Source: an uncultured Bacteroidota bacterium
GTDB lineage: Bacteria > Bacteroidota > Bacteroidia > 2-12-FULL-35-15
Direction of reading: 5' to 3'
Assembly: GCA_903926385.1 (NCBI GenBank)
Contig: CAIYIS010000014.1
Location: 1 to 64,000, forward strand
Length of the DNA stretch: 64,000 nt
The translations under genes and the position numbers were made by a program. Numbering within the stretch: position 1 is the stretch's first letter; the number at the start of each line of letters is the position of its first letter. The notes beneath the pieces were generated by a model. The model was given only the letters and a program-made list of their open reading frames with translations, was not told the DNA's origin and did not search any database. Below are positions 1-64,000 of the stretch, piece by piece.

Positions 1-3000
1 ACAGTTGTCTCCTGATATTGTATACGACCCCACATTAGGTCCAACAGAACCTGATGTAAATGCACAGTCGCCTGTTGCATCATCACTAGAGTTTGCTGTA
101 GCACTATTTCCACTGATAACTGGTGCTTCTGTATCGTTAACTGTAACTGTAAATGAGCTTGTAACGGTTCCACAGCTGTTAGATGCAGTTATCGTTACGG
201 TAGTAGTACCTCCGATAAATAAGGTACCGCTATTCTGAGAGTAGGTAACTGTTGGTGCAGGTAATCCTGTTACAGATGCTGCTGAATAGCTAACTACTGC
301 TCCGCAAACACCAGCATCATTACTTACCATTATGTTAGACTGAGATGAAGTAATTGCAGGCGCTGTATTTACTGCTAAAGCTACAGTTCCTGTGTTTGAA
401 CATCCGGTTGTTCCTGAGGTTGCAGTTACACTATAAGTAACATCTGATGTTACTGCGTTGGCATTAACGGAAGCTCCTGTTGTAGAGGCTAGGAATGTAC
501 TAGGGCTCCATACATAGGAAACTAAATCAATTCCACCTGAAATTACGATGGCATAGTCTTCCGTTTCTCCATATCCTGAAGTAGTACAAGGAATAGAGGT
601 AGCACTATACACATCTGCAACTCTCATTCTTGTCGTTCCATTTGCAGCGCCAGCAGGCACGGTAAATGTAGCTGTAAATGTTTGAAAAGCGATAGATGTA
701 ACTGAATTCGCTAAAATCTGCTCACCCACTTCAAAGGTTCCATTTTGATTAAAGTCAATCCAAGCAGCTAAATTTTCGGATGAAGAGAATGACCCATCGG
801 TAACAGATATTGTATAAGTGTTGCCCGCTGTTAAAGAAGTACTCAATGTACCGGTAAAATCCGAATAACAAGGTAATGCTGGATTGGTAGTGGTATTATT
901 AATAGTACCCAATGAAACATTAGTTATGGCATCAGTTCCATCGTAACTAGTGTAATTAGGGGTACAATATGTCCCGGCCGGATCTGAGGCAGAAGACGAT
1001 AATACAGTATTACTTCCACTGCAAACCGGATTAACAGAGGCAGAAGTAGTACCCATAACTGGTAATGTGTTAACAACTGCAGTAACAATTGCAGTAGATA
1101 CACATGTTCCTTGAGTTACGGTAACGGTATAAGTTCCTGAAGTGGTAACATTAGCCGTTTGGGCTGACCCAAGACCACCTGTCCATGCATAAGAAGTAGC
1201 GGCTGCTGGTGATGCAGTAGCAACACCTGTATTTCCTGCACATATTGTAAGTGAGGTAGGAGATACAGTTGCTAATGCATTTGTAGTAACGGATAAAGAA
1301 GAAGAAGCGGTTCCGGCACAAGTAGAACCAAGCGTACATTCATAAACATGAGTTCCGGCTGTAGCTGTTATAGTAGCGGTTCCGGCTCCTGTTCCTGAAA
1401 AGGCAATACCATCTTCTGTCCAAGAATATGTATATGCTGGTTGCCCACCAGAAGGATGAGCAGTTACAGTTTGAACTCCTAAACAAGAAGTAGCTCCACC
1501 AAGGGTTAAAGCTCCTGCAACGATAGGATTTACAGTAACTGTTGTTGTTCCAGTTGATGTACATCCGAACAAACTAGCTGTAACAGTATAAGTTGTGGTT
1601 GCTGCATTAGCAGGACTGGTAACTGTAGAACCAGTTAATGAGCCAGGATTCCAAGTATACGTTACAGTACCTGTAATATTTGTTCCTACCATAGCACCAA
1701 AGGTTACAATTGGTTTTGTAGTAATAGTTGTACCGGTCAAAGAACTACATGAAGTAGCAGAGCTTGCGGTGTGATTATCAGAAACTGTTGCAGGTGTGTA
1801 TGCCGAAACAGTTGCCGTACCTAAAACAGAGTTTGTTTGACAAACGTTAACCAAAACATTCGACACACCATCCCATGTGAAAGAACCGGCATTAAAAACA
1901 TGTGTATTTAAACCAGCACCAAGAGGAGTAAAACTTGCTTGTGTAAATACTGTAGTAACAGCCGAAGTTTCGTATGTTGTGCTTAATGCTGTAACATTTG
2001 TACTTCCAATCGCAATGGATAAGTTAGTAATTGTTCCGGTAGAAGCTGTCTGAGTTGTAAAACCTATGCTGGTAAAAGGACCGGCAGTGATTCCGGCAGC
2101 GGTTAATTCTGCTGCGGTATATAGTAATTGTGTTCTAATTTGGTTACCTGTGCCATTTCCTGAACGGTAAGGGTTACCTGTATTTCCTCCTATTGATGTT
2201 GTAGTTGTACCAACGGTAGCACTTCCGGCAGCTCCTGCAAAAGAAGTGGCCGCTAAAGTAGCAGTCGAACCAGCACAAACTGCGCTTGGTGTTGCAGTAA
2301 GAGTTGTAATAGTTGGTGCCGTATTTACAGTAACTGTTACTGACTGAACACCAGCACATCCTGAGGCAGGTGTACCTGTTACTGTGTATGTAGTGGTAGC
2401 AGCAGGTGTGGCAACCACAGAAGCTGTATTAGTGGCCGATAGACCTGTAGATGGAGCCCACGACCAAGTAGTAACACCTGCTCCTGAAGCTGCTAATGTA
2501 GCAGAATTTGTTCCGCCAGATGCACAGATAGTAGCTGAACTTGGAGAAACGGTTACAGAAGGAGAGGCATTAATTGTAAATGTACCTGCGCTGTTTACAG
2601 TTCCTGAAGGAGAAACAACAGTAATAACACCAGTAGCGGTGGCTGCAGGAACAGCTGTAATTTGTGTAGCGCTGTTTACTGTATATGAGAATGCATTAAC
2701 ACCTCCAAAACGAACAGCTGTAGCTCCTGTAAAACCACTTCCTGTAATTACCACAGAGGTAGTTCCAGGACATCCGCTGGTAGGTGCAAACGAAGTTAAC
2801 GCTATAGCAGGTGGTGTAAAGGTGTAAGTTAATCCTTGCACTGGTTTAACTCCGGCAGCAAACTGACAAGTTTGTGTGGTAAGTGTAGCGGCAGTAGAAG
2901 CTGTCCAGTTAGTGGTGGTGGTTCTTGCATTAAAATCGGCAATAGTTGTACCATTTATACCAACAAACATACCTGTTGTAGTTATAGGGTAGTTAGTTCC

Positions 3001-4224
3001 CGGTGTTGGGCCGTAAACAAACTTAACGGTGTTGGTTGTTTCTTGTAAACGAATCTGGCAAGAGTAATCAGCAGTACCTGTGCTGTAAAACCCCCAGTTC
3101 ATCCATTGTATTACAAAAGTTCTGTTTGGAGTAGTTCCAATAGTTGTATAACTAATCTCTTTTGCTGTATTTGCTGCAGAAGCTAATCCATCAAAAGAAG
3201 TTCCTCCATCGCCTGCTGACATTGGAGAAAGGATATCTGTTTGCACTCCGAGTACGTTACCATATGTAGTGGTAGTAACTGCACCTAATTTAGCATACAC
3301 ATTAGAGCTGATGCCAATAGTTGTCATGGAAGTTCCATGGTAATTAAAAGCAAAAGGAAGTGTAACTGCCGCAAAGTTATCATCATCATAATTAGTGGTA
3401 GATGTTGTTAAAGTAGTGGAAGCACTACCTGCCTCAATAGATACATAAGTTCCGGCTGAAGCCGTAAACACCATTGCAGCAGCTGTAGCTGCCGAAGTCC
3501 AGGTAAAAGTTTGGCCAGAAGCTGGTTTAATGGTAGAACTCATTGTACAGGTATTTCCGGTAACACCGGCAGTGGTTGCAGCCCAATTGGTAGTAGTTGT
3601 TCTTACATTGATATCCGCAGTGGTTGCACCGCTCAAACCAACCGAAACAGTTGCTGAGGTAGGAGCTGGACAGTTGCCGTAAACAAACTGAACAGAATTG
3701 GTCGTTTCGTTCAATCGAATTTGAAATGAATATTCATTCAATCCTGAACTAAAACGACCCCAGTTTGTCCATTGCATCACAAAGGTTCTGTTAGGAGCTG
3801 AACCTACGGTTGCATAACTCATGTCATGACCGGCAGTACCAGCCAAAGCATAAAGGTCAGCGTTACAAGCTACCAAACAGTTTGCCAGATTGGAAAACAT
3901 ATTGGTTCGTGGAGAGGTAACTCCAATGCCGCCTAATACGGCATATCCGTTAGCACTCATACCTACTGTGGTAAATGCAACCCCGTGATAGGTAAAAGTA
4001 AATGGTATGGTGGCTGCTGTAAATGCATTATCATCGTAAGTTGTTGTCGATAATGTTAAATCTGCTCCCAGGCCGGCCTGATTAAATGTTCCGGCTGCCT
4101 GAGCAAAAGCATAGTTAGCAACTTGCGCATTCAAATTAGTGGCTGTTAATCCCAAGAGGAAAACTGCACACACCAACGAGCGAAATATACTTCGTGTTGG
4201 ATTTTGGGTAATTGTTTTTTTCAT
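1..4224 (-). CDS. Giant secreted Ig-like/GEVED/HYR repeat surface protein (3' end outside window)
   Basis: The minus strand is open from an ATG at 4224 to base 1 (1408 codons), so the C-terminus is missing. Residues 1-34 are a signal peptide ending TATNLNAQ. Two related modules of roughly 190-220 residues follow (about 35-230 and 231-455), each with a YDD(N)F...PF.F.YHG pattern. Next comes an IPT/TIG-like domain (about 475-550, FAPTSGCPGTTSVVITGSG), then several Ig-like repeats with TxTATxTYTVT motifs, a GEVED domain (GETEDY near residue 1219) and the start of a HYR-type domain (VNDTEAPVIS). These families are extracellular adhesion/scaffold modules, and in Bacteroidota such proteins usually end in a T9SS sorting domain, which I predict lies beyond the window. 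The start is supported by the signal peptide directly after it. Specific ligand unknown. Confidence 0.85.
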   Translation of the reverse strand, partial: MKKTITQNPTRSIFRSLVCAVFLLGLTATNLNAQVANYAFAQAAGTFNQAGLGADLTLSTTTYDDNAFTAATIPFTFTYHGVAFTTVGMSANGYAVLGGIGVTSPRTNMFSNLANCLVACNADLYALAGTAGHDMSYATVGSAPNRTFVMQWTNWGRFSSGLNEYSFQIRLNETTNSVQFVYGNCPAPTSATVSVGLSGATTADINVRTTTTNWAATTAGVTGNTCTMSSTIKPASGQTFTWTSAATAAAMVFTASAGTYVSIEAGSASTTLTTSTTNYDDDNFAAVTLPFAFNYHGTSMTTIGISSNVYAKLGAVTTTTYGNVLGVQTDILSPMSAGDGGTSFDGLASAANTAKEISYTTIGTTPNRTFVIQWMNWGFYSTGTADYSCQIRLQETTNTVKFVYGPTPGTNYPITTTGMFVGINGTTIADFNARTTTTNWTASTAATLTTQTCQFAAGVKPVQGLTYTFTPPAIALTSFAPTSGCPGTTSVVITGSGFTGATAVRFGGVNAFSYTVNSATQITAVPAATATGVITVVSPSGTVNSAGTFTINASPSVTVSPSSATICASGGTNSATLAASGAGVTTWSWAPSTGLSATNTASVVATPAATTTYTVTGTPASGCAGVQSVTVTVNTAPTITTLTATPSAVCAGSTATLAATSFAGAAGSATVGTTTTSIGGNTGNPYRSGNGTGNQIRTQLLYTAAELTAAGITAGPFTSIGFTTQTASTGTITNLSIAIGSTNVTALSTTYETSAVTTVFTQASFTPLGAGLNTHVFNAGSFTWDGVSNVLVNVCQTNSVLGTATVSAYTPATVSDNHTASSATSCSSLTGTTITTKPIVTFGAMVGTNITGTVTYTWNPGSLTGSTVTSPANAATTTYTVTASLFGCTSTGTTTVTVNPIVAGALTLGGATSCLGVQTVTAHPSGGQPAYTYSWTEDGIAFSGTGAGTATITATAGTHVYECTLGSTCAGTASSSLSVTTNALATVSPTSLTICAGNTGVATASPAAATSYAWTGGLGSAQTANVTTSGTYTVTVTQGTCVSTAIVTAVVNTLPVMGTTSASVNPVCSGSNTVLSSSASDPAGTYCTPNYTSYDGTDAITNVSLGTINNTTTNPALPCYSDFTGTLSTSLTAGNTYTISVTDGSFSSSENLAAWIDFNQNGTFEVGEQILANSVTSIAFQTFTATFTVPAGAANGTTRMRVADVYSATSIPCTTSGYGETEDYAIVISGGIDLVSYVWSPSTFLASTTGASVNANAVTSDVTYSVTATSGTTGCSNTGTVALAVNTAPAITSSQSNIMVSNDAGVCGAVVSYSAASVTGLPAPTVTYSQNSGTLFIGGTTTVTITASNSCGTVTSSFTVTVNDTEAPVISGNSATANSSDDATGDCAFTSGSVGPNVGSYTISGDNC

Positions 4225-4832
4225 TTGTTTTTTGTTTTGGTTTGTTAATTTTTGGTTTGGTTTTGGTGGTTGTGCTTCCGCTTTTCTAAAAAGCTGGGTA
4301 AGCGTTTGCTTTTCGGTTTCTGTTTCTTTTTTTGTTTTAGGTTAATTGAGTTGATTATTATTCATTGTTGTTTTATAAATTTAATTTTTATTGCTTTTTT
4401 TAGTGTCAACACCCGACTTACGAGCTTAACTCAACCTTTAACAAAACTCACCCAACCGATTTTAAACACAATTCAACGACAAAGGAAATGACTATTTTTC
4501 AAAAAATCAAATATTTTATGACATAAATCATGTTTTTAACAACTTCATTATTTAATTTATGGTACATTTTCGGTATAAAAGAGGCGTTTTTAAAATTCTT
4601 ATTCAGAGTTTAGTTTTGAAAAAGCATCGCTTTATTGAAATAAAGACTCTATAAAACGAATTTTCGGTATGTATTTACTAAGTTTTGGTGGGGAAAACAT
4701 AAAAAACTCCCACTTCGAACTAACGAAGCGGGAGTTGATGACGATTTGCCTAAAGTAGTAGTTGGCTTTTAGGCATCTGTTCTGCTTTTTTTGGAAAAAG
4801 AAGCGAAGAAAATGGGCTGCACCATCAGTTTA
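4225..4832. other. Intergenic region with G-free leader and terminator
   Basis: This 608-base stretch lies between two minus-strand genes. On the minus strand, the 50 bases immediately before the adhesin start (4274 to 4225) contain no G and are mostly A and C, which would give an unstructured mRNA leader. A short hairpin (GCTTTT/GAAAAGC) sits near 4285-4300. The rest is A/T-rich with a hairpin terminator at 4705-4736. The ORFs drawn here are low-complexity and I do not regard them as genes. Confidence 0.6.
4705..4736 (-). terminator. Rho-independent terminator after the 329-aa protein gene
   Basis: Thirteen-base arms, 4705-4717 and 4724-4736, pair with one A/C mismatch around the loop AACTAA. 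Read on the minus strand, the hairpin is followed by a run of T, so it ends transcripts coming from the gene at 4833-5822. Confidence 0.75.
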
Positions 4833-5822
4833 TTAATACAATTGCAACATAAAGTTGATGGTAGTTCCGGTTCCGGTAACTACTGTTATATGGCGGTTTA
4901 CACCGTAATTGGTTACTCCAAAATCGGCAGCGGTAAAGTTAACATCGTGCCCGGCTGTAATCAATACTGCTGCACTATCTACGCCACCCACAGTGCTGGC
5001 TAGGTATATTTTAACATCGCCTCCGGTGGTTTTGGCGCGAAGTCGGCTGTTGAACACCATTGTGCGTTGAGCCACATCGCGTGTTTCGGGGTTGTGCAAG
5101 GTAAGATTAAATTCTTTTTGCGAAGATTGCTGAATGGCTTCGAGGTCGTGAAACGATTTGAGAATATTTTCGCAATCGGGGTCATCGGCAAATTTGTTTA
5201 CCTCTAATCCATGATTTCGCCATTGCATAGTGAGGGCTGCTTTTATTGAATTGCTGAGCTGGGTGCTGCTAATTCCGGTAGAGCCTTTGGCCAGCAATTG
5301 CGAATCGCGCAGGGGTTTTATGATGGCATATTCGGCATCTATTTCGGCTTTAATGGCCACCATCAGCGTATTGGTATCGCTACCAATGTTTATACTCAAG
5401 GTTTTTAGCGCAGCTATTATTCTGTCTTTTTTTCCTTTAAAGGGTTTCAGCCCATCAGGCAGAATGGCTGTAAATCGGCCAGGATTGCTGGTTGCATAGA
5501 TAGCCGATATACGGTTGTACCAATCGTGGGCCTTACCGGTTTTGCCCTGAATATTGGCTATACGGGTGTCTAACGAGGTGGTTTGTCCCTCTTGAGTGCT
5601 TTGAACACCGTAATAGGCCGAATATTTTGTATTAGCATCTACCGCAAGCGGATGAAACCTATTGTACCAAATAGGGTAATCGGTATCGGTAGGGAAAAGT
5701 GCTACTCGAGAGGCTAATACTGCATCGTGAAACACAATTTGACGCATTCCGTTTTCATCGCTTCTTTTAGCGGCTGTTTTAAATGGATTTAAGGCATGAA
5801 GCCATTTTCTGAATAGTGACAT
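4833..5822 (-). CDS. Unrecognised 329-residue protein
   Basis: A complete ORF with no family I can name. There is no signal peptide or membrane segment. The N-terminus is basic (MSLFRKWLHALNPFKTAAKR). The middle (about 95-230) looks alpha-helical, with a Trp/Tyr-rich KAHDWYNRISAIYATSNPGR segment. The C-terminal third (about 240-329) is beta-like with repeated short hydrophobic strands (VKIYLAST, AVLITAGHDV, ITVVTGTGTT). It is transcribed alone: a terminator follows at 4705-4736, and upstream it diverges from the FNR-like gene across a region holding a 42-bp tandem array. Codon use resembles its neighbours. Low-evidence alternative: a structural or carbohydrate-binding-like C-terminal domain on a helical body. 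Confidence 0.75.
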   Translation of the reverse strand: MSLFRKWLHALNPFKTAAKRSDENGMRQIVFHDAVLASRVALFPTDTDYPIWYNRFHPLAVDANTKYSAYYGVQSTQEGQTTSLDTRIANIQGKTGKAHDWYNRISAIYATSNPGRFTAILPDGLKPFKGKKDRIIAALKTLSINIGSDTNTLMVAIKAEIDAEYAIIKPLRDSQLLAKGSTGISSTQLSNSIKAALTMQWRNHGLEVNKFADDPDCENILKSFHDLEAIQQSSQKEFNLTLHNPETRDVAQRTMVFNSRLRAKTTGGDVKIYLASTVGGVDSAAVLITAGHDVNFTAADFGVTNYGVNRHITVVTGTGTTINFMLQLY

Positions 5823-5917
5823 AGTTTTTTTTGTTTTTAGTTATTTATTTTAATTTAATAGTTAATAGTTTTTTATTGATAGCTAATGGTAGATAAGAAT
5901 ACATTGTTTATTCCTTC

Positions 5918-6211
5918 GAGAAATATGCCTTACATAAATATGTAAACCGGCTTTCACTCGAGAAATATGCCTTACATAAATATGTAAACCGACTTTCGAT
6001 TGAGAAATATGGCTTACATAAATTTGTAAACCGACTTTCGATTGAGAAATATGCCTTACATAAATATGTAAACCGACTTTCGATTGAGAAATATGCCTTG
6101 CATAAATATGTAAACCGACTTTCGCTCGAGAAATATGGCTTACATATTTACGTAAACCATCCTGCACGCGAGAAATATGACTTACATATTTATGTAAACC
6201 ATCCTGCACAC
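5918..6211. repeat. Tandem array, seven copies of a 42-bp unit with internal hairpin
   Basis: Copies begin at 5918, 5960, 6002, 6044, 6086, 6128 and 6170, an exact 42-bp period. Each starts GAGAAATATG and carries an inverted repeat TTACAT, loop AAAT, ATGTAA. In the first five copies an outer pair GAAA/TTTC closes a symmetric six-base internal loop. The last two copies have a different tail (ACCATCCTGCAC) and the loop reads ATTT, so the palindrome is kept. Period and unit boundaries are read directly; function is unknown. Confidence 0.95.
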
Positions 6212-6402
6212 ATAATTTCTACATTTTAAAGAAAAAAAGAACGCCTTTCGTCAAACGATGCTTACCTGCTTATTTATTCGACAGGACAAAAGTAGATGAC
6301 GGGTGATTGGCAAAAAAGATTTTGAAACAAGAAAAAACTTATTTCTGGTTTAATAAAAAGTTGATTTAGAATAACTTTTTCGAAAGCATATCGGGTTTTT
6401 TA

Positions 6403-6410
6403 TATCTTTG
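6403..6410 (+). promoter_or_regulatory. Minus-7 promoter element of the FNR-like gene
   Basis: TATCTTTG matches the Bacteroidota TAnnTTTG element and sits about 48 bases before the ATG at 6458. No clear TTG minus-33 element is seen at the usual spacing. Confidence 0.5.
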
Positions 6411-6457
6411 TATTGTCTTTTTATATCTATTTGTTCCATTATAATAGCTGTCGAAAC

Positions 6458-7165
6458 ATGAAATCAAAAAATACTCAACGCATTTGTAACACTTGCGAAT
6501 TAAGGCCCACAACAATGTGTGCCAATTTAACCGAATCGGAATTGGCATTGATTCAGGAAACGAAAAGTTGCCTCTCCTACCAAAAAGATGATACCATATT
6601 TAAAGAGTGGAGCCCCGGTTATGGAATTTATTTTCTGACCAGCGGAAAGGTTAAATTATCGAAGCTAGCGCAGAATGGAAAAGAAACAATTATTCGCCTT
6701 GTTAAAAAAGGAGATTTATTAGGTTTTCTAATTTTGCACGGCAACGAAAAATTCACCAATACCGCCAAAGCACTGGAAGATTCGACCGTGTGTTACATTC
6801 CGAAAGATACTTTTCTGACCTTGCTCAATACTAATTCTCAACTCTCAACCGCTTTGTTCACGCTGTTTTCGCAGGAATTGAACCGAACCGAACAATCGAT
6901 TACCAATGTTCAGAAAACAGTGAAAGAACGCATTGCCGAAACCATACTTTTTATGTACCAAATTTACGGATTCGAAAGCGATAATAAAACCATTGATGTG
7001 TCGTTAAAACGAGAAGAGATAGGCAATATAGCACTTACCACGCTCGAAACTACGGTGCGCATTATAAAAGATTTTGAAAGGGATGGATTGATAGAATTGA
7101 AAGGAAAACGAATAGTTATTCTTAACATGCCCAAGTTGATTAGAGAGGCTAATTTGGATAATTAG
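6458..7165 (+). CDS. FNR-like Crp/Fnr transcriptional regulator with four-cysteine set
   Basis: A 235-residue Crp/Fnr regulator: cyclic-nucleotide-binding-type beta-roll (about 25-145), dimer helix, and a C-terminal winged helix-turn-helix (about 183-222, LKREEIGNIALTTLETTVRI). The N-terminus has C10, C13 and C21 (CNTCELRPTTMC), and C112 lies in DSTVCYIPKDTF, aligning with the position of the fourth [4Fe-4S] ligand in E. coli FNR. This suggests an oxygen- or NO-sensing FNR rather than a cAMP-binding CRP. I prefer the ATG at 6458 over the in-frame one at 6413, because the extra 15 residues (MSFYIYLF...) are atypical and begin right at the minus-7 element. It is monocistronic, and its target regulon cannot be seen here. 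Confidence 0.9.
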   Translation: MKSKNTQRICNTCELRPTTMCANLTESELALIQETKSCLSYQKDDTIFKEWSPGYGIYFLTSGKVKLSKLAQNGKETIIRLVKKGDLLGFLILHGNEKFTNTAKALEDSTVCYIPKDTFLTLLNTNSQLSTALFTLFSQELNRTEQSITNVQKTVKERIAETILFMYQIYGFESDNKTIDVSLKREEIGNIALTTLETTVRIIKDFERDGLIELKGKRIVILNMPKLIREANLDN

Positions 7166-7205
7166 CGGAGAGCGATTAGGGTATACCAATACATTTTTAT
7201 ATAAA

Positions 7206-7231
7206 ATCAACAAGCATTATTTTTTGTTGAT
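7206..7231 (-). terminator. Putative terminator of the chitinase gene
   Basis: Eight-base arms ATCAACAA (7206-7213) and TTGTTGAT (7224-7231) can pair. Read on the minus strand the hairpin is followed by TTTTAT, which fits termination downstream of the gene ending at 7254. Confidence 0.45.
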
Positions 7232-7253
7232 GCACAGCAAACGGTTAGTGTAA

Positions 7254-8351
7254 TTATTTATTCCGATTAATGGTTTCGAGCAAACCGTTGCGAAACTTGT
7301 CATCATACAACTGCCAAAACATAATGCCTCCGAGCTTTTTCGCTAAAGCATATTTTGTTTTCATCTCAATCGACTTTTCGTTATCGTAAGTAGCAAGCAG
7401 CCTACGGCTCGTGTTTATGGCATAAGGAGCCTGTGCATGCTCGTCCCAATAACGAACAAAACCATTTTTTTCGGAAAGCGAATCGGCACTATATTTAAAC
7501 GAAAAGCCATGATCGAATTTGCAAGGCATGTATAAATCTACTTTGCTTCCTTCTTCGATATGGAAAAAACGTCCGTAAAATGCAGCACCAATCACTATCT
7601 TATTGGCCGGCACTCCGGCATTCAGCATTTGTTTCACTGCATTATCTGTCGATTCGGTTTGCTCTGTGGTAGAATACAAAGGTGTGTGATGCCCACTAAT
7701 GGTGCTGTATCCATGAACCAAATCGTATGTCATCACGTTTATAAAATTGCTGTATTTAATCGCTTCTTTCCATTCTACCGATTGATTGATGTAAGAAGTA
7801 AAACCTCCGGCAGCAAAGCTGATTTCAAACTTTTCTCCGTTTGTCAATCGTAGTTCTTTTAGCAATGCAGTAAAATTGCTACGGTCTTCGGGCCTGAAAG
7901 CATGTCCCGGAAACCCTTTTATGGCGGGGTATTCCCAATCAAGGTCTATTCCGTCCGTATTAAAATAAGCAGAAATTTCTTTAACCGATTGAGCAAATTC
8001 TTTTCGTCCCGATGGGCTGTTAAACACATCTGAGCAGGTTTTACAGCCACTCCAGCCTCCCAAACTCAACATGATTTTTAATTGAGGATGTTTAATTTTT
8101 AACTTCACCATCCGTTTTATGGTAGCACTATCAATGGCCGAATGAATTCGAAAACGATTGCCATCCAGTCCTCCGAAGCAAAAAATAAGATGGCTAAGTT
8201 TATCGGTTTCGAAGCTATCAACAGGAATAGTGGTGCCGCAGTAATAACCCACCACACGAAATTCGGATGCAGATTGCGAATGAGATTTAGTAAAAAACAA
8301 AATCGTAAAGAGAAGAAGTAACGCGAATGCTTTTGCTTTATGGTGTTTCAT
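7254..8351 (-). CDS. Secreted GH18 chitinase
   Basis: A 365-residue glycoside hydrolase family 18 protein. Residues 1-25 form a signal peptide (KAFALLLLFTILFF...SHSQ). The catalytic motif DGIDLDWEYP at 133-142 has the full DxxDxDxE set (D133, D136, D138, acid E140). SLGGW (96-100) is the second GH18 signature, and the C-terminal GGIMFWQLYDD is the conserved last barrel strand. The family hydrolyses beta-1,4-GlcNAc linkages in chitin or related polymers by substrate-assisted catalysis. No carbohydrate-binding module and no T9SS sorting domain are present, so it is likely periplasmic or exported by another route. It is transcribed alone. A close alternative is an endo-beta-N-acetylglucosaminidase of the same family. 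Confidence 0.92.
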   Translation of the reverse strand: MKHHKAKAFALLLLFTILFFTKSHSQSASEFRVVGYYCGTTIPVDSFETDKLSHLIFCFGGLDGNRFRIHSAIDSATIKRMVKLKIKHPQLKIMLSLGGWSGCKTCSDVFNSPSGRKEFAQSVKEISAYFNTDGIDLDWEYPAIKGFPGHAFRPEDRSNFTALLKELRLTNGEKFEISFAAGGFTSYINQSVEWKEAIKYSNFINVMTYDLVHGYSTISGHHTPLYSTTEQTESTDNAVKQMLNAGVPANKIVIGAAFYGRFFHIEEGSKVDLYMPCKFDHGFSFKYSADSLSEKNGFVRYWDEHAQAPYAINTSRRLLATYDNEKSIEMKTKYALAKKLGGIMFWQLYDDKFRNGLLETINRNK

Positions 8352-8525
8352 TTTGGGTAAAATTAATAAATTTTAAATACGCATACACATTGCTGCTTTG
8401 TTCTTTTTTTCTTATAAAATAAAGTAGCAAGCGTGGGCTGTTGGCTTGGGTTATTAGGCCTGATGATAAGTGATGTGTTATAAATGCAGAATTACCCAAC
8501 CCTTTAAAGAATGTTATCTTTTTAA

Positions 8526-8647
8526 ATCGCCTCACCCCAGGCCCCTCTCCAAAGGAGAGGGGAGTAAATCTTTGAAACACTTTGTACAATTAACTTCTTG
8601 AATAATCCCCCCTCTCCCTTGGAGAGGGGATTAAGGGGTGAGGCGAT
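8526..8647. repeat. Composite of two inverted palindromic GGAGAGGGG elements with 13-bp terminal repeats
   Basis: The ends ATCGCCTCACCCC (8526-8538) and GGGGTGAGGCGAT (8635-8647) are perfect inverted repeats. Inside are two hairpins built from CCCCTCTCC and GGAGAGGGG: arms 8542-8550/8554-8562 and 8609-8617/8621-8629. A third relative lies at 22721-22742. This resembles a REP/BIME-type dispersed element; no transposase is nearby. Confidence 0.85.
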
Positions 8648-8787
8648 ACGAAATTTGTGATGATTTAAAAACAACATAGATGAATAAGAACCAATGCAAA
8701 CTGTTTTATTCGCTAAGGTTGTGCTATTTCTATTTAGTGGTATGGTAGTTGCAGCTAAGTAAATAGTAACACGTACAAAAATATAAT

Positions 8788-8795
8788 TACATTTG
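8788..8795 (+). promoter_or_regulatory. Minus-7-like element directly before the His-rich peptide gene
   Basis: TACATTTG fits TAnnTTTG and ends only four bases before the ATG at 8800, implying a very short or absent leader if it is used. No minus-33 TTG at proper spacing is seen, so this is tentative. Confidence 0.4.
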
Positions 8796-8799
8796 CCGC

Positions 8800-9114
8800 A
8801 TGCAAAAATTGAAAAACATATACGCTATTCTCATTCTGGCGGTTTTTCTGTTTCCTCTTGTAAAGAGTGAAGTGCACAACTATGCGCATATTAATGATTT
8901 TCATTGCGTGTCTTCGGCTTTTCACCTTCATCAGGAAGAACATCATTGCAACCTGTGCGATATTACGTTCGACTATTATCATTCGCCCGACTTTACTAAT
9001 CATAATTTTATTCTTACTGAAATAGGTGAACTTGCTTTTCTGCCTGCAGAGAACAATGTTCGTTTGCAAGAAACCTATTTTCGCTCGCTCCGCGCACCTC
9101 CTGCATTCGCTTAG
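8800..9114 (+). CDS. Small exported His/Cys-rich protein, probable metal binding
   Basis: A 104-residue protein with an N-terminal signal peptide or anchor (IYAILILAVFLFPLV). Residues 26-68 are dense in possible metal ligands: H26, H30, H35, C36, H42, H44, H48, H49, C50, C53, H61 and H68, including HLHQEEHHCNLC. The C-terminus ends RSLRAPPAF. The layout (CxxC plus an R-A-P-P tail) recalls small DUF2946-like exported proteins, but I cannot assign it firmly. It is the first gene of a plus-strand group with an outer-membrane barrel and ZnuA/ZnuB-like genes, so a role in periplasmic zinc (or other divalent metal) capture is the best inference. Length and start are uncertain only in that no ribosome-binding site is visible. 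Confidence 0.75.
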   Translation: MQKLKNIYAILILAVFLFPLVKSEVHNYAHINDFHCVSSAFHLHQEEHHCNLCDITFDYYHSPDFTNHNFILTEIGELAFLPAENNVRLQETYFRSLRAPPAFA

Positions 9115-9199
9115 TTTTATTGCACTTTGAATTAATCAAAGTAATTTCTTGCTCCCATCGGGGGTGAGATAGTTTTATTTTATTACTAAAAACAAGCGA

Positions 9200-10384
9200 A
9201 TGGTTTATAAAAACATTTTATCAATACTTATTATAGCAAGCACAGTGGGGGCCATGGCTCAAACGGACTCTGCCAAATCGGACTCGCTGTTGCTGTTGCA
9301 AATTCAGAGCGAAATGCAACAACAAGCTCCTGCAGTTGCGGCTCCTCAGCAACGAGTAGCTGCATCGGCCAATCCCGATATCAGTGTTATCGGAGATTTC
9401 AGAGGTTTGTATCGCAGCTTCGGAACGCATAATGCCGATGCCGAATTACACGAAGCCGAATTTTCTTTTCAATCTGTTGTCGACCCTTACGCTCGTGCCG
9501 ATTTTTTTTACTCCGTAGGCGAAGACGCTAAAACAGGCAAATTTAGCGGTGGTATAGAAGAAGGATATTTAACTACTTTGTCCTTGCCCTGGCATTTACA
9601 ACTAAAAGCAGGGCGAATAAAACAAGATGTAGGCAGAGTAAATCCGGTGCATGCTCATGCCTTGCCTTTTATTAATATGCCCGATGCCTACGTTGCATTT
9701 TTTGGTGAAGAAGGCTTAAAAGGCGATGGTTTATCGTTAAGCTGGCTGTTGCCAAATCGTTTGTTTTTTCAGGAACTAACGGTAGAGGCCAGCAGTGTAG
9801 ACACCGAAAGCCCAACATTCGAAAGGAGTTCGACCAATAATTATTTATACCTGGCCCATCTTAAAAACTTCTGGGACTTGTCGTCTAACGCTACTCTCGA
9901 ATTAGGATTAACTGCCATGCAAGGCGAAAATCTTCAGCAAAAACTCACCGACATTGGTGCAATTGATGTTACCTACAAATGGAAACCGGTTCGATTCAAT
10001 ACTTACAAGTCGGTTACTTTTCAAAACGAATTATATTATAGTCAATCTTCTTTTGATAGTATCAGTTCGGTTGCTCCTGCCCTATCTCCTGTAACAGTTA
10101 ATGCCATTGGTTTTTATTCGTTACTGAATGTGCAAGTGGCCAAACGTTTTTTTCTGGCCGGCCGTTACGATTATACAAACAAACCTGACGATGCTTCATT
10201 TGTAAGGCAATCGGGCACACTCACGCTGGGCTGGTATGCCACCGAATTTCAGAAAATAGAAATTGAAGGAAAATACTCTGCAATGAACGAAGCCATGGCA
10301 GAAAACAATTTTGAGAAAAGTTTTGTACAAGCCAATCTCAGATGGATATTCGTTATTGGTTCTCACGGTGCGCATCAGTATTAG
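9200..10384 (+). CDS. Outer-membrane beta-barrel (porin-like) protein of the metal-uptake group
   Basis: A 394-residue protein with a signal peptide (1-20, ending GAMAQ). A Gln/Ala-rich linker (about 30-55) leads into alternating amphipathic strands typical of a porin-like barrel (for example FRGLYRSFGTHNADAELHEA, YARADFFYSVGEDAKTG, VAKRFFLAGRYDYTNKP, and the last strand FVQANLRWIFVIG). There is no TonB box, plug or T9SS domain. It lies 85 bases after the His-rich peptide and 137 before the ZnuA-like gene, all on the same strand, so it may be the outer-membrane entry path for the same metal. I do not recognise a named family; a phosphate-selective or general porin is the alternative. Confidence 0.8.
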   Translation: MVYKNILSILIIASTVGAMAQTDSAKSDSLLLLQIQSEMQQQAPAVAAPQQRVAASANPDISVIGDFRGLYRSFGTHNADAELHEAEFSFQSVVDPYARADFFYSVGEDAKTGKFSGGIEEGYLTTLSLPWHLQLKAGRIKQDVGRVNPVHAHALPFINMPDAYVAFFGEEGLKGDGLSLSWLLPNRLFFQELTVEASSVDTESPTFERSSTNNYLYLAHLKNFWDLSSNATLELGLTAMQGENLQQKLTDIGAIDVTYKWKPVRFNTYKSVTFQNELYYSQSSFDSISSVAPALSPVTVNAIGFYSLLNVQVAKRFFLAGRYDYTNKPDDASFVRQSGTLTLGWYATEFQKIEIEGKYSAMNEAMAENNFEKSFVQANLRWIFVIGSHGAHQY

Positions 10385-10471
10385 TGCATTGTTCAGTAGC
10401 TATTGATACATAAATAAATAAAATAAATAAGTAATAAGAATAAATAATCATCGTCACGTTCCGTCATCTTT

Positions 10472-10488
10472 CCCTCTATTCAAGAGGG
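10472..10488. repeat. Short inverted repeat before the ZnuA-like gene
   Basis: CCCTCT (10472-10477) and AGAGGG (10483-10488) pair around ATTCA, in the 137-base gap between the barrel and ZnuA-like genes. It could be an attenuator, an operator or a fragment of a dispersed element; no T-run follows. Confidence 0.4.
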
Positions 10489-10521
10489 TTTGCCGAGTGT
10501 GATGTATAACAAATAAAACAA

Positions 10522-11424
10522 ATGAAAAAAATTATCAGTACAGTATCCATCATCATTGCCTCAATAAGTATAACGTTTGCAGGCACTATACATGTGGTAA
10601 CAACCACACAGGACACAAAAAGTATAGCAGAGATTATTGGAGGAAATAAAGTGGAAGTGTTTGCAATAGCCACAGGTTATCAAAACCCTCACTTTGTAGA
10701 CCCCAAACCAAGTTATATTATTAAATTATCCAATGCCGATTTGTATGTAACGTTGGGCTTGGATTTGGAAGCAGGCTGGTCTCCTTCGTTATTGAGCAGT
10801 TCGCGAAACACCAAGATTCAGAAAGGAAGTGACGGGTATGTGGATGCATCAGTAGGTGTTACTTTGCAGCAGGTGCCTTCGTCCATCAATCGTTCGGAAG
10901 GCGACATACATGCCTTTGGAAATCCGCATTATTGGCTCGATCCGCTAAATGGTAAAGCTATAGCTCGCAACATTTGTAACGGACTTGAAAAAATTTCGCC
11001 TGCCAATAAAGAGTACTATGAGGCCAATCTAAAAACATTTAACGAACAAATCGATTTGAAAATGAAAGCATGGAGCACAGCCATGGCTCCTTTCAAAGGT
11101 GCTAAAGTAATAGCGTATCACAACGAATGGTGTTACTTCGAAAATCGCTTTGGATTAAAGATTGTTGATTTTATGGAACCAAAACCGGGCATCCCTCCTA
11201 CCCCATCTCAGTTAGTTAAAATCATTAAAGAAGTAAAAGAAAATAATATAAAGGTTATCATCACATCGCCTTATTTTACGGCCTCTTCATCCGATGTAGT
11301 GTCCAAACAAACTGGAGCAAAAACCTTGACACTCGCCACATCTGTAGGTGCTTTTGATGCCATCAAAACGTATTACGATTTGTTCGATTACAATATCAAT
11401 CTTTTGAAATCAAATTTAAAATAG
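10522..11424 (+). CDS. znuA: Metal ABC transporter substrate-binding protein (ZnuA-like, cluster A-I)
   Basis: A 300-residue periplasmic binding protein with a signal peptide (1-20). The family metal ligands are visible: H57 in NPHFVDPKPS, H136 in GNPHYWLDP and H200 in AYHNEWCYF. EPKPGIPPTPSQL (219-231) and the C-terminal GAKTLTLATSVGA are also typical. No long His-rich loop as in E. coli ZnuA is present; perhaps the His-rich peptide at 8800 supplies that role. Such proteins bind Zn or Mn and hand it to a permease. The permease gene follows after 40 bases. Metal choice (Zn rather than Mn) is inferred from the His set. Confidence 0.9.
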   Translation: MKKIISTVSIIIASISITFAGTIHVVTTTQDTKSIAEIIGGNKVEVFAIATGYQNPHFVDPKPSYIIKLSNADLYVTLGLDLEAGWSPSLLSSSRNTKIQKGSDGYVDASVGVTLQQVPSSINRSEGDIHAFGNPHYWLDPLNGKAIARNICNGLEKISPANKEYYEANLKTFNEQIDLKMKAWSTAMAPFKGAKVIAYHNEWCYFENRFGLKIVDFMEPKPGIPPTPSQLVKIIKEVKENNIKVIITSPYFTASSSDVVSKQTGAKTLTLATSVGAFDAIKTYYDLFDYNINLLKSNLK

Positions 11425-11464
11425 CCATCAATTTATCTCTATAATCACTTAACATTTCCATTTT

Positions 11465-12310
11465 ATGACCAGTATGTTTCAATTAGATTTTATGGTGCAA
11501 GCATTTGTTGTCAGCATCATTTTTGGTGTTGTGTTATCTTATCTCGGTGTACATGTGGTGGGCAGAGGCATTGTGTTTGTTGATTTAGCCCTTGGGCAAA
11601 TTTCATCGCTTGGCGTTGCCTTTTCTGATTATCTGGGTTATGGAAAAACCATTATTCCCATTGTATTTACACTTGTGGGTGCCTTGCTCATGTCCCTCAT
11701 TAACATTCGCGACAAAAGATTAAAATTGGAAGCCATCATCGGAATATTTTATGCCGTTGCATCGGCAGTAACGGTGATGCTGATATCAAAAACACCGCAT
11801 GGCGATTCTGACATACAGGAAGTGCTATTCGGAAATATACTATCTATCAACTGGGAACAAATCGAACAGATAGCAGTTGTTTTCGGAGCCATCGGTTTGC
11901 TTCATCTTATCTTCCATAAAAAGTTTTTTATGCTTACTGAAACTTTTGAAAACAAAGAAGAGAACACCGACCCAAATTATTTCAGAAACAACAAATGGTT
12001 TAGTTTCTGGAATTTTGTGTTCTATCTTTCTATTGGTTTAGCAATCGTATTTGCTGTTCGTATGAGTGGTGTTATACCGGTATTCTCTTTCCTTATTATT
12101 CCAGCTGTAGGAGCTATCATGTTGGCGAATAAAAACCGAGGTGTGGTAATAATAGCTGTAATAATGAGTATTCTGGGCGTTTTCTTCGGACTCAATGTTT
12201 CCTACAACTTCGACTTCCCTGCAGGGTCTTCACTTGTAGCCGTGCTTGGCGGTTTATTTTTAATGGTTTCTATTTTTTATTTTATAAAAATACGTTGGTT
12301 AAAAAAATAA
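11465..12310 (+). CDS. znuB: Metal ABC transporter permease (ZnuB/MntB type)
   Basis: A 281-residue inner-membrane protein with about eight hydrophobic helices, of the ABC-3 permease family. Diagnostic segments are GVVLSYLGVHVVGRGIVFVD near residue 20-40, DIQEVLFGNILSI near 115-130, and VIPVFSFLIIPAVGAIMLA near 200-215. It forms the channel for the metal delivered by the neighbouring binding protein. The usual third partner, the ZnuC ATPase, is not encoded in this group: the next gene is the oppositely oriented pbpC 39 bases on. The ATPase must be elsewhere or shared. Confidence 0.9.
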   Translation: MTSMFQLDFMVQAFVVSIIFGVVLSYLGVHVVGRGIVFVDLALGQISSLGVAFSDYLGYGKTIIPIVFTLVGALLMSLINIRDKRLKLEAIIGIFYAVASAVTVMLISKTPHGDSDIQEVLFGNILSINWEQIEQIAVVFGAIGLLHLIFHKKFFMLTETFENKEENTDPNYFRNNKWFSFWNFVFYLSIGLAIVFAVRMSGVIPVFSFLIIPAVGAIMLANKNRGVVIIAVIMSILGVFFGLNVSYNFDFPAGSSLVAVLGGLFLMVSIFYFIKIRWLKK

Positions 12311-12348
12311 TTTAATTGAAACATTTACAAGAGTAAACCGTAATGGGA

Positions 12349-14739
12349 TTATTTCTTCTTATTAATAATTTCGAAAACCTGAGTAATCGATTCTCCATCC
12401 TGATCTACTAAGGTAAGGGTATGCGAACCTTCATCGGGAGCGAGTTCCATTTGGTGAATATTTTGAGTGCTGCCTACATAAGTGCCATCGAGGTGCCAGA
12501 AAATAATGGTGTTTGCTTTGCGATGAGCCACCTGAAATACGGTTTTCCCCAGTTTCCCATCCAGTTCTACAGGGACATAAATTTTACTGAACTGTTTTGG
12601 ATAAATAATCTCCATAGCCGAAAGTGTAGTGGTTTCGCAGCCTGCACGCAGAGGAGGTAATTCCTGATAAGATGCATTCTTGGATTTGTAATACCATTCC
12701 ATAACGGGAGGAAGCACAAACCAACTGACATGCTTCATGGAGTTGATGTCTTCGCAATTGCTGTTTACACGGTATTTACCGCTTTGGTCAAGATGGATAA
12801 GGCGATGGTATTTGCAGGGCGGAGAATGAATTCCGGCCTTCTGCACCCATTGTGTGTCGATGGGTTCGCAAATTTCGGTAGCACGCGAGCCACTCTGATG
12901 ACAAACAGGAATTTTTTCCATTTCGTCAAAAGGCTGAGCAAACCATTTGCCGGGTTTTAGCAGACTAAAGATATCGAAAAGAACAGGCGCGGCAGTTTGA
13001 ATGCCTACCAGTCCGGGACGACCTTCGCCATCGGAATTGCCAACCCAAACACCCACCACATATTTAGGAGTAACGCCAACAGCCCATCCATCGCGATAGC
13101 CAAAACTGGTTCCCGTTTTCCAGCCCACTTTGGTGGCCGATGTGTATTGTCGCCAACCGGCATCTTCGTCCGGGCGCGACACTTCTACCATGGCTTCGAA
13201 GGTTAGAAATATGGAAGCTGCATCGAAACAAGTGGATTGAGGAAGAAGGTCGTTGTTTTGTTTTTGTTTCTCTTTATTTTTTGCAAAATAAAAAGGAGGA
13301 TGAATATCGTCCGGATTGTATTTTCCATTGTAAGTGGTATAATGATTTAAAGTACGCGCCATGCTGGCATACATTCCCGAAATATCCCACAACTTGCCCT
13401 CTGCCCCACCCAGAATGATGGAAAGGCCGTAATGTTCGGCTGAATTGTTAAGCGTGGTCATCCCTATTTTTTTGAGATTGAAATTAAATTTTTCGGTACC
13501 GAAACTTTGAAGCATACGCACAGCAGGAATATTAAGACTGCGAGCTAATGCGCGTTTGGCAGGTACTGCACCATCGTAAGTAAGGTTATAATTTTGGGGA
13601 GCGTATCCGGCAATTTGTGTTGGAATATCGGGAATAAGTGTGGTAGCAAGCAATTCGCCCGATGAAAGCATAGAAGCAAACAGAAAAGGTTTGAGAATGC
13701 TGCCGGTGCTTCGGGGAGCATTCACCACATCTACATCCGACTGATATTCGGGTTTGCCTGTGTTATCGGTATTTCCCACATAAGCCAACACATTGCCCGA
13801 ATTAACATCGAGCACTATGGCGCAAGCATTGTGAATTTGATTTGCCTTTAAAAGCTTGTGATGATTTTCGATAATTTCGTTTACTCTTTCCTGCAAATGC
13901 CCATCAATGGTGGATAATACGCGTTGCCCGCTGAAACCCTCTTTAACCGCTCGCTGAAGGAGATGAGGCGCTATCTGAGGTAATGCATAAGGTTTTCCGG
14001 GCAAGGGTTCCTGCTGACTAAGTTCGCAGGTTTCTTTGTTAATAATTTTTGCTTGCAAAAGTTGACGGAGCAATCGGTTTCGTTTGTTGCGAAGACGTTC
14101 CTGATTTTTGCCGGGATAAATTAAAGCAGGAGCATTAGGCAGAATAGCCAGAGTAGCGGCTTCGGCCCACGACATTTTCTGAGCTTCGCGTCCGAAGTAG
14201 CGCCAGGCAGCGGCATCAATGCCTACTATATTGCTCCCGAAAGGAGCATTGGATGCATACATTAAAAGTATTTCGGTTTTAGAATACTTTAGTTCGAGGC
14301 GTGTAGCCAGAATAATTTCTATTACTTTTTCAAAAAAAGTTCGGCTCTTACCTTTTCTGGACAAACGAATAACCTGCATGGATAAGGTGCTGCCTCCACT
14401 TACCACTCTCCCTGCTTTGATGTTTTGAACAATGGCACGGGCAAATGCAGCAGGATTAAACCCTCCGTGTATAAAAAAAGAACGGTCTTCGAACTGAATG
14501 ATGGAAGCAACAAACTTAGCCGGAATATGACGAGTAGCCGGAAACCGCCACTGACCATCATCGGCTATACGGGCAGCAAGCAGTTTGCCCTCTCTATCTT
14601 CGAGCACAGTGCTGGTTTGACTGGTAAATAAATGAGCAGGCAAACAGAAAACATACCAGATGAAGAGTACAAACACAAGAGAGAGTGCAATACCTCTTTT
14701 TGTCTTTACGAATTGAAAATAATTAGTAAAAGAAATCAA
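12349..14739 (-). CDS. pbpC: Penicillin-binding protein 1C (bifunctional transglycosylase/transpeptidase)
   Basis: A 796-residue class A PBP. One N-terminal membrane anchor (about 16-34) is followed by a GT51 glycosyltransferase domain with catalytic E84 in FEDRSFF and a GGSTLSMQ motif. The transpeptidase domain has STGSILKPF (SxxK), SLN and the WKTGTSFGYRD KTG box. The C-terminal region (about 700-796) matches the BiPBP_C domain found in PBP1C, with a two-cysteine linker region before it. It polymerises and cross-links peptidoglycan on the periplasmic face. It follows the alpha-2-macroglobulin gene on the same strand after 59 bases; pbpC next to that gene is a known conserved pairing. Confidence 0.95.
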   Translation of the reverse strand: MISFTNYFQFVKTKRGIALSLVFVLFIWYVFCLPAHLFTSQTSTVLEDREGKLLAARIADDGQWRFPATRHIPAKFVASIIQFEDRSFFIHGGFNPAAFARAIVQNIKAGRVVSGGSTLSMQVIRLSRKGKSRTFFEKVIEIILATRLELKYSKTEILLMYASNAPFGSNIVGIDAAAWRYFGREAQKMSWAEAATLAILPNAPALIYPGKNQERLRNKRNRLLRQLLQAKIINKETCELSQQEPLPGKPYALPQIAPHLLQRAVKEGFSGQRVLSTIDGHLQERVNEIIENHHKLLKANQIHNACAIVLDVNSGNVLAYVGNTDNTGKPEYQSDVDVVNAPRSTGSILKPFLFASMLSSGELLATTLIPDIPTQIAGYAPQNYNLTYDGAVPAKRALARSLNIPAVRMLQSFGTEKFNFNLKKIGMTTLNNSAEHYGLSIILGGAEGKLWDISGMYASMARTLNHYTTYNGKYNPDDIHPPFYFAKNKEKQKQNNDLLPQSTCFDAASIFLTFEAMVEVSRPDEDAGWRQYTSATKVGWKTGTSFGYRDGWAVGVTPKYVVGVWVGNSDGEGRPGLVGIQTAAPVLFDIFSLLKPGKWFAQPFDEMEKIPVCHQSGSRATEICEPIDTQWVQKAGIHSPPCKYHRLIHLDQSGKYRVNSNCEDINSMKHVSWFVLPPVMEWYYKSKNASYQELPPLRAGCETTTLSAMEIIYPKQFSKIYVPVELDGKLGKTVFQVAHRKANTIIFWHLDGTYVGSTQNIHQMELAPDEGSHTLTLVDQDGESITQVFEIINKKK

Positions 14740-14759
14740 GAATTGTTAGAGTTTTTTAA

Positions 14760-14790
14760 AACCTGACAGGTTATTAATACCTGTCAGGTT
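14760..14790 (-). terminator. Perfect hairpin between the macroglobulin and pbpC genes
   Basis: Twelve-base arms, 14760-14771 and 14779-14790, pair perfectly; each arm is itself nearly palindromic (ACCTGACAGGT). On the minus strand it is followed by TTTT then A-rich sequence, so it may be a weak terminator or attenuator reducing pbpC expression relative to the macroglobulin gene. Confidence 0.6.
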
Positions 14791-14798
14791 AAATAAAA

Positions 14799-17700
14799 TT
14801 ATTGTCCGGCTTTTACTACTTCCACCCATTTGCCCGGTTTACGCGAATTGATTGTGTTATCATACATGGCTTCGCAATAAATCGTTGGCAAATAATAGCG
14901 ACCTACATAGGCTGCATTCAGAACAATTCGAAACACACTGGTTTTATTTGGTGCAATATTAAAATAAGTGTAAACCCTGTCATCACGAATATCCTGATAG
15001 GTAGGATAGTCCGATTTGATAGTGCTTTCAGCATCATCCATTCGGGTATTATGAATTTCCCATCCACTCGGGAATATCTGAGTTAAGGCCATCTGCAGAT
15101 ATTCTCCACGCGTTCCCGGATTCGTAATTTTTACTTCTGCAATAAAATCAGTTCCCTGTTCCAGTTTGGTCACATCTACCGGAGCACCTTCCATAGTGGT
15201 GTAATTTATGCCAACTTTTAAATCGTTGTCCACATTAGTTTGGTCGCCTGTTTCCGGAATTCCTTCCATGATTATTCGGGCAAATAAAATCCCGCTGCCA
15301 TTGTTGGTCACACTGACATTACCAACTGATGCACCTTTTAACTGCATGTCGATTTGTTTTACCGGCAATTTTGTGTTTAAGGCAATCGGAGCATTGCTGT
15401 TTATCTTTACATTATATCTCATTTCACCGCTTGCTCCGCTTGCTCCCGCAAACTTGGATACAGCAATTAAACAGTAGGCTGTAGTCTGAGTACTCATCCA
15501 ATTGTTCGAGCTCAATGCTTTCGAAATTTGTTTAACCACAGGAGCTGCTTTTGCTTTCATATCAAGCAATGTCAATGTTTCCAGAATCATTGCTTCATCA
15601 CGGTCGTCAGAACCGTAACTCCATCCCATTTCGCAATAACGCGGAACTATGGTGGATAAATTAGCAATTAAATTTTTCGCAACTTCGAGTTGTCCCGCTT
15701 TAGCATATGCTGCTGCCAGTCTCCATTTGGCTGTTATCGACAAACGAGGGTATTCTTTCAGTCTATTCATAGCCCCGAGTTCTGGTGCTTTTGCAAGAGC
15801 CAGGGTGTACAAACGATACGCTTGCAAAAGGTCGTCATTATAATAGTAATACTTGTCGTACTTAGGAGCCCACGAATTAGCAGTATTTCGCTGATAACGC
15901 TTCCAGTTTTCAAGAATTCCTGCCGGCAATGTATATCCTTTGGCTTCGGCTTCGAGCAAAAAGTGTCCCGAATAACTGGTGCCCCAGTCATCTGCATCAT
16001 GCTGACCAGCCCAGTAACTCATGCCTCCGCTGGTGGTCTGGAATAATTTAATTCTGTCTATTCCGGCTTTTATATTCCTTGTAATGGCTACTTTAAAATC
16101 ACTATTGAGTTCCATAATATCGCTTAAATACAACTGAGGGAACACTGCAGATGTAGTTTGTTCAATACATCCGTGAGGGTAATCTATCAGATATTTCAAT
16201 CGTTCTCCCAGATTAATCGGCGGTATTGACGAAAGTTCAATAGTTCCTTTGTTGGTACCTGTAATGCCCGGAGGGGTGTAAGGTGTGTTCCATGTTTTAC
16301 CGGCTTCTACCACACTTTCCAGCACATTCACCACTTTTGGATTCGGATTGCGTACATCTATTTCAATATCGTACACCGCTTTTTCTCCACCGCTTGTTGC
16401 CACTATTTTCACCGTGCCAACTCCCAGCATAGAATTTACTTTTAGTTTAAAATTAACTACCTCATCTCCGATTTCAGCAAACGAAACCGATTTGGATGTG
16501 CCGTCTAGTGCACTGAACATGCCATTAGTTTTAATTTCAACCTTTACATTCTTTATTTGTTTTTCCATAGCAAAAACATTCACAGCCAAATCTACCGTTT
16601 CGCCTGGACCTACCACTCTGGGCAGTGTACCGAGAATCATCAATGGTTTACGAACAGGTGTTGTTTTATCAGCCGAACCGTATGCCCCGTTATGGCCTGC
16701 CACCACCATAGTTCTCACCGAACCTACATATTGAGGCATCATAAATTCATGTTTCGCAGTTTCTCCTTTTTTAAGATTAAAAGGGCCTAAGAATTTTACC
16801 ATTGGTTTAAATCGGTTGGCTTTATTTCCGGCTTTATTATTAATGTCTCCGTCACCTCCAATAGCTAATAATCGAGCTAGTTTATCTCCAAATGCCCCAA
16901 TCACAAGGTCAAACATATCCCAGGTTTTTACACCCAAAGCTTCGCGAGCATAAAATGAAGACCACGGATCAGGTGTTTTAAATCGTGTAAGGTCTAGTAA
17001 TCCTTCGTCAACTATGGCGATGGTATAGGTCATTTCTTTACCATTTTTCTCAGTTACTGTCAAACTTGATTTAGTTTCCGGACTCCATTTTTCAGGTGTG
17101 GTAATTACCGGAAACAAATGGGTGCCGGGGTCTTCCACCGAGATAGGAATAACACCATACAATCGAATTGGCAGGTCGTTTACGGTTTGAGCATGCGGCT
17201 GCACAAGGGTAACATTTACATACACATTCGGAGTCATATCGGGAGTAACCTTAAAACTATAATTGGTTTGTCCTTTTGTAGTTTCCGCCCAAAAAGATCT
17301 GATTACCTTAGAACCACTCTCTATACTTATTAATGCACGTCCTTCTGCACTCGAAGGAATGGTAAGCTTAACATCTTCGCCTACATTAAAATTTTTCTTA
17401 TCACTGGTAAATGATAATAAAGTAGCTCCTTCATTTCCTTTTGGAGATGAACCAGCCCAAGCCGGCCAGTCAATATAAACTGTTTGTCCGGTGGAGTGCC
17501 CGCTCTCAGGGTCAGTAACACGAATATAAAAACGACCCCAGTCTGGACGATTCACACGCAATATAAATTGACCTTTACCATTGGTGGTGCTGGTTTCCAT
17601 TTCCTGATAAATCTGACGAGATGTATTGCCTACATAATTGGCAAGGTCTCCATCGTAGCTATCCCACCACCAACGCCAGGATACCTTATATATCTGTACT

Positions 17701-20387
17701 TTTAAATTTTTGCGCGAAACAGGTTTGCCATCGCCATCCACCGTTGCCACTTTAACAATATGATTGGTATCCGTTACCAGCATACCCGTGAACTTGTTTC
17801 CTTCAGGGGCTTTTATACCCACATAAGAAGTGTAAGGAGAATATGGAATCGAAAACTGATCGACACTGAAAGCTCCTCCCTGTTCAAAAACTCTAACCTT
17901 GAAACTCGCACGTAACATACCCGGTGCAGCTGTTTTTACATTGATATTTGGTTTTATCATCGCTATACCTTTATCGTCTGTATTGTTATCAAAAATTGTT
18001 TGTGCATCCGAAGCATAACTGCGTGCAGGGTCATCAAAATCATACTCTTCATACTTTTTAAAGGTTGTGTTCATCTGGCTTAACGTAACTTCCACTTTTG
18101 CATTCAGATTTTTTGCTACCGCACCGGCCAGCCATTTTACTTCCAGTTTTCCGGCTACCTCTTTATTTGTAACCAATAATTTATCCGTTTTAAAATCCAG
18201 ATTTATTTTCAATCGGTTTGGCATTATAGTTTCAATCTTTATGTCTTTCGAAAACATAGCACCTCCAACTCTAACATTGGCGGTCCAATTGCCGGTAGGC
18301 GAAGTTTTATCTGTAGTAACCGGGAAAGAATAAAAACCATTCAACCCTGATGTCTTAACCATTTTTTTGTACAACTGTCCTTGCGGATTAAGCAACTCAA
18401 ATTCTACAGGATGATTTTTAGGAAGAGTGTTTAATTTATCTTCAAGAATAAATGATAAAAACAACGTATCGCCCGGACGCCATACTCCGCGCTCACCATA
18501 AATAAAGCCTTTTATGCCTTTCTGAACCTCTTCGCCCGAAACATCAAATGCACTTAACGACAAAGAAGCTCCGTCTTCAAATTTCAGATAACCTCTCTGA
18601 CTTCCGCTTTTGGCAACCATTATAAAAGGTTTCTTCTTGAAAACCATCGCACACATTCCGTCACTGTTTGTGGTCATTGTTTTTAATAATTGTAATTGGA
18701 AATCGTAGATGTCAATACTAGCGCCCGAAACAGGTTTGGTGGTAACAAGGTTGGTAATCACAAAATTCATCGAACCATCTGTTCCGCGTTTGGCGATAAG
18801 GCCTAAATCAGAAGCAAGAATATTCCTACTTACCTCCTTGCTGTGGTAGTAAGATTTTGAACAGGGGTTATCACGTTCGTTATAATTATAATCGTAATAT
18901 TGGTAATCATCGTAATAATAATCTCCATAATAATCCCAGTCTCTTTCATCATTGTCATCCACTCTGTCTGGCTGTGGCTGATATTCTTCATCGTCATTTT
19001 CAGAATCAGTTTTTGTTTCATCAGTACATTTATAAGTCGAATATTCTTTTTTGAAACTGATGATAACTTTATATATTGCCCCTGGCTCTGCCTTTATCAA
19101 CTGCGCCAAATCGAAGGAATAAGTATTCCATCTTCCTAAATCGAGAGGGCTTTTTTGTGTCAGTTGAATTGTTTTTTTCAATATCACTTTTCCTACTCTT
19201 CTCAATTCGCGGTCGCCTTCGAGGTTATTTACCTGCAAAAATTGAGGAATATTTTTTTCGTATATCTTCAATATTTTTAAATCAATCGCTTTTAAACTTA
19301 CCGCCTTGAAAGGAAAGATAAGCCCGTTGCTGTTGGGTAATATCACACCTTTACCTATCAGTTGCACTTCGGGTTTTAATTCTTCAAACATTATTTCCAT
19401 CAAATAACGTTCTTTCAATGGCATACCTAAAATATTTTTAATGCCCAATTCGGCAATAATAGTGCGGGTTCCCACCTGACGCGATTGCGGATACACACGA
19501 ATTTCATTTCCTTCGATAATATATTTTAATGCTGCTCCTCCGCTTAATGTAACTAAACCTTCCAGTGTTTGATTTTCGAGCAATGGGTCCGAAAACTGAA
19601 GCACAGCATACTGTTCCGGACTTTGAATTGTTTTTACATCTACTACTTTAAAATCGCCAAGTGCAGGAATATCTATTGTTTTATTTCCTTTCATGTCCAC
19701 GTCAATAGGTGCTCCGCTCCAGCTTACATCCACTGTTCCGGCTTTCTCAGTTCGTATTATTTCTTCCACAGTAAAATGATGAGTGGTTCTGTTAGCCTCG
19801 TGTGTCCAGCGCACAGTAAGGCTTTTGCCATTTTGCGAAGCCGTTACCATTTTTTCTATCAATGCCGAATTAGCAACATCAGCAGTAGCAAGGGTTCCGT
19901 CAAGACGTTGTGTGCGCAATGTTTTTTTATCAGTCGTGGTTATCCCGTCAATCAACACTTCGAAGCTTTGTTGCATTGTTTGAAAATCGAATTCAAATGT
20001 TTTAAATTCGTTCGAAACACTTAAAATTTCGGACAAATAAAATTCAGCTTTGTATTGCGTATTGGGTGGCAATGGTTTTTCTGGACGGAACTCAATCGTG
20101 CGTGTATCCAGCCATACAGCGGTTCCTTTTATGGAAGGAGAAAAATCGAAAAGGGTTTTCGAAATTGGTTTTCCTACTTCAATGGGTGTTTCCATTTCGT
20201 TCGTTAACAAAATCCGAATCGTTGATTCGGTAGAAATAACTCCCGATGTGTAAGCCCCTATGAAGGCCGTAAACGCTGGGTTTTCTTTAATTTCAGAATT
20301 GTGATTTTGTGTTTTAAAAAACACAGTGAGTCCTAACATGGCGAAAACAACGGTTCCCGCGATGAACAATAAAAGTCTTTTTGACAT
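14799..20387 (-). CDS. Bacterial alpha-2-macroglobulin with intact thioester
   Basis: A 1862-residue bacterial alpha-2-macroglobulin (YfhM-like). An N-terminal membrane segment (about 5-25) has no lipobox Cys, so it is probably anchored in the inner membrane facing the periplasm. Successive MG beta-sandwich domains include the MG2-like GFIYGERGVWRPGDTLFLSF. The thioester domain carries PHGCIEQTTS with C1407 and the conserved EQ, so the covalent trap should form. Such proteins are thought to capture invading proteases when the envelope is breached, with PBP1C repairing the wall; the downstream pbpC fits. Odd feature: an acidic Asp/Tyr-rich low-complexity stretch at about 460-510 (multiple YYDD and DYN runs) inserted near MG domains. 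A minus-7-like TACATTTG lies upstream at 20442-20449 (-). Confidence 0.95.
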   Translation of the reverse strand: MSKRLLLFIAGTVVFAMLGLTVFFKTQNHNSEIKENPAFTAFIGAYTSGVISTESTIRILLTNEMETPIEVGKPISKTLFDFSPSIKGTAVWLDTRTIEFRPEKPLPPNTQYKAEFYLSEILSVSNEFKTFEFDFQTMQQSFEVLIDGITTTDKKTLRTQRLDGTLATADVANSALIEKMVTASQNGKSLTVRWTHEANRTTHHFTVEEIIRTEKAGTVDVSWSGAPIDVDMKGNKTIDIPALGDFKVVDVKTIQSPEQYAVLQFSDPLLENQTLEGLVTLSGGAALKYIIEGNEIRVYPQSRQVGTRTIIAELGIKNILGMPLKERYLMEIMFEELKPEVQLIGKGVILPNSNGLIFPFKAVSLKAIDLKILKIYEKNIPQFLQVNNLEGDRELRRVGKVILKKTIQLTQKSPLDLGRWNTYSFDLAQLIKAEPGAIYKVIISFKKEYSTYKCTDETKTDSENDDEEYQPQPDRVDDNDERDWDYYGDYYYDDYQYYDYNYNERDNPCSKSYYHSKEVSRNILASDLGLIAKRGTDGSMNFVITNLVTTKPVSGASIDIYDFQLQLLKTMTTNSDGMCAMVFKKKPFIMVAKSGSQRGYLKFEDGASLSLSAFDVSGEEVQKGIKGFIYGERGVWRPGDTLFLSFILEDKLNTLPKNHPVEFELLNPQGQLYKKMVKTSGLNGFYSFPVTTDKTSPTGNWTANVRVGGAMFSKDIKIETIMPNRLKINLDFKTDKLLVTNKEVAGKLEVKWLAGAVAKNLNAKVEVTLSQMNTTFKKYEEYDFDDPARSYASDAQTIFDNNTDDKGIAMIKPNINVKTAAPGMLRASFKVRVFEQGGAFSVDQFSIPYSPYTSYVGIKAPEGNKFTGMLVTDTNHIVKVATVDGDGKPVSRKNLKVQIYKVSWRWWWDSYDGDLANYVGNTSRQIYQEMETSTTNGKGQFILRVNRPDWGRFYIRVTDPESGHSTGQTVYIDWPAWAGSSPKGNEGATLLSFTSDKKNFNVGEDVKLTIPSSAEGRALISIESGSKVIRSFWAETTKGQTNYSFKVTPDMTPNVYVNVTLVQPHAQTVNDLPIRLYGVIPISVEDPGTHLFPVITTPEKWSPETKSSLTVTEKNGKEMTYTIAIVDEGLLDLTRFKTPDPWSSFYAREALGVKTWDMFDLVIGAFGDKLARLLAIGGDGDINNKAGNKANRFKPMVKFLGPFNLKKGETAKHEFMMPQYVGSVRTMVVAGHNGAYGSADKTTPVRKPLMILGTLPRVVGPGETVDLAVNVFAMEKQIKNVKVEIKTNGMFSALDGTSKSVSFAEIGDEVVNFKLKVNSMLGVGTVKIVATSGGEKAVYDIEIDVRNPNPKVVNVLESVVEAGKTWNTPYTPPGITGTNKGTIELSSIPPINLGERLKYLIDYPHGCIEQTTSAVFPQLYLSDIMELNSDFKVAITRNIKAGIDRIKLFQTTSGGMSYWAGQHDADDWGTSYSGHFLLEAEAKGYTLPAGILENWKRYQRNTANSWAPKYDKYYYYNDDLLQAYRLYTLALAKAPELGAMNRLKEYPRLSITAKWRLAAAYAKAGQLEVAKNLIANLSTIVPRYCEMGWSYGSDDRDEAMILETLTLLDMKAKAAPVVKQISKALSSNNWMSTQTTAYCLIAVSKFAGASGASGEMRYNVKINSNAPIALNTKLPVKQIDMQLKGASVGNVSVTNNGSGILFARIIMEGIPETGDQTNVDNDLKVGINYTTMEGAPVDVTKLEQGTDFIAEVKITNPGTRGEYLQMALTQIFPSGWEIHNTRMDDAESTIKSDYPTYQDIRDDRVYTYFNIAPNKTSVFRIVLNAAYVGRYYLPTIYCEAMYDNTINSRKPGKWVEVVKAGQ

Positions 20388-20441
20388 TTTTTTTGAGAAG
20401 TTTTTTTAAAGGTTAGTGGATAGGTATGAAATTTTGATAAG

Positions 20442-20449
20442 CAAATGTA
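20442..20449 (-). promoter_or_regulatory. Minus-7-like element of the macroglobulin gene
   Basis: On the minus strand TACATTTG lies 54 bases before the ATG at 20387 and matches TAnnTTTG. The minus-33 element is not evident. Confidence 0.45.
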
Positions 20450-20637
20450 TAGCAAATAAACTTTCCCTTTTAAATTGTTAGAAAAGATTTTTTATTGTTG
20501 AAAATTCGGTATTAGGTTCCATATATTAGAAATACTTATTAGGGATTAGATTCCTCAATAATCGAATACTTTCTAACAACAAACTGATACTTTTTATTAT
20601 TCCTATCCCCTAAGTTTATTCAAGTAAAATAACTTCC

Positions 20638-20645
20638 TATCTTTG
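20638..20645 (+). promoter_or_regulatory. Minus-7-like element of the metalloprotease gene
   Basis: TATCTTTG matches TAnnTTTG, 76 bases before the ATG at 20722. Confidence 0.45.
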
Positions 20646-20721
20646 TCCCGAAAACATAAATATTTCAGAAAGTTAAAGTCATACAATGCTAATTCGACCG
20701 CTTTCTAACCAAATATAAAGA

Positions 20722-22338
20722 ATGAAAAACCGTTTTTTAATAATCATCTTAGTTTTTACTGTTCAGCAATTATTTGCTCAGGCCACACCTGTAAAACCTA
20801 TAGCTGCACAAATACTTAAAGCAATTGGTTCGGGACAAGAATTCTTTACTTCTTCCCCCTTTCTTATAAGCCCAAACGACACTCTGACTTCATTATTGGC
20901 AAAACATGTAGATTCTTTTGCAGTATTAACCATCCAGCCCAGCGAATTAAAAAAAATAATTCAGGCTCAACCCCGATATCTGCGTCTACTTATTCCCGAT
21001 TATCGAGGCAATCAAACAGAAGTACTTCTTCAATCTCACTCAATAACTGCCCCGGGTTTTGTATTACGAACAAGTAGTGGCGAAAAAATGCAATCATCAG
21101 ATATTAATGGGTTACATTACTGGGGAATGATTCGCAATCAGCCGGGCAGTTGTGTTGCCATCAGCATTTTCGATGATGAGATAATGGGAGTATTTTCTGC
21201 CGGGTATGGCAATATCAACATTGGAAAAATACAGAACCATTCTCAGTACATTATATATAATGATGTCAATTTAAAGGAAAGAGATAATTTTGTGTGTGAA
21301 AACCGCTATGGCGAAAACGGCAACATATCCCGACAGGTAAAAACAAACGGAACACGTCAGACAGTGGCACAAAACTGTGTTAAACTTTACTGGGAAATAA
21401 ATAACGATGTGTTTACTAAATTTGGTTCCCTTTCGCGCACTGTTAATTTTTTGACAGGGGTGTTCAATCAACATCAAATGGAATATGCCAACGATAATAT
21501 TACCGTTGCTCTGTCCGAACTATTTATTTGGAATACCAATAGCCCTTACAAAGGAAGCTCGAGTGCCGATTTTCTTTACGCCTTTCAAACCAAATCGGAC
21601 GCTTTTAACGGAGATGTGGGTATTTTAATAAAGATATCCAACAGTGCCGGAGGTATTGCCGGGTTTATTGGAGGTTTGTGCGATACCTTATGGAGCCATA
21701 AAAAATGCTTGGCGGGTATTTATAATTATTATTACGACATCCCAGTTTATTCTTGGACTGTAAATGTGGTAACACATGAGCAAGCTCATATTATGGGAAC
21801 CATGCATACACACGATTGTATATGGAACGGCAATCAAACTGCTATAGATGGTTGCGGCCCGGCAGCACTTTATCCCGGAGGAGGCTCTTGTCCGGATGGG
21901 CCTATTCCCGTTAAAGGAACCATCATGAGTTATTGCCATCTTCCGCCTAATCCGGGTATAGACCTTAGCCTTGGTTTCGGCCCTCAGCCCGACAGCATTA
22001 TCATTGCTAATATTAATGCGGCTCCCTGTCTGCCGGCTTTGCCATGCACAGGTGTATCCGAATTAGCCATTAAGGATAATAACCCCATCATCATTTATCC
22101 CAATCCAAACGATGGAACCTTTTTTATCGAATTTGCCCATCTCGTTTCAACCAAAGTGGAGTTTAAAATGTATAACATACTAGGTAAACTGGTTTATGAC
22201 GAAACTCAGGATTTGATTATCAACTCGGGAATTTATTCCAAAAAAATTGAACTACCTTACAACCCCACAGGCATCTATTTCCTTCAAATTATCGATTCGG
22301 ACAACAACCGAAGCAATCATAAAATTGTGATCGAATAA
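20722..22338 (+). CDS. Secreted zinc metalloprotease (reprolysin-like metzincin) with T9SS sorting domain
   Basis: A 538-residue protein. Signal peptide 1-19 (FLIIILVFTVQQLFAQ). The active site is HEQAHIMGTMH at 352-362, the extended HExxHxxGxxH metzincin motif (H352, E353, H356, H362), followed by a Met-turn region GTIMSYCH. An N-terminal propeptide-like region (about 20-210) precedes it. The C-terminus (about 457-538) is a T9SS type A sorting domain: IYPNPNDGTFFIEF, MYNILGKLVYD, GIYFLQI. It should be exported, then anchored or released at the cell surface, to degrade proteins. Monocistronic. Confidence 0.92.
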   Translation: MKNRFLIIILVFTVQQLFAQATPVKPIAAQILKAIGSGQEFFTSSPFLISPNDTLTSLLAKHVDSFAVLTIQPSELKKIIQAQPRYLRLLIPDYRGNQTEVLLQSHSITAPGFVLRTSSGEKMQSSDINGLHYWGMIRNQPGSCVAISIFDDEIMGVFSAGYGNINIGKIQNHSQYIIYNDVNLKERDNFVCENRYGENGNISRQVKTNGTRQTVAQNCVKLYWEINNDVFTKFGSLSRTVNFLTGVFNQHQMEYANDNITVALSELFIWNTNSPYKGSSSADFLYAFQTKSDAFNGDVGILIKISNSAGGIAGFIGGLCDTLWSHKKCLAGIYNYYYDIPVYSWTVNVVTHEQAHIMGTMHTHDCIWNGNQTAIDGCGPAALYPGGGSCPDGPIPVKGTIMSYCHLPPNPGIDLSLGFGPQPDSIIIANINAAPCLPALPCTGVSELAIKDNNPIIIYPNPNDGTFFIEFAHLVSTKVEFKMYNILGKLVYDETQDLIINSGIYSKKIELPYNPTGIYFLQIIDSDNNRSNHKIVIE

Positions 22339-22496
22339 AACTAACCCTGATTTTTGGGGCATTAACCTTCGTCATCGCTATATTACCTTTCGGTTTACGC
22401 TCCGAACTCGCTTTTTGGCTAGTAAGGGGGGGGTTTTCTTACTTATTTTTTAAGTAAGTGGTGTGGTGGCAGGATGCTAAATAATAGTTGCTAGAA

Positions 22497-22690
22497 GGAA
22501 AATAGCAAATATTGGAAAGGAAATAGCAAATGTTGAAAAGGAAATAGCAAATATTGAAAAGGAAATAGCAAATATTGAAAAGGAAATAGCAAATATTGGA
22601 AAGGAAACAGCAAATGTTTGAAAGGAAATAGCAAATATTGGAAAGGAAACAGCAAATGTTGGAAAGGAAATAGAAGAAATTGAAAAGGAA
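22497..22690. repeat. Tandem array, about nine copies of a 21-bp purine-rich unit
   Basis: Units start at 22497 (one base longer), 22519, 22540, 22561, 22582, 22603, 22624, 22645 and 22666, with a decayed copy from 22687. The consensus begins GGAAATAGCAAAT and ends TTGAAAA. Alternating variants (AAACAGCAAATGTT, AAATAGCAAATATT) from 22603 to 22665 give a 42-bp higher-order period. Confidence 0.95.
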
Positions 22691-22720
22691 GGAGTAATTG
22701 AGGAGGCTTCTCCTCTTAAT

Positions 22721-22742
22721 CCCCTCTCCAAAAGAGAGGGGG
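22721..22742. repeat. Third copy of the GGAGAGGGG palindromic element
   Basis: CCCCTCTCC (22721-22729) faces GAGAGGGGG around a four-base A loop. It is related to the pair at 8526-8647 and directly adjoins the end of the 21-bp array. Confidence 0.8.
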
Positions 22743-22920
22743 AGAATAGTGACGGTATGTGCAAATAGAAAGTTTAGAGATTGTTTATTGGCACCCAAAT
22801 GATTTTTGATTGAATTTTGAATGGTTTAAAATTTGAAATTCAAAACGCTTCTGATAAATAGAAGCCCAAAAAGTTCTACCCCATTTTTTGTCATTTCTGT
22901 CGACAAAGTACTTATATCAT

Positions 22921-22950
22921 TTTGTCTCTTGCCGTAAAATTCTACTTTTG
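22921..22950 (+). promoter_or_regulatory. Promoter of the nine-repeat surface protein
   Basis: TTTG at 22921-22924 and TACTTTTG at 22943-22950 are 18 bases apart, matching the Bacteroidota TTTG/TAnnTTTG arrangement. The ATG follows 23 bases later at 22974. Confidence 0.65.
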
Positions 22951-22973
22951 CAGTCAATAAATTTAATAAATAA

Positions 22974-25900
22974 ATGAAAAAAGCTATACTATTTATTTCC
23001 TGTGCCCTTATGTTGAGCAATACGTTTGCTCAGGACAAAGCAGAAAAACCTGCAACGGTTATTTACCCTATCGATTTTCACGTAACTCGTCCTTTACGCG
23101 ATATAGTTGCCGAACATCCGCTGGATGACCACAGAGTTTACAAGAAAGAAGAGTCGGAAGACCGCGAAAACAGAAAAGCTCAGCATTTTGTTAGAGGTGT
23201 TAAGTTTGGCGGTGTTTATGGAAATGACGATGCCAGTATTCAAAAATTTATGGGTGATAAACCAGGCAATGGCACTAAAGCCAATTGGGCAGGGCAATCG
23301 GCCACTGGTTTCCGTCCGATGGACCCAAGTGGAGCTGCCGGATTAACTCAATATGTGCAGATGATAAATTCTACCACGTTCAGAGTATTTAACAAAACCA
23401 CGGGTGCCAATATGCTAACTTCCACTTTTGGTAATCTATGGTCAACACCAACTCCCAATGATGGAGACCCAATAGTATTATACGACAAAGCAGCCGACCG
23501 TTGGTTTCTGGCTCAGTTTGGTCAAACCGGAAATAAAATTTACATAGCCGTTTCCCAAACAGGTGATGCAACAGGTGCGTATTATACCTGGACCTACACC
23601 TCTCCCCTTTTTCCTGACTATTTAAAATTTGGTGTTTGGCAGGATGGTTATTACATGACTTCCAACCAAAGCACACAGCGTATTTTTGTTTTCGAGCGTA
23701 CAGCTATGCTCGCTGGTTCGGGAACTGCACGCTCAGTAACCCAAACATTCACTCCTCCGCATGTCTCATCCAGCTTTTTTGTTCCCCTTCCGGGTGATGC
23801 TGCAGATGGAACTTTACCTCCCACAGGTACTCCATGCCCTATATTTTCTTACTCTGACAATGGTTGGGGTGGTGCTTATGTAGATGCTATCAATATCTAT
23901 AATGTAACTGTTAACTGGGTACCTACTACTCCAACTGCCAGTATAGCTTCTGCCGGAAGTGTTACTACTGCAGCTTTCGATGGTTCGTATAATGCATCAT
24001 GGAATGATGTTTCTCAACCTGGAACCACTCAAATGCTTGACGGAATTGGAGGAACACTGATGTACCGAGCACAATGGAAACCGTGGAATAGTTCGGGATA
24101 TAACTCCATAGTTTTAAGTTGGGGAGTAAAAATAAGTACTACGCAACGAAGTGTAAAATGGTGCGAAATGCGCCAAAATCAGTCTACCGGAACCTGGACC
24201 ATGTATCAGGAAGGAATTTATACTCCGGATGCAAATACCCGTTGGATGAGCAGTATTGCTATGGATAATAACGGAGGTATTGCACTTTGTTATTTGAAAT
24301 CTAATTCAACTAATATTTATCCAAGTTTATGTTATACCGGTCGTATGTCGTGCGACCCCCTTGGCACAATGCCAATTACTGAAGTAATTGCGAAAGCAGG
24401 AACAGGTTCTCAAACAGGAGTAAATCGTGTAGGAGATTATGCACAAACAACACTTGACCCTGTGGATGGTGTTACGTTTTGGCATACCGGGGAGTATATG
24501 GGTAACAGCGGTGTTGCTGGAACTCAAATTTATTCTTTTACTTTACCTACTTGCGCTAATACAGCTTCTGTAATAATTGCTCAAACTACAGGAACCAATC
24601 CTGAATGTGCCGGTGCATCGGCTACTTTTACAGCCACACCTACCAATGGAGGTTCATTACCTGCTTATCAATGGCAGGTGAACGGTGTAAATGTTGGAAC
24701 AAACAGCCCGACATATACCACCACTACTTTGACCAATGGACAGATTGTTACTTGTATAATGACATCAAATCTTGCAGGTGTGGTTGGCAGTCCTGCTACA
24801 TCGAATGCTATTACTATGGTTGTTAATTCTGCTGCAACACCTACTGTAGCTATAGCTTTAACCACCGGAACTAACCCTCAATGTTCGGGAGCTTCTGTAA
24901 CATTTACAGCAACTCCAACCAATGGAGGAAATACTCCTACTTATCAGTGGCAAGTAAATGGTGTGAATGCCGGCACAAACAGTACAACATTTACAACAAC
25001 TGCATTAACCACAGGGCAGATTGTTACTTGTATTATGACAACTACTGTACTTTGTCCGGTTACATCTACTGTAAATGCAACATCTAATGCTATTACCATG
25101 ACCGTAAATCCAAGTGTTGTTCCAGCGGTAGCTATAGCTATTACTTCAGGAACAAATCCAACTTGCACAGGAGGCTCAGTTACATTTACGGCCACACCTA
25201 CTAACGGTGGCACTCCATCTTATCAATGGAAAGTAAACGGTGTGAACGCAGGAACAAACAGTGCTACATTTACAACTACAACATTAACCAACGGCCAAAT
25301 TGTAACTTGTGTTATGACGTCAACCGCAGTATGTGCTGTGCCTGCGACAGCAACATCTAATGCCATCACCATGACGGTATCGTCTGCATTGGTTCCGGCT
25401 GTTGCAATTGCTTTAACCACCGGTTCCAACCCTATGTGTACAGGAGCATCGACTACATTTACCGCAACTCCTACTAATGGAGGAACAACTCCATCTTATC
25501 AGTGGTTAGTGAATGGCGTTAATGCCGGCACCAACAGTACAACATTTACCACTACTACTTTAACCACAGGTCAAATTGTAACTTGTGTGATGACATCAAC
25601 CGCTGCATGCGCCAATCCGCTTACAGCAACATCTAATGCCATTACTGTTACCGTTGCTTCCAGTTTTACTCCATCAGTTTCAATTGCTGAAACTATAGGA
25701 ACTAATCCTATATGTTCAGGCATAGCTACCACATTTACCGCCACTCCTAACAATGGAGGTACGCCAACTTATCAATGGTTGCTTAGTGGAGTTAATGCCG
25801 GTACCAATAGTCCTACTTTTACTACTTCTGCTTTGACAAACGGACAAATTGTAACCTGTGTAATGACTTCCAGTTTAAGTTGTGCCAATCCAACTACTGC

Positions 25901-28685
25901 TACTTCAAATGCAATTACAATGACCGTGAACCCAAGTGTAACTCCTACTATTACGATTGCAATTACAGCAGGAACGAATCCAAAATGTTCTGGAGCATCT
26001 ACTACTTATACTGCTACCATCACCAATGGAGGCACAGCAACCTATCAATGGCAGAGAAATGGAGCCAATGTGGGAACAAACAGTTCGGTGTACACTACCA
26101 CCAACAATACCAACAATGCAGTTATTACATGTATTCTGACATCTACTGCACCTTGTGCAAGTCCAAACCCGGTTACATCTAATGCTATCACAATGATAGT
26201 GGCTAATACCCTTGTACCATCGGTAACAATAGCACAAACTGCAGGTACTAACCCTATGTGCGCAGGAGCTTCTGCAACATTTACAGCTACTCCAACTAAT
26301 GGAGGTACTTTACCATCCTACCAATGGAAAGTAAATGGAGTGAATGCCGGAACAAACAGTCCTACGTTTACCACAACTACTTTAACAAATGGTCAAATTG
26401 TTACGTGTGTAATGACATCTAATTTAACCTGTGCAACACCTACCACAGCTACTTCCAATGCCATCACGATGGTTATTACCGGAAGTTTGACTCCTTCTGT
26501 TGCTATAGCCTTAACTTCAGGAACAAATCCTGAATGTGCAGGAGCTTCTGCAACTTTTACCGCTACACCAACAAACGGAGGAACCACACCTGCTTATCAA
26601 TGGTTGGTAAATGGTGTGAATGCTGGAACCAATAGTCCGACATTTACCACAACAACATTGACTACAGGTCAAATCATTACCTGTGTAATGACCACAAGTA
26701 TTACTTGTGCTTCTGTACCAACCGCTACTTCGAATGCAATAACTATGGTAGTTTCACCATCGGTAACACCTGCTGTAGCAATAGCGTTAACATCGGGTAC
26801 TAATCCGGAATGTGCTGGAGCATCTGCAACATTTACAGCTACTCCATCTAATGGAGGTACTCCGTCTTATCAATGGTTAGTGAATGGAGCCAATGCAGGA
26901 ACCAATAGTTCTACGTTTGCTTCAACAGCATTAACTAACGGTCAAATTATAACTTGTGTAATGACTACAACTGCTGCTTGTCCAAGTTCTCCTACTGCAA
27001 CTTCAAATGCGGTTACAATGACAGTAAATCCATCACCTGTTGCTCCTGTTGCAAATAGCAACTCCGCAATCTGTGCTGGTTCAACTATTAATTTAAGTAC
27101 CCCTGTAGTTTCAGGTGCCACTTATGCATGGTCTGGACCTCCTGCGTTTACTTCGGCTTTACAAAATCCAAGTATTGCAAATGCAACAACAGCTATGTCG
27201 GGAACATATTCCTTAACAGAAACAGTTGCAGGATGTACTTCCCCTGCCGGAACAGTGGTGGTAACAGTTAATGCAATACCATCCGTTACTAATTCCACAA
27301 CATTGCTTGCTATTTGTTCGGGAGCAACCGCATCTATCATACCTGCCTCTTCAGTTGCAAACTCTTCATTTACATGGACGGCAAGTACGACAGGAAGTAT
27401 TACAGGTTTCACTGCTACTGGTTCTGGTAACATTAATGATGTATTAACAAATAACTCTGGTGTGGCAGGTTCAGTAATTTATATTGTAACTCCAATTGGT
27501 CCTGCTTCTACACTATGTCAGGGCTCGCCAACAACATTTGTTGTAACGGTGAATCCTTTGCCAACTATAACTGTAAACGACACTACCGTTTGTGCAGGTC
27601 AGCCGGCTAATCTTACCGCCAACGGAGCTACTTCTTATACATGGAGTGCAGGAGCAACGTCAACCGGAATGAATACTGCTACAGCAAGTCCAAATACTAC
27701 CACTACTTATACAGTAACAGGAACAGCAGGAACCTGCAGTAATACGGCCGTTTCTACTGTAACCGTTAATCCGTCTCCTGCTGTTACAGTAAACTCTACA
27801 ACAATTTGTAACGGACAAACAGTGAATCTGATTGCTAATGGAGCAACAACTTACACATGGTCTGCTGGAGTAACAGTGACTGGTGTTAATTCCGCTTCTG
27901 TTACCCCATCCGTATCTTCCACATATACGGTTACAGGGACAACAGGTGTTTGTTCTGCTTCTGCTGTTTCAACTATTACTGTTAATCCTATTCCTGTGAT
28001 TACAGTCAATTCAGCATCTATATGTGAAGGACAAACGGCTAATTTGGTTGCAAACGGAGGTTCAACTTATACTTGGTCCACAGGGGCTACTTCAACAGGA
28101 GCCAACACAGCTACTGCTGCTCCAACTGTTACCACTTCATACACCGTTTCATCAACAGTTGCAGGTTGTGTGGGTTCGGCTGTTTCAACAGTTACTGTTA
28201 CAGCCATACCTCCTACTCCTACTGTGACACAAAATGGAAATACTCTTACATCAAGCGCTGCAACTGGAAATCAATGGTATTTGAATGGTATCATCATTTT
28301 CGGAGCTACAGGACAATCTTATACAGCAACTCAAAGTGGAAATTACTCTGTTGTGGTATCCAACAATGGTTGTGCTTCTTTAGCTTCGACAGATATGCCG
28401 GTAGTAGTTACTGGCATTTCAGAGCAAATTTTACAAACATTAGTTGATGTATATCCTAATCCTAATTTTGGAGTATTTACCATCAGTGTTCAGCAGGATA
28501 AATTATTTGATGTAAAAATTAGAGTTCTGAATGTTTTAGGTCAGGAAATAGTAAACAAAACTATTTCGAATACTTTGGGCGGTAAATACGAAATGGATTT
28601 ATCTTCGAAAGCAAATGGCATTTATTTTGTGGAGGTAAAAACGAATGGAAATACCATCGTTAAAAAAATAAATGTATTAAAATAG
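22974..28685 (+). CDS. Giant Ig-like repeat surface protein with T9SS sorting domain
   Basis: A 1903-residue exported protein. Signal peptide 1-19 (ending SNTFAQ). Residues about 60-525 form a globular N-terminal region resembling a beta-propeller-like sugar- or protein-binding head (FRPMDPSGAAGLTQYVQMIN). Nine tandem repeats of about 88 residues (about 530-1350) follow, each opening with the pattern AIxxTxGTNPxCxGAS and holding YQWxVNGVNAGTNS and GQIVTCVMTS. Then come further Ig-like domains, three ICxGQxxNLxANG repeats (about 1525-1745) and a type A T9SS sorting domain (VYPNPNFGVFTISV ... NVLK). Likely a long stalk presenting the head. The repeats are also highly similar as DNA, so copy number may vary or be mis-assembled. 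A terminator follows. Confidence 0.92.
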   Translation: MKKAILFISCALMLSNTFAQDKAEKPATVIYPIDFHVTRPLRDIVAEHPLDDHRVYKKEESEDRENRKAQHFVRGVKFGGVYGNDDASIQKFMGDKPGNGTKANWAGQSATGFRPMDPSGAAGLTQYVQMINSTTFRVFNKTTGANMLTSTFGNLWSTPTPNDGDPIVLYDKAADRWFLAQFGQTGNKIYIAVSQTGDATGAYYTWTYTSPLFPDYLKFGVWQDGYYMTSNQSTQRIFVFERTAMLAGSGTARSVTQTFTPPHVSSSFFVPLPGDAADGTLPPTGTPCPIFSYSDNGWGGAYVDAINIYNVTVNWVPTTPTASIASAGSVTTAAFDGSYNASWNDVSQPGTTQMLDGIGGTLMYRAQWKPWNSSGYNSIVLSWGVKISTTQRSVKWCEMRQNQSTGTWTMYQEGIYTPDANTRWMSSIAMDNNGGIALCYLKSNSTNIYPSLCYTGRMSCDPLGTMPITEVIAKAGTGSQTGVNRVGDYAQTTLDPVDGVTFWHTGEYMGNSGVAGTQIYSFTLPTCANTASVIIAQTTGTNPECAGASATFTATPTNGGSLPAYQWQVNGVNVGTNSPTYTTTTLTNGQIVTCIMTSNLAGVVGSPATSNAITMVVNSAATPTVAIALTTGTNPQCSGASVTFTATPTNGGNTPTYQWQVNGVNAGTNSTTFTTTALTTGQIVTCIMTTTVLCPVTSTVNATSNAITMTVNPSVVPAVAIAITSGTNPTCTGGSVTFTATPTNGGTPSYQWKVNGVNAGTNSATFTTTTLTNGQIVTCVMTSTAVCAVPATATSNAITMTVSSALVPAVAIALTTGSNPMCTGASTTFTATPTNGGTTPSYQWLVNGVNAGTNSTTFTTTTLTTGQIVTCVMTSTAACANPLTATSNAITVTVASSFTPSVSIAETIGTNPICSGIATTFTATPNNGGTPTYQWLLSGVNAGTNSPTFTTSALTNGQIVTCVMTSSLSCANPTTATSNAITMTVNPSVTPTITIAITAGTNPKCSGASTTYTATITNGGTATYQWQRNGANVGTNSSVYTTTNNTNNAVITCILTSTAPCASPNPVTSNAITMIVANTLVPSVTIAQTAGTNPMCAGASATFTATPTNGGTLPSYQWKVNGVNAGTNSPTFTTTTLTNGQIVTCVMTSNLTCATPTTATSNAITMVITGSLTPSVAIALTSGTNPECAGASATFTATPTNGGTTPAYQWLVNGVNAGTNSPTFTTTTLTTGQIITCVMTTSITCASVPTATSNAITMVVSPSVTPAVAIALTSGTNPECAGASATFTATPSNGGTPSYQWLVNGANAGTNSSTFASTALTNGQIITCVMTTTAACPSSPTATSNAVTMTVNPSPVAPVANSNSAICAGSTINLSTPVVSGATYAWSGPPAFTSALQNPSIANATTAMSGTYSLTETVAGCTSPAGTVVVTVNAIPSVTNSTTLLAICSGATASIIPASSVANSSFTWTASTTGSITGFTATGSGNINDVLTNNSGVAGSVIYIVTPIGPASTLCQGSPTTFVVTVNPLPTITVNDTTVCAGQPANLTANGATSYTWSAGATSTGMNTATASPNTTTTYTVTGTAGTCSNTAVSTVTVNPSPAVTVNSTTICNGQTVNLIANGATTYTWSAGVTVTGVNSASVTPSVSSTYTVTGTTGVCSASAVSTITVNPIPVITVNSASICEGQTANLVANGGSTYTWSTGATSTGANTATAAPTVTTSYTVSSTVAGCVGSAVSTVTVTAIPPTPTVTQNGNTLTSSAATGNQWYLNGIIIFGATGQSYTATQSGNYSVVVSNNGCASLASTDMPVVVTGISEQILQTLVDVYPNPNFGVFTISVQQDKLFDVKIRVLNVLGQEIVNKTISNTLGGKYEMDLSSKANGIYFVEVKTNGNTIVKKINVLK

Positions 28686-28708
28686 TTTTTGGTTGTGATT
28701 AAAATTAA

Positions 28709-28738
28709 AAAGTCCTGCAGAGATGCTGGACTTTTTTT
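28709..28738 (+). terminator. Terminator of the nine-repeat surface protein gene
   Basis: AAGTCC...GCA pairs with TGC...GGACTT across a GAGA loop with one T/T mismatch, followed by a T-run ending at 28738. Confidence 0.8.
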
Positions 28739-28855
28739 ATATGCTAAGCTGAGAATTAAAAGATAAAAAGTACTAGAATATTTTTTGAATTAGTGAATAC
28801 CGGCAATCACATTTTTTAATTTCTGTTGTACCTCCTTGGCAATATCCCTTAATGA

Positions 28856-29185
28856 TTAATTAGTTACAGCAATCATAGATGCTACCGCCGGATCAACTGC
28901 AAATACTTCTATTGTTCCTAGTTCTAATTCCTGCACCACCACATTACATGGTAAAAAAACACCAATCTTATCGTCAGTAGTAAGAATTCTGTAAGCGTAT
29001 TGAGGGTGACAAGCACCCAGAATTTTATATTTACGAAAGTCAACATCAATTTTTTTCTTTAAAATATCTTTCATATCGATTTCTGTTACCACACCAAAAC
29101 CTTCTTTCTTTAATTCGGCAGTGACCAATTCTATTACTTCTTCAAAGTTTTCCCCAATGACAATTTTGCTAAAATAATAACTCAT
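28856..29185 (-). CDS. DUF302 family protein
   Basis: A 109-residue cytosolic protein matching the DUF302 fold: EEVIELVTAELKKEGFGVVT near the start, then FRKYKILGACHPQYAYRIL and IGVFLPCNVVVQELELG, with Cys in GACHP and LPCN. The biochemical role of DUF302 is not established; proposed links to redox or metal stress are not shown by this sequence. It stands alone between two surface-protein genes, in the same orientation as the downstream-ending gene at 29324-32734, 138 bases after that gene. Confidence 0.88.
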   Translation of the reverse strand: MSYYFSKIVIGENFEEVIELVTAELKKEGFGVVTEIDMKDILKKKIDVDFRKYKILGACHPQYAYRILTTDDKIGVFLPCNVVVQELELGTIEVFAVDPAVASMIAVTN

Positions 29186-29323
29186 AGTTTTAAAAAATTA
29201 TTGTTTAAATCAGATTGGTTTCTAATATTATTTTCTTGTTACAAAAAAGAGATATGCTGATACGAGAAAGTATTTGGAGATTTCAAAAAATATGGATAAA
29301 AAAATGAGAAAGAGATATATCAA

Positions 29324-32300
29324 TTATTTTTCGAGCAGCACACTTCCATTTTCTTTTATAATGTTTCCATTGCAATAGGTAACCACAAGGGCATACACAA
29401 AAGAATCTTCATTCAATGGTACGCCAAGATAGGTTCCATCCCAGCCTTTTAGAATATCTGAAGTTTCAAAAACCTTCTCTCCTACTCTATCATAAATATC
29501 AAGTTGAATGTTATCAATACCTACTCCATATACGAATAGCACATCATTTATACGGTCGGCATTTGGCGAAAATGCGGTTGGCATAAAATAAGTGTAGTGT
29601 TGACTAACATTTATCAAAATGGTATCGGCAGAATGACATCCGTTCACATCGGTGTATTCGCAATAATATGGCTGGCTGGTTACAGGAGTTACAATAGCCT
29701 CTTGGCAAATATTACATGACCCTGTAACTGATGGCCCCCAATAGTATGCACTTCCAGGAGGATTAGCAGTTAAATGAGAAGATTCGCAGGGCAGAATATA
29801 TGTGTCGCCAGTAATTGTAACCGGTATTGGTGGAACCACACTTATATATCCGGTACGAGTTAGAGTATCCGTGCCATAAGCATTGCTTACAATAAGTGTA
29901 ACGTCATACTGACCAATGGTGTTGTAACAAATCTGAACAGGGCTCTGAGCTGTAGCAGTTGAAGGCACTCCTCCCGGAAACTGCCATGTCCAACTAGTGG
30001 GGGTATTCATACTAATATCCGAAAAATTTACACATCCACTATCACACATCACCTTTGGATTGCCAACAAAATTGGCGAAAGGAGAAATACAGTTATTTAC
30101 GATAACTGTTGCTTGGGCGGTATCGCTGCATGAACCGTTAGCTCCTGTAACGATGTAAACAGTTGTAGAGGTTGGCGACGCATTTGCTGTTCCAACCCCG
30201 GTAGATGTTGCACCAGCACTCCATGTATAAGTTGAAGCCCCGCTAGCAGTAAGTGAAGCCGTTTGTCCGGAGCAAATGATGGCTGAAGTTACAGATACAT
30301 TGGGTACCGCATTCACTGTAACTGTGGCAACGGCTGTATTTGAGCACAACCCTAAAGTTCCAGTTACGGTATAAGAAGATGTTGCGCCAGGCGTTGCGGT
30401 TGCATTTCCGCCTCCCGAAGAAGTTGCTCCGGCTGTCCATGTATAACTTGTAGCACCTGTTGCAGTCAGGTTTGCAGTTTGTCCTGCACAAATATTCGGA
30501 GAATTAACCGTTACCGGTGGCAGTGCATTTACAGTTACTGTCGCGACCCCTGTTCCAATGCATGCTCCGGTTGTCCCTGTTATCGTGTATGAAGTAGTAA
30601 CAATGGGTGTGGCTGTTGCATTACCTCCTCCTGTTGATGTTGCACCGGCTGTCCATGTATATGTAGTTGCACCGGTTGCAGTGAGATTGGCTGTTTGTCC
30701 TGAACAAATTGTATCCGAATTAACCAATATTACCGGCAAAGGGTTAACCGTGACGGTCGATACAGCAGTGTTCGTGCAAGTATTAGAAGTTCCGGTAACG
30801 GTATAGGTAGTTGTACTTACTGGATATGCATAAGCTGTATTAACTCCTGTAACCGTTGGTCCTGCGCTCCATGTGTAAGTCTGAGCACCTGAACTAACTA
30901 GAAAGGCTGTATCTCCAGTACATATCGTAACAGAATTGACATTCACATTTGGAATTGCGTTTACAGTAACCGTTGCAACAGCAGTATTAGTGCATGTTCC
31001 GGAAGTTCCGGTTACTGTGTAACTAGTAGTGGTAATTGGAGATGCTGTGGCAGTATTCGTTCCGGTTGATGTAGCTCCTGCACTCCAACTGTAAGAAGTA
31101 GCTCCTGTTGCTGTAAGATTTGCTACTTGACCATTACAAATAGAAGGGGAATTGACCAATACAGTAATACCATTGCTGACAGTTACCGTAGCAATAGCAG
31201 TGGAAGAACAAGCCCCTGAAAAACCAGTGACCGTATAAGTAGTGGTAGTAGCTGGTGACGCATCTGCAGTATTGCTTCCAGTTGAAGTTGCTCCGGCACT
31301 CCATGTGTATGTATTTGCACCTCCAGCAACGAGATTAGCCGTCTGACCAGTACATATAGTAACCGAATTAACAGTAACTGTTAATGAAGCTACAACCGTT
31401 ACTGTTGCCACTGCGGTTCCTGTACATCCTCCGGCAGTACCAGTAACAGTATATGTAGTTGTTGCAGCAGGCGAAGCATCTGCTGTATTTGTTCCTGTTG
31501 ATGTGGCACCTGCACTCCATGTATAGGTTGTAGCTCCTGTTGCAACTAGATTAGCTGTTTGCCCTGAACAAATAGTAGGCGAATTGACAGCTAGATTTAA
31601 TGCACCTCCAATGGTAACCAATGCCTGTGCAGTATCTGAGCAACCTGCAGTTGTTCCGGTTACTGTATAAGTGGTAGTTGTTACAGGTGATGCATCAGCT
31701 GTATTAACTCCGGTTACAGTTGCTCCGGCACTCCATGTGTAGGATGTAGCACCTGCGGCTACCAAATTGGCTGTTTGTCCCGGACAAATGGTACTAGAAT
31801 TAACTGTGACAGCAGGTGCGGCATTTATTGAAATTATAACAGGAGTACATCCAGTTGCGCTTACAGGAGAAGAACTTACAACTTGCACTTGATATCCTGT
31901 TCCAGTTGGTGTGTTGCAAGGAATATTGCATGTTATTGTTCCGGAATTAGCGATACTTGAGAATGTTCCTATTGTGGTAGGTGAAGCAAAACTACCTGAG
32001 GTATCCGACAAAAGAACCGAGTAAACATTTCCGGCAGTAAATGTCCCTGTGCTTGTGAATGGCACAGAAATGCTGCTACAAGCACAAAATGGGCTACCGG
32101 GAAAAGTATTTGTTGTTATTTGGTTGGATGAACCTCCAACACTCACGATAGAAAAATTATCTACATGTAACCAAGTCGAACCGGAAAAAGCTCCATTTTG
32201 TTGAACCGATAAGTATGCCCCGCAAAAAGGGGCGACAAATGTTACCGTCCTCAATGACCAAGTATTTGCCACAGGTGCAGGAGCTGTATATATTGATGTT

Positions 32301-32734
32301 CCAAAACTATTTGGTGAAGTTGAAAGACCTACTTCAACTTGATTAGCAGTATAGCCTCCATCAGATCTATCGTAAAATGAAAGTGTGTAGGTATTTCCTC
32401 CTACTAAAGGACCAGATAGGTCCATTGTTATCATGTCAGACCCCCCTCCCGTTAAACCAACATAATAAAGTCCATTTTGAGCTCCACTTCCTCCCCATGT
32501 TGAAGAAGTAATAATATCCATATCTCCTCCTCCAGCTCCTCCTCCACCCCAAGTTCCAATTGCAGTAACATTTGACATCATTGCATTAAATGCAGAGTTG
32601 GTCATGTTGATTTGATCTACGCCTCCAGCTGTATTTATTTCAAAACTTCCGTTCATAAAGTTTTGTGCCTTACTACATTGATTTATGACAAGTAAAATTA
32701 TAGCAAACAGAAAACCTTTGTATGTCTTTAACAT
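29324..32734 (-). CDS. Ig-like/PKD repeat surface protein with type B T9SS domain
   Basis: An 1136-residue secreted protein. Signal peptide 1-23 (FLFAIILLVINQCSKAQ). Residues about 24-200 look like a jelly-roll carbohydrate-binding head (TYTLSFYDRSDGGYTANQVE). Eight tandem repeats of about 80 residues follow, each with ICxGQTANLxATGATxYTWSAG and TTTYTVTG. Then comes a PKD domain (NFSDISMNTPTSWTWQFPGG) and a gliding-motility-type CTD (type B: FSPNADRINDVLFVYG, IYDRVGEKVFETSD, GWDGTYLG). Type B CTDs are known T9SS signals of large adhesins. Its repeats resemble the ICxGQ repeats of the plus-strand neighbour at 22974. Confidence 0.92.
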   Translation of the reverse strand: MLKTYKGFLFAIILLVINQCSKAQNFMNGSFEINTAGGVDQINMTNSAFNAMMSNVTAIGTWGGGGAGGGDMDIITSSTWGGSGAQNGLYYVGLTGGGSDMITMDLSGPLVGGNTYTLSFYDRSDGGYTANQVEVGLSTSPNSFGTSIYTAPAPVANTWSLRTVTFVAPFCGAYLSVQQNGAFSGSTWLHVDNFSIVSVGGSSNQITTNTFPGSPFCACSSISVPFTSTGTFTAGNVYSVLLSDTSGSFASPTTIGTFSSIANSGTITCNIPCNTPTGTGYQVQVVSSSPVSATGCTPVIISINAAPAVTVNSSTICPGQTANLVAAGATSYTWSAGATVTGVNTADASPVTTTTYTVTGTTAGCSDTAQALVTIGGALNLAVNSPTICSGQTANLVATGATTYTWSAGATSTGTNTADASPAATTTYTVTGTAGGCTGTAVATVTVVASLTVTVNSVTICTGQTANLVAGGANTYTWSAGATSTGSNTADASPATTTTYTVTGFSGACSSTAIATVTVSNGITVLVNSPSICNGQVANLTATGATSYSWSAGATSTGTNTATASPITTTSYTVTGTSGTCTNTAVATVTVNAIPNVNVNSVTICTGDTAFLVSSGAQTYTWSAGPTVTGVNTAYAYPVSTTTYTVTGTSNTCTNTAVSTVTVNPLPVILVNSDTICSGQTANLTATGATTYTWTAGATSTGGGNATATPIVTTSYTITGTTGACIGTGVATVTVNALPPVTVNSPNICAGQTANLTATGATSYTWTAGATSSGGGNATATPGATSSYTVTGTLGLCSNTAVATVTVNAVPNVSVTSAIICSGQTASLTASGASTYTWSAGATSTGVGTANASPTSTTVYIVTGANGSCSDTAQATVIVNNCISPFANFVGNPKVMCDSGCVNFSDISMNTPTSWTWQFPGGVPSTATAQSPVQICYNTIGQYDVTLIVSNAYGTDTLTRTGYISVVPPIPVTITGDTYILPCESSHLTANPPGSAYYWGPSVTGSCNICQEAIVTPVTSQPYYCEYTDVNGCHSADTILINVSQHYTYFMPTAFSPNADRINDVLFVYGVGIDNIQLDIYDRVGEKVFETSDILKGWDGTYLGVPLNEDSFVYALVVTYCNGNIIKENGSVLLEK

Positions 32735-32854
32735 GAGTTTGAATTAAAAAATCACGCTAAATTACAAATATGTTTTTACTATTCCGTTTTAAAATTGATT
32801 TTTTTAAACGATTTTAGGGTTTATTTGTTTCTGGTTGTAACAAAAAAAGGGTGA

Positions 32855-33550
32855 TTAGTTGACCGAAATAGTTAAATCCCTTATTAGTTTAAGAATAAAT
32901 TTAAGCTGTTCTTCTCTGGTGAGTTCTGAGTTATCAAGCACAATAGCATCGTTTGCTTTTATCAATGGATTTTCCTTTCGGTGGGTATCCTGATAGTCTC
33001 TGTCGAGCAGATTTTGTTTGATTTCATTAAAGGATACATGTTGACCTTTTGCCGATAATTCATCATACCTGCGTTGAGTACGAATGTCGCTGTCAGCAGT
33101 CATAAAAAGTTTTAATTCAGCATCTGGAAAAACATTGGTTCCAATATCACGGCCATCCATTACAATGCCTTTATTTTTGCCCAATTCGCGTTGTATGGCT
33201 ATCATCTGTACCCTCACTTCGTGAATGGTTGAAATCTTACTCACGTTTTCAGAAACGATCATTTGCCTGATTTCTTTTTCTACATTTTCTCCATTCAGAT
33301 AGGTGTCGGATGATTTGGAATGCGGATTGAATTCGAAATGAAGTTTAACCTCCGGAAGTAACTTTATAATTTCATCGTGTAAAAAGCTATGGTCTTTTAT
33401 CGCTCCTTTTCTCAATGCAAATAAAGTAACACAACGATACATTGCACCTGAATCAATATATGCATAACCCAAAGAAGCCGCCAACGCCTTGGCAACAGTG
33501 CTTTTTCCGCAAGAAGAATAACCGTCAATAGCAATAAGAATTTTCGACAT
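32855..33550 (-). CDS. cmk: Cytidylate kinase
   Basis: A 231-residue (d)CMP kinase. P-loop GYSSCGKST at 9-17, the substrate-binding MYRCVTLFALRKGA, and GRDIGTNVFPDAELKLFMTA, a signature of bacterial CMP kinases. It phosphorylates CMP/dCMP with ATP in pyrimidine salvage and nucleotide balance. It follows porQ by six bases, so the two are co-transcribed; porQ next to cmk recurs in Bacteroidota genomes as far as I recall. Confidence 0.97.
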   Translation of the reverse strand: MSKILIAIDGYSSCGKSTVAKALAASLGYAYIDSGAMYRCVTLFALRKGAIKDHSFLHDEIIKLLPEVKLHFEFNPHSKSSDTYLNGENVEKEIRQMIVSENVSKISTIHEVRVQMIAIQRELGKNKGIVMDGRDIGTNVFPDAELKLFMTADSDIRTQRRYDELSAKGQHVSFNEIKQNLLDRDYQDTHRKENPLIKANDAIVLDNSELTREEQLKFILKLIRDLTISVN

Positions 33551-33556
33551 AATAAA

Positions 33557-34630
33557 TTATAAAGTCATAGATGTAACTGGTTTTTTTGAGTAAAAACCAT
33601 CTAAATCAAAACTAATAGAAAAATTGTTGGTTGCACCTGCCAGATGATACACCGCTCGTCCGTAGCTAAAGTGAAACTTATAAACTCTGAATCCAAAACC
33701 AAATGAAAACCCTGTCATTCCTCTCTTTTCAGGAATTTTTAATTCTTTTCTTCGCTGATAATTGTATCCCACGCGAAGGAATAAATTTTTAGTAATGATT
33801 ACCTCTCCCCCGATTACCATGTGACGCATAAGTTTATCGCCAAATATTTTGTATTTATTTTGTTTAATAGGCTCACCTGTTAACGGGTCTGTTGTTAAAG
33901 TAGGGTTAGCAGGGTCTTCGTATGTTAAGTCCCATTTTTCAAGGTTTTCGTAAATAAAAGATAATCGAATAGGAACATGTTTTGGTTTTTTTGAAATACC
34001 AATCTGAATTTCATAAGGCATTTTTTCACGATTCCCAGGAGTATAATCACGCCACTGACGACCTACATTTTTCACAACGGCAGCAATGGCAAAATTAGAT
34101 TTCGGTCTTACATAAGTTGCACCGAGGTCTAATGCACTTCCCAACGAAAAGTAAGTGTCCATCTGAGAATATATTGTTTTTAACGTAGCTCCAACCGTCA
34201 AATTAGAATCCAGTATAGAATGGGCATAAGCAAGATTAAAACTCATTTCGCTTGCTCCGAAATTGCCATCTGTAATTCCTATATCATTAGCTTTTGTAAA
34301 TTTACCATAGTCCAGATAATTCATACCAATGCTTACATTACCTATTTTATCAATGTGTTTAGCATAGGCAGCATATCCGTATTTAATTCCTCCAAAATAA
34401 TTTATAAAACTCAATGCAACATTATTGTTCATTGAGTCGGTAAGTAACGAGGGATTAATAAGCGACACATTCAAATCATTATCCTTAACCGAAATCAGAT
34501 TTCCTCCCAAAGCTGTAACTCTAGCCGAAATAGGTAAATTAAGAAATTCGTAGGTATTGTTGCCCCCCAACTGACACATGGCAGAGAGGCTGAACAGCAT
34601 TGAAAATAATAGAAAAGTAGTTTTTTTCAT
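33557..34630 (-). CDS. porQ: Type IX secretion system protein PorQ
   Basis: A PorQ-family outer-membrane barrel protein of 357 residues from the preferred ATG at 34630; the ATG at 34645 would add MCLIN before a clean signal peptide (MKKTTFLLFSMLFSLSAMCQ). Characteristic segments: YEFLNLPISARVTALGGNLI, NVSLINPSLL, INYFGGIKYGYAAYAKH, and a C-terminal strand NFSISFDLDGFYSK. PorQ works with PorU, PorV and PorZ in handling T9SS cargo at the cell surface, fitting the many sorting domains encoded in this window. It sits in a run guaA, LysM protein, porQ, cmk. Confidence 0.92.
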   Translation of the reverse strand: MKKTTFLLFSMLFSLSAMCQLGGNNTYEFLNLPISARVTALGGNLISVKDNDLNVSLINPSLLTDSMNNNVALSFINYFGGIKYGYAAYAKHIDKIGNVSIGMNYLDYGKFTKANDIGITDGNFGASEMSFNLAYAHSILDSNLTVGATLKTIYSQMDTYFSLGSALDLGATYVRPKSNFAIAAVVKNVGRQWRDYTPGNREKMPYEIQIGISKKPKHVPIRLSFIYENLEKWDLTYEDPANPTLTTDPLTGEPIKQNKYKIFGDKLMRHMVIGGEVIITKNLFLRVGYNYQRRKELKIPEKRGMTGFSFGFGFRVYKFHFSYGRAVYHLAGATNNFSISFDLDGFYSKKPVTSMTL

Positions 34631-34746
34631 ATTTATTAAGCACAAAGTAAATGAAAATATTCCTTTAATGAACGTTGAAAGAAGAATTTTATTGTTCTGA
34701 ATTGAAAATAAATATCAGACCAAGAATAAATAAATGAAGGATTGTG

Positions 34747-36561
34747 CTATTGCGCTTTCACCAACTTGTAATCCTGATATTTCAGAATATGAACAAAGTT
34801 GTTTTCAAAACCACTATCGGATGGATGTTGCTTAAAATTGTAATTGGTCTGAACCCCGTTGTATTTACCTTCCGAAATATTTTTCAGAAATCCAGTTCCC
34901 TGTTTTTGTAATTCAGAGATGAAGTAATAACTAACATCAAACCCCTGATATACGTACATATCGGGCTCTGTTTTGTACTTTACTCTGTACTTATTAATCA
35001 TCATCTTAGTAGCAGCATTGTCGTAATCAACAAATGAGTTGGACGATATGTGCAGAGATAAATCGTTAAGATATTCAATATCTAAATTGTCGAATGTGGT
35101 CCAGTTTTGAAGTCCAAACAAAACAACTTTAAACTTTTCGCGCTTGCTTCTTAAACTCCTTACAAACTCGGTAACATACGACTGGTCGACCGAAGGAAGC
35201 ACCACCACATTGGTTTTAGAAGATGAAAGCATCCCTTCCACTCCGCTTATTCCTTTCGCCTGTTTCACGGTATCATTTATCCCCCTTGACTTCAAATCAG
35301 CATTGGCTGTGGTTTTAAAAGCTCCCACAAACGATGCCTCTCTGATTCTTCCGTTATCAACCAATATAACATTTTGAGTACTGAACGAATCAATAACATA
35401 ATGTGCTACATGTTCCACCTGAAGTGTAGTTGATGGTAAGGCTTTGCATACATAAGCATTAGAAAATAAAATTTTATTTGCCTGAATAAATGGAGAGACA
35501 ATTGGAATCGAATGTTCTTTCGCAAATTTCGAAAAGGGTGTAAAACTAGAGCCATACAACGGTCCTATCATTAAATCCATCTTAAGTAATTCAGGCTTTT
35601 TTAGAATCTTTTCGATGTTCATAGAGTCTTTATCGTCTATATCGTAAACAAATATTTTCGCATTCAACTTTTGTTTTTTCAACGAGTCGATGGCTATTAA
35701 AGCTCCTTCGTAAAACGATAACGCTATACTTGTTTTGTTCGGTAGCTCATCATCACCTCTTATCAGCTTGTCCATATCCATGGCCATGGCCTCATCGGCA
35801 TGAAACGGTAAAAAGAAAGCAATGTTGTATTCGCTTTTCAATTCCGATTTATAAACAGTAGCTATAGTTGTATCTTTCGTAACCTTTGGTTTTGTTTCGG
35901 CAGGAGGTACTATTGGGTTCACCACTGGTGTTTTTTCCTTTTCTTTCTGCTTTTCTTTCGTTACTTCTTTTTTTCCTCCGGCCACTTTTTTATTATCCGA
36001 AGGGAAACGCAATACCTGACCAATCTTTAAACCATCAGCCGCTTCCGGATTTAATTGCTTGATACGCTCCACCGAAACTCCGTATTGTTTAGATAATGAA
36101 TACAAAGTTTTACCTTTCTCTATGGTGTCGTATACATACTGAGAGGTGTCGGAAGCCATTACTTCCTGAGGTTTGCCATTTTCTTTCTGTTTTGTTTTTT
36201 CTTCAGCCGGCTTCTTTACAGTTTCTTTAGCTTTTGCTTTTGGTTTCTCGAAAGGTATTTTAAGAACAGTGCCTGGTTTAATTCCGTCAATGGCATCGGG
36301 GTTTTCGAGCACAATGTCGTTTACCGACAGATTATAAATTTTGGCAATGGCAAACAAGGTTTGTTTTTTATCAACAGTATGCAGATAAAATTTCTTGCCA
36401 TCTTCCACCACTGTTTTTTTGCTTTTATGGTCGTCTTCCTTTTCTTTTTTCTGAGCCATCGAAACTTCTGAAAACAAAAGAAAGAACAAGGAAAAGAGGC
36501 AGACAACCTGCCATACATTTATTGATTTTAATTTAAAAGGTACTGATACTTTTTGGGTCAC
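34747..36561 (-). CDS. LysM-domain protein fused to a type 1 periplasmic-binding fold
   Basis: A 604-residue exported protein. Hydrophobic signal 17-36, then two LysM peptidoglycan-binding domains (about 59-104 and 142-187) separated by a Lys/Glu-rich linker. A second charged linker leads to a C-terminal ABC-type ligand-binding fold (about 245-604: YNIAFFLPFHADEAM, LMIGPLYGSSFTPFSKFAKE, IPIVSPFIQANKI, VYQGFDVSYYFISEL). LysM domains tether it to the cell wall; the binding fold probably senses or holds a small ligand, as in LpoA-like regulators of wall synthesis, though no specific function is proven. It lies 48 bases after guaA and 116 before the porQ start on the same strand. Confidence 0.85.
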   Translation of the reverse strand: MTQKVSVPFKLKSINVWQVVCLFSLFFLLFSEVSMAQKKEKEDDHKSKKTVVEDGKKFYLHTVDKKQTLFAIAKIYNLSVNDIVLENPDAIDGIKPGTVLKIPFEKPKAKAKETVKKPAEEKTKQKENGKPQEVMASDTSQYVYDTIEKGKTLYSLSKQYGVSVERIKQLNPEAADGLKIGQVLRFPSDNKKVAGGKKEVTKEKQKEKEKTPVVNPIVPPAETKPKVTKDTTIATVYKSELKSEYNIAFFLPFHADEAMAMDMDKLIRGDDELPNKTSIALSFYEGALIAIDSLKKQKLNAKIFVYDIDDKDSMNIEKILKKPELLKMDLMIGPLYGSSFTPFSKFAKEHSIPIVSPFIQANKILFSNAYVCKALPSTTLQVEHVAHYVIDSFSTQNVILVDNGRIREASFVGAFKTTANADLKSRGINDTVKQAKGISGVEGMLSSSKTNVVVLPSVDQSYVTEFVRSLRSKREKFKVVLFGLQNWTTFDNLDIEYLNDLSLHISSNSFVDYDNAATKMMINKYRVKYKTEPDMYVYQGFDVSYYFISELQKQGTGFLKNISEGKYNGVQTNYNFKQHPSDSGFENNFVHILKYQDYKLVKAQ

Positions 36562-36609
36562 TTTTTACAATTTTATTTTCTGAACTTTTGTTCTGTAGTT
36601 GGTTTGGTA

Positions 36610-38139
36610 TTATTCCCACTCAATGGTAGCAGGTGGTTTGGAGCTGATATCATACACCACACGATTTATGCCCTTTACTCTATTGATGATTTCGTTCGAC
36701 ACTTTCCCCAAAAAATCATGAGGCAAATGACACCAGTCGGCTGTCATACCATCGGTGCTGGTAACAGCTCTCAAAGCTACTGCATTTTCATACGTTCGCT
36801 CATCCCCCATCACTCCTACCGATTGCACCGGAAGGAATATAGCTCCCGCTTGCCAAACCTGATTATACAGTCCGGAAGATTTCAGATTGTCAATAAATAT
36901 TGCATCCACTTCCTGAATGATACGAACCTTTTCGGGAGTAATATCGCCCAAAATACGAATGGCTAAGCCTGGTCCCGGAAAAGGGTGACGATTTAAAATG
37001 GCATCTTCTATTTGCAATGTACGCCCTACTCTTCTCACCTCGTCTTTAAACAAAGCTTTGAGAGGCTCCACTATTTTCAATTTCATAAAATCAGGCAATC
37101 CTCCCACATTGTGATGAGACTTGATAGTAGCCGATGGCCCTTTAACAGAAACAGATTCGATAACGTCAGGATAAATGGTGCCTTGTGCCAGCCATTTCAC
37201 ATCTTCTATTCGTTTCGATTCGGTGTCGAACACATCTATAAATACTTTTCCTATTATTTTTCTTTTCTTCTCCGGATCCGAAACTCCTGTTAGTTCATCG
37301 TAAAACAAACTTTTAGCATTAACTCCTTTTACGTTTAAGCCCATATGCTGATAAGAGTGCAACACTTGCTCAAACTCATTTTTGCGCAACAAACCATTGT
37401 CCACAAAAATGCAATACAGATTTTTGCCAATGGCACGATGCAACAACACAGCCGCTACCGATGAATCTACTCCCCCGCTCAAACCCAGCACCACCTTGTC
37501 GTTTCCGAGCTGACGTTTAAGTTCGGCAATGGTGGTTTCCACAAACGAATCGGCTGTCCATGTTTGAGCACATTTACAAATATTAACAATAAAATTTTTC
37601 AATAATATTTCGCCTTCGGATGAATGATACACCTCCGGATGAAACTGAATACCGTATGTTTGTTCGCCTTTTACCTGATAGCCGGCAAACTTCACATCTT
37701 TGGTAGAAGATATTATTTCGTAATTATCCGGTATGCGGGTAATGGTATCGGCATGGCTCATCCACACCTGAGAATTAGCACTGATATTGGCAAAAAGCGG
37801 ATTATTATTATTTACAAACGAAAGGTTAGCTCGTCCGTATTCCCGGTGTTCCGAAGCCTGAACCTCTCCTCCAAACACATGAGCCATCAACTGAGCTCCA
37901 TAACACACGCCAAGCAAAGGCAATTTACCTTTAAATGCCGACAAATCAGGACAAGGAGCAGCACTGTCGCGCACCGAAAACGGACTGCCCGAAAGAATTA
38001 CTCCCTTGATATTACCCGTTATTTCAGGTATTTTGTTGTAGGGATGAATTTCACAATAAACATGGAGCTCTCTTACTCTTCGTGCTATTAACTGGGTATA
38101 CTGCGATCCAAAATCGAGGATCAAAATCGTTTCTTGCAT
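36610..38139 (-). CDS. guaA: GMP synthase (glutamine-hydrolysing)
   Basis: A 509-residue enzyme from the preferred ATG at 38139 (the ATG at 38145 adds only MH and overlaps the minus-7 element). Class I amidotransferase domain with the nucleophile Cys in GVCYGAQL (C79 from this start) and the His/Glu in GIQFHPEV. The ATP-pyrophosphatase domain has the P-loop LSGGVDSS (about 217-224), and the C-terminal dimerisation domain has [12 protein letters not shown] and ends TIEWE, as in the family. It converts XMP, glutamine and ATP to GMP. First gene of the guaA, LysM, porQ, cmk run. Confidence 0.98.
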
Positions 38140-38144
38140 GTGCA

Positions 38145-38152
38145 CAAAGATA
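38145..38152 (-). promoter_or_regulatory. Minus-7-like element abutting guaA
   Basis: On the minus strand TATCTTTG is followed by TGCAC and the ATG at 38139. If used, the transcript would start at or within a few bases of the start codon (leaderless or nearly so). The minus-33 element is not clear. Confidence 0.5.
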
Positions 38153-38358
38153 GAAAAATGATTTTAATGAGATAAAAAATAGTTGAAAAGCAAAAAGCAC
38201 ACATATTCGAAATCATGAATTGACATATATTATAAGTATTGTTTCAATGCCACCTCCTGTTCCCAAGAAATAAATACAAATCAGCGTTTTTGTAAATTGC
38301 GACAAGTCGAATAATCCCCATCCAGAATAATTCAATTTGAAGATACGTTTTTTACCAA

Positions 38359-38652
38359 TTCAATCAAGAACTTGAATTGTTCAATCAAAATCCTGAGTTG
38401 TTCAATCAAACTGCTGAATTGTTCAATCAAAATCTTGGGTGGTTCAATCAAATTCCTGAGTGGTTCAATCAAACAACTGAGTTCTTCAATCAAAATCTTG
38501 GGTGGTTCAATCAAATTCCTGAGTGGTTCAATCAAACAACTGAGTTGTTCAATCAAAATGCAGAGTTGTTCAATCAAAAACGTGAGTTATTCAATTAAAA
38601 ATGTGAGTTATTCAATCAAAATCTTGAGTTGTTGTATCAATCGGCCCAATTA
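38359..38652. repeat. Tandem array, 14 copies of a 21-bp unit with conserved and variable parts
   Basis: Copies start every 21 bases from 38359 to 38632 without exception. Each opens with the near-invariant TTCAATCAAA and closes with GAGTTG-like sequence around a variable middle of four to six bases. Copies 4-6 (38422-38484) are repeated almost exactly as copies 7-9 (38485-38547), a 63-bp segmental duplication. The last copy is decayed. Confidence 0.97.
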
Positions 38653-38980
38653 ATGAAATAATCTGTTTTTATTCAAATTGTTGTGTTGATTAAATTTTTA
38701 ATAAATAAGAAAATCAGAAACATGTATTAATCAGAATTTACAGTTTATTTAATCCTCCTAATACATTGTTATAAAATACCCTATTCATTAAAATGTCGAA
38801 AAATGGCAAAAATCGACAATCAATGAAAATTGTGAACCATGAAGTAAAAATCATGAAGATAATGAGGCGGGATGGAGTTGAGTTTTTTATAAATAGAATC
38901 TATTTAAACGATAGCTGTTTGAAGAATGGTGTGAGGGTTATACTTTATCGCGAACCTTCTATTGCCAAATAGTTGATATA

Positions 38981-39017
38981 AAAAAAAGACCGGTAAATAA
39001 CTTACCGGTCTTTTTTT
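38981..39017 (-). terminator. Strong bidirectional-type terminator after the GloVer-repeat gene
   Basis: Sixteen-base arms 38981-38996 and 39002-39017 pair perfectly (core GACCGGTAA/TTACCGGTC with A7/T7 flanks) around a five-base loop. It lies 18 bases beyond the stop of the minus-strand gene at 39035. Confidence 0.9.
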
Positions 39018-39034
39018 ATGAATGAAACTTAGTC

Positions 39035-40432
39035 TTATTCTCTAACTATTTTCTGAACAAATCCTCCTTTAGATTTTGCAAAAAACACAGAAGGGAAAGA
39101 AGAAATATCTACTGTAGTTTTGCTTAAAGCAGAAGTTTTAACAGAAGTAAGTTCTCTGCCCAAGATATCAGTAAAAGTAATTAATTCTTCGTTTGCCGAA
39201 TTAGCTACAATAATTGAATTGGTAGCAGGATTAGGAGATACGCTTATTCCTGTGTTTGCATTTAAAGCAGCAATACCAACTGTAGCAAACTGAGGAGTAA
39301 CAATAATTTCGCCCTGAGGATTAGCTCCTGTGGTTGAACTACTGAAATCAGCTAGTTTGGTATAGGTATTAGTAGTAAAGTCGAAACTGAAAGCAACACC
39401 TTGATTTGAAGTTCCACCATTATCAGTAGTTCCGAAAAGTAAGTTTCCTGATTGAGTTAAGCTTCTGGTTGGAGAAGCTCCATTGAGTGAATTAAAGTCA
39501 AGTAAGTCTGTAAATGCACCGGTTGATGGGTTGATACCAAATAAAACACCTAATCCATTGCTTCCTCCTGTAGGAGTCATTCCGTATAGCATTCCGTTAG
39601 AAGCTTGCACTAAACCGCTCAAAGGAGAAGAACCTTGAGTACCATCAAAGTTATGAAGTACATTAAAAGTTCCTGTGCCAAGGTCGAAAGAATAAACAAC
39701 ACCTACGTTGTTAGTACCACCTAACTGAGTCATACCATAAATTTTTCCATCTGTTCCTTCAATAACATCACCAAATTTAGGATTAGCTCCGGTTAAACCA
39801 TCAAATACATAAAGTTTGGTATAAGTAGAAGTAGCAGGATCGAAACTGAAAAGAACACCCATATTGTTCGCACCACCATAGTAAGTGGAACCATATAATT
39901 TTCCATCACTGAATTGTTTTAATGCGCAGTAAGAGTTACCACCGTTTGCACCATCAAAATCATAAATGTCATAATATTGATCGTTGGTAGGATCGATTTT
40001 GAAAAGAGCTCCATGACCAAGTGCTCCACCCGCAGCACATGTTCCATAAAGGTTTCCGTCAGTAGCAGCTGTCATACCACCCCATGCTTGCCAACCCAAT
40101 AAAGTGTTTGCATATAAATCATGAATATTGGTATACGTGCAAGTAATCGGATCGAAGCGGAAAGAAACACAGCTGTCTCCAAAACCACCTAAATCAGTGC
40201 AGCCATAAAGGCTACCGTTGTTGGCCAAAGCCATACGTCCTACAGGCATAGCACCAGAGGCGTTTACAAAATTGTACACAGTATGGAAATTGGTTCCATC
40301 ACCGTTAGCAGAAAAAATAGTTCCCTGTGAATTGGTTCCGCCATTAAAAGAAGTACCCCACAGTTGTGTTTGCGCGTTCATGCTCAAGCCTGTTGCAGCG
40401 AGCACTACAAGAGAAAGTAGTTTTAATTTCAT
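39035..40432 (-). CDS. GloVer-type tandem-repeat secreted protein with T9SS domain
   Basis: A 465-residue exported protein. Signal peptide 1-20 (ending SMNAQ). From about 25 to 375 it consists of about nine repeats of 35-40 residues of the kind DGxLYGxTxxGGxNNxGVLFSFDPxTxTYT, known as choice-of-anchor or GloVer repeats, probably forming a beta-propeller. The C-terminus (about 395-465: ISVSPNPATNSIIV, TDILGRELTS) is a T9SS type A sorting domain. Function beyond surface display is unknown. Monocistronic with a strong terminator. Confidence 0.9.
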   Translation of the reverse strand: MKLKLLSLVVLAATGLSMNAQTQLWGTSFNGGTNSQGTIFSANGDGTNFHTVYNFVNASGAMPVGRMALANNGSLYGCTDLGGFGDSCVSFRFDPITCTYTNIHDLYANTLLGWQAWGGMTAATDGNLYGTCAAGGALGHGALFKIDPTNDQYYDIYDFDGANGGNSYCALKQFSDGKLYGSTYYGGANNMGVLFSFDPATSTYTKLYVFDGLTGANPKFGDVIEGTDGKIYGMTQLGGTNNVGVVYSFDLGTGTFNVLHNFDGTQGSSPLSGLVQASNGMLYGMTPTGGSNGLGVLFGINPSTGAFTDLLDFNSLNGASPTRSLTQSGNLLFGTTDNGGTSNQGVAFSFDFTTNTYTKLADFSSSTTGANPQGEIIVTPQFATVGIAALNANTGISVSPNPATNSIIVANSANEELITFTDILGRELTSVKTSALSKTTVDISSFPSVFFAKSKGGFVQKIVRE

Positions 40433-40528
40433 CGTAATTTTGATTTAGGTGAATAATAAATTTGGTACAATAGTATAAATTTAATTTCATAATTCCAAAC
40501 TAAATTATTAACCAATACTTTTTTATTT

Positions 40529-40536
40529 TACATTTG
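40529..40536 (+). promoter_or_regulatory. Minus-7-like element of the 732-aa surface protein
   Basis: TACATTTG matches TAnnTTTG and lies 22 bases before the ATG at 40559. The minus-33 element is unclear. Confidence 0.5.
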
Positions 40537-40558
40537 TGGAGGATTTAAAATTATAGAT

Positions 40559-42757
40559 ATGAAGCAAAATTACTTTTTTCGTTCATGGGTTATTATCTGT
40601 CTAACTTTCATCACATTTGCTGGTAAGGCACAATGTCCTCCCATCACCGTTAATGCTACGGCTTATCCCGGTATCATCTGTAACGGACAAACGGCCCAGT
40701 TAAATGTAAGTGCAGGGGTTTCGGGTGGAGGTTACACTGTATCTCCTATATTATATAGCCCTGAAGTGGGTTCCGGTACAGTTGTTACATTAGGCGATGA
40801 TGTATTAAGTGCTATGTTGCCGATAGGATTTAATTTTACTTTTTTTGGAAACGTTTATACCCAGTTTAATGTTTGTTCCAACGGATTTATTTCGTTTACA
40901 TCAACCAATACTACCACTTTTACCCCTGTAGCCATTCCTAATGTATCCTTGCCTAATAATATGGTTTGTGGTGCATGGGTAGATTTAAACACTAATAACG
41001 GAGGGGTGGTAAGTTACTATACAACGGGTAATGTTCCCAATCGTAAACTTGTAGTTGATTTTGATAGTGTAGCTCATTTTTCAACAGGAGGAACTCCGGT
41101 TTCCTTTCAGATTATTCTTTGCGAAACATCTAACTTTGTCGAAATTCACAATACATCAGTTGTTACCGGAGGTGTAAATCATAGTCAGGGTATAGAAGAC
41201 CTTAATGGAATGAACGGGTTAGCTGTTCCGGGAAGAAACTGTACCGGAACATGGACCGCCATGAATGATGCATGGAGATTTTCACCCGGTGTTTTGTCTT
41301 TATCTTACAGCTGGAGTCCTGCATCAACCTTGTCGAGTACAAATATTGTGAACCCTGTAGCAAGTCCTGCGGTAAGTACGCTTTATACCGTAATAGTTAC
41401 CGATGCTAATCAATGCACCGATTCGGCAACTGTTAGTGTTATCGTTAATAATCCACCTACGTCTATAACGGCAGCACCCGATACAATATGTGAAGGCAGC
41501 AACTCTCAGCTTACAGCAACCGTGGCTACTACCAGCACAAATAATTATGCAGTAGCTTCTATACCTTATGCTCCGGTAATAACAGGAATTGGAACTCCTG
41601 TAACTGTGGGGGATGATTTGGTAAGCGCAGCATTGCCTATTGGTTTCAGTTTTAGTTTCTACACACATTATTATTCCCAGTTTTTTATCGGGTCTAATGG
41701 TTTTATCACTTTCGATACAACTGCCATGATTAATAATTATCAGGGATGTTGTTCCGGACAGTTAATACCCAGCACTACTTTTCCCAACAATTTGATAGCA
41801 GGAGCCTGGGAAGATTTAAACCCAACAGCCGGTGCAGGTTCGGTTACTTATTTTACTTCCGGCACATTTCCAAACCGAGAGCTTGTGGTTAATTTTACAT
41901 TAATTCCTCATTCTCCTGCCAGAGATTCGGTGACATTTCAGATTCTGCTGTATGAAACTTCTAATGTTATCGAAATTCATACAGCTTCCATGCCCGGCAA
42001 TCCTCATGGTTACTGGTGGGGACATACTCAGGGAATCGAGGATGCCACGGGTACTAATGCGGTAGCAGTTCCCGGCAGAAACCATGACAATACCTGGACC
42101 GCAACCAATGATGCTTGGAGATTTACCCCTATCAATACTTTTACGTATCTCTGGAATCCTTCCGGTAGTCTTTCGAACAATACGATTTACAATCCGGTTG
42201 CTTCGCCATCCGCCACGACAACCTACACGCTTAATGCAACAGACGGGAATGGATGCATTGGTACAGCTTCTGTTTTCTTGCATGTTAATCCACTTCCACC
42301 TACACCCATTATTACATACAGTAATTACACTTTGTATTCCAATCAGGCAAACGGAAATCAATGGTATCTTAATAATTGGTTAATTGCAGGTGCTACAAGC
42401 CAAACCTATTATCCTACTCAAGTTGGAAATTACTCTGTAACTAATACTGATGCTAATGGATGTACATCTTCGTCCATACCTTATAATGTTACTAATTTAG
42501 GTGTTGGTGAAAATGCTAATAACACTCAGGTAAGTGTTTTTCCTAATCCGGTAACTGATAAATTATTTATTGAAGTGGATAATAATTCTCCTTCTGAAGT
42601 AGTGATATACGACATAACATCACGAAAACTAATTCAACAAAAATTCACTTCTTCATTGATTGTAAATACCGAAACTTTAAGTGCTGGAATTTACTTTTAT
42701 GAAGTACGAAACGAGAATGCTCTTGTAAAAACAGGTAAAATACAAGTTACACATTAG
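40559..42757 (+). CDS. Secreted protein with duplicated beta-sandwich modules and T9SS domain
   Basis: A 732-residue exported protein. Signal peptide 1-24 (ending FAGKAQ). Two related modules of about 200 residues (about 45-250 and 325-540) share IPYxPVxxGxGTxVxxGDDxxSAxLPIGF, SNGFI, FPNN...GAWxDLN, RxLVVxF, QGIEDxxGxNxxAVPGRN and TWTAxNDAWRF. Each is followed by an Ig-like segment with YxWxPxxxLSxxxIxNPVASPxxxTxYT. The C-terminus (about 660-732: VSVFPNPVTDKLFIEV, GIYFYEV) is a T9SS type A domain. The modules recall those at the N-terminus of the protein at 1-4224. Ligand unknown. Confidence 0.9.
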   Translation: MKQNYFFRSWVIICLTFITFAGKAQCPPITVNATAYPGIICNGQTAQLNVSAGVSGGGYTVSPILYSPEVGSGTVVTLGDDVLSAMLPIGFNFTFFGNVYTQFNVCSNGFISFTSTNTTTFTPVAIPNVSLPNNMVCGAWVDLNTNNGGVVSYYTTGNVPNRKLVVDFDSVAHFSTGGTPVSFQIILCETSNFVEIHNTSVVTGGVNHSQGIEDLNGMNGLAVPGRNCTGTWTAMNDAWRFSPGVLSLSYSWSPASTLSSTNIVNPVASPAVSTLYTVIVTDANQCTDSATVSVIVNNPPTSITAAPDTICEGSNSQLTATVATTSTNNYAVASIPYAPVITGIGTPVTVGDDLVSAALPIGFSFSFYTHYYSQFFIGSNGFITFDTTAMINNYQGCCSGQLIPSTTFPNNLIAGAWEDLNPTAGAGSVTYFTSGTFPNRELVVNFTLIPHSPARDSVTFQILLYETSNVIEIHTASMPGNPHGYWWGHTQGIEDATGTNAVAVPGRNHDNTWTATNDAWRFTPINTFTYLWNPSGSLSNNTIYNPVASPSATTTYTLNATDGNGCIGTASVFLHVNPLPPTPIITYSNYTLYSNQANGNQWYLNNWLIAGATSQTYYPTQVGNYSVTNTDANGCTSSSIPYNVTNLGVGENANNTQVSVFPNPVTDKLFIEVDNNSPSEVVIYDITSRKLIQQKFTSSLIVNTETLSAGIYFYEVRNENALVKTGKIQVTH

Positions 42758-42864
42758 ACTAAAACAATATTTGTTACTTTTTTATTGATTAAGACACATG
42801 TAAATTAGGTTGCCGTAACTTAAATACCTTTAAAGATATTGACCAAAGATGGCCATCTCTTTAC

Positions 42865-42880
42865 CCCTTTTATATAAGGG
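42865..42880 (+). terminator. Possible weak terminator
   Basis: CCCTT (42865-42869) can pair with AAGGG (42876-42880), followed by TTTCTC, about 110 bases after the preceding stop. A short stem, so uncertain. Confidence 0.3.
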
Positions 42881-43021
42881 TTTCTCAAGACGAGTCTATT
42901 TTATTCCCCCGTTAAATTCTGTTAAAAACAAACGATATGAAAAATATCGGAACACATTTTGCGTTTACTATGGAGTGATTTTTTTAAATAATTTTAATTC
43001 TAAACCATAAATAATTTATCA

Positions 43022-44500
43022 ATGAAAAAGATAGCATCAGTATTTGTAGTTGCAGCAATTGGGGGAATATCCGCATTAGGTCTTAATCATTTTTTTGCAG
43101 ACCGTACTTCTCTTAAGTCGTCACAATTAGTGTATCAGCCCCCTGCCCGTTTTGTTAACATGCCCGGAGCCTCTCCCGAAGTGGGCATCGATTTCACTTC
43201 TGCTGCCGAAATGTCAGTTCATGCGGTGGTTCACGTAAAAACTACATATCCTGTAAATGTTAATCAAAATCAGTTTTATATGTACGATCCGTTTCGTAAT
43301 CTTTTCGGACAACAAATGCCGAAACAAGAAGCTCCAACTTCGACAGGGTCGGGTGTCATTGTTTCCCAAGATGGGTATATCGTAACCAATAACCATGTGG
43401 TGGATGGAGCCGATAAGGTGGAAATTACCTTAAACGACAAGCGCAGTTATGAGGCCGATATTATAGGAAAAGACCCTAACACTGATTTAGCTTTATTGAA
43501 AATTAAAGAAACCAATCTGCCGTTTATGAATTATGGTAATTCGGATAATGTAAAAGTTGGCGAGTGGGTATTGGCAGTTGGTAATCCATTTAATCTCACT
43601 TCCACCGTTACTGCGGGTATCATCAGCGCCAAAGCCAGAAATATTAATATTTTAAATAATGATGAATCAAAAGGTTTGAGTTCAAGTTCCATTGAGTCAT
43701 ATCTTCAAACCGATGCGGCTGTTAATCCTGGCAATAGTGGAGGAGCTTTAGTAAATACAAAAGGTGAATTAATTGGAATAAACTCCGCCATTCAGTCGAA
43801 TACGGGTTCCTACACAGGTTATTCTTTTGCTATCCCTGTTAATTTGGCGCGTAAGGTAGTTTCTGATTTATTAGAATTTGGTGAAGTACAGCGTGCCTTT
43901 ATAGGTGTAAGATTGCAGGATCTGGATGCTAAACTCGCAAAAGAAAAAAGTATTAAAGAAATTAAAGGTGTGTATGTATTTTCAACAGTGGAAGGTGGTT
44001 CCGGTGACGAAGCAGGTATTAGGGAAGGTGATGTGATTACCAAAATAGGTGAAACGGAAGTGAACAATGTACCTGAGTTACAAGAACAAGTTGGAAGATT
44101 CCGTCCTGGAGATAAAATAAATGTAACTCTGAAGCGAAATAATGAAGAAAAGGTACTGCCTTTAACGCTTAAGAATAAAAACGGAAATACTAATGTGGTG
44201 GAAAAACCAAAAGTGGAAGTGGTCACTGCGCTTGGTGCTACATTCGAAGAAATTACTGAGAACGATATGCGAAAACTTAATATTCAAAACGGTTTACGAA
44301 TTGCAAAATTGGGAGCAGGTAAACTGTTAAATGCCGGAATTAAAGAAGGGTTCATCATCACCAACATCGATCATAAACGCATCAGTTCGCTTGCTGATAT
44401 AAAATTAGCGCTAGAAAATAGAAAAGCAGGGATTCAAGGTGTTTTGATAGAAGGCGTTTATTCAAACGGAATGAGAGCCTATTACGGATTCGGGATGTAA
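43022..44500 (+). CDS. degP: HtrA/DegP-type periplasmic serine protease with two PDZ domains
   Basis: A 492-residue Do-like protease. An N-terminal hydrophobic segment (about 5-22) is a signal or anchor. The catalytic triad is H125 (TNNHVVDGAD), D155 (NTDLALLK) and S239 (NPGNSGGALV). Two PDZ domains follow (about 280-385, GVYVFSTVEGGSGDEAGIREGDVI, and about 400-490). It degrades or refolds misfolded envelope proteins. It lies 189 bases upstream of the sigma-factor gene, separated by a hairpin terminator, so the two are probably separate transcripts. Confidence 0.96.
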   Translation: MKKIASVFVVAAIGGISALGLNHFFADRTSLKSSQLVYQPPARFVNMPGASPEVGIDFTSAAEMSVHAVVHVKTTYPVNVNQNQFYMYDPFRNLFGQQMPKQEAPTSTGSGVIVSQDGYIVTNNHVVDGADKVEITLNDKRSYEADIIGKDPNTDLALLKIKETNLPFMNYGNSDNVKVGEWVLAVGNPFNLTSTVTAGIISAKARNINILNNDESKGLSSSSIESYLQTDAAVNPGNSGGALVNTKGELIGINSAIQSNTGSYTGYSFAIPVNLARKVVSDLLEFGEVQRAFIGVRLQDLDAKLAKEKSIKEIKGVYVFSTVEGGSGDEAGIREGDVITKIGETEVNNVPELQEQVGRFRPGDKINVTLKRNNEEKVLPLTLKNKNGNTNVVEKPKVEVVTALGATFEEITENDMRKLNIQNGLRIAKLGAGKLLNAGIKEGFIITNIDHKRISSLADIKLALENRKAGIQGVLIEGVYSNGMRAYYGFGM

Positions 44501-44515
44501 CCTGAGTCTTTAGTT

Positions 44516-44557
44516 CGAAACCTTCAGGGTGATATCACCTTGAAGGTTTCGCTTTTT
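44516..44557 (+). terminator. Terminator of the DegP-like protease gene
   Basis: Eighteen-base arms 44516-44533 and 44534-44551 (CGAAACCTTCA facing TGAAGGTTTCG, apex GGTGATATCACC) pair with one mismatch, followed by CTTTTT. Confidence 0.85.
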
Positions 44558-44619
44558 AGCAGAAACAGAATGACATTGAACTTTGTATATAAAAAAATAA
44601 AATAAATTTTGGATACCTA

Positions 44620-44649
44620 TTGTATATCTTTCTAAATAGATTACCTTTG
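44620..44649 (+). promoter_or_regulatory. Promoter of the sigma-factor gene
   Basis: TTG at 44620-44622 and TACCTTTG at 44642-44649 have 19-base spacing, a good match to the Bacteroidota consensus. The ATG is at 44690. Confidence 0.65.
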
Positions 44650-44689
44650 TGCCCGTTTTTAACCACCCGTTAATACTTAATATAGAGAA

Positions 44690-45553
44690 ATGAGACAACT
44701 CAAGATTACAAAATCAATTACCAACCGCGAAAGTGCTTCACTGGATAAGTATCTTCAGGAAATAGGGAGAGAGGAATTGATTACTGCTGATGAAGAAGTA
44801 GTACTTGCTAAAAAAATACGTGATGGAGATCAGGGAGCGCTCGAAAAATTAACGAAATCGAATTTGCGTTTCGTAGTTTCAGTTGCTAAGCAATACCAAA
44901 ACCAAGGATTAAGTTTACCCGATTTGATTAATGAAGGGAATTTAGGTTTGATTAAAGCTGCAAAACGTTTTGATGAAACGCGCGGATTTAAGTTTATATC
45001 TTATGCCGTTTGGTGGATTCGTCAGTCTATCCTTCAGGCTTTAGCGGAACAATCACGTATCGTTCGTTTGCCTTTGAATCAGGTAGGTTCATTAAACAAA
45101 ATCAATAAAGCTTTTTCTAAACTAGAACAACAATACGAACGCGAACCGAGTGCAGAAGAATTATCTGACATCTTGGAATTACCGCAAGATAAAGTGGCCG
45201 ACACCATGCGTGTTTCCGGTCGTCACGTAAGTATGGACGCTCCATTTGTAAACGGAGAAGAAAATAGTTTGCTTGACGTGCTAGTGAATCATGATTCTCC
45301 ACGTGCGGATAGTTTATTGATGAACGAGTCGCTACAAAGAGAAATAGAACGCTCACTTTCTACTTTAACAGAAAGGGAAAGAGATGTGGTAAAATTGTTT
45401 TTCGGAATCGGAATTAACCACGGTTTGACATTGGAAGAAATCGGGGCAAAATTCGATTTAACCAGAGAACGTGTTCGCCAGATTAAAGAGAAAGCGATAA
45501 GAAGATTACGTCACAACTCCAGAAGTAAACTGCTAAAAACATACTTGGGATAA
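44690..45553 (+). CDS. rpoD: Primary-type RNA polymerase sigma-70 factor
   Basis: A 287-residue group 1/2 sigma factor of the short form typical of Bacteroidota, lacking the long N-terminal and non-conserved insertions of E. coli RpoD. Region 1.2 [20 protein letters not shown], region 2 [17 protein letters not shown] and [10 protein letters not shown], region 3, and region 4 with [20 protein letters not shown]. It recognises the phylum's TTTG/TAnnTTTG promoters. Its length and conserved region 1.2 fit the housekeeping factor. A long-stem terminator follows. Confidence 0.95.
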
Positions 45554-45579
45554 CAAATTAAACTAACCTTTAGATTATG

Positions 45580-45639
45580 AAAGCCGCATAAACATCAGTC
45601 GAAAAATTATTTCACTGATGATTATGCGGCTAATTTTTT
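45580..45639 (+). terminator. Terminator of the sigma-factor gene
   Basis: GCCGCATAA...CATCAGT (from 45583) pairs with ACTGATG...TTATGCGGC (to 45630) around an A/T loop, followed by TAATTTTTTA. Confidence 0.85.
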
Positions 45640-45682
45640 ACATATAAATTTTCAAATAAATTAATTAAAAACAAACAATGTT

Positions 45683-47164
45683 ATGGCTTTAGATACAAAA
45701 GATGTTTTAAAAGGAGGTACCAGAGGTTCGTACGAAGACGAATTAAACGATTGGATTAAGCAAGAAAAAGCGGCAATTGCCATGATTGGTGTTATTGGAA
45801 CGCTTTGGTTCGAGAAATCTATCGAACTTATTATTTTCCGCAACCAGTTAGTTGACCGCAGTGCAAGTGAGATTATGAAACTGCATCAATATGCAAAAGA
45901 CATTGTGAAAGAACCAATAAATGTAACCGACAGCCTTATGTTGGCTCAGGAAATATTAAAAATGGAAGTAGTTCCTTCTCGTATTGATATTGGACGTTTA
46001 GCATCAGAATGGATTCAGGAGCATGATAAATATAAATCGGCAAGCGCATTTATGGCTGATAAATTACATGATTTTATCGGTATGGATAAACACACCATTG
46101 TTCCGAAAGATGTTATTCTATATGGTTTTGGTCGTATTGGTCGTCTTGCCGCCCGTGAGTTAATAGGACAAGCAGGAAAAGGTGAGCAATTGCGTTTGAG
46201 AGCAATTGTTACCAGAAGTAATTCTGATGAGGATATTCAAAAACGTGCTGATTTATTGCGTACAGATTCTGTACATGGCCCTTTCCCCGGAACTATTATC
46301 GAAGATTTTAAAAACAAGGCATTGATTGTAAATGGACACACCATTATGATGATTGCCACCAACAAACCGGAAGATGTTGATTACACTGCATTCGGAATTA
46401 ATGATGCATTACTAATTGACAATACAGGTATAGCTCGCGACAGAGCAGGATTGAGCAAACACCTCTTATCAAAAGGGGTTGCAAAAGTTCTCTTAACAGC
46501 ACCCGGAAAGGGCGATATCCCAAATATTGTTCACGGAATTAATCACCGCGAATACGATAAAGACGAAACTATTTTCTCAGCAGCTTCTTGTACAACTAAT
46601 GCTATTGTACCTGTGCTTGCTGTAATCGACAGAACACTGGGTATTACCAGAGGACATTTGGAAACCATTCACTCATACACTAACGACCAGAATTTATTGG
46701 ATAACTATCATCCGAAATACCGCAGAGGTCGTTCGGCTGCATTAAACATGGTGATTACTGAAACAGGTGCCGACAAAGCTGTTTCCAAAGTATTACCTCA
46801 GCTAACTGGTAAAATAAGCGGTAACTCAGTACGTGTGCCAACACCTGATGTATCGTTGGCTATTCTTAATCTTACGCTAACTAATCCAACTACCAAAGAT
46901 GGAGTAAATGAAATAATGAAAGAAGCTGCACTAAAAGGAAATTTGGTGGAGCAGATTCAATATTCTTTTTCAAATGAATTGGTTTCGACCGATTGTATTG
47001 GCAATCCTTGTGCATGTATTTTCGACAGTCCGGCAACTATTGTGGCTAAAGATGGAAGCAGTTGTGTTCTGTATGTTTGGTATGATAATGAATACGGTTA
47101 CACTCGTCAGGTTATTCGTTTGGCCAAGAAGATTTCTGATGTAAATCGTTTGAGATACTACTAG
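45683..47164 (+). CDS. gap: Glyceraldehyde-3-phosphate dehydrogenase, long form
   Basis: A 493-residue GAPDH, about 150 residues longer than the classical enzyme. An extra N-terminal region (about 1-135; LNDWIKQEKAAIAMIGVIG) precedes the Rossmann NAD-binding motif YGFGRIGRLAARE. The catalytic Cys is C303 in ASCTTNAIVPVL, with the HSYTNDQNLLD segment and C-terminal WYDNEYGY. It oxidises G3P to 1,3-bisphosphoglycerate in glycolysis or the reverse in gluconeogenesis. Long GAPDH forms like this occur in Bacteroidota and some Gammaproteobacteria; the role of the extension is unknown. A terminator follows. Confidence 0.96.
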   Translation: MALDTKDVLKGGTRGSYEDELNDWIKQEKAAIAMIGVIGTLWFEKSIELIIFRNQLVDRSASEIMKLHQYAKDIVKEPINVTDSLMLAQEILKMEVVPSRIDIGRLASEWIQEHDKYKSASAFMADKLHDFIGMDKHTIVPKDVILYGFGRIGRLAARELIGQAGKGEQLRLRAIVTRSNSDEDIQKRADLLRTDSVHGPFPGTIIEDFKNKALIVNGHTIMMIATNKPEDVDYTAFGINDALLIDNTGIARDRAGLSKHLLSKGVAKVLLTAPGKGDIPNIVHGINHREYDKDETIFSAASCTTNAIVPVLAVIDRTLGITRGHLETIHSYTNDQNLLDNYHPKYRRGRSAALNMVITETGADKAVSKVLPQLTGKISGNSVRVPTPDVSLAILNLTLTNPTTKDGVNEIMKEAALKGNLVEQIQYSFSNELVSTDCIGNPCACIFDSPATIVAKDGSSCVLYVWYDNEYGYTRQVIRLAKKISDVNRLRYY

Positions 47165-47186
47165 AATTATTTTTTATTAAATACTC

Positions 47187-47223
47187 AAAAGTCCTGTTTC
47201 ATAGTACAAAACAGGACTTTTTT
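47187..47223 (+). terminator. Terminator of the GAPDH gene
   Basis: AAAAGTCCTGTTT (47187-47199) pairs with AAACAGGACTTTT across a short loop, ending in a T-run at 47223. Confidence 0.88.
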
Positions 47224-48000
47224 ATTATTTATATTTCCTTACAAATTACACTCACTATTAAAACTATTTTCTCAATAAATATAAAGACCGAATTTTCTTC
47301 TGATTTGCAAAAAAGCAATAAAAGACGATTTGCTTACATTCCTAAAAAAGGAAAGCACCCGAATTGGGTTTCGGGTGCATTCCATAAAAACAGAATGCTT
47401 CTGAAATGTATTTCCGATACATTCTAGAAAAATGGAATACTCCTGAAACGTATTTCGGATATATTCGATAGATATGGAATGCCTCAGAGATTTGTTTTGG
47501 ATATGTTTCCGAAAAAGGAAATGCTCCCGAAATGTGTTTCGGAAATGTTTCAGAGAAAGGAAATGCCTCCCAAATGTGTTTCGGACATGTTTCCAAAAAA
47601 GGAAATGCTCCCGAAATGTGTTTCGGACATATTTCCGAAAAAGGAAATGCTTCCCAAATGTATTTCGGACATGTTTCCGAAAAAGGAAAACCACTCTAAC
47701 AGAGTTTTAAATTTTTTTTTTGGAATATATAATAGTTTTAAAACACTTCTCCAAGACACAGACAAGTCGAAGATGTAAAAAGCTACTAACGGTATAAAGC
47801 AGAAATTGAATACAAAATTCAGAACACTTAATTAATATAGACTTTTTGCTTGATGAATTGTAGTGCAAACTAAATTTTTTAATACGAATTTGCCATATTC
47901 CAAACAATACAATTTCAAGCTACATCAAACTTATTTTTGTGAAAACATCGAATAACGGAATACTATTTGCAGTATAAACATAAATCAAACGATTCAAATT
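47224..48000. other. Long intergenic region with a 42-bp hairpin array
   Basis: 777 bases between the GAPDH terminator and the diheme lipoprotein gene. Most of it is the array at 47350-47684. The remainder (47685-48000) is A/T-rich with a minus-7-like TATTTTTG at 47932-47939 (+), 61 bases before the next start. Overlapping ORFs of 60-140 codons on both strands come from the stop-free unit. Confidence 0.7.
47350..47684. repeat. Tandem array, eight copies of a 42-bp unit, each an imperfect hairpin
   Basis: Copies start at 47350, 47392, 47434, 47476 (41 bases), 47517, 47559, 47601 and 47643. In the consensus, GGAAA pairs with TTTCC (outer stem), a five-base internal loop follows, and CCGAAA pairs with TTTCGG across TGTG (inner stem), then GAAAAA as spacer. 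Copy 1 has arms GCACCCGAA/TTCGGGTGC and copy 2 has outer arms AGAATG/CATTCT, so both sides changed together. The 5' copies are most diverged. Confidence 0.95.
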
Positions 48001-48483
48001 ATGCAACAATCCAAAATATTTAGTTCATTAATGGTTATTATTATAGTTGCTGGAATCCTGCAATCCTGCAAAAAAACGAATACCACTCAAAGCGAAAATC
48101 AAAACGAAACTAAAATTTCAACTCATGGAAGTACTCAAAGTCACAATTCCGGACAAAATTGCATGACCTGTCATAAACCCGGTGGCTCGGGAGAGGGTTG
48201 GTTTGCTATTGGAGGATCTGTATATGACACTATGCTTACTTCAGTTTATCCCAATGCAACGGTTAAGTTGTTTACAGGCGCCAATGGATCGGGCACTTTA
48301 AAATATACTTTTCAAGTGGATGCGTTGGGTAATTTTTATACTACCGAAAGCATAGATTTTGGTTCCGGGCTTTTTCCTGCGGTACAAGGAAATACATCCA
48401 CACGTTTTATGTCCACTTCAATCACTACAGGACAATGTAATAGTTGCCATGGAGTGTCAACAAACAGGCTGTGGACACGATGA
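48001..48483 (+). CDS. Lipoprotein with two c-type heme motifs
   Basis: A 160-residue predicted lipoprotein. Hydrophobic signal with lipobox GILQSC, acylated Cys C23. Two CxxCH heme-attachment motifs: CMTCH at 54-58 and CNSCH at 146-150, so two covalent c hemes are possible, separated by an Ig-like beta region (about 68-130: GGSVYDTMLTSVYPNATVKL). It is probably an electron carrier or sensor on the outer face of a membrane. No cytochrome maturation or respiratory genes are nearby; the next gene is convergent, 41 bases away. I do not recognise a named family. Confidence 0.82.
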   Translation: MQQSKIFSSLMVIIIVAGILQSCKKTNTTQSENQNETKISTHGSTQSHNSGQNCMTCHKPGGSGEGWFAIGGSVYDTMLTSVYPNATVKLFTGANGSGTLKYTFQVDALGNFYTTESIDFGSGLFPAVQGNTSTRFMSTSITTGQCNSCHGVSTNRLWTR

Positions 48484-48524
48484 GGATTTCTTATGTTATG
48501 TTTTAAAGAATAGTAAAGTCCTCT

Positions 48525-50297
48525 CTATTCCTTCACAAATTTTATAAAAGTAGTTTTATTCTCAAGTGTCGTTTTTATAAAATACACACCATTCGAAAGT
48601 TTGCTTATATCCATTTGTTCAGTGAAAGATTCGGTAACCATTCCTTTATTTTTTTGAATCAAGGTTTGTCCCAGAATATCTATTAATTCTATGGTTACAA
48701 CCGATTTTTTTTGCAGATTAAAATTAAGATACAATTCATCTGTAGCCGGATTAGGATAAAGAGTTATCTGATCATCATTAGAAATTTTAGTAGTTGATAC
48801 ACCCAAATTGAAACAAGGTGTAAACGAAATGGAATCGGAGGCAATACCATTTACTATAACCTGTAACCAATAGTTTGCAACTGGTAAGCCCGTAGGAAGC
48901 GAGAACTGAGTTGTGTCTGCTAAACCACCTGTTTGCACATCGGTACGGTTCCAATTAAATGTGCGAGCATAATATACATTGCTACCATTGGTAAGCCTTA
49001 CAAGAGGATAATTAGTGGCCATTTGAAAATCATCACCATACGAAGCTCCTTCGGAGATACCATTAAAGTTGGTGCCCGTGATGGTGTAATTACAATTTGT
49101 ATCATTCCATAATGTATCGATAGCCGGTTTCCCAGCAACCAAAGGGCTTCCGGAAGGAGAGTAAATATAATACTGAACGGCTTCCAAATCTGCAAAAAGA
49201 ATATTACCATCGGGCAACACCAGCATATTGGTATAATAACTCGGTACACTCAATGTATCTAGTCCATTGGGAGCAAGCACAGGATTAAAATAATTGGTTA
49301 AATAATCGAATTCGTAAAACCAGGTAGGCGCATCAAAAATATGCGTTATGGAAGTTGGTGCATGAGAAACAGCACACAATATCTTCCCATTTGGCAACAT
49401 AGCCGCAGCTCCATCGGGCACTCCCTTATTATTCGGAATAACCGGGCCTGCCGCCCATGTGCCCGGACTAGTTGTACCGGAAGGCGTATAGATTGCTGTT
49501 TGATTAGTTCCTCCCAGAAAAAACGCTCTTCCATCAGGAAGTAAAAGTCCCGGGCCGCATTCCGAACCAAATGGGTCGTATAGTTGATTAGGCAATTGCG
49601 CATCAACCACCCATTGATTCAAAGAAGGTATGTATCTTTCGGAATTGACAGAGTTCACATCCACAAACAAAATACTTTGGTCGGGCAATTTTACCCACGA
49701 AGATTCATTATGCGAACCGATGGCTGTTGGAGAAGGCGACCATGAATTAGTAAGAGGATTAAATATTGATGTAGTATGAGAACCACCACCAACTATAGCC
49801 TGCAAAACTCTGCCATCTGGAAGTATTTCGGAATTGGCATCACTATAAGTTACACCTTGACTAGGAGCCATTGTCCATTGATCCACTACAGGGTCGTATG
49901 TTTCTGCTTTGTTATATCCCGTTCCGTATTCGCCTCCGGCAACATACACACGACCATCTTTTAAAACTTGTGAAGAAAAATACAATCGCGAATGATTCAT
50001 CGAAGCGGTGCTTGTCCATGTTCCGTTTACATAGCTTCCATGAATATCCGGAGTTAGTTTATTCCAAATACTACCAATGCTATCATTACCTCCTGTGTAT
50101 GCTTTGGCAATAACACTACCGTCACTCATCAGCAACATCACTCCTCCACAACTATCTGGTGCCAGATTGGTAACAGGAGTCCATGTGCCTTGTGCTAGAG
50201 AAACATTGACAAAAAAAGAGAACAAGCAGAAAGTGTATAATGAAGGGACTGTTTTTTTTAAAATTAATTCGCGGATAATTATATATAAAGAATTCAT
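48525..50297 (-). CDS. Kelch/galactose-oxidase-like secreted protein with T9SS domain
   Basis: A 590-residue exported protein. The signal peptide ends NVSLAQ near residue 36; the first ATG gives a rather long basic N-region, so an internal start is possible. Residues about 40-390 contain Kelch-type propeller repeats (LPDGRVLQAIVGGGSHT, LLPDGRAFFLGGTNQTAIYTP, LKDGRVYVAGGEYGTGYNKA), followed by a galactose-oxidase C-terminal-like Ig domain (about 400-500: ITGTNFNGISEGASYGDD). The last 75 residues are a T9SS type A sorting domain (LYPNPATDELYLNF). I cannot confirm the copper ligands of galactose oxidase, so enzymatic activity is open. Confidence 0.88.
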   Translation of the reverse strand: MNSLYIIIRELILKKTVPSLYTFCLFSFFVNVSLAQGTWTPVTNLAPDSCGGVMLLMSDGSVIAKAYTGGNDSIGSIWNKLTPDIHGSYVNGTWTSTASMNHSRLYFSSQVLKDGRVYVAGGEYGTGYNKAETYDPVVDQWTMAPSQGVTYSDANSEILPDGRVLQAIVGGGSHTTSIFNPLTNSWSPSPTAIGSHNESSWVKLPDQSILFVDVNSVNSERYIPSLNQWVVDAQLPNQLYDPFGSECGPGLLLPDGRAFFLGGTNQTAIYTPSGTTSPGTWAAGPVIPNNKGVPDGAAAMLPNGKILCAVSHAPTSITHIFDAPTWFYEFDYLTNYFNPVLAPNGLDTLSVPSYYTNMLVLPDGNILFADLEAVQYYIYSPSGSPLVAGKPAIDTLWNDTNCNYTITGTNFNGISEGASYGDDFQMATNYPLVRLTNGSNVYYARTFNWNRTDVQTGGLADTTQFSLPTGLPVANYWLQVIVNGIASDSISFTPCFNLGVSTTKISNDDQITLYPNPATDELYLNFNLQKKSVVTIELIDILGQTLIQKNKGMVTESFTEQMDISKLSNGVYFIKTTLENKTTFIKFVKE

Positions 50298-50508
50298 AAA
50301 ATGATTTTATAGTTTTTAAAATTGTTTCCAAATGTAGGAATATTATTATTCCATAAATGTATTTAAGTCTATTCAACTATTAAAAAAAGACTAATTCAAT
50401 CATTGAATAAATCCCTATCCCAAAAAAGTTTTTTAAATATAATATATATCATTTGACTAAATAAATTAATTTAGCAACCCAATAATTAACCAACATATCT
50501 AAATTACT

Positions 50509-52752
50509 ATGAAAAAAATTACAACACTGCTTTCACTTTGTTTGGTTTTATCTTTAACCATGCATGCTCAGGCCCCTCAGGGATTCAATTATCAGGCTGT
50601 TGCCAGAAGTTCAACGGGCATTGCATTAACCAATCAACCTATAGGATTACAATTAAGTTTACATCAAGGTAGCTCATCCGGACCTATTATTTATGCAGAA
50701 ACTCATACTGTAACTTCTAACAACATCGGATTGTTAAATGTAGTTGTTGGAACAGGCTCTGTGCAAAGCGGAGTTTTTAATACTATAGTATGGAGTGCAG
50801 GCCCTTATTTTATTGAAGTAGGTATGGATGTAGGTGGGGGAACTAGTTATGTAACCATGGGAACTCAACAATTAATGAGTGTGCCTTATGCATTATATGC
50901 TGAATCGAGCGGAACAGGAGGTGCTGTTGGTGCAACAGGTGCTACTGGACAAACGGGGTTAACAGGAGATATAGGTGCTACAGGAGCTACCGGAAATAAT
51001 GGATTAACAGGACCTACTGGGTCGAACGGATTGGCAGGTGCTACTGGTAACACAGGTAATATAGGAGCAACAGGAAATAATGGAGCAACGGGTGTAACCG
51101 GTGCTACAGGAGTAGCGGGTGCAACTGGTGCCACTGGAAATAACGGGACCAATGGAACAAACGGAATAGCGGGTATAGTCGGAGCTACTGGAGCAACAGG
51201 AATAGTTGGAGCTACAGGTCAAGATGGAAATAACGGAACCAATGGGGCTACAGGAGCTACCGGAGCTACAGGACTTCCTGGAAACAATGGATTGAACGGT
51301 AATAATGGAGCCGCAGGTGCTACTGGAGCCACAGGAGCGTCAGGAACGAATGGTACAAATGGCATTGCTGGAGCAACAGGTGCTGCTGGAGCAACAGGTG
51401 CAACAGGGGTATTTTCTGTTGCTGGCACATTTGGACAAACGCTTTATAATAATGGAACATCTTGGGTTGCTACTAGTAGTTTATATAATAATGTAACTAA
51501 TGTAGGTGTTGGAACTTCATCACCGGAATTCAAATTATCTGTTGGTGCTAATAGTGGTGGTGATGGAGGTATTCTTGCTCAAGGATCATTCGCGTTAGGT
51601 ACTTCTTTAGTTACTACTGGTGCAGGAACTCGTATGATTTTTTATCCTAAAAAAGCTGCCTTCAGAAGTGGTTATGTTTCCGCTCTGCAATGGGATGATA
51701 GCAATATTGGTAATTACTCTACAGCGTTTGGTAATTCTTCTAAGGCAAGTGGAACCAATTCAACTGCAATGGGAAGTAGTACAACTGCTTCTGGTGTTGG
51801 TTCTACCGCGTTGGGTGTTTCTACTACAGCAGGTGGTATTAATTCCACTTCAGCCGGATTCAATACCACCGCAACCGGAGATTATTCTACTGCATTAGGG
51901 AATGGTGCTAACGCTACTCAAAACAGTTCTGTATCTATAGGTAATACTACTTTAGCTAGCGGACTAAATTCTACAGCTTTTGGAAATACAACTACAGCAA
52001 GTGGCCCTTCTTCGACTTCTTTGGGAGGATTTACATCCGCTAGTGGCAGTTATGCTACAGCAATGGGCTACATCACCACAGCTTCAGGTAATTATTCCAC
52101 CGCAATGGGGTACACTACCACAGCCAGTGGTGTAAACTCTACAGCTATTGGTTCAAATGTTTCTTCTAATTTGCATCAGGGAGCATTAATGCTAGGCGAC
52201 TTTTCTACAGCTACTTTGATGACAGCAGCTACTGATGATATCATGATGGCTCGTTTTAACGGAGGATATAAATTATACAGCAACTCTGCTCTAACTGCCG
52301 GTGTTCAGTTGGCTTCTGGTGGAGGAGCGTGGGCAGCAGTATCTGATAGAAATAAAAAAGAAAATTTTATTGACATTGATAATGAAGACATACTTCAGAA
52401 AATTTCTTCTTTAAAAATTACCAATTGGAATTACAAAGCGCAGCCAAAAGCTACTCGTCACGTGGGTTGTATGGCTCAGGATTTTTATCTTGCATTTCAT
52501 TTAGATGGAACCAGCGACACCACTATCAATACCTTGGATATTGACGGAATTAATATGGCAGCCATTCAGGCCTTAAAAAAACGCACAGACGATTTGAATG
52601 ATGCAATGAAAAAATTGCAGAACCAAACCAACGAAAATGCTGCTTTGAAAAAAGATATTTCAGAATTGAAATCAGAAAATGCTTTGCTGAAAGCAGAGAT
52701 GGATGGAATCAGAATTAAATTGGATTTGATGGATGTAAAATCAAAGAAATAA
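50509..52752 (+). CDS. Collagen-like/YadA-head surface protein with S74 chaperone domain
   Basis: A 747-residue exported protein. Signal peptide 1-20 (ending TMHAQ). After a beta-rich N-terminal domain (about 22-135), collagen-like Gly-Ala-Thr-Gly triplets fill about 138-300. A YadA-like head region follows (about 385-570; repeated GxxSTAxGxxTTASG). The C-terminus is an intramolecular chaperone (peptidase S74) domain with S612 in SDRNKKENF, the site of self-cleavage in this family, and ends in a coiled coil (about 695-747). The whole recalls a trimeric fibre such as a phage tail spike, but with a secretion signal and no phage neighbours. No T9SS sorting domain is seen. A strong terminator follows. 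Confidence 0.9.
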
Positions 52753-52788
52753 TTTATACCTCGTATTTCATTGATTTAATGTAAAGGA

Positions 52789-52829
52789 AACATATATTAT
52801 TCGGACAATTGAATAATATATGTTTTTCT
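52789..52829 (+). terminator. Terminator of the collagen/S74 protein gene
   Basis: Fourteen-base perfect arms AACATATATTATTC (52789-52802) and GAATAATATATGTT (52811-52824), then TTTCTTTT. Confidence 0.85.
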
Positions 52830-52865
52830 TTTACCCACATACCATATATATTAGCATAAACAAAA

Positions 52866-54131
52866 ATGAATATTACTATTCGAGTACTTTTAACAGGAAT
52901 CGTTCTTTTTTTAATTGACCTTTATTTTTTTCAAGCCATAGTTACCATATTAAAAGGAACGGCTGCTTCCAGAAGGAATACGGTATATTATATCTACTGG
53001 GGTTTTACGGCTCTTTCCATGCTTTTTCTAGTAACTGTAGTTTTGGTTAATTACATTAATCTTCCTCCCTTTATCAGAGTATATGTCTTTTCATTTTTCC
53101 TACTAATAATTATCTGTAAAATTATTGGCTCTGTTTTTCTAGCTACCGATGATTTAATCAGGTTGTTTCGCTGGATATGGAGCTATTTGATAAAAACCCC
53201 CGCTTCAGAAACAAGAGAGATAATTAAAAATCCTCATGCTGTTTCCCGCCTGCAGTTCTTAAATTATATTGCCCTTGGAATGGCTGCCTTACCATTTGCA
53301 AGCTTTATATATGGTATGGTTAAAGGAGCTTTTAATTACACCATTCATTCACAAAAGGTGATATTGCCACAGTTGCCATCTGCTTTCAACGGAATAAAAA
53401 TTGTTCAAATTTCAGATATTCATTTAGGAAGTTTTATTTCGACTGAACATGTTGAAAAAGCCATCGAAATAGTACTAAAGCAAAAACCAGATTTAATCCT
53501 ATTTACAGGCGACCTTGTAAATAACCGTGCAGACGAAACGCTACCATTTATTGATGTGTTGAGTAAATTGAAAGCTCCGCATGGAGTTTACAGTGTGCTT
53601 GGAAATCATGATTATGGAGATTATGTATCATGGGATACGCCTGAGGCAAAAGATCAAAACTTACACGATTTAAAACAAGCCCACGCTAAATTTGGTTGGA
53701 GATTGTTGCAGAATGAACATGTATCTATTAAGCGAGGGGATACAGAAATAGCATTATTAGGAATTGAAAACTGGGGAGGTCAAATGCATTTCCCAAAGTA
53801 TGGAAATATGAAACTGGCCCATGCGGGAACAGAAAAATATCCTGTAAAACTTCTTTTATCTCACGATCCATCCCACTGGAGTATGCAGGTAATTAAAGAT
53901 TATAAAGATATTGATATTACTTTCAGTGGACATACGCATGGATTTCAGTTTGGCATTGAATTACCCGGATTTAAGTGGAGCCCATCACAATATATTTATA
54001 AGCAATGGGCAGGTTTTTATACGGAAGACAAACAACATTTGTATGTAAATCGAGGGCTAGGTTTTCTGGGCTATCCCGGAAGAGTTGGGATAATGCCAGA
54101 AATTACCGTGATGCAAATTTACAATTCTTAA
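52866..54131 (+). CDS. Membrane-anchored metallophosphoesterase (YkuE-like)
   Basis: A 421-residue protein. About four N-terminal membrane helices (about 5-28, 40-62, 70-95, 132-150) precede a calcineurin-type phosphoesterase domain. Metal ligands: D184 and H186 (ISDIHLGSF), D216 (GDLVNN), N247-H248 (GNHDYG), H332 (SHDPSHW), H356 and H358 (GHTHGF). Related YkuE/LpxH-like enzymes cleave phosphoester or pyrophosphate bonds, often in lipid substrates; the substrate is not shown here. It is followed after nine bases by the AlkC/D-like gene, suggesting co-transcription. Confidence 0.92.
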   Translation: MNITIRVLLTGIVLFLIDLYFFQAIVTILKGTAASRRNTVYYIYWGFTALSMLFLVTVVLVNYINLPPFIRVYVFSFFLLIIICKIIGSVFLATDDLIRLFRWIWSYLIKTPASETREIIKNPHAVSRLQFLNYIALGMAALPFASFIYGMVKGAFNYTIHSQKVILPQLPSAFNGIKIVQISDIHLGSFISTEHVEKAIEIVLKQKPDLILFTGDLVNNRADETLPFIDVLSKLKAPHGVYSVLGNHDYGDYVSWDTPEAKDQNLHDLKQAHAKFGWRLLQNEHVSIKRGDTEIALLGIENWGGQMHFPKYGNMKLAHAGTEKYPVKLLLSHDPSHWSMQVIKDYKDIDITFSGHTHGFQFGIELPGFKWSPSQYIYKQWAGFYTEDKQHLYVNRGLGFLGYPGRVGIMPEITVMQIYNS

Positions 54132-54140
54132 AAAACAGTT

Positions 54141-55226
54141 ATGGCAGATGCATTAAAAGATATGTTTAATAAAGCATTTTATCAGCGCCTGGCTGACGAA
54201 TTGCATAAGGCAGACAAGCGTTTTGCTATAGATGGATTTGTAAAAAATGTAATTTCAGGTTTAGAGTCTCTCTCGCTTAATGAGCGGTTGCGCAATACAT
54301 CCGTTGTAATGAAAAATTATTTACCATCTGATTATTCTAAATCACTTAATATTCTATACGAAGTTGTTTCGGCTTTTAAAGGAACCTATACAGCCCTTGT
54401 ATTCCCTGATTATGTTGGGCAATACGGGCACGATGATTTTAATTTATCAATGGAAGCGTTGAAATACTTTACCCGTTTTGGTTCCAGCGAATTTGCTATT
54501 CGGCAGTATCTGAAAAGGGATTTTTCTAAAACACTAAAAGTAATGCAAAAGTGGGCTGATGATAAAAACCATCATGTTCGCAGGCTGGCCAGCGAAGGCA
54601 GTCGTTCTCGTTTACCTTGGTCGTTTAATCTGGATGAGGTAATCAAAAACCCTGGAGTTACCAGGCCTATCCTTGAAAAATTAAAAGCTGATGAAGAGTT
54701 GTATGTTAAAAAATCAGTAGCAAATCATCTCAACGATTTTTCGAAAAATCATTCTTCCTATTTGCTTCAGGTAATGAATGAATGGGATAGAACTAATCCT
54801 CATACTGCTTGGATAATTAAACATGCCGGCAGAACGCTTATTAAGAAAGGGAATCAGGAATCGCTTGCTGTATTTAATTTTGAGAAAAATGTAAAAGTAG
54901 AAGTCAGTAATTTCAAACTAAACAAATCAAAATTAAAATTAGGTGAATCGCTCCACTTTGAATTCGATTTAATTTCTCACAAATCAACCAATCAAAAATT
55001 AGTGATTGATTATGCCATTGGGTATGTAAAAAAATCAGGAGAGATTTCTCCGAAAATTTTCAAATTAAAAGAAATTGAATTGTTACCTAATCAATCTGTA
55101 CACATAACCAAATCTCAGCCCTTCATCAACCTATCCACTCGAACTCATTTTAAGGGCAATCACTTTGTTGAAATTGTGATTAATGGAAAATCATATATAA
55201 AACAGGAATTCATGTTAACACTTTAG
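54141..55226 (+). CDS. DNA alkylation repair protein (AlkC/AlkD-like, HEAT repeats)
   Basis: A 361-residue all-helical HEAT-like protein. Diagnostic segments are HHVRRLASEGSRSRLPW (about 150-166) and LYVKKSVANHLNDFSKNH (about 191-208), as in AlkC-type DNA glycosylases that remove alkylated bases. The C-terminal third (about 255-361) is beta-rich (LGESLHFEFDLISHKS), an extension resembling the Ig-like tail of larger AlkC proteins. Cytosolic, second gene of a three-gene plus-strand run. Function inferred from family. Confidence 0.88.
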   Translation: MADALKDMFNKAFYQRLADELHKADKRFAIDGFVKNVISGLESLSLNERLRNTSVVMKNYLPSDYSKSLNILYEVVSAFKGTYTALVFPDYVGQYGHDDFNLSMEALKYFTRFGSSEFAIRQYLKRDFSKTLKVMQKWADDKNHHVRRLASEGSRSRLPWSFNLDEVIKNPGVTRPILEKLKADEELYVKKSVANHLNDFSKNHSSYLLQVMNEWDRTNPHTAWIIKHAGRTLIKKGNQESLAVFNFEKNVKVEVSNFKLNKSKLKLGESLHFEFDLISHKSTNQKLVIDYAIGYVKKSGEISPKIFKLKEIELLPNQSVHITKSQPFINLSTRTHFKGNHFVEIVINGKSYIKQEFMLTL

Positions 55227-55262
55227 TTATTCTGAATAAAGAAAACATCACAACAGAAAAAA

Positions 55263-56285
55263 ATGAAATCAAAAGCTATACAAGTAATACAATACTTCCT
55301 CTTTCTTAGCATAGGAGTTTTGCTTAGTTATTACTTTTTTAGAAATTTTGAATTTAACGAACTTAAAGAAAATATAAAGACCGGAAATTTTTCTTGGTTT
55401 TACCTTGTCATGCTTGTTTCACTTATGGTGTATATCATTCGCACACTCCGCTGGCAAATGCTTATTAGAGCCATGGGTTATTCCACTAAGTTTTATAATG
55501 CCTTTGCTGCTTTATCTATTTCTTATTTTGTAAGTTTTGTTATTCCTCGCTTGGGCGAAGTTACGCGATGTCTTTCGCTAAAAAAGCAACACGACATTCC
55601 TTTCATGGAACTATTAGGAACCGTTATCATCGAACGGATTGTTGATGTCATCACTTTGGTAATTTTGTTACTGCTTACCTTAGTATTGCAGTTTAGAGAG
55701 ATAATGGAGTATTTAAAAACAATTGTCTTTTATCCTCTTTACAATCTTATTTTTTTGAAAATAAAAAATGGAAATATCACTCTCCTTTTCATCATTATTG
55801 CATTCGTTGTTATCGCGGCTTTTATCTTCTATCATTTCCGGAAATATATTCTTCGCAAGTCGCCCCGCCTTCTTGTTCAATTTGCTGAAGGATTAAAACG
55901 AGGAATAACAAGCATTGCAAAGCTTAAACAAAAAAAACTATTTATCGTTTATACCGTTTGTATTTGGATATGTTATTACCTGATGACCTATTTCTGGTTT
56001 TTTGTTTTTCCTCAAACATCAGTGCTAACCATCGGTGCTTGCCTGAGTATTTTGAGTATCGGAACCATCGGTCGTTCTATTCCTGTGCAGGGAGCAGGTA
56101 TGGGTACTTATCATTTTTTTGTTACAGGTGTTTGTATGCTTTACGGCCTCAGCCAAGAATGGGGTAAAACCCTTGCCACGGTAATTCACCTTGGACAATC
56201 ATTGTTTACCCTCGCCATAGGTATAGTAGGACTCATTATTTTCTTTGCTGTTTATTGGAAAAATAAAGGGAAGAATAATCTATAA
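55263..56285 (+). CDS. Flippase-like integral membrane protein (LPG synthase TM region / YbhN family)
   Basis: A 340-residue protein with about eight to nine membrane helices. Family signatures: LRWQMLIRAMGY, SYFVSFVIPRLGEVTRCLSL (about 78-98) and ERIVDVITLVILLLLTLVL; near the C-terminus SIPVQGAGMGTYHFFV. This UPF0104 family includes the membrane half of lysyl-phosphatidylglycerol synthase and is proposed to move lipids across membranes. It lacks the aminoacyl-transferase half. It lies 36 bases after the AlkC/D-like gene and converges on the polysaccharide cluster, ending 9 bases from the phosphatase gene. Confidence 0.9.
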   Translation: MKSKAIQVIQYFLFLSIGVLLSYYFFRNFEFNELKENIKTGNFSWFYLVMLVSLMVYIIRTLRWQMLIRAMGYSTKFYNAFAALSISYFVSFVIPRLGEVTRCLSLKKQHDIPFMELLGTVIIERIVDVITLVILLLLTLVLQFREIMEYLKTIVFYPLYNLIFLKIKNGNITLLFIIIAFVVIAAFIFYHFRKYILRKSPRLLVQFAEGLKRGITSIAKLKQKKLFIVYTVCIWICYYLMTYFWFFVFPQTSVLTIGACLSILSIGTIGRSIPVQGAGMGTYHFFVTGVCMLYGLSQEWGKTLATVIHLGQSLFTLAIGIVGLIIFFAVYWKNKGKNNL

Positions 56286-56294
56286 AACCAAGAT

Positions 56295-57041
56295 TTAAAG
56301 AGTATGATTAAGCAACATTCCACTTTCCACTAATTGTTTTAGGTAGGGTTCGTACACAACATCTTTCATTAGTTTTATATGTCCGCTGTGATGACAGTCG
56401 GTACCGATAAACGAAATCATTTTTTTCTCAATCAATTTTTCAGCAATCAATTTTGTGCCCATAGAATAATATCCTGAAAGAGAATTAATGTTCATTTGCA
56501 GTAAAATTCCTTTGTCTACAAAATCTTCATATTTCTGAAAATCTGTATGCCAAAAATTATAACGTTCCGGATGGGCTAAAATTGGCTTATATCCCATTGT
56601 TTGCATTTTAAAAATAACATGAAACAAATTATCAGGTGGGTTCATGTATGAAATTTCGAACAACAAATAATTCTTGCCGAAAGTAAGTAGTTTTTCTTCG
56701 GTCAATTTTCTTTCAAAATCAAAATCAAGATAATATTCCGAAGCCGCTTCCATTGCAATGGGAACATCGGCCTTTTGCAAAGCTCTTTTAACATTCTCCA
56801 TACCACCAAGAATAATCTCGGGTGTATTTTTATAATAATCGCTCATGATATGAGGAGTGGTTATCACCTTACGGTAGCCCAATTCGGCCATACCTGAAAT
56901 CATTTCCACACTATCTTCAATGGTTTTGGCTCCATCGTCAATTCCGGGAATAAAATGAGAATGCATATCCACTTCCACCAACGATAAGTCCACCGGAGTT
57001 GTAAGGCGCTTATTTTTTTTGAATCTGCTAAATAATCCCAC
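56295..57041 (-). CDS. PHP-type tyrosine phosphatase (CpsB/CapC family)
   Basis: A 248-residue PHP-fold phosphatase. Metal ligands in VDMHSHFIPGIDDGA (H27, H29, D35), VITTPH, FEISYM, ILAHPERY and the C-terminal TDCHH. CpsB/CapC/Wzb-like phosphatases remove phosphate from the BY-kinase that drives capsule export, so it probably regulates the polysaccharide made by the upstream genes. It is the last gene of the minus-strand cluster, 62 bases after the epimerase. The BY-kinase itself is not in the window. Confidence 0.93.
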   Translation of the reverse strand: MGLFSRFKKNKRLTTPVDLSLVEVDMHSHFIPGIDDGAKTIEDSVEMISGMAELGYRKVITTPHIMSDYYKNTPEIILGGMENVKRALQKADVPIAMEAASEYYLDFDFERKLTEEKLLTFGKNYLLFEISYMNPPDNLFHVIFKMQTMGYKPILAHPERYNFWHTDFQKYEDFVDKGILLQMNINSLSGYYSMGTKLIAEKLIEKKMISFIGTDCHHSGHIKLMKDVVYEPYLKQLVESGMLLNHTL

Positions 57042-57103
57042 TTTATAGTTTGTTAATTTTATTTTTCAATATAGTTATTAATCCCAAAAACCTTGATGAA
57101 TTA

Positions 57104-58093
57104 TTAATTCCGAATTTTTTTAAACCAACCTAATGTATATTTTAATCCTTCTTCAATTTTGATAGAAGGAGTATAATCAAGATTAATTTGTGCTTTTGAA
57201 ATATCAGCCAACGAATCTCTCACATCCCCTGCCCTATCGGCTTTATACAAGGGAGGTAGGTTGGTGCCAATTAATTTTTGTAATACAGTCATCAGTTGAT
57301 TCAACGACACTCTTTCTCCTACAGCAATATTATACACGTCACCATGTGTATTGATATCAGCAGCAAACATAGCTTTAATATTGGCTTGAACAGCATTCTC
57401 CACAAAAGTAAAATCGCGGGTTTGTTCTCCATCTCCATTTATTGATGGCGATTCATTATTTAAAAGCCAATTAATGAATAACGGAATGGCGGCTGCATAA
57501 GCTCCATTCGGATTTTGGCGTGGCCCAAAAATATTGAAATACCTCAAACCTATTATTTCCATTTCGTAGGTCTTTGCAAATATTTCGCCATACAATTCAT
57601 TTGTCATTTTCGAAACAGCGTATGGCGAAAGTTGTCGCCCAATTTGTCTTTCAACTTTAGGTAATATCTTACTATCTCCATAAACAGAAGAAGAACTGGC
57701 GTAAACCAATCGTTTTACTTTAGCATCGCGTGAAGCAATAAGCATATTAATAAAACCTGTGGCATTTACATTATGCGTGGCCATTGGGTTTTGAATAGAA
57801 CGGGGAACAGAACCCAAAGCCGCCTCATGAAAAACATAATCTACTCCCTCGCAAGCCAAATGGCAATCTTGTAAATTACATATATCACCTTCGATAAATT
57901 GAAAATTTTCCAACCCCATAAAAGGTTGAATATTCTCTAAGAATCCGGTTGCAAGATTATCTAGAACAATTACTTTTTTCGCATTGTATTTTATGAGGTA
58001 CTCAACCAAATTGGAACCAATAAAACCTGCACCACCGGTAATCAAGAACACTTGATTGGAAATATCCTTTTTATGAAATGGAGAATTGTACAT
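57104..58093 (-). CDS. tviC: UDP-N-acetylglucosamine 4-epimerase (TviC/WbpP-like)
   Basis: A 329-residue extended SDR from the preferred ATG at 58093 (the ATG at 58129 adds MLCNSFLNQQSK, not typical). Rossmann motif TGGAGFIGSN, HEAALGSVPRSIQNPMATH, the SSSSVYGD catalytic Ser region and YAVSK Tyr/Lys, and GLRYFNIFGPRQNPNGAYAA. These closely match TviC/WbpP, which interconvert UDP-GlcNAc and UDP-GalNAc. Together with the TviB-like dehydrogenase nearby it would give UDP-GalNAcA. Confidence 0.88.
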   Translation of the reverse strand: MYNSPFHKKDISNQVFLITGGAGFIGSNLVEYLIKYNAKKVIVLDNLATGFLENIQPFMGLENFQFIEGDICNLQDCHLACEGVDYVFHEAALGSVPRSIQNPMATHNVNATGFINMLIASRDAKVKRLVYASSSSVYGDSKILPKVERQIGRQLSPYAVSKMTNELYGEIFAKTYEMEIIGLRYFNIFGPRQNPNGAYAAAIPLFINWLLNNESPSINGDGEQTRDFTFVENAVQANIKAMFAADINTHGDVYNIAVGERVSLNQLMTVLQKLIGTNLPPLYKADRAGDVRDSLADISKAQINLDYTPSIKIEEGLKYTLGWFKKIRN

Positions 58094-58138
58094 TTTTGAT
58101 TGTTGGTTCAGAAAAGAATTGCAAAGCACTTATCTTGG

Positions 58139-59194
58139 TTATCTTTTTGTGTATTGTTCTTCGTAGTACTTTTTATACTCTCCCGAAGTAACATTGTTAA
58201 GCCACTCTTCATTGGACAGAAACCACTCTACCGTTTTTTCCAAACCTTCTTCAAATTGAAGCGATGGAGTCCAACCAAGTTCTTTCTGTAATTTTGTTGA
58301 ATCTATTGCATAACGCAAATCGTGACCTGCTCTGTCTTTTACAAAAGTGATAAGTTTAGCCGATTCGCCTTCTGCACGATTGAGTTTTTTATCCATTATC
58401 TTACAAAGCAAACGAATCAAATCAATATTTGTCCATTCATTATGTCCACCTATATTATAAGTGGTTCCTGATTTAGCTTTATGAAAAATAACATCGATTG
58501 CTCTGGCATGATCTTCTACAAACAACCAATCACGAATATTTTCACCTTTTCCATAAACTGGAATAGGTTTACTATTTTTGATATTATAAATAGAAAGTGG
58601 AATTAATTTTTCTGGAAAATGATACGAACCATAATTATTTGAACAATTAGAAATAACTATGTCAATTCGAAAAGTATCGTGATATGCTCTAACAAAGTGG
58701 TCGGAACTTGCTTTTGAAGCGGAATATGGACTATGCGGGTCATAAGCAGTAGCCTCGGTAAACAATCCGGTTTCTCCTAAGGTACCATATACTTCATCAG
58801 TTGAAACATGATAAAAGCGACCATTATTACCAGTCGAGGGTTGCCAAATAGTCTTTGCCGCATTCAAGAGATTAACGGTGCCAATAACATTTGTCATCAC
58901 AAATTCTAACGGATTACTGATACTGCGGTCAACATGACTCTCAGCAGCTAAATGAATAACCGCATCAAATTTGTGTTCACTAAAAAGTTTGCTGATAAAT
59001 TCAGAATCTACAATATCACCTTTAATAAAAGTGTAATTTGGTTTATTCTCAATGTCCTTTAGATTGGCCAAATTACCGGCATAAGTTAGTTTATCTAAAT
59101 TAAAAATTTGATAACCTGAATACTTATTTACAAATAATCTTACTACATGCGAACCTATAAATCCTGCCCCACCTGTGATTAGTATTTTTTTCAT
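58139..59194 (-). CDS. rfbB: dTDP-glucose 4,6-dehydratase
   Basis: A 351-residue extended SDR. NAD motif GGAGFIGSHV (8-17), HLAAESHVDRSI, VSTDEVYG (catalytic Thr/Asp/Glu), YSASKASSDHFVRAY with Tyr/Lys, NCSNNYGSYHFPEKL, and YNIGGHNEWTN. It converts dTDP-glucose to dTDP-4-keto-6-deoxyglucose. RfbA, RfbC and RfbD are not in the window, so the end product could be rhamnose (partners elsewhere) or an amino sugar made by a DegT-type enzyme. Middle gene of the polysaccharide cluster. Confidence 0.96.
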   Translation of the reverse strand: MKKILITGGAGFIGSHVVRLFVNKYSGYQIFNLDKLTYAGNLANLKDIENKPNYTFIKGDIVDSEFISKLFSEHKFDAVIHLAAESHVDRSISNPLEFVMTNVIGTVNLLNAAKTIWQPSTGNNGRFYHVSTDEVYGTLGETGLFTEATAYDPHSPYSASKASSDHFVRAYHDTFRIDIVISNCSNNYGSYHFPEKLIPLSIYNIKNSKPIPVYGKGENIRDWLFVEDHARAIDVIFHKAKSGTTYNIGGHNEWTNIDLIRLLCKIMDKKLNRAEGESAKLITFVKDRAGHDLRYAIDSTKLQKELGWTPSLQFEEGLEKTVEWFLSNEEWLNNVTSGEYKKYYEEQYTKR

Positions 59195-59231
59195 TTTCTA
59201 GAATCGGTATTTATTATAAAGCTTTATTCTT

Positions 59232-60527
59232 TTATAGACTCCAATAGGTCAAGTCTTTTATTTTACCTCTCAATATTCCTTTAACATCAACCACAATACC
59301 TCCTTCTGAGAGAATAGATTTGTAATAGGCTTCATCCAATTTTAAATACTCTTTATGATTAACACAAATAACCACGGCATCATACCCTGCTTCTATTGTT
59401 TCTGTTAAACCAAAACCATATTCATGCATCAATTCATCCGAATCGGCATACGGATCCACAACATCCACATGAACTCCAAAAGATTTGAATTCTTTGATTA
59501 CATCAGACACTTTTGAGTTGCGAATATCACTAACATTTTCTTTAAAAGTTGCACCCATTACAAGCACTCGAGACACTGTTAAATTCTTTTTAGCAGCTAT
59601 TATTTTTTTAACGGTTTGTTTAGCGACATAAAATCCCATGGAATCATTCACGTATCGGCCAGAATTAATAACTCTGGCATGATATCCCAATTCTTCTGCT
59701 TTATGAGTCAAATAATATGGATCTACACCAATACAATGTCCACCAACCAAACCCGGAGCAAATTTTAAAAAGTTCCATTTTGTTCCAGCAGCATCGAGAA
59801 CATCAAAAGTATTTATTCCAATTCGACTAAATATCATTGACAATTCATTCATCAACGAAATGTTCACATCACGTTGTGTGTTTTCAATAATTTTTGCTGC
59901 CTCAGCTACTTTGATAGAAGTTGCTCTATGCACTCCTGGTTCAACAATTAGTTTATAAGTTTCAGCAATTACGTTTAACGATTCTTCATCGCAACCAGAA
60001 ACCACTTTTAATATTTTGGTGATCGTGTGTTCTTTATCTCCGGGGTTTATTCTTTCTGGAGAATATCCAACCTTGAAGTCTGTTTTAAATTTCAAGCCTG
60101 AATTTTTTTCCAATACGGGAATACAATCTTCCTCAGTACAACCAGGATAAACGGTGGATTCATAAACAACATAATCTCCTTTTTTTAATGCTTTCCCTAC
60201 CGAACGAGATGCTCCTAACAATGGCTTCAAATCGGGACGATTGGATTCGTCTATTGGCGTAGGTACCGCCACAATAAAAAAATTAGCAGTTTTCAAAACA
60301 TCAATGGATGCGGTAAACTCGATGTCACAGCCCTCGAACGCAGTTGAATCTAGCTCCTGAGATGGATCAACATTGTTTTGCATCATTTTTACCCGACCTT
60401 CATTGATGTCAAAACCTATAACTTTAACTTTTCTGGCAAATGCTAAAGCAATTGGTAAACCAACATATCCAAGTCCGATAACTGCAATCTTGGCTTCTTT
60501 GTTTTTAATTTTATCTATCATAACCAT
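59232..60527 (-). CDS. tviB: UDP-N-acetyl-galactosamine/glucosamine dehydrogenase (TviB/WbpO-like)
   Basis: A 431-residue UDP-sugar 6-dehydrogenase. NAD motif IGLGYVGLP, VPTPIDESNRPDL, YESTVYPGCTEEDCIPVLE, GYSPERINPGDKEHT, VIENTQRDVNISLMNEL, the catalytic Cys in GGHCIGVDPYYL, and ATFKENVSDIRNSKV. This pattern is that of TviB/WbpO (Vi antigen type), oxidising UDP-GalNAc (or UDP-GlcNAc) to the uronic acid. The adjacent TviC-like epimerase argues for UDP-GalNAcA. The start could be the ATG at 60527 or at 60521. Confidence 0.9.
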   Translation of the reverse strand: MVMIDKIKNKEAKIAVIGLGYVGLPIALAFARKVKVIGFDINEGRVKMMQNNVDPSQELDSTAFEGCDIEFTASIDVLKTANFFIVAVPTPIDESNRPDLKPLLGASRSVGKALKKGDYVVYESTVYPGCTEEDCIPVLEKNSGLKFKTDFKVGYSPERINPGDKEHTITKILKVVSGCDEESLNVIAETYKLIVEPGVHRATSIKVAEAAKIIENTQRDVNISLMNELSMIFSRIGINTFDVLDAAGTKWNFLKFAPGLVGGHCIGVDPYYLTHKAEELGYHARVINSGRYVNDSMGFYVAKQTVKKIIAAKKNLTVSRVLVMGATFKENVSDIRNSKVSDVIKEFKSFGVHVDVVDPYADSDELMHEYGFGLTETIEAGYDAVVICVNHKEYLKLDEAYYKSILSEGGIVVDVKGILRGKIKDLTYWSL

Positions 60528-60600
60528 ATTGTTTTTATGTTTCTCAACATTTTCATGTTAAGAAATATCAATTGTTTTTTTTAAAAGTAATTCATTTAAC

Positions 60601-61569
60601 TTAAAACTGACGATGCTCTGTCTTGTTCAACTCCTCTTTTGATAAAGATTTGAAATACTCATAAGTTATTTTCAACCCTTCTGCCCTATTCACTTTTGGC
60701 TCCCAACCTAAAATAGCTCTGGCCTTTGTAATATCAGGTTTTCTTTGTTTTGGATCATCCTGAGGAAGTGGCAGTGAAATTAATTTCTGAGAAGTACCTG
60801 TAAGTTTTATTATTTCCTCACCAAATTCCTTAATTGTAATTTCGCTTGGATTACCAATATTCATCGGTTGAGTGTAATCACTCATCAGCAATCGATAAAT
60901 TCCTTCCACCAAATCATCCACATAACAAAACGAACGGGTTTGAGAACCATCACCAAACATGGTTAAATCTTCGCCTCGCAATGCTTGACCAATAAATGCA
61001 GGCAAAACACGTCCGTCATTCAGTCTCATACGGGGACCATAGGTATTAAAAATTCTTATAATCCGTGTTTCTAAGCCATGAAATGTATGATAAGCCATGG
61101 TCATGGCTTCCATAAATCGTTTCGCTTCGTCATACACACCGCGAGGACCTACAGGATTAACATTACCCCAATATTCCTCGGTTTGAGGATGAACCAAAGG
61201 GTCTCCATACACTTCAGATGTTGAAGCAACAAGTATTCGAGCCTTTTTAACTTTTGCCAACCCTAACAAGTTGTGTGTCCCCAAAGAACTTACTTTTAAA
61301 GTTTGAATAGGAATTTTCAAATAATCGATGGGAGATGCTGGCGAAGCAAAATGAAGAATAAAATCCAAATCACCGGGAACAAAAACGAACTTAGAAACAT
61401 CGTGATGATAAAATTCAAAATGCTCAAGTTTCATGAGGTGTTCAATGTTTTTCATATCTCCTGTTATGAGATTGTCCATGCCTATCACATGAAAACCCTC
61501 CTTCATAAACCGGTCGCATAGGTGAGAACCTAAAAAACCTGCAGCACCTGTAATTAAAACTCTTTTCAT
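60601..61569 (-). CDS. uxs: UDP-glucuronate decarboxylase (UDP-xylose synthase)
   Basis: A 322-residue extended SDR with [53 protein letters not shown] (Tyr/Lys of the active site) and [16 protein letters not shown], all hallmarks of UXS. It converts UDP-GlcA to UDP-xylose using bound NAD. It lies 87 bases after ugd on the same strand, which supplies its substrate. Confidence 0.95.
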
Positions 61570-61656
61570 AATTTAAAGTGATTTATTGATTTGTAAAATT
61601 TAAAGAAAAGGGAAACAATTTTGAACTCTCTTCTCTTAGATTAATCAAATCTTAAT

Positions 61657-62967
61657 CTATTTCACTGTTTCTCTTCCTATGGAAGAATAATAAAACCCTA
61701 ATGATTTCATCTGATCAATACCGTATAAGTTACGACCGTCAAAAATTACTTTACTATTTAATAATTCCGACACTTTATCAAAGTCAGGTGTACGGAATAA
61801 GCTCCATTCAGTTGCTATCAATAATGCATCAGCTCCTTTAAGCGCATTGTATTCATCAGAAGCATATTTAATTTTGTCTCCGATAAGATTTTTAACATTG
61901 CTCATTGCTTCCGGGTCGTATGCTACAACAGTAGCTCCTTCTTTCACTAATTCATCAATAATATATAAAGCCGATGCTTCACGAATATCGTCTGTATCCG
62001 GCTTAAATGCAAGTCCCCAAAGCGCAATTGTTTTTCCTTTTAAATTACCGTTGAAATAGGCTTTTATTTTTGGAATGATGATGGTTTTTTGTTTTTCATT
62101 TACCTCCATTACCGACTCCAGAATTTTAAATTCGTATCCCACTTCGGATGCCGATTTAGCTAATGCCTGCACATCTTTAGGAAAACAACTTCCTCCGTAA
62201 CCAATTCCGGGGAATAAGAAACGTTTACCAATTCTCTCGTCACTACCTATTCCAATACGAACGGCATCCACATCAGCTCCCAACTTTTCGCAGAGGTTAG
62301 CAATTTCATTCATAAAGGTAATTTTGGCAGCAAGAAAAGAGTTTGCAGCATATTTGGTTAATTCGGCTGAGCGCTCGTCCATATAAATTACTGGGTTACC
62401 CTGACGAACAAACGGCTTGTATAATTCATCCATTAATTTTCTTGCTCTTTCGGATTGTGTTCCGATTACTACCCTATCGGGTTTCATAAAATCATCCACA
62501 GCAAAACCTTCTCTTAAAAACTCAGGATTAGATACAACATCAAATTCTATCGAAGTGTTTTTAGCAACAGCAGCTCTTACCTTTTCAGCAGTTCCTACTG
62601 GCACAGTACTTTTATCAATAATAACTTTATATTCCTTCAGTATTTTGCCTAAATCATCAGCTACACCAAGTATGTAACTTAAATCGGCCGAACCATCTTC
62701 GCCCGGAGGTGTAGGAAGAGCCAGAAAGATAACTTTTGCATGCTCTATGGCATTTGCAAGATTATCTGTAAAAGTCAGTCGTCCTTGTTTAATGTTTCTT
62801 TCGAAAAGCAAATCCAAATGAGGTTCGAAAATAGGAATAATACCAGCCTGCATTTTGGCAACTTTTTCCTTATTTATATCCACACAAATTACGTGATTGC
62901 CTGTTTCGGCTAGACATGTTCCGGTAACTAATCCAACGTATCCGGTTCCAATTACTGCAATGTTCAT
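61657..62967 (-). CDS. ugd: UDP-glucose 6-dehydrogenase
   Basis: A 436-residue enzyme with IGTGYVGLVTGTCLAETG at the N-terminus, VDKSTVPVG-type segment IDKSTVPVGTAEKV, NPEFLREGFAVDDF, the catalytic Cys in YGGSCFPKD, and FKPDTDDIREA. It oxidises UDP-glucose to UDP-glucuronate with two NAD. It follows the aminotransferase by 42 bases and precedes the UDP-xylose synthase, so the pair makes UDP-GlcA and UDP-Xyl for the surface polysaccharide. Confidence 0.97.
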   Translation of the reverse strand: MNIAVIGTGYVGLVTGTCLAETGNHVICVDINKEKVAKMQAGIIPIFEPHLDLLFERNIKQGRLTFTDNLANAIEHAKVIFLALPTPPGEDGSADLSYILGVADDLGKILKEYKVIIDKSTVPVGTAEKVRAAVAKNTSIEFDVVSNPEFLREGFAVDDFMKPDRVVIGTQSERARKLMDELYKPFVRQGNPVIYMDERSAELTKYAANSFLAAKITFMNEIANLCEKLGADVDAVRIGIGSDERIGKRFLFPGIGYGGSCFPKDVQALAKSASEVGYEFKILESVMEVNEKQKTIIIPKIKAYFNGNLKGKTIALWGLAFKPDTDDIREASALYIIDELVKEGATVVAYDPEAMSNVKNLIGDKIKYASDEYNALKGADALLIATEWSLFRTPDFDKVSELLNSKVIFDGRNLYGIDQMKSLGFYYSSIGRETVK

Positions 62968-63009
62968 TATTAGAGTTAAAGTTTAGTTTAAGGTTGTTTT
63001 CAGTTTTGT

Positions 63010-64000
63010 TTATTTGTTCAAAAATTCAAGCACAGAGGTTGTAATGTAATGAAGAGTTTCCTCATCCAACTCTGTATGCATAGGCAACGAAACCACCGAA
63101 GCACATAATTTTTCAGTAACAGGAAAATCTGAATCCTTATAACGAGGATCAAGATAGGCTTTCTGATTATGAAGAGGAATAGGATAATAAATCATAGCAG
63201 GAATTTCTTTACTTGCTAAAAATTCTCTCAAAGCATTTCTGTCCACCCCGTTTAACTGAAGCGTATATTGATGAAACACATGATTGGAATAAGATGCCCT
63301 TGCAGGTGTTTTTAGTTTAGGATTTCCGGCAAAAGCCTTATCATAATAGCTGGCAGCATTATTTCGGGCTGCACAGTATGCATCCAAACTACGAAGTTTA
63401 ATTCTTAATATGGCTGCCTGAATACTATCCAAGCGAGAATTTACTCCTATCATATCATGGATGTATTGAGCAGTTTGACCATGATTAGCAATAATTCTTA
63501 GTTTTCCTGCTAATTCATCATCGTTCGTAAATATTGCTCCTCCGTCACCATAACATCCCAGGTTTTTGGAAGGAAAGAAACTGGTACAACCAACTGTTCC
63601 GATAGTTCCTGCTTTCTTTTTCGAACCATCAGCAAAATAATACTCTGCACCGATGGCCTGAGCTGTATCTTCAATTACATATAAATTATGCTTTTTAGCA
63701 AGACTCATGATGGCTTCCATATTGGCACATTGTCCAAACAAATGAACCGGAACAATGGCTTTAGTTTTTGAGGTGATTGCTTTTTCGATGGCCTTTACAT
63801 CTATATCAAAAGTGTCAGGAATAACATCAACCAAAACAGGAGTTAATCCCAACAAACCAATCACTTCAGCTGTTGCCACATAAGTAAAATCGGCAGTAAT
63901 AACTTCATCACCGGGTTTTAAACCAAGTGCCATCATGGCGATTTGTAAAGCATCTGTGCCATTGGCACAAGGAATAACATGCTTAACCCCTAAATATGAT
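63010..64000 (-). CDS. DegT/DnrJ/EryC1/StrS sugar aminotransferase (5' end outside window)
   Basis: Open to the window edge: at least 21 codons lie upstream of the in-frame ATG at 63936 (VIPCANGTDALQIAMMALGL), and this segment is conserved in the family, so the true start is beyond base 64000. PLP-fold features: CANGTDALQIA, VIEDTAQAIGAEY, and the internal aldimine Lys in TSFFPSKNLGCYGDGGA. Such enzymes transaminate nucleotide keto-sugars. A possible substrate is a 4-keto sugar from the cluster (for example that made by RfbB); this is inference. First visible gene of the minus-strand cluster. Confidence 0.92.
   Translation of the reverse strand, partial: SYLGVKHVIPCANGTDALQIAMMALGLKPGDEVITADFTYVATAEVIGLLGLTPVLVDVIPDTFDIDVKAIEKAITSKTKAIVPVHLFGQCANMEAIMSLAKKHNLYVIEDTAQAIGAEYYFADGSKKKAGTIGTVGCTSFFPSKNLGCYGDGGAIFTNDDELAGKLRIIANHGQTAQYIHDMIGVNSRLDSIQAAILRIKLRSLDAYCAARNNAASYYDKAFAGNPKLKTPARASYSNHVFHQYTLQLNGVDRNALREFLASKEIPAMIYYPIPLHNQKAYLDPRYKDSDFPVTEKLCASVVSLPMHTELDEETLHYITTSVLEFLNK

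Follow-up and report, generated by a model that had tools for sequence, protein, structure and literature searches.

A family of intergenic 42-bp hairpin arrays in Bacteroidia in which base-pairing, not sequence, is kept by selection

Results

The window, that is, the whole 64,000-nt stretch of DNA analyzed here, belongs to contig C14 in a draft Bacteroidia genome of 4.27 Mb (G000). A glyceraldehyde-3-phosphate dehydrogenase gene (gap; PF00044, PF02800) occupies positions 45683–47164 of the + strand and is followed on the same strand by a terminator-shaped hairpin (47188–47220), AAAGTCCTGTTT ... AAACAGGACTTT and then a T run, which was identified by sequence inspection; its 9-nt loop is beyond the limits of the terminator scan. 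Further downstream, the + strand ORF at 48001–48483 encodes a lipoprotein with two CxxCH haem-binding motifs in its sequence, for which the Pfam cytochrome matches were below curated cut-offs. The intergenic region between these two genes contains a hairpin array of eight 42-bp two-part units with a terminal GGAAA arm (47350–47689, + strand). A first-pass annotation of this DNA had placed the array after the gap terminator and before a heme lipoprotein gene, and both neighbors are directly visible in the sequence.

The eight units are in register and span 47350–47685, with the terminal GGAAA at 47685–47689. RNAalifold analysis of the units gave the same two-part stem that the first-pass annotation had drawn. 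The array stretch folded better than its shuffles on both strands (z of -6.95 on + and -6.04 on -), as is expected of a palindromic element. All features of the array are given on the + strand. Unit 1 (47350–47391) is diverged and carries a perfect 9-bp inner stem, GCACCCGAA/TTCGGGTGC, in agreement with the gain of pairs reported for its inner arms; it is terminator-like when read on the minus strand. The diverged unit 2 (47392–47433) has the outer arms AGAATG/CATTCT, changed on both sides as described earlier, and units 3 and 4 (47434–47517) are diverged copies as well. The remaining four units (47517–47684: 47517–47558, 47559–47600, 47601–47642, and 47643–47684) are well preserved, stand in the register of the family, and match its covariance model with E values of 1e-5 to 8.5e-9. 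The single mismatch previously noted in copies 6 and 8 is a C-C mismatch in both. The junction palindrome TTTCC-GAAAAA-GGAAA was matched exactly at 47506–47521, 47632–47647, and 47674–47689. With four diverged units, the window array may no longer work.

The paired changes of the first two copies had been taken as a sign of selection for structure. These changes are present and exceed chance, but only moderately, and amount to about three events. Double-sided changes occurred in 4/15 pairs of window units versus a shuffled mean of 1.5 (6/500 shuffles), double-sided cells numbered 6 versus 2.1 (2/500), and the covariation score was 0.240 versus 0.182 (2/500), with lower values in slid controls. 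On the 3' side of unit 1, a contiguous block reads GTGCA, exactly complementary to TGCAC in the opposite arm. Multi-base compensatory changes are known to arise by template switching (PMC8794818), and a single template switch could have made this block. The paired changes of the window array are therefore partly explicable by template switching, and those of copies 1 and 2 alone are weak evidence for selection.

The earlier inference of selection for structure and not for protein is supported mostly by related arrays, which lie beyond the sequence that it was drawn from. A BLAST search with the window array identified arrays in three congeneric species and in one other family. Within the genus, the arrays found in this way have the junction palindrome in common, and the exact junction 16-mer was clustered at 42-bp spacing in four close relatives (G000 included), while the reversed junction pattern, serving as a control, had no occurrence in 36 congeneric genomes. 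Each 42-bp unit nests an inner hairpin (two arms of 7 around 2 apical positions) between two internal loops of 5 and two outer arms of 5, and ends with the linker [GT]AAAAA. The first eight arrays were found by BLAST and the junction motif and were not selected on the inner stem, the palindromic sequence of which varies from array to array. When one unit was taken from each of the eight, double-sided changes were observed in 7/7 inner pairs, with 17 double-sided cells versus 5.6 and a score of 0.488 versus 0.180 (0/500). The center of the inner palindrome, located without the outer arms, was position 18.5 in 8/8 arrays, which is 21.0 bp, or two helical turns, from the junction palindrome; the spacing is exactly 21 bp in most members.

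A covariance model of the first eight arrays found additional ones in G014 (C10, C14, and C18), G026 (C7:44k), and G038 (C12 and C64), and then in G120 and G152. Their outer stems include GGAAA/TTTCC, GACAA/TTGTC, TGAA/TTCA, and ATAA/TTAT. Double-sided cells numbered 38 versus 11.4 in shuffles for 14 arrays and 49 versus 13.7 for 18 arrays, the latter with a score of 0.613 versus 0.197 (0/500) and slid controls of at most 0.19. Rows added by the covariance model were partly selected for pairing. The family consists of at least 18 arrays of common architecture in two Bacteroidia genera, and among 395 Bacteroidia genomes drawn evenly, it was present only in genera g1 and g4 (2/196 genera). Between arrays, the stems stay paired while their letters change. 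The loops and the apex are free to vary, the unit has a constant length, and the A5 linker is preserved together with most of the AATGC motif.

No shared leader or tail was found around the window array. Dispersed arrays of the family share an orthologous site in G026 and G034, between dfr and a DUF5074 lipoprotein gene, on opposite strands. The G034:C151 array (L220, about 17220–18020) is an isolated case with 242-bp flanking copies on both sides that are 94% identical; these flanks are rich in other hairpins, e.g., AATCCTGAAAGGATT and GCCCCCAATGAAATTGGGGG, and part of them also occurs near the L219 array. A composite array in G026:C7:83k (L217 3018–3560) has eight or nine units fused in register to four of another type. 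At G026:C12 (L218 12953–17482), a two-junction hairpin copy is located at 14204–14269 between dinB-like and dnaE-like genes, and a LexA-like gene adjoins it.

Changes within arrays were counted in 15 arrays (84 units) with the structure fixed beforehand from the first eight units. Stem sites showed 0.014 changes per site versus 0.070 for unpaired sites, a five-fold difference that was reached in 0/5000 column permutations. Among the unpaired positions, the rate was 0.09 in the internal loops, 0.107 at the apical positions, and 0.022 in the A-rich linker. When each column was counted only once, 22/360 stem columns and 57/180 loop columns were variable (P about 2e-14). Stems were less variable than loops in 14/15 arrays, and arrays that had not been used to define the structure behaved alike (G120_C2, G152_C135, and G026_C7b83). 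In these genomes, the stem-sparing tendency was also seen in most of the remaining 42-bp arrays with dyad symmetry. Outside the window array, copies of one array showed hardly any paired changes relative to each other, and none of the 84 units in these 15 arrays differed from another copy of its array by a double-sided change. The first-pass annotation had held that homologous arrays with changes unrelated to pairing would refute a structural role; the arrays checked for this show paired stem changes from one array to another and, within an array, changes that avoid stems and fall in loops. The view that pairing in this repeat family is under selection is well supported.

A gene that encodes a protein of about 320 aa follows directly downstream of an array, on the same strand, in G026, G014 (two copies), G034, G120, G152, and G084. 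The genes downstream of arrays include those at L327 363–1331, L331 910–1866, L333 2032–2988, L219 12307–13266, and L104 10941–11900. An array was present at 7/9 homologues with at least 49% identity. The other two are G038, which probably also has such a home locus, as array and gene apparently lie on two contig ends, and G182, where the homologue is present and no array was detected. The array-bearing genera g1 and g4 are the two with close homologues of the 320-aa protein. G000 possesses two arrays and only remote homologues (28% identity or less); the window array is thus considered a dispersed copy. It should be noted that the co-occurrence of array and gene concerns two clades only, with G000 and G182 as exceptions.

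The 320-aa family shows about 50% identity across two Bacteroidia families, with more distant paralogues in G120, G392, and others. Searches of Pfam, NCBIfam, and PDB sequences found nothing that matched the protein, and PHROGs and PADLOC gave only weak, chance-level matches. No viral, phage, or plasmid homologues were found, and carriage of the gene by any of these was rejected for lack of a match. The AlphaFold model is poor (pLDDT 55), with a helical N-terminal two thirds and a small beta C-terminus. Upstream of the home array, a small regulator has a LytTR domain in G120 (just below the cut-off in G152), and a LuxR-type regulator domain is found in G034 (divergent) and, weakly, in G026. 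That the arrays serve at their home loci to control the 320-aa gene is an inference, and no transcript or binding data are available.

The hairpin arrays occur among many others with 21-bp steps. In 414 kb sampled from G000, 25/39 arrays with a period of at least 10 were multiples of 21 (21, 42, 63, 84, and 126), which corresponds to about 60 per Mb. Such 21n arrays reached 31–50 per Mb in G014, G026, G034, G004, and the more distant congener G027, and 12 per Mb in G015; none was present in about 1 Mb from fifteen other congeners, and 80 loci mostly from other Bacteroidota (1.46 Mb) gave 4 per Mb. These densities rest on 20–414 kb per genome, with some stretches chosen around known arrays, and a GAPDH tree was built alongside the comparison. 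Nearly all 21n arrays are intergenic. No palindromes are seen in arrays whose direct period is 21 bp. As a rule, 42-bp arrays that lack direct identity at 21 bp are palindromic and have another dyad at a distance of 21 bp from the first (P about 5e-6).

Several explanations of these arrays were rejected: A-tract phasing at 10.5 bp gave no curvature signal, a 7-bp substructure that would indicate a heptamer origin of the 21-mers is absent, and neither Y1 transposase nor reverse transcriptase, as array maker, was associated with array-rich genomes. A terminator or promoter role was rejected on orientation, as co-directional, divergent, and convergent gaps were occupied roughly in proportion to gap length.

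Other arrays of the window were also inspected. At 5916–6200, divergent genes flank an array of 42-bp units that contain two palindromes each (inner stem TTACATAAATATGTAA and outer stem GAAA/TTTC), and its unpaired columns are more variable than the paired ones. The intergenic 21-bp and 21/63-bp arrays at 22495–22690 and 38359–38640 have no palindromes and belong to the genome-wide 21-bp-step class. On contig C39 of G000, two 21-bp arrays (L075 457–675 and L079 9904–10068) have the core GTTTCGGAAATGGAT with different 6-bp remainders; a 50-bp flank common to both suggests dispersal of the array together with its flank.

Discussion

Intergenic tandem repeats of bacteria are usually regarded as neutral. 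The repeat family reported here has not been described previously, and its base-pairing is kept by selection while its sequence is not. No description of these arrays was found in the open-access literature searched, which did not cover subscription literature.

The window array is best explained as a member of a conserved family that acts as a DNA hairpin or cruciform with two-turn spacing in the control region of the 320-aa protein gene. The function is inferred, and our confidence in this explanation falls slightly short of even. The selected property would be the formation of hairpins or cruciforms in DNA at two-turn spacing, for which there are no cruciform data; an architectural or structure-specific protein may recognize the hairpin shape, although no protein-binding data exist. 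Action is presumed to take place in front of the 320-aa protein gene, the site of the best-conserved arrays, and the window array would be a dispersed copy that is either maintained or decaying, its genome having no close homologue of that gene.

A role in DNA is favored over one in RNA on three grounds. The 18 changed stem cells comprised 4 G.T, 5 A.C, and 9 others, and 15 array consensi had 2 G.T in 180 pairs, so that wobble is not enriched on either strand; unit, loop, and linker lengths are constant among aligned units; and arrays of the wider class stand in mixed orientation to genes (20 co-directional, 14 divergent, and 8 convergent). Dispersed arrays of the family likewise occur in either orientation to their neighbors, and no Rfam family matched above its gathering score. 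Nevertheless, the numbers are small, the wobble argument having only 18 changed cells, and transcript data are lacking. An RNA leader is not excluded: all home arrays are in sense orientation, at a distance of about 70 to 390 bp upstream of the start codon, a two-part hairpin with an unpaired A-rich linker resembles RNA beads, and covariation among arrays is also expected of such beads. It therefore remains possible, if unlikely, that the arrays form a 5' leader or non-coding RNA that binds a protein or controls downstream translation or decay.

The family also resembles REP/BIME palindromes. REPs are linked to RAYT (TnpA-REP) transposases (e.g., PMC2817692, PMC3733652), and REP/BIME systems share with the present arrays short intergenic palindromes in tandem clusters whose structure is kept though the sequence varies (PMC2817692, PMC3733652), as well as one set of copies adjacent to a candidate partner gene. 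A selfish or domesticated element of the REP kind, with the 320-aa protein as the possible partner that spreads it, would account for an array at the partner gene together with other, dispersed arrays of that genome (G014, G026, G034, G120, and probably G038), for the fusion of two array types at one site, and for the multicopy, foldable, intergenic palindrome itself. However, the window family has a strict 42-bp tandem unit with an A5 linker and only few loci per genome. The 320-aa protein is not a Y1 transposase and has no transposase or nuclease domain match. The GTAG tag is absent from all 18 array consensi, and CGTC appears only in the internal loops of G026_C12 and G034_C151, never at a stem foot. 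Y1_Tnp is found in array-rich and array-free congeners alike. The family thus behaves like REP/BIME palindromes but fails the defining tests of tag and RAYT linkage, for which reason it is not classed as REP/BIME; an origin of this general kind is improbable. A broader proposal is that an undescribed DNA-array system is at work in part of Bacteroidia. Its machinery would build intergenic arrays on a 21-bp ruler, with direct 21-mers or alternating palindromes placed exactly two helical turns apart, and its hairpin branch would have the 320-aa protein, of unknown fold, as a partner that binds or spreads the arrays. This proposal is doubtful as well, and both the function and the builder of the arrays are unproven.

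Neutral growth by slippage, with stems made or repaired by template switching and no selection, is considerably less plausible. The complementary block in unit 1, the known capacity of template switching for compensatory changes, and the unrelated 21n arrays everywhere in these genomes are consistent with it. Repair by template switching should, however, yield double changes, and none was seen in the 84 units although loops varied freely; purifying selection on pairing is hence inferred to be the better reading. The A5 linker and AATGC, moreover, are kept without being paired. A coding role, with repeat peptides made from the 140-aa ORF of the minus strand or from ORFs like it, can practically be discounted. 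In its favor, the 42-bp period is divisible by 3, and frames in wider arrays are open slightly more often than expected. Against it, a related array (G026:C7:83k, L217 3209) has no open frame, codon-position bias is absent over the arrays, and no Pfam match exists; for the window array by itself, the codon-position test gave p = 0.044, with two variable positions in three, unlike coding sequence.

Other repeat systems share single features with the arrays. The BrickBuilt MITE of Porphyromonas gingivalis is also an intergenic tandem minisatellite in Bacteroidota, but its units are 23-nt, of one sequence, with a conserved leader and tail (PMC4596501), whereas the window family is 42-bp, palindromic, and of many sequences; a leader and tail of the BrickBuilt type with terminal inverted repeats was not found around the window array, the G034:C151 flanks being isolated. 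The satellites of Subirana and Messeguer (2019) are likewise tandem repeats (10–200 nt), partly intergenic and mutually unrelated, with at most 23 per Mb in bacteria in their Table 1 (PMC6749651), compared with 30–60 here under different criteria; the present arrays differ in that nearly all are 21n and many units are palindromic. The TAACTGA arrays of Beggiatoaceae, Cyanobacteria, and some Bacteroidetes are similarly abundant intergenic direct repeats of fixed short period, but consist of a single heptamer without a palindrome (PMC4679880), whereas the 21-bp units lack a 7-bp substructure. The arrays do not fit a CRISPR, which has identical repeats with different spacers and cas genes: the 26 bp between repeats are near-identical within an array, and no cas-like genes were noted among the neighboring ORFs inspected.

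Across two bacterial families, the repeats keep their pairing and not their letters, purifying selection can be seen within each array, and the copies that are best conserved precede a gene of unknown function. The family provides a concrete test case for whether hairpins in chromosomal DNA are functional. It also exposes a wider regularity, probably hundreds of arrays per genome in exact 21-bp steps, that is so far unexplained.
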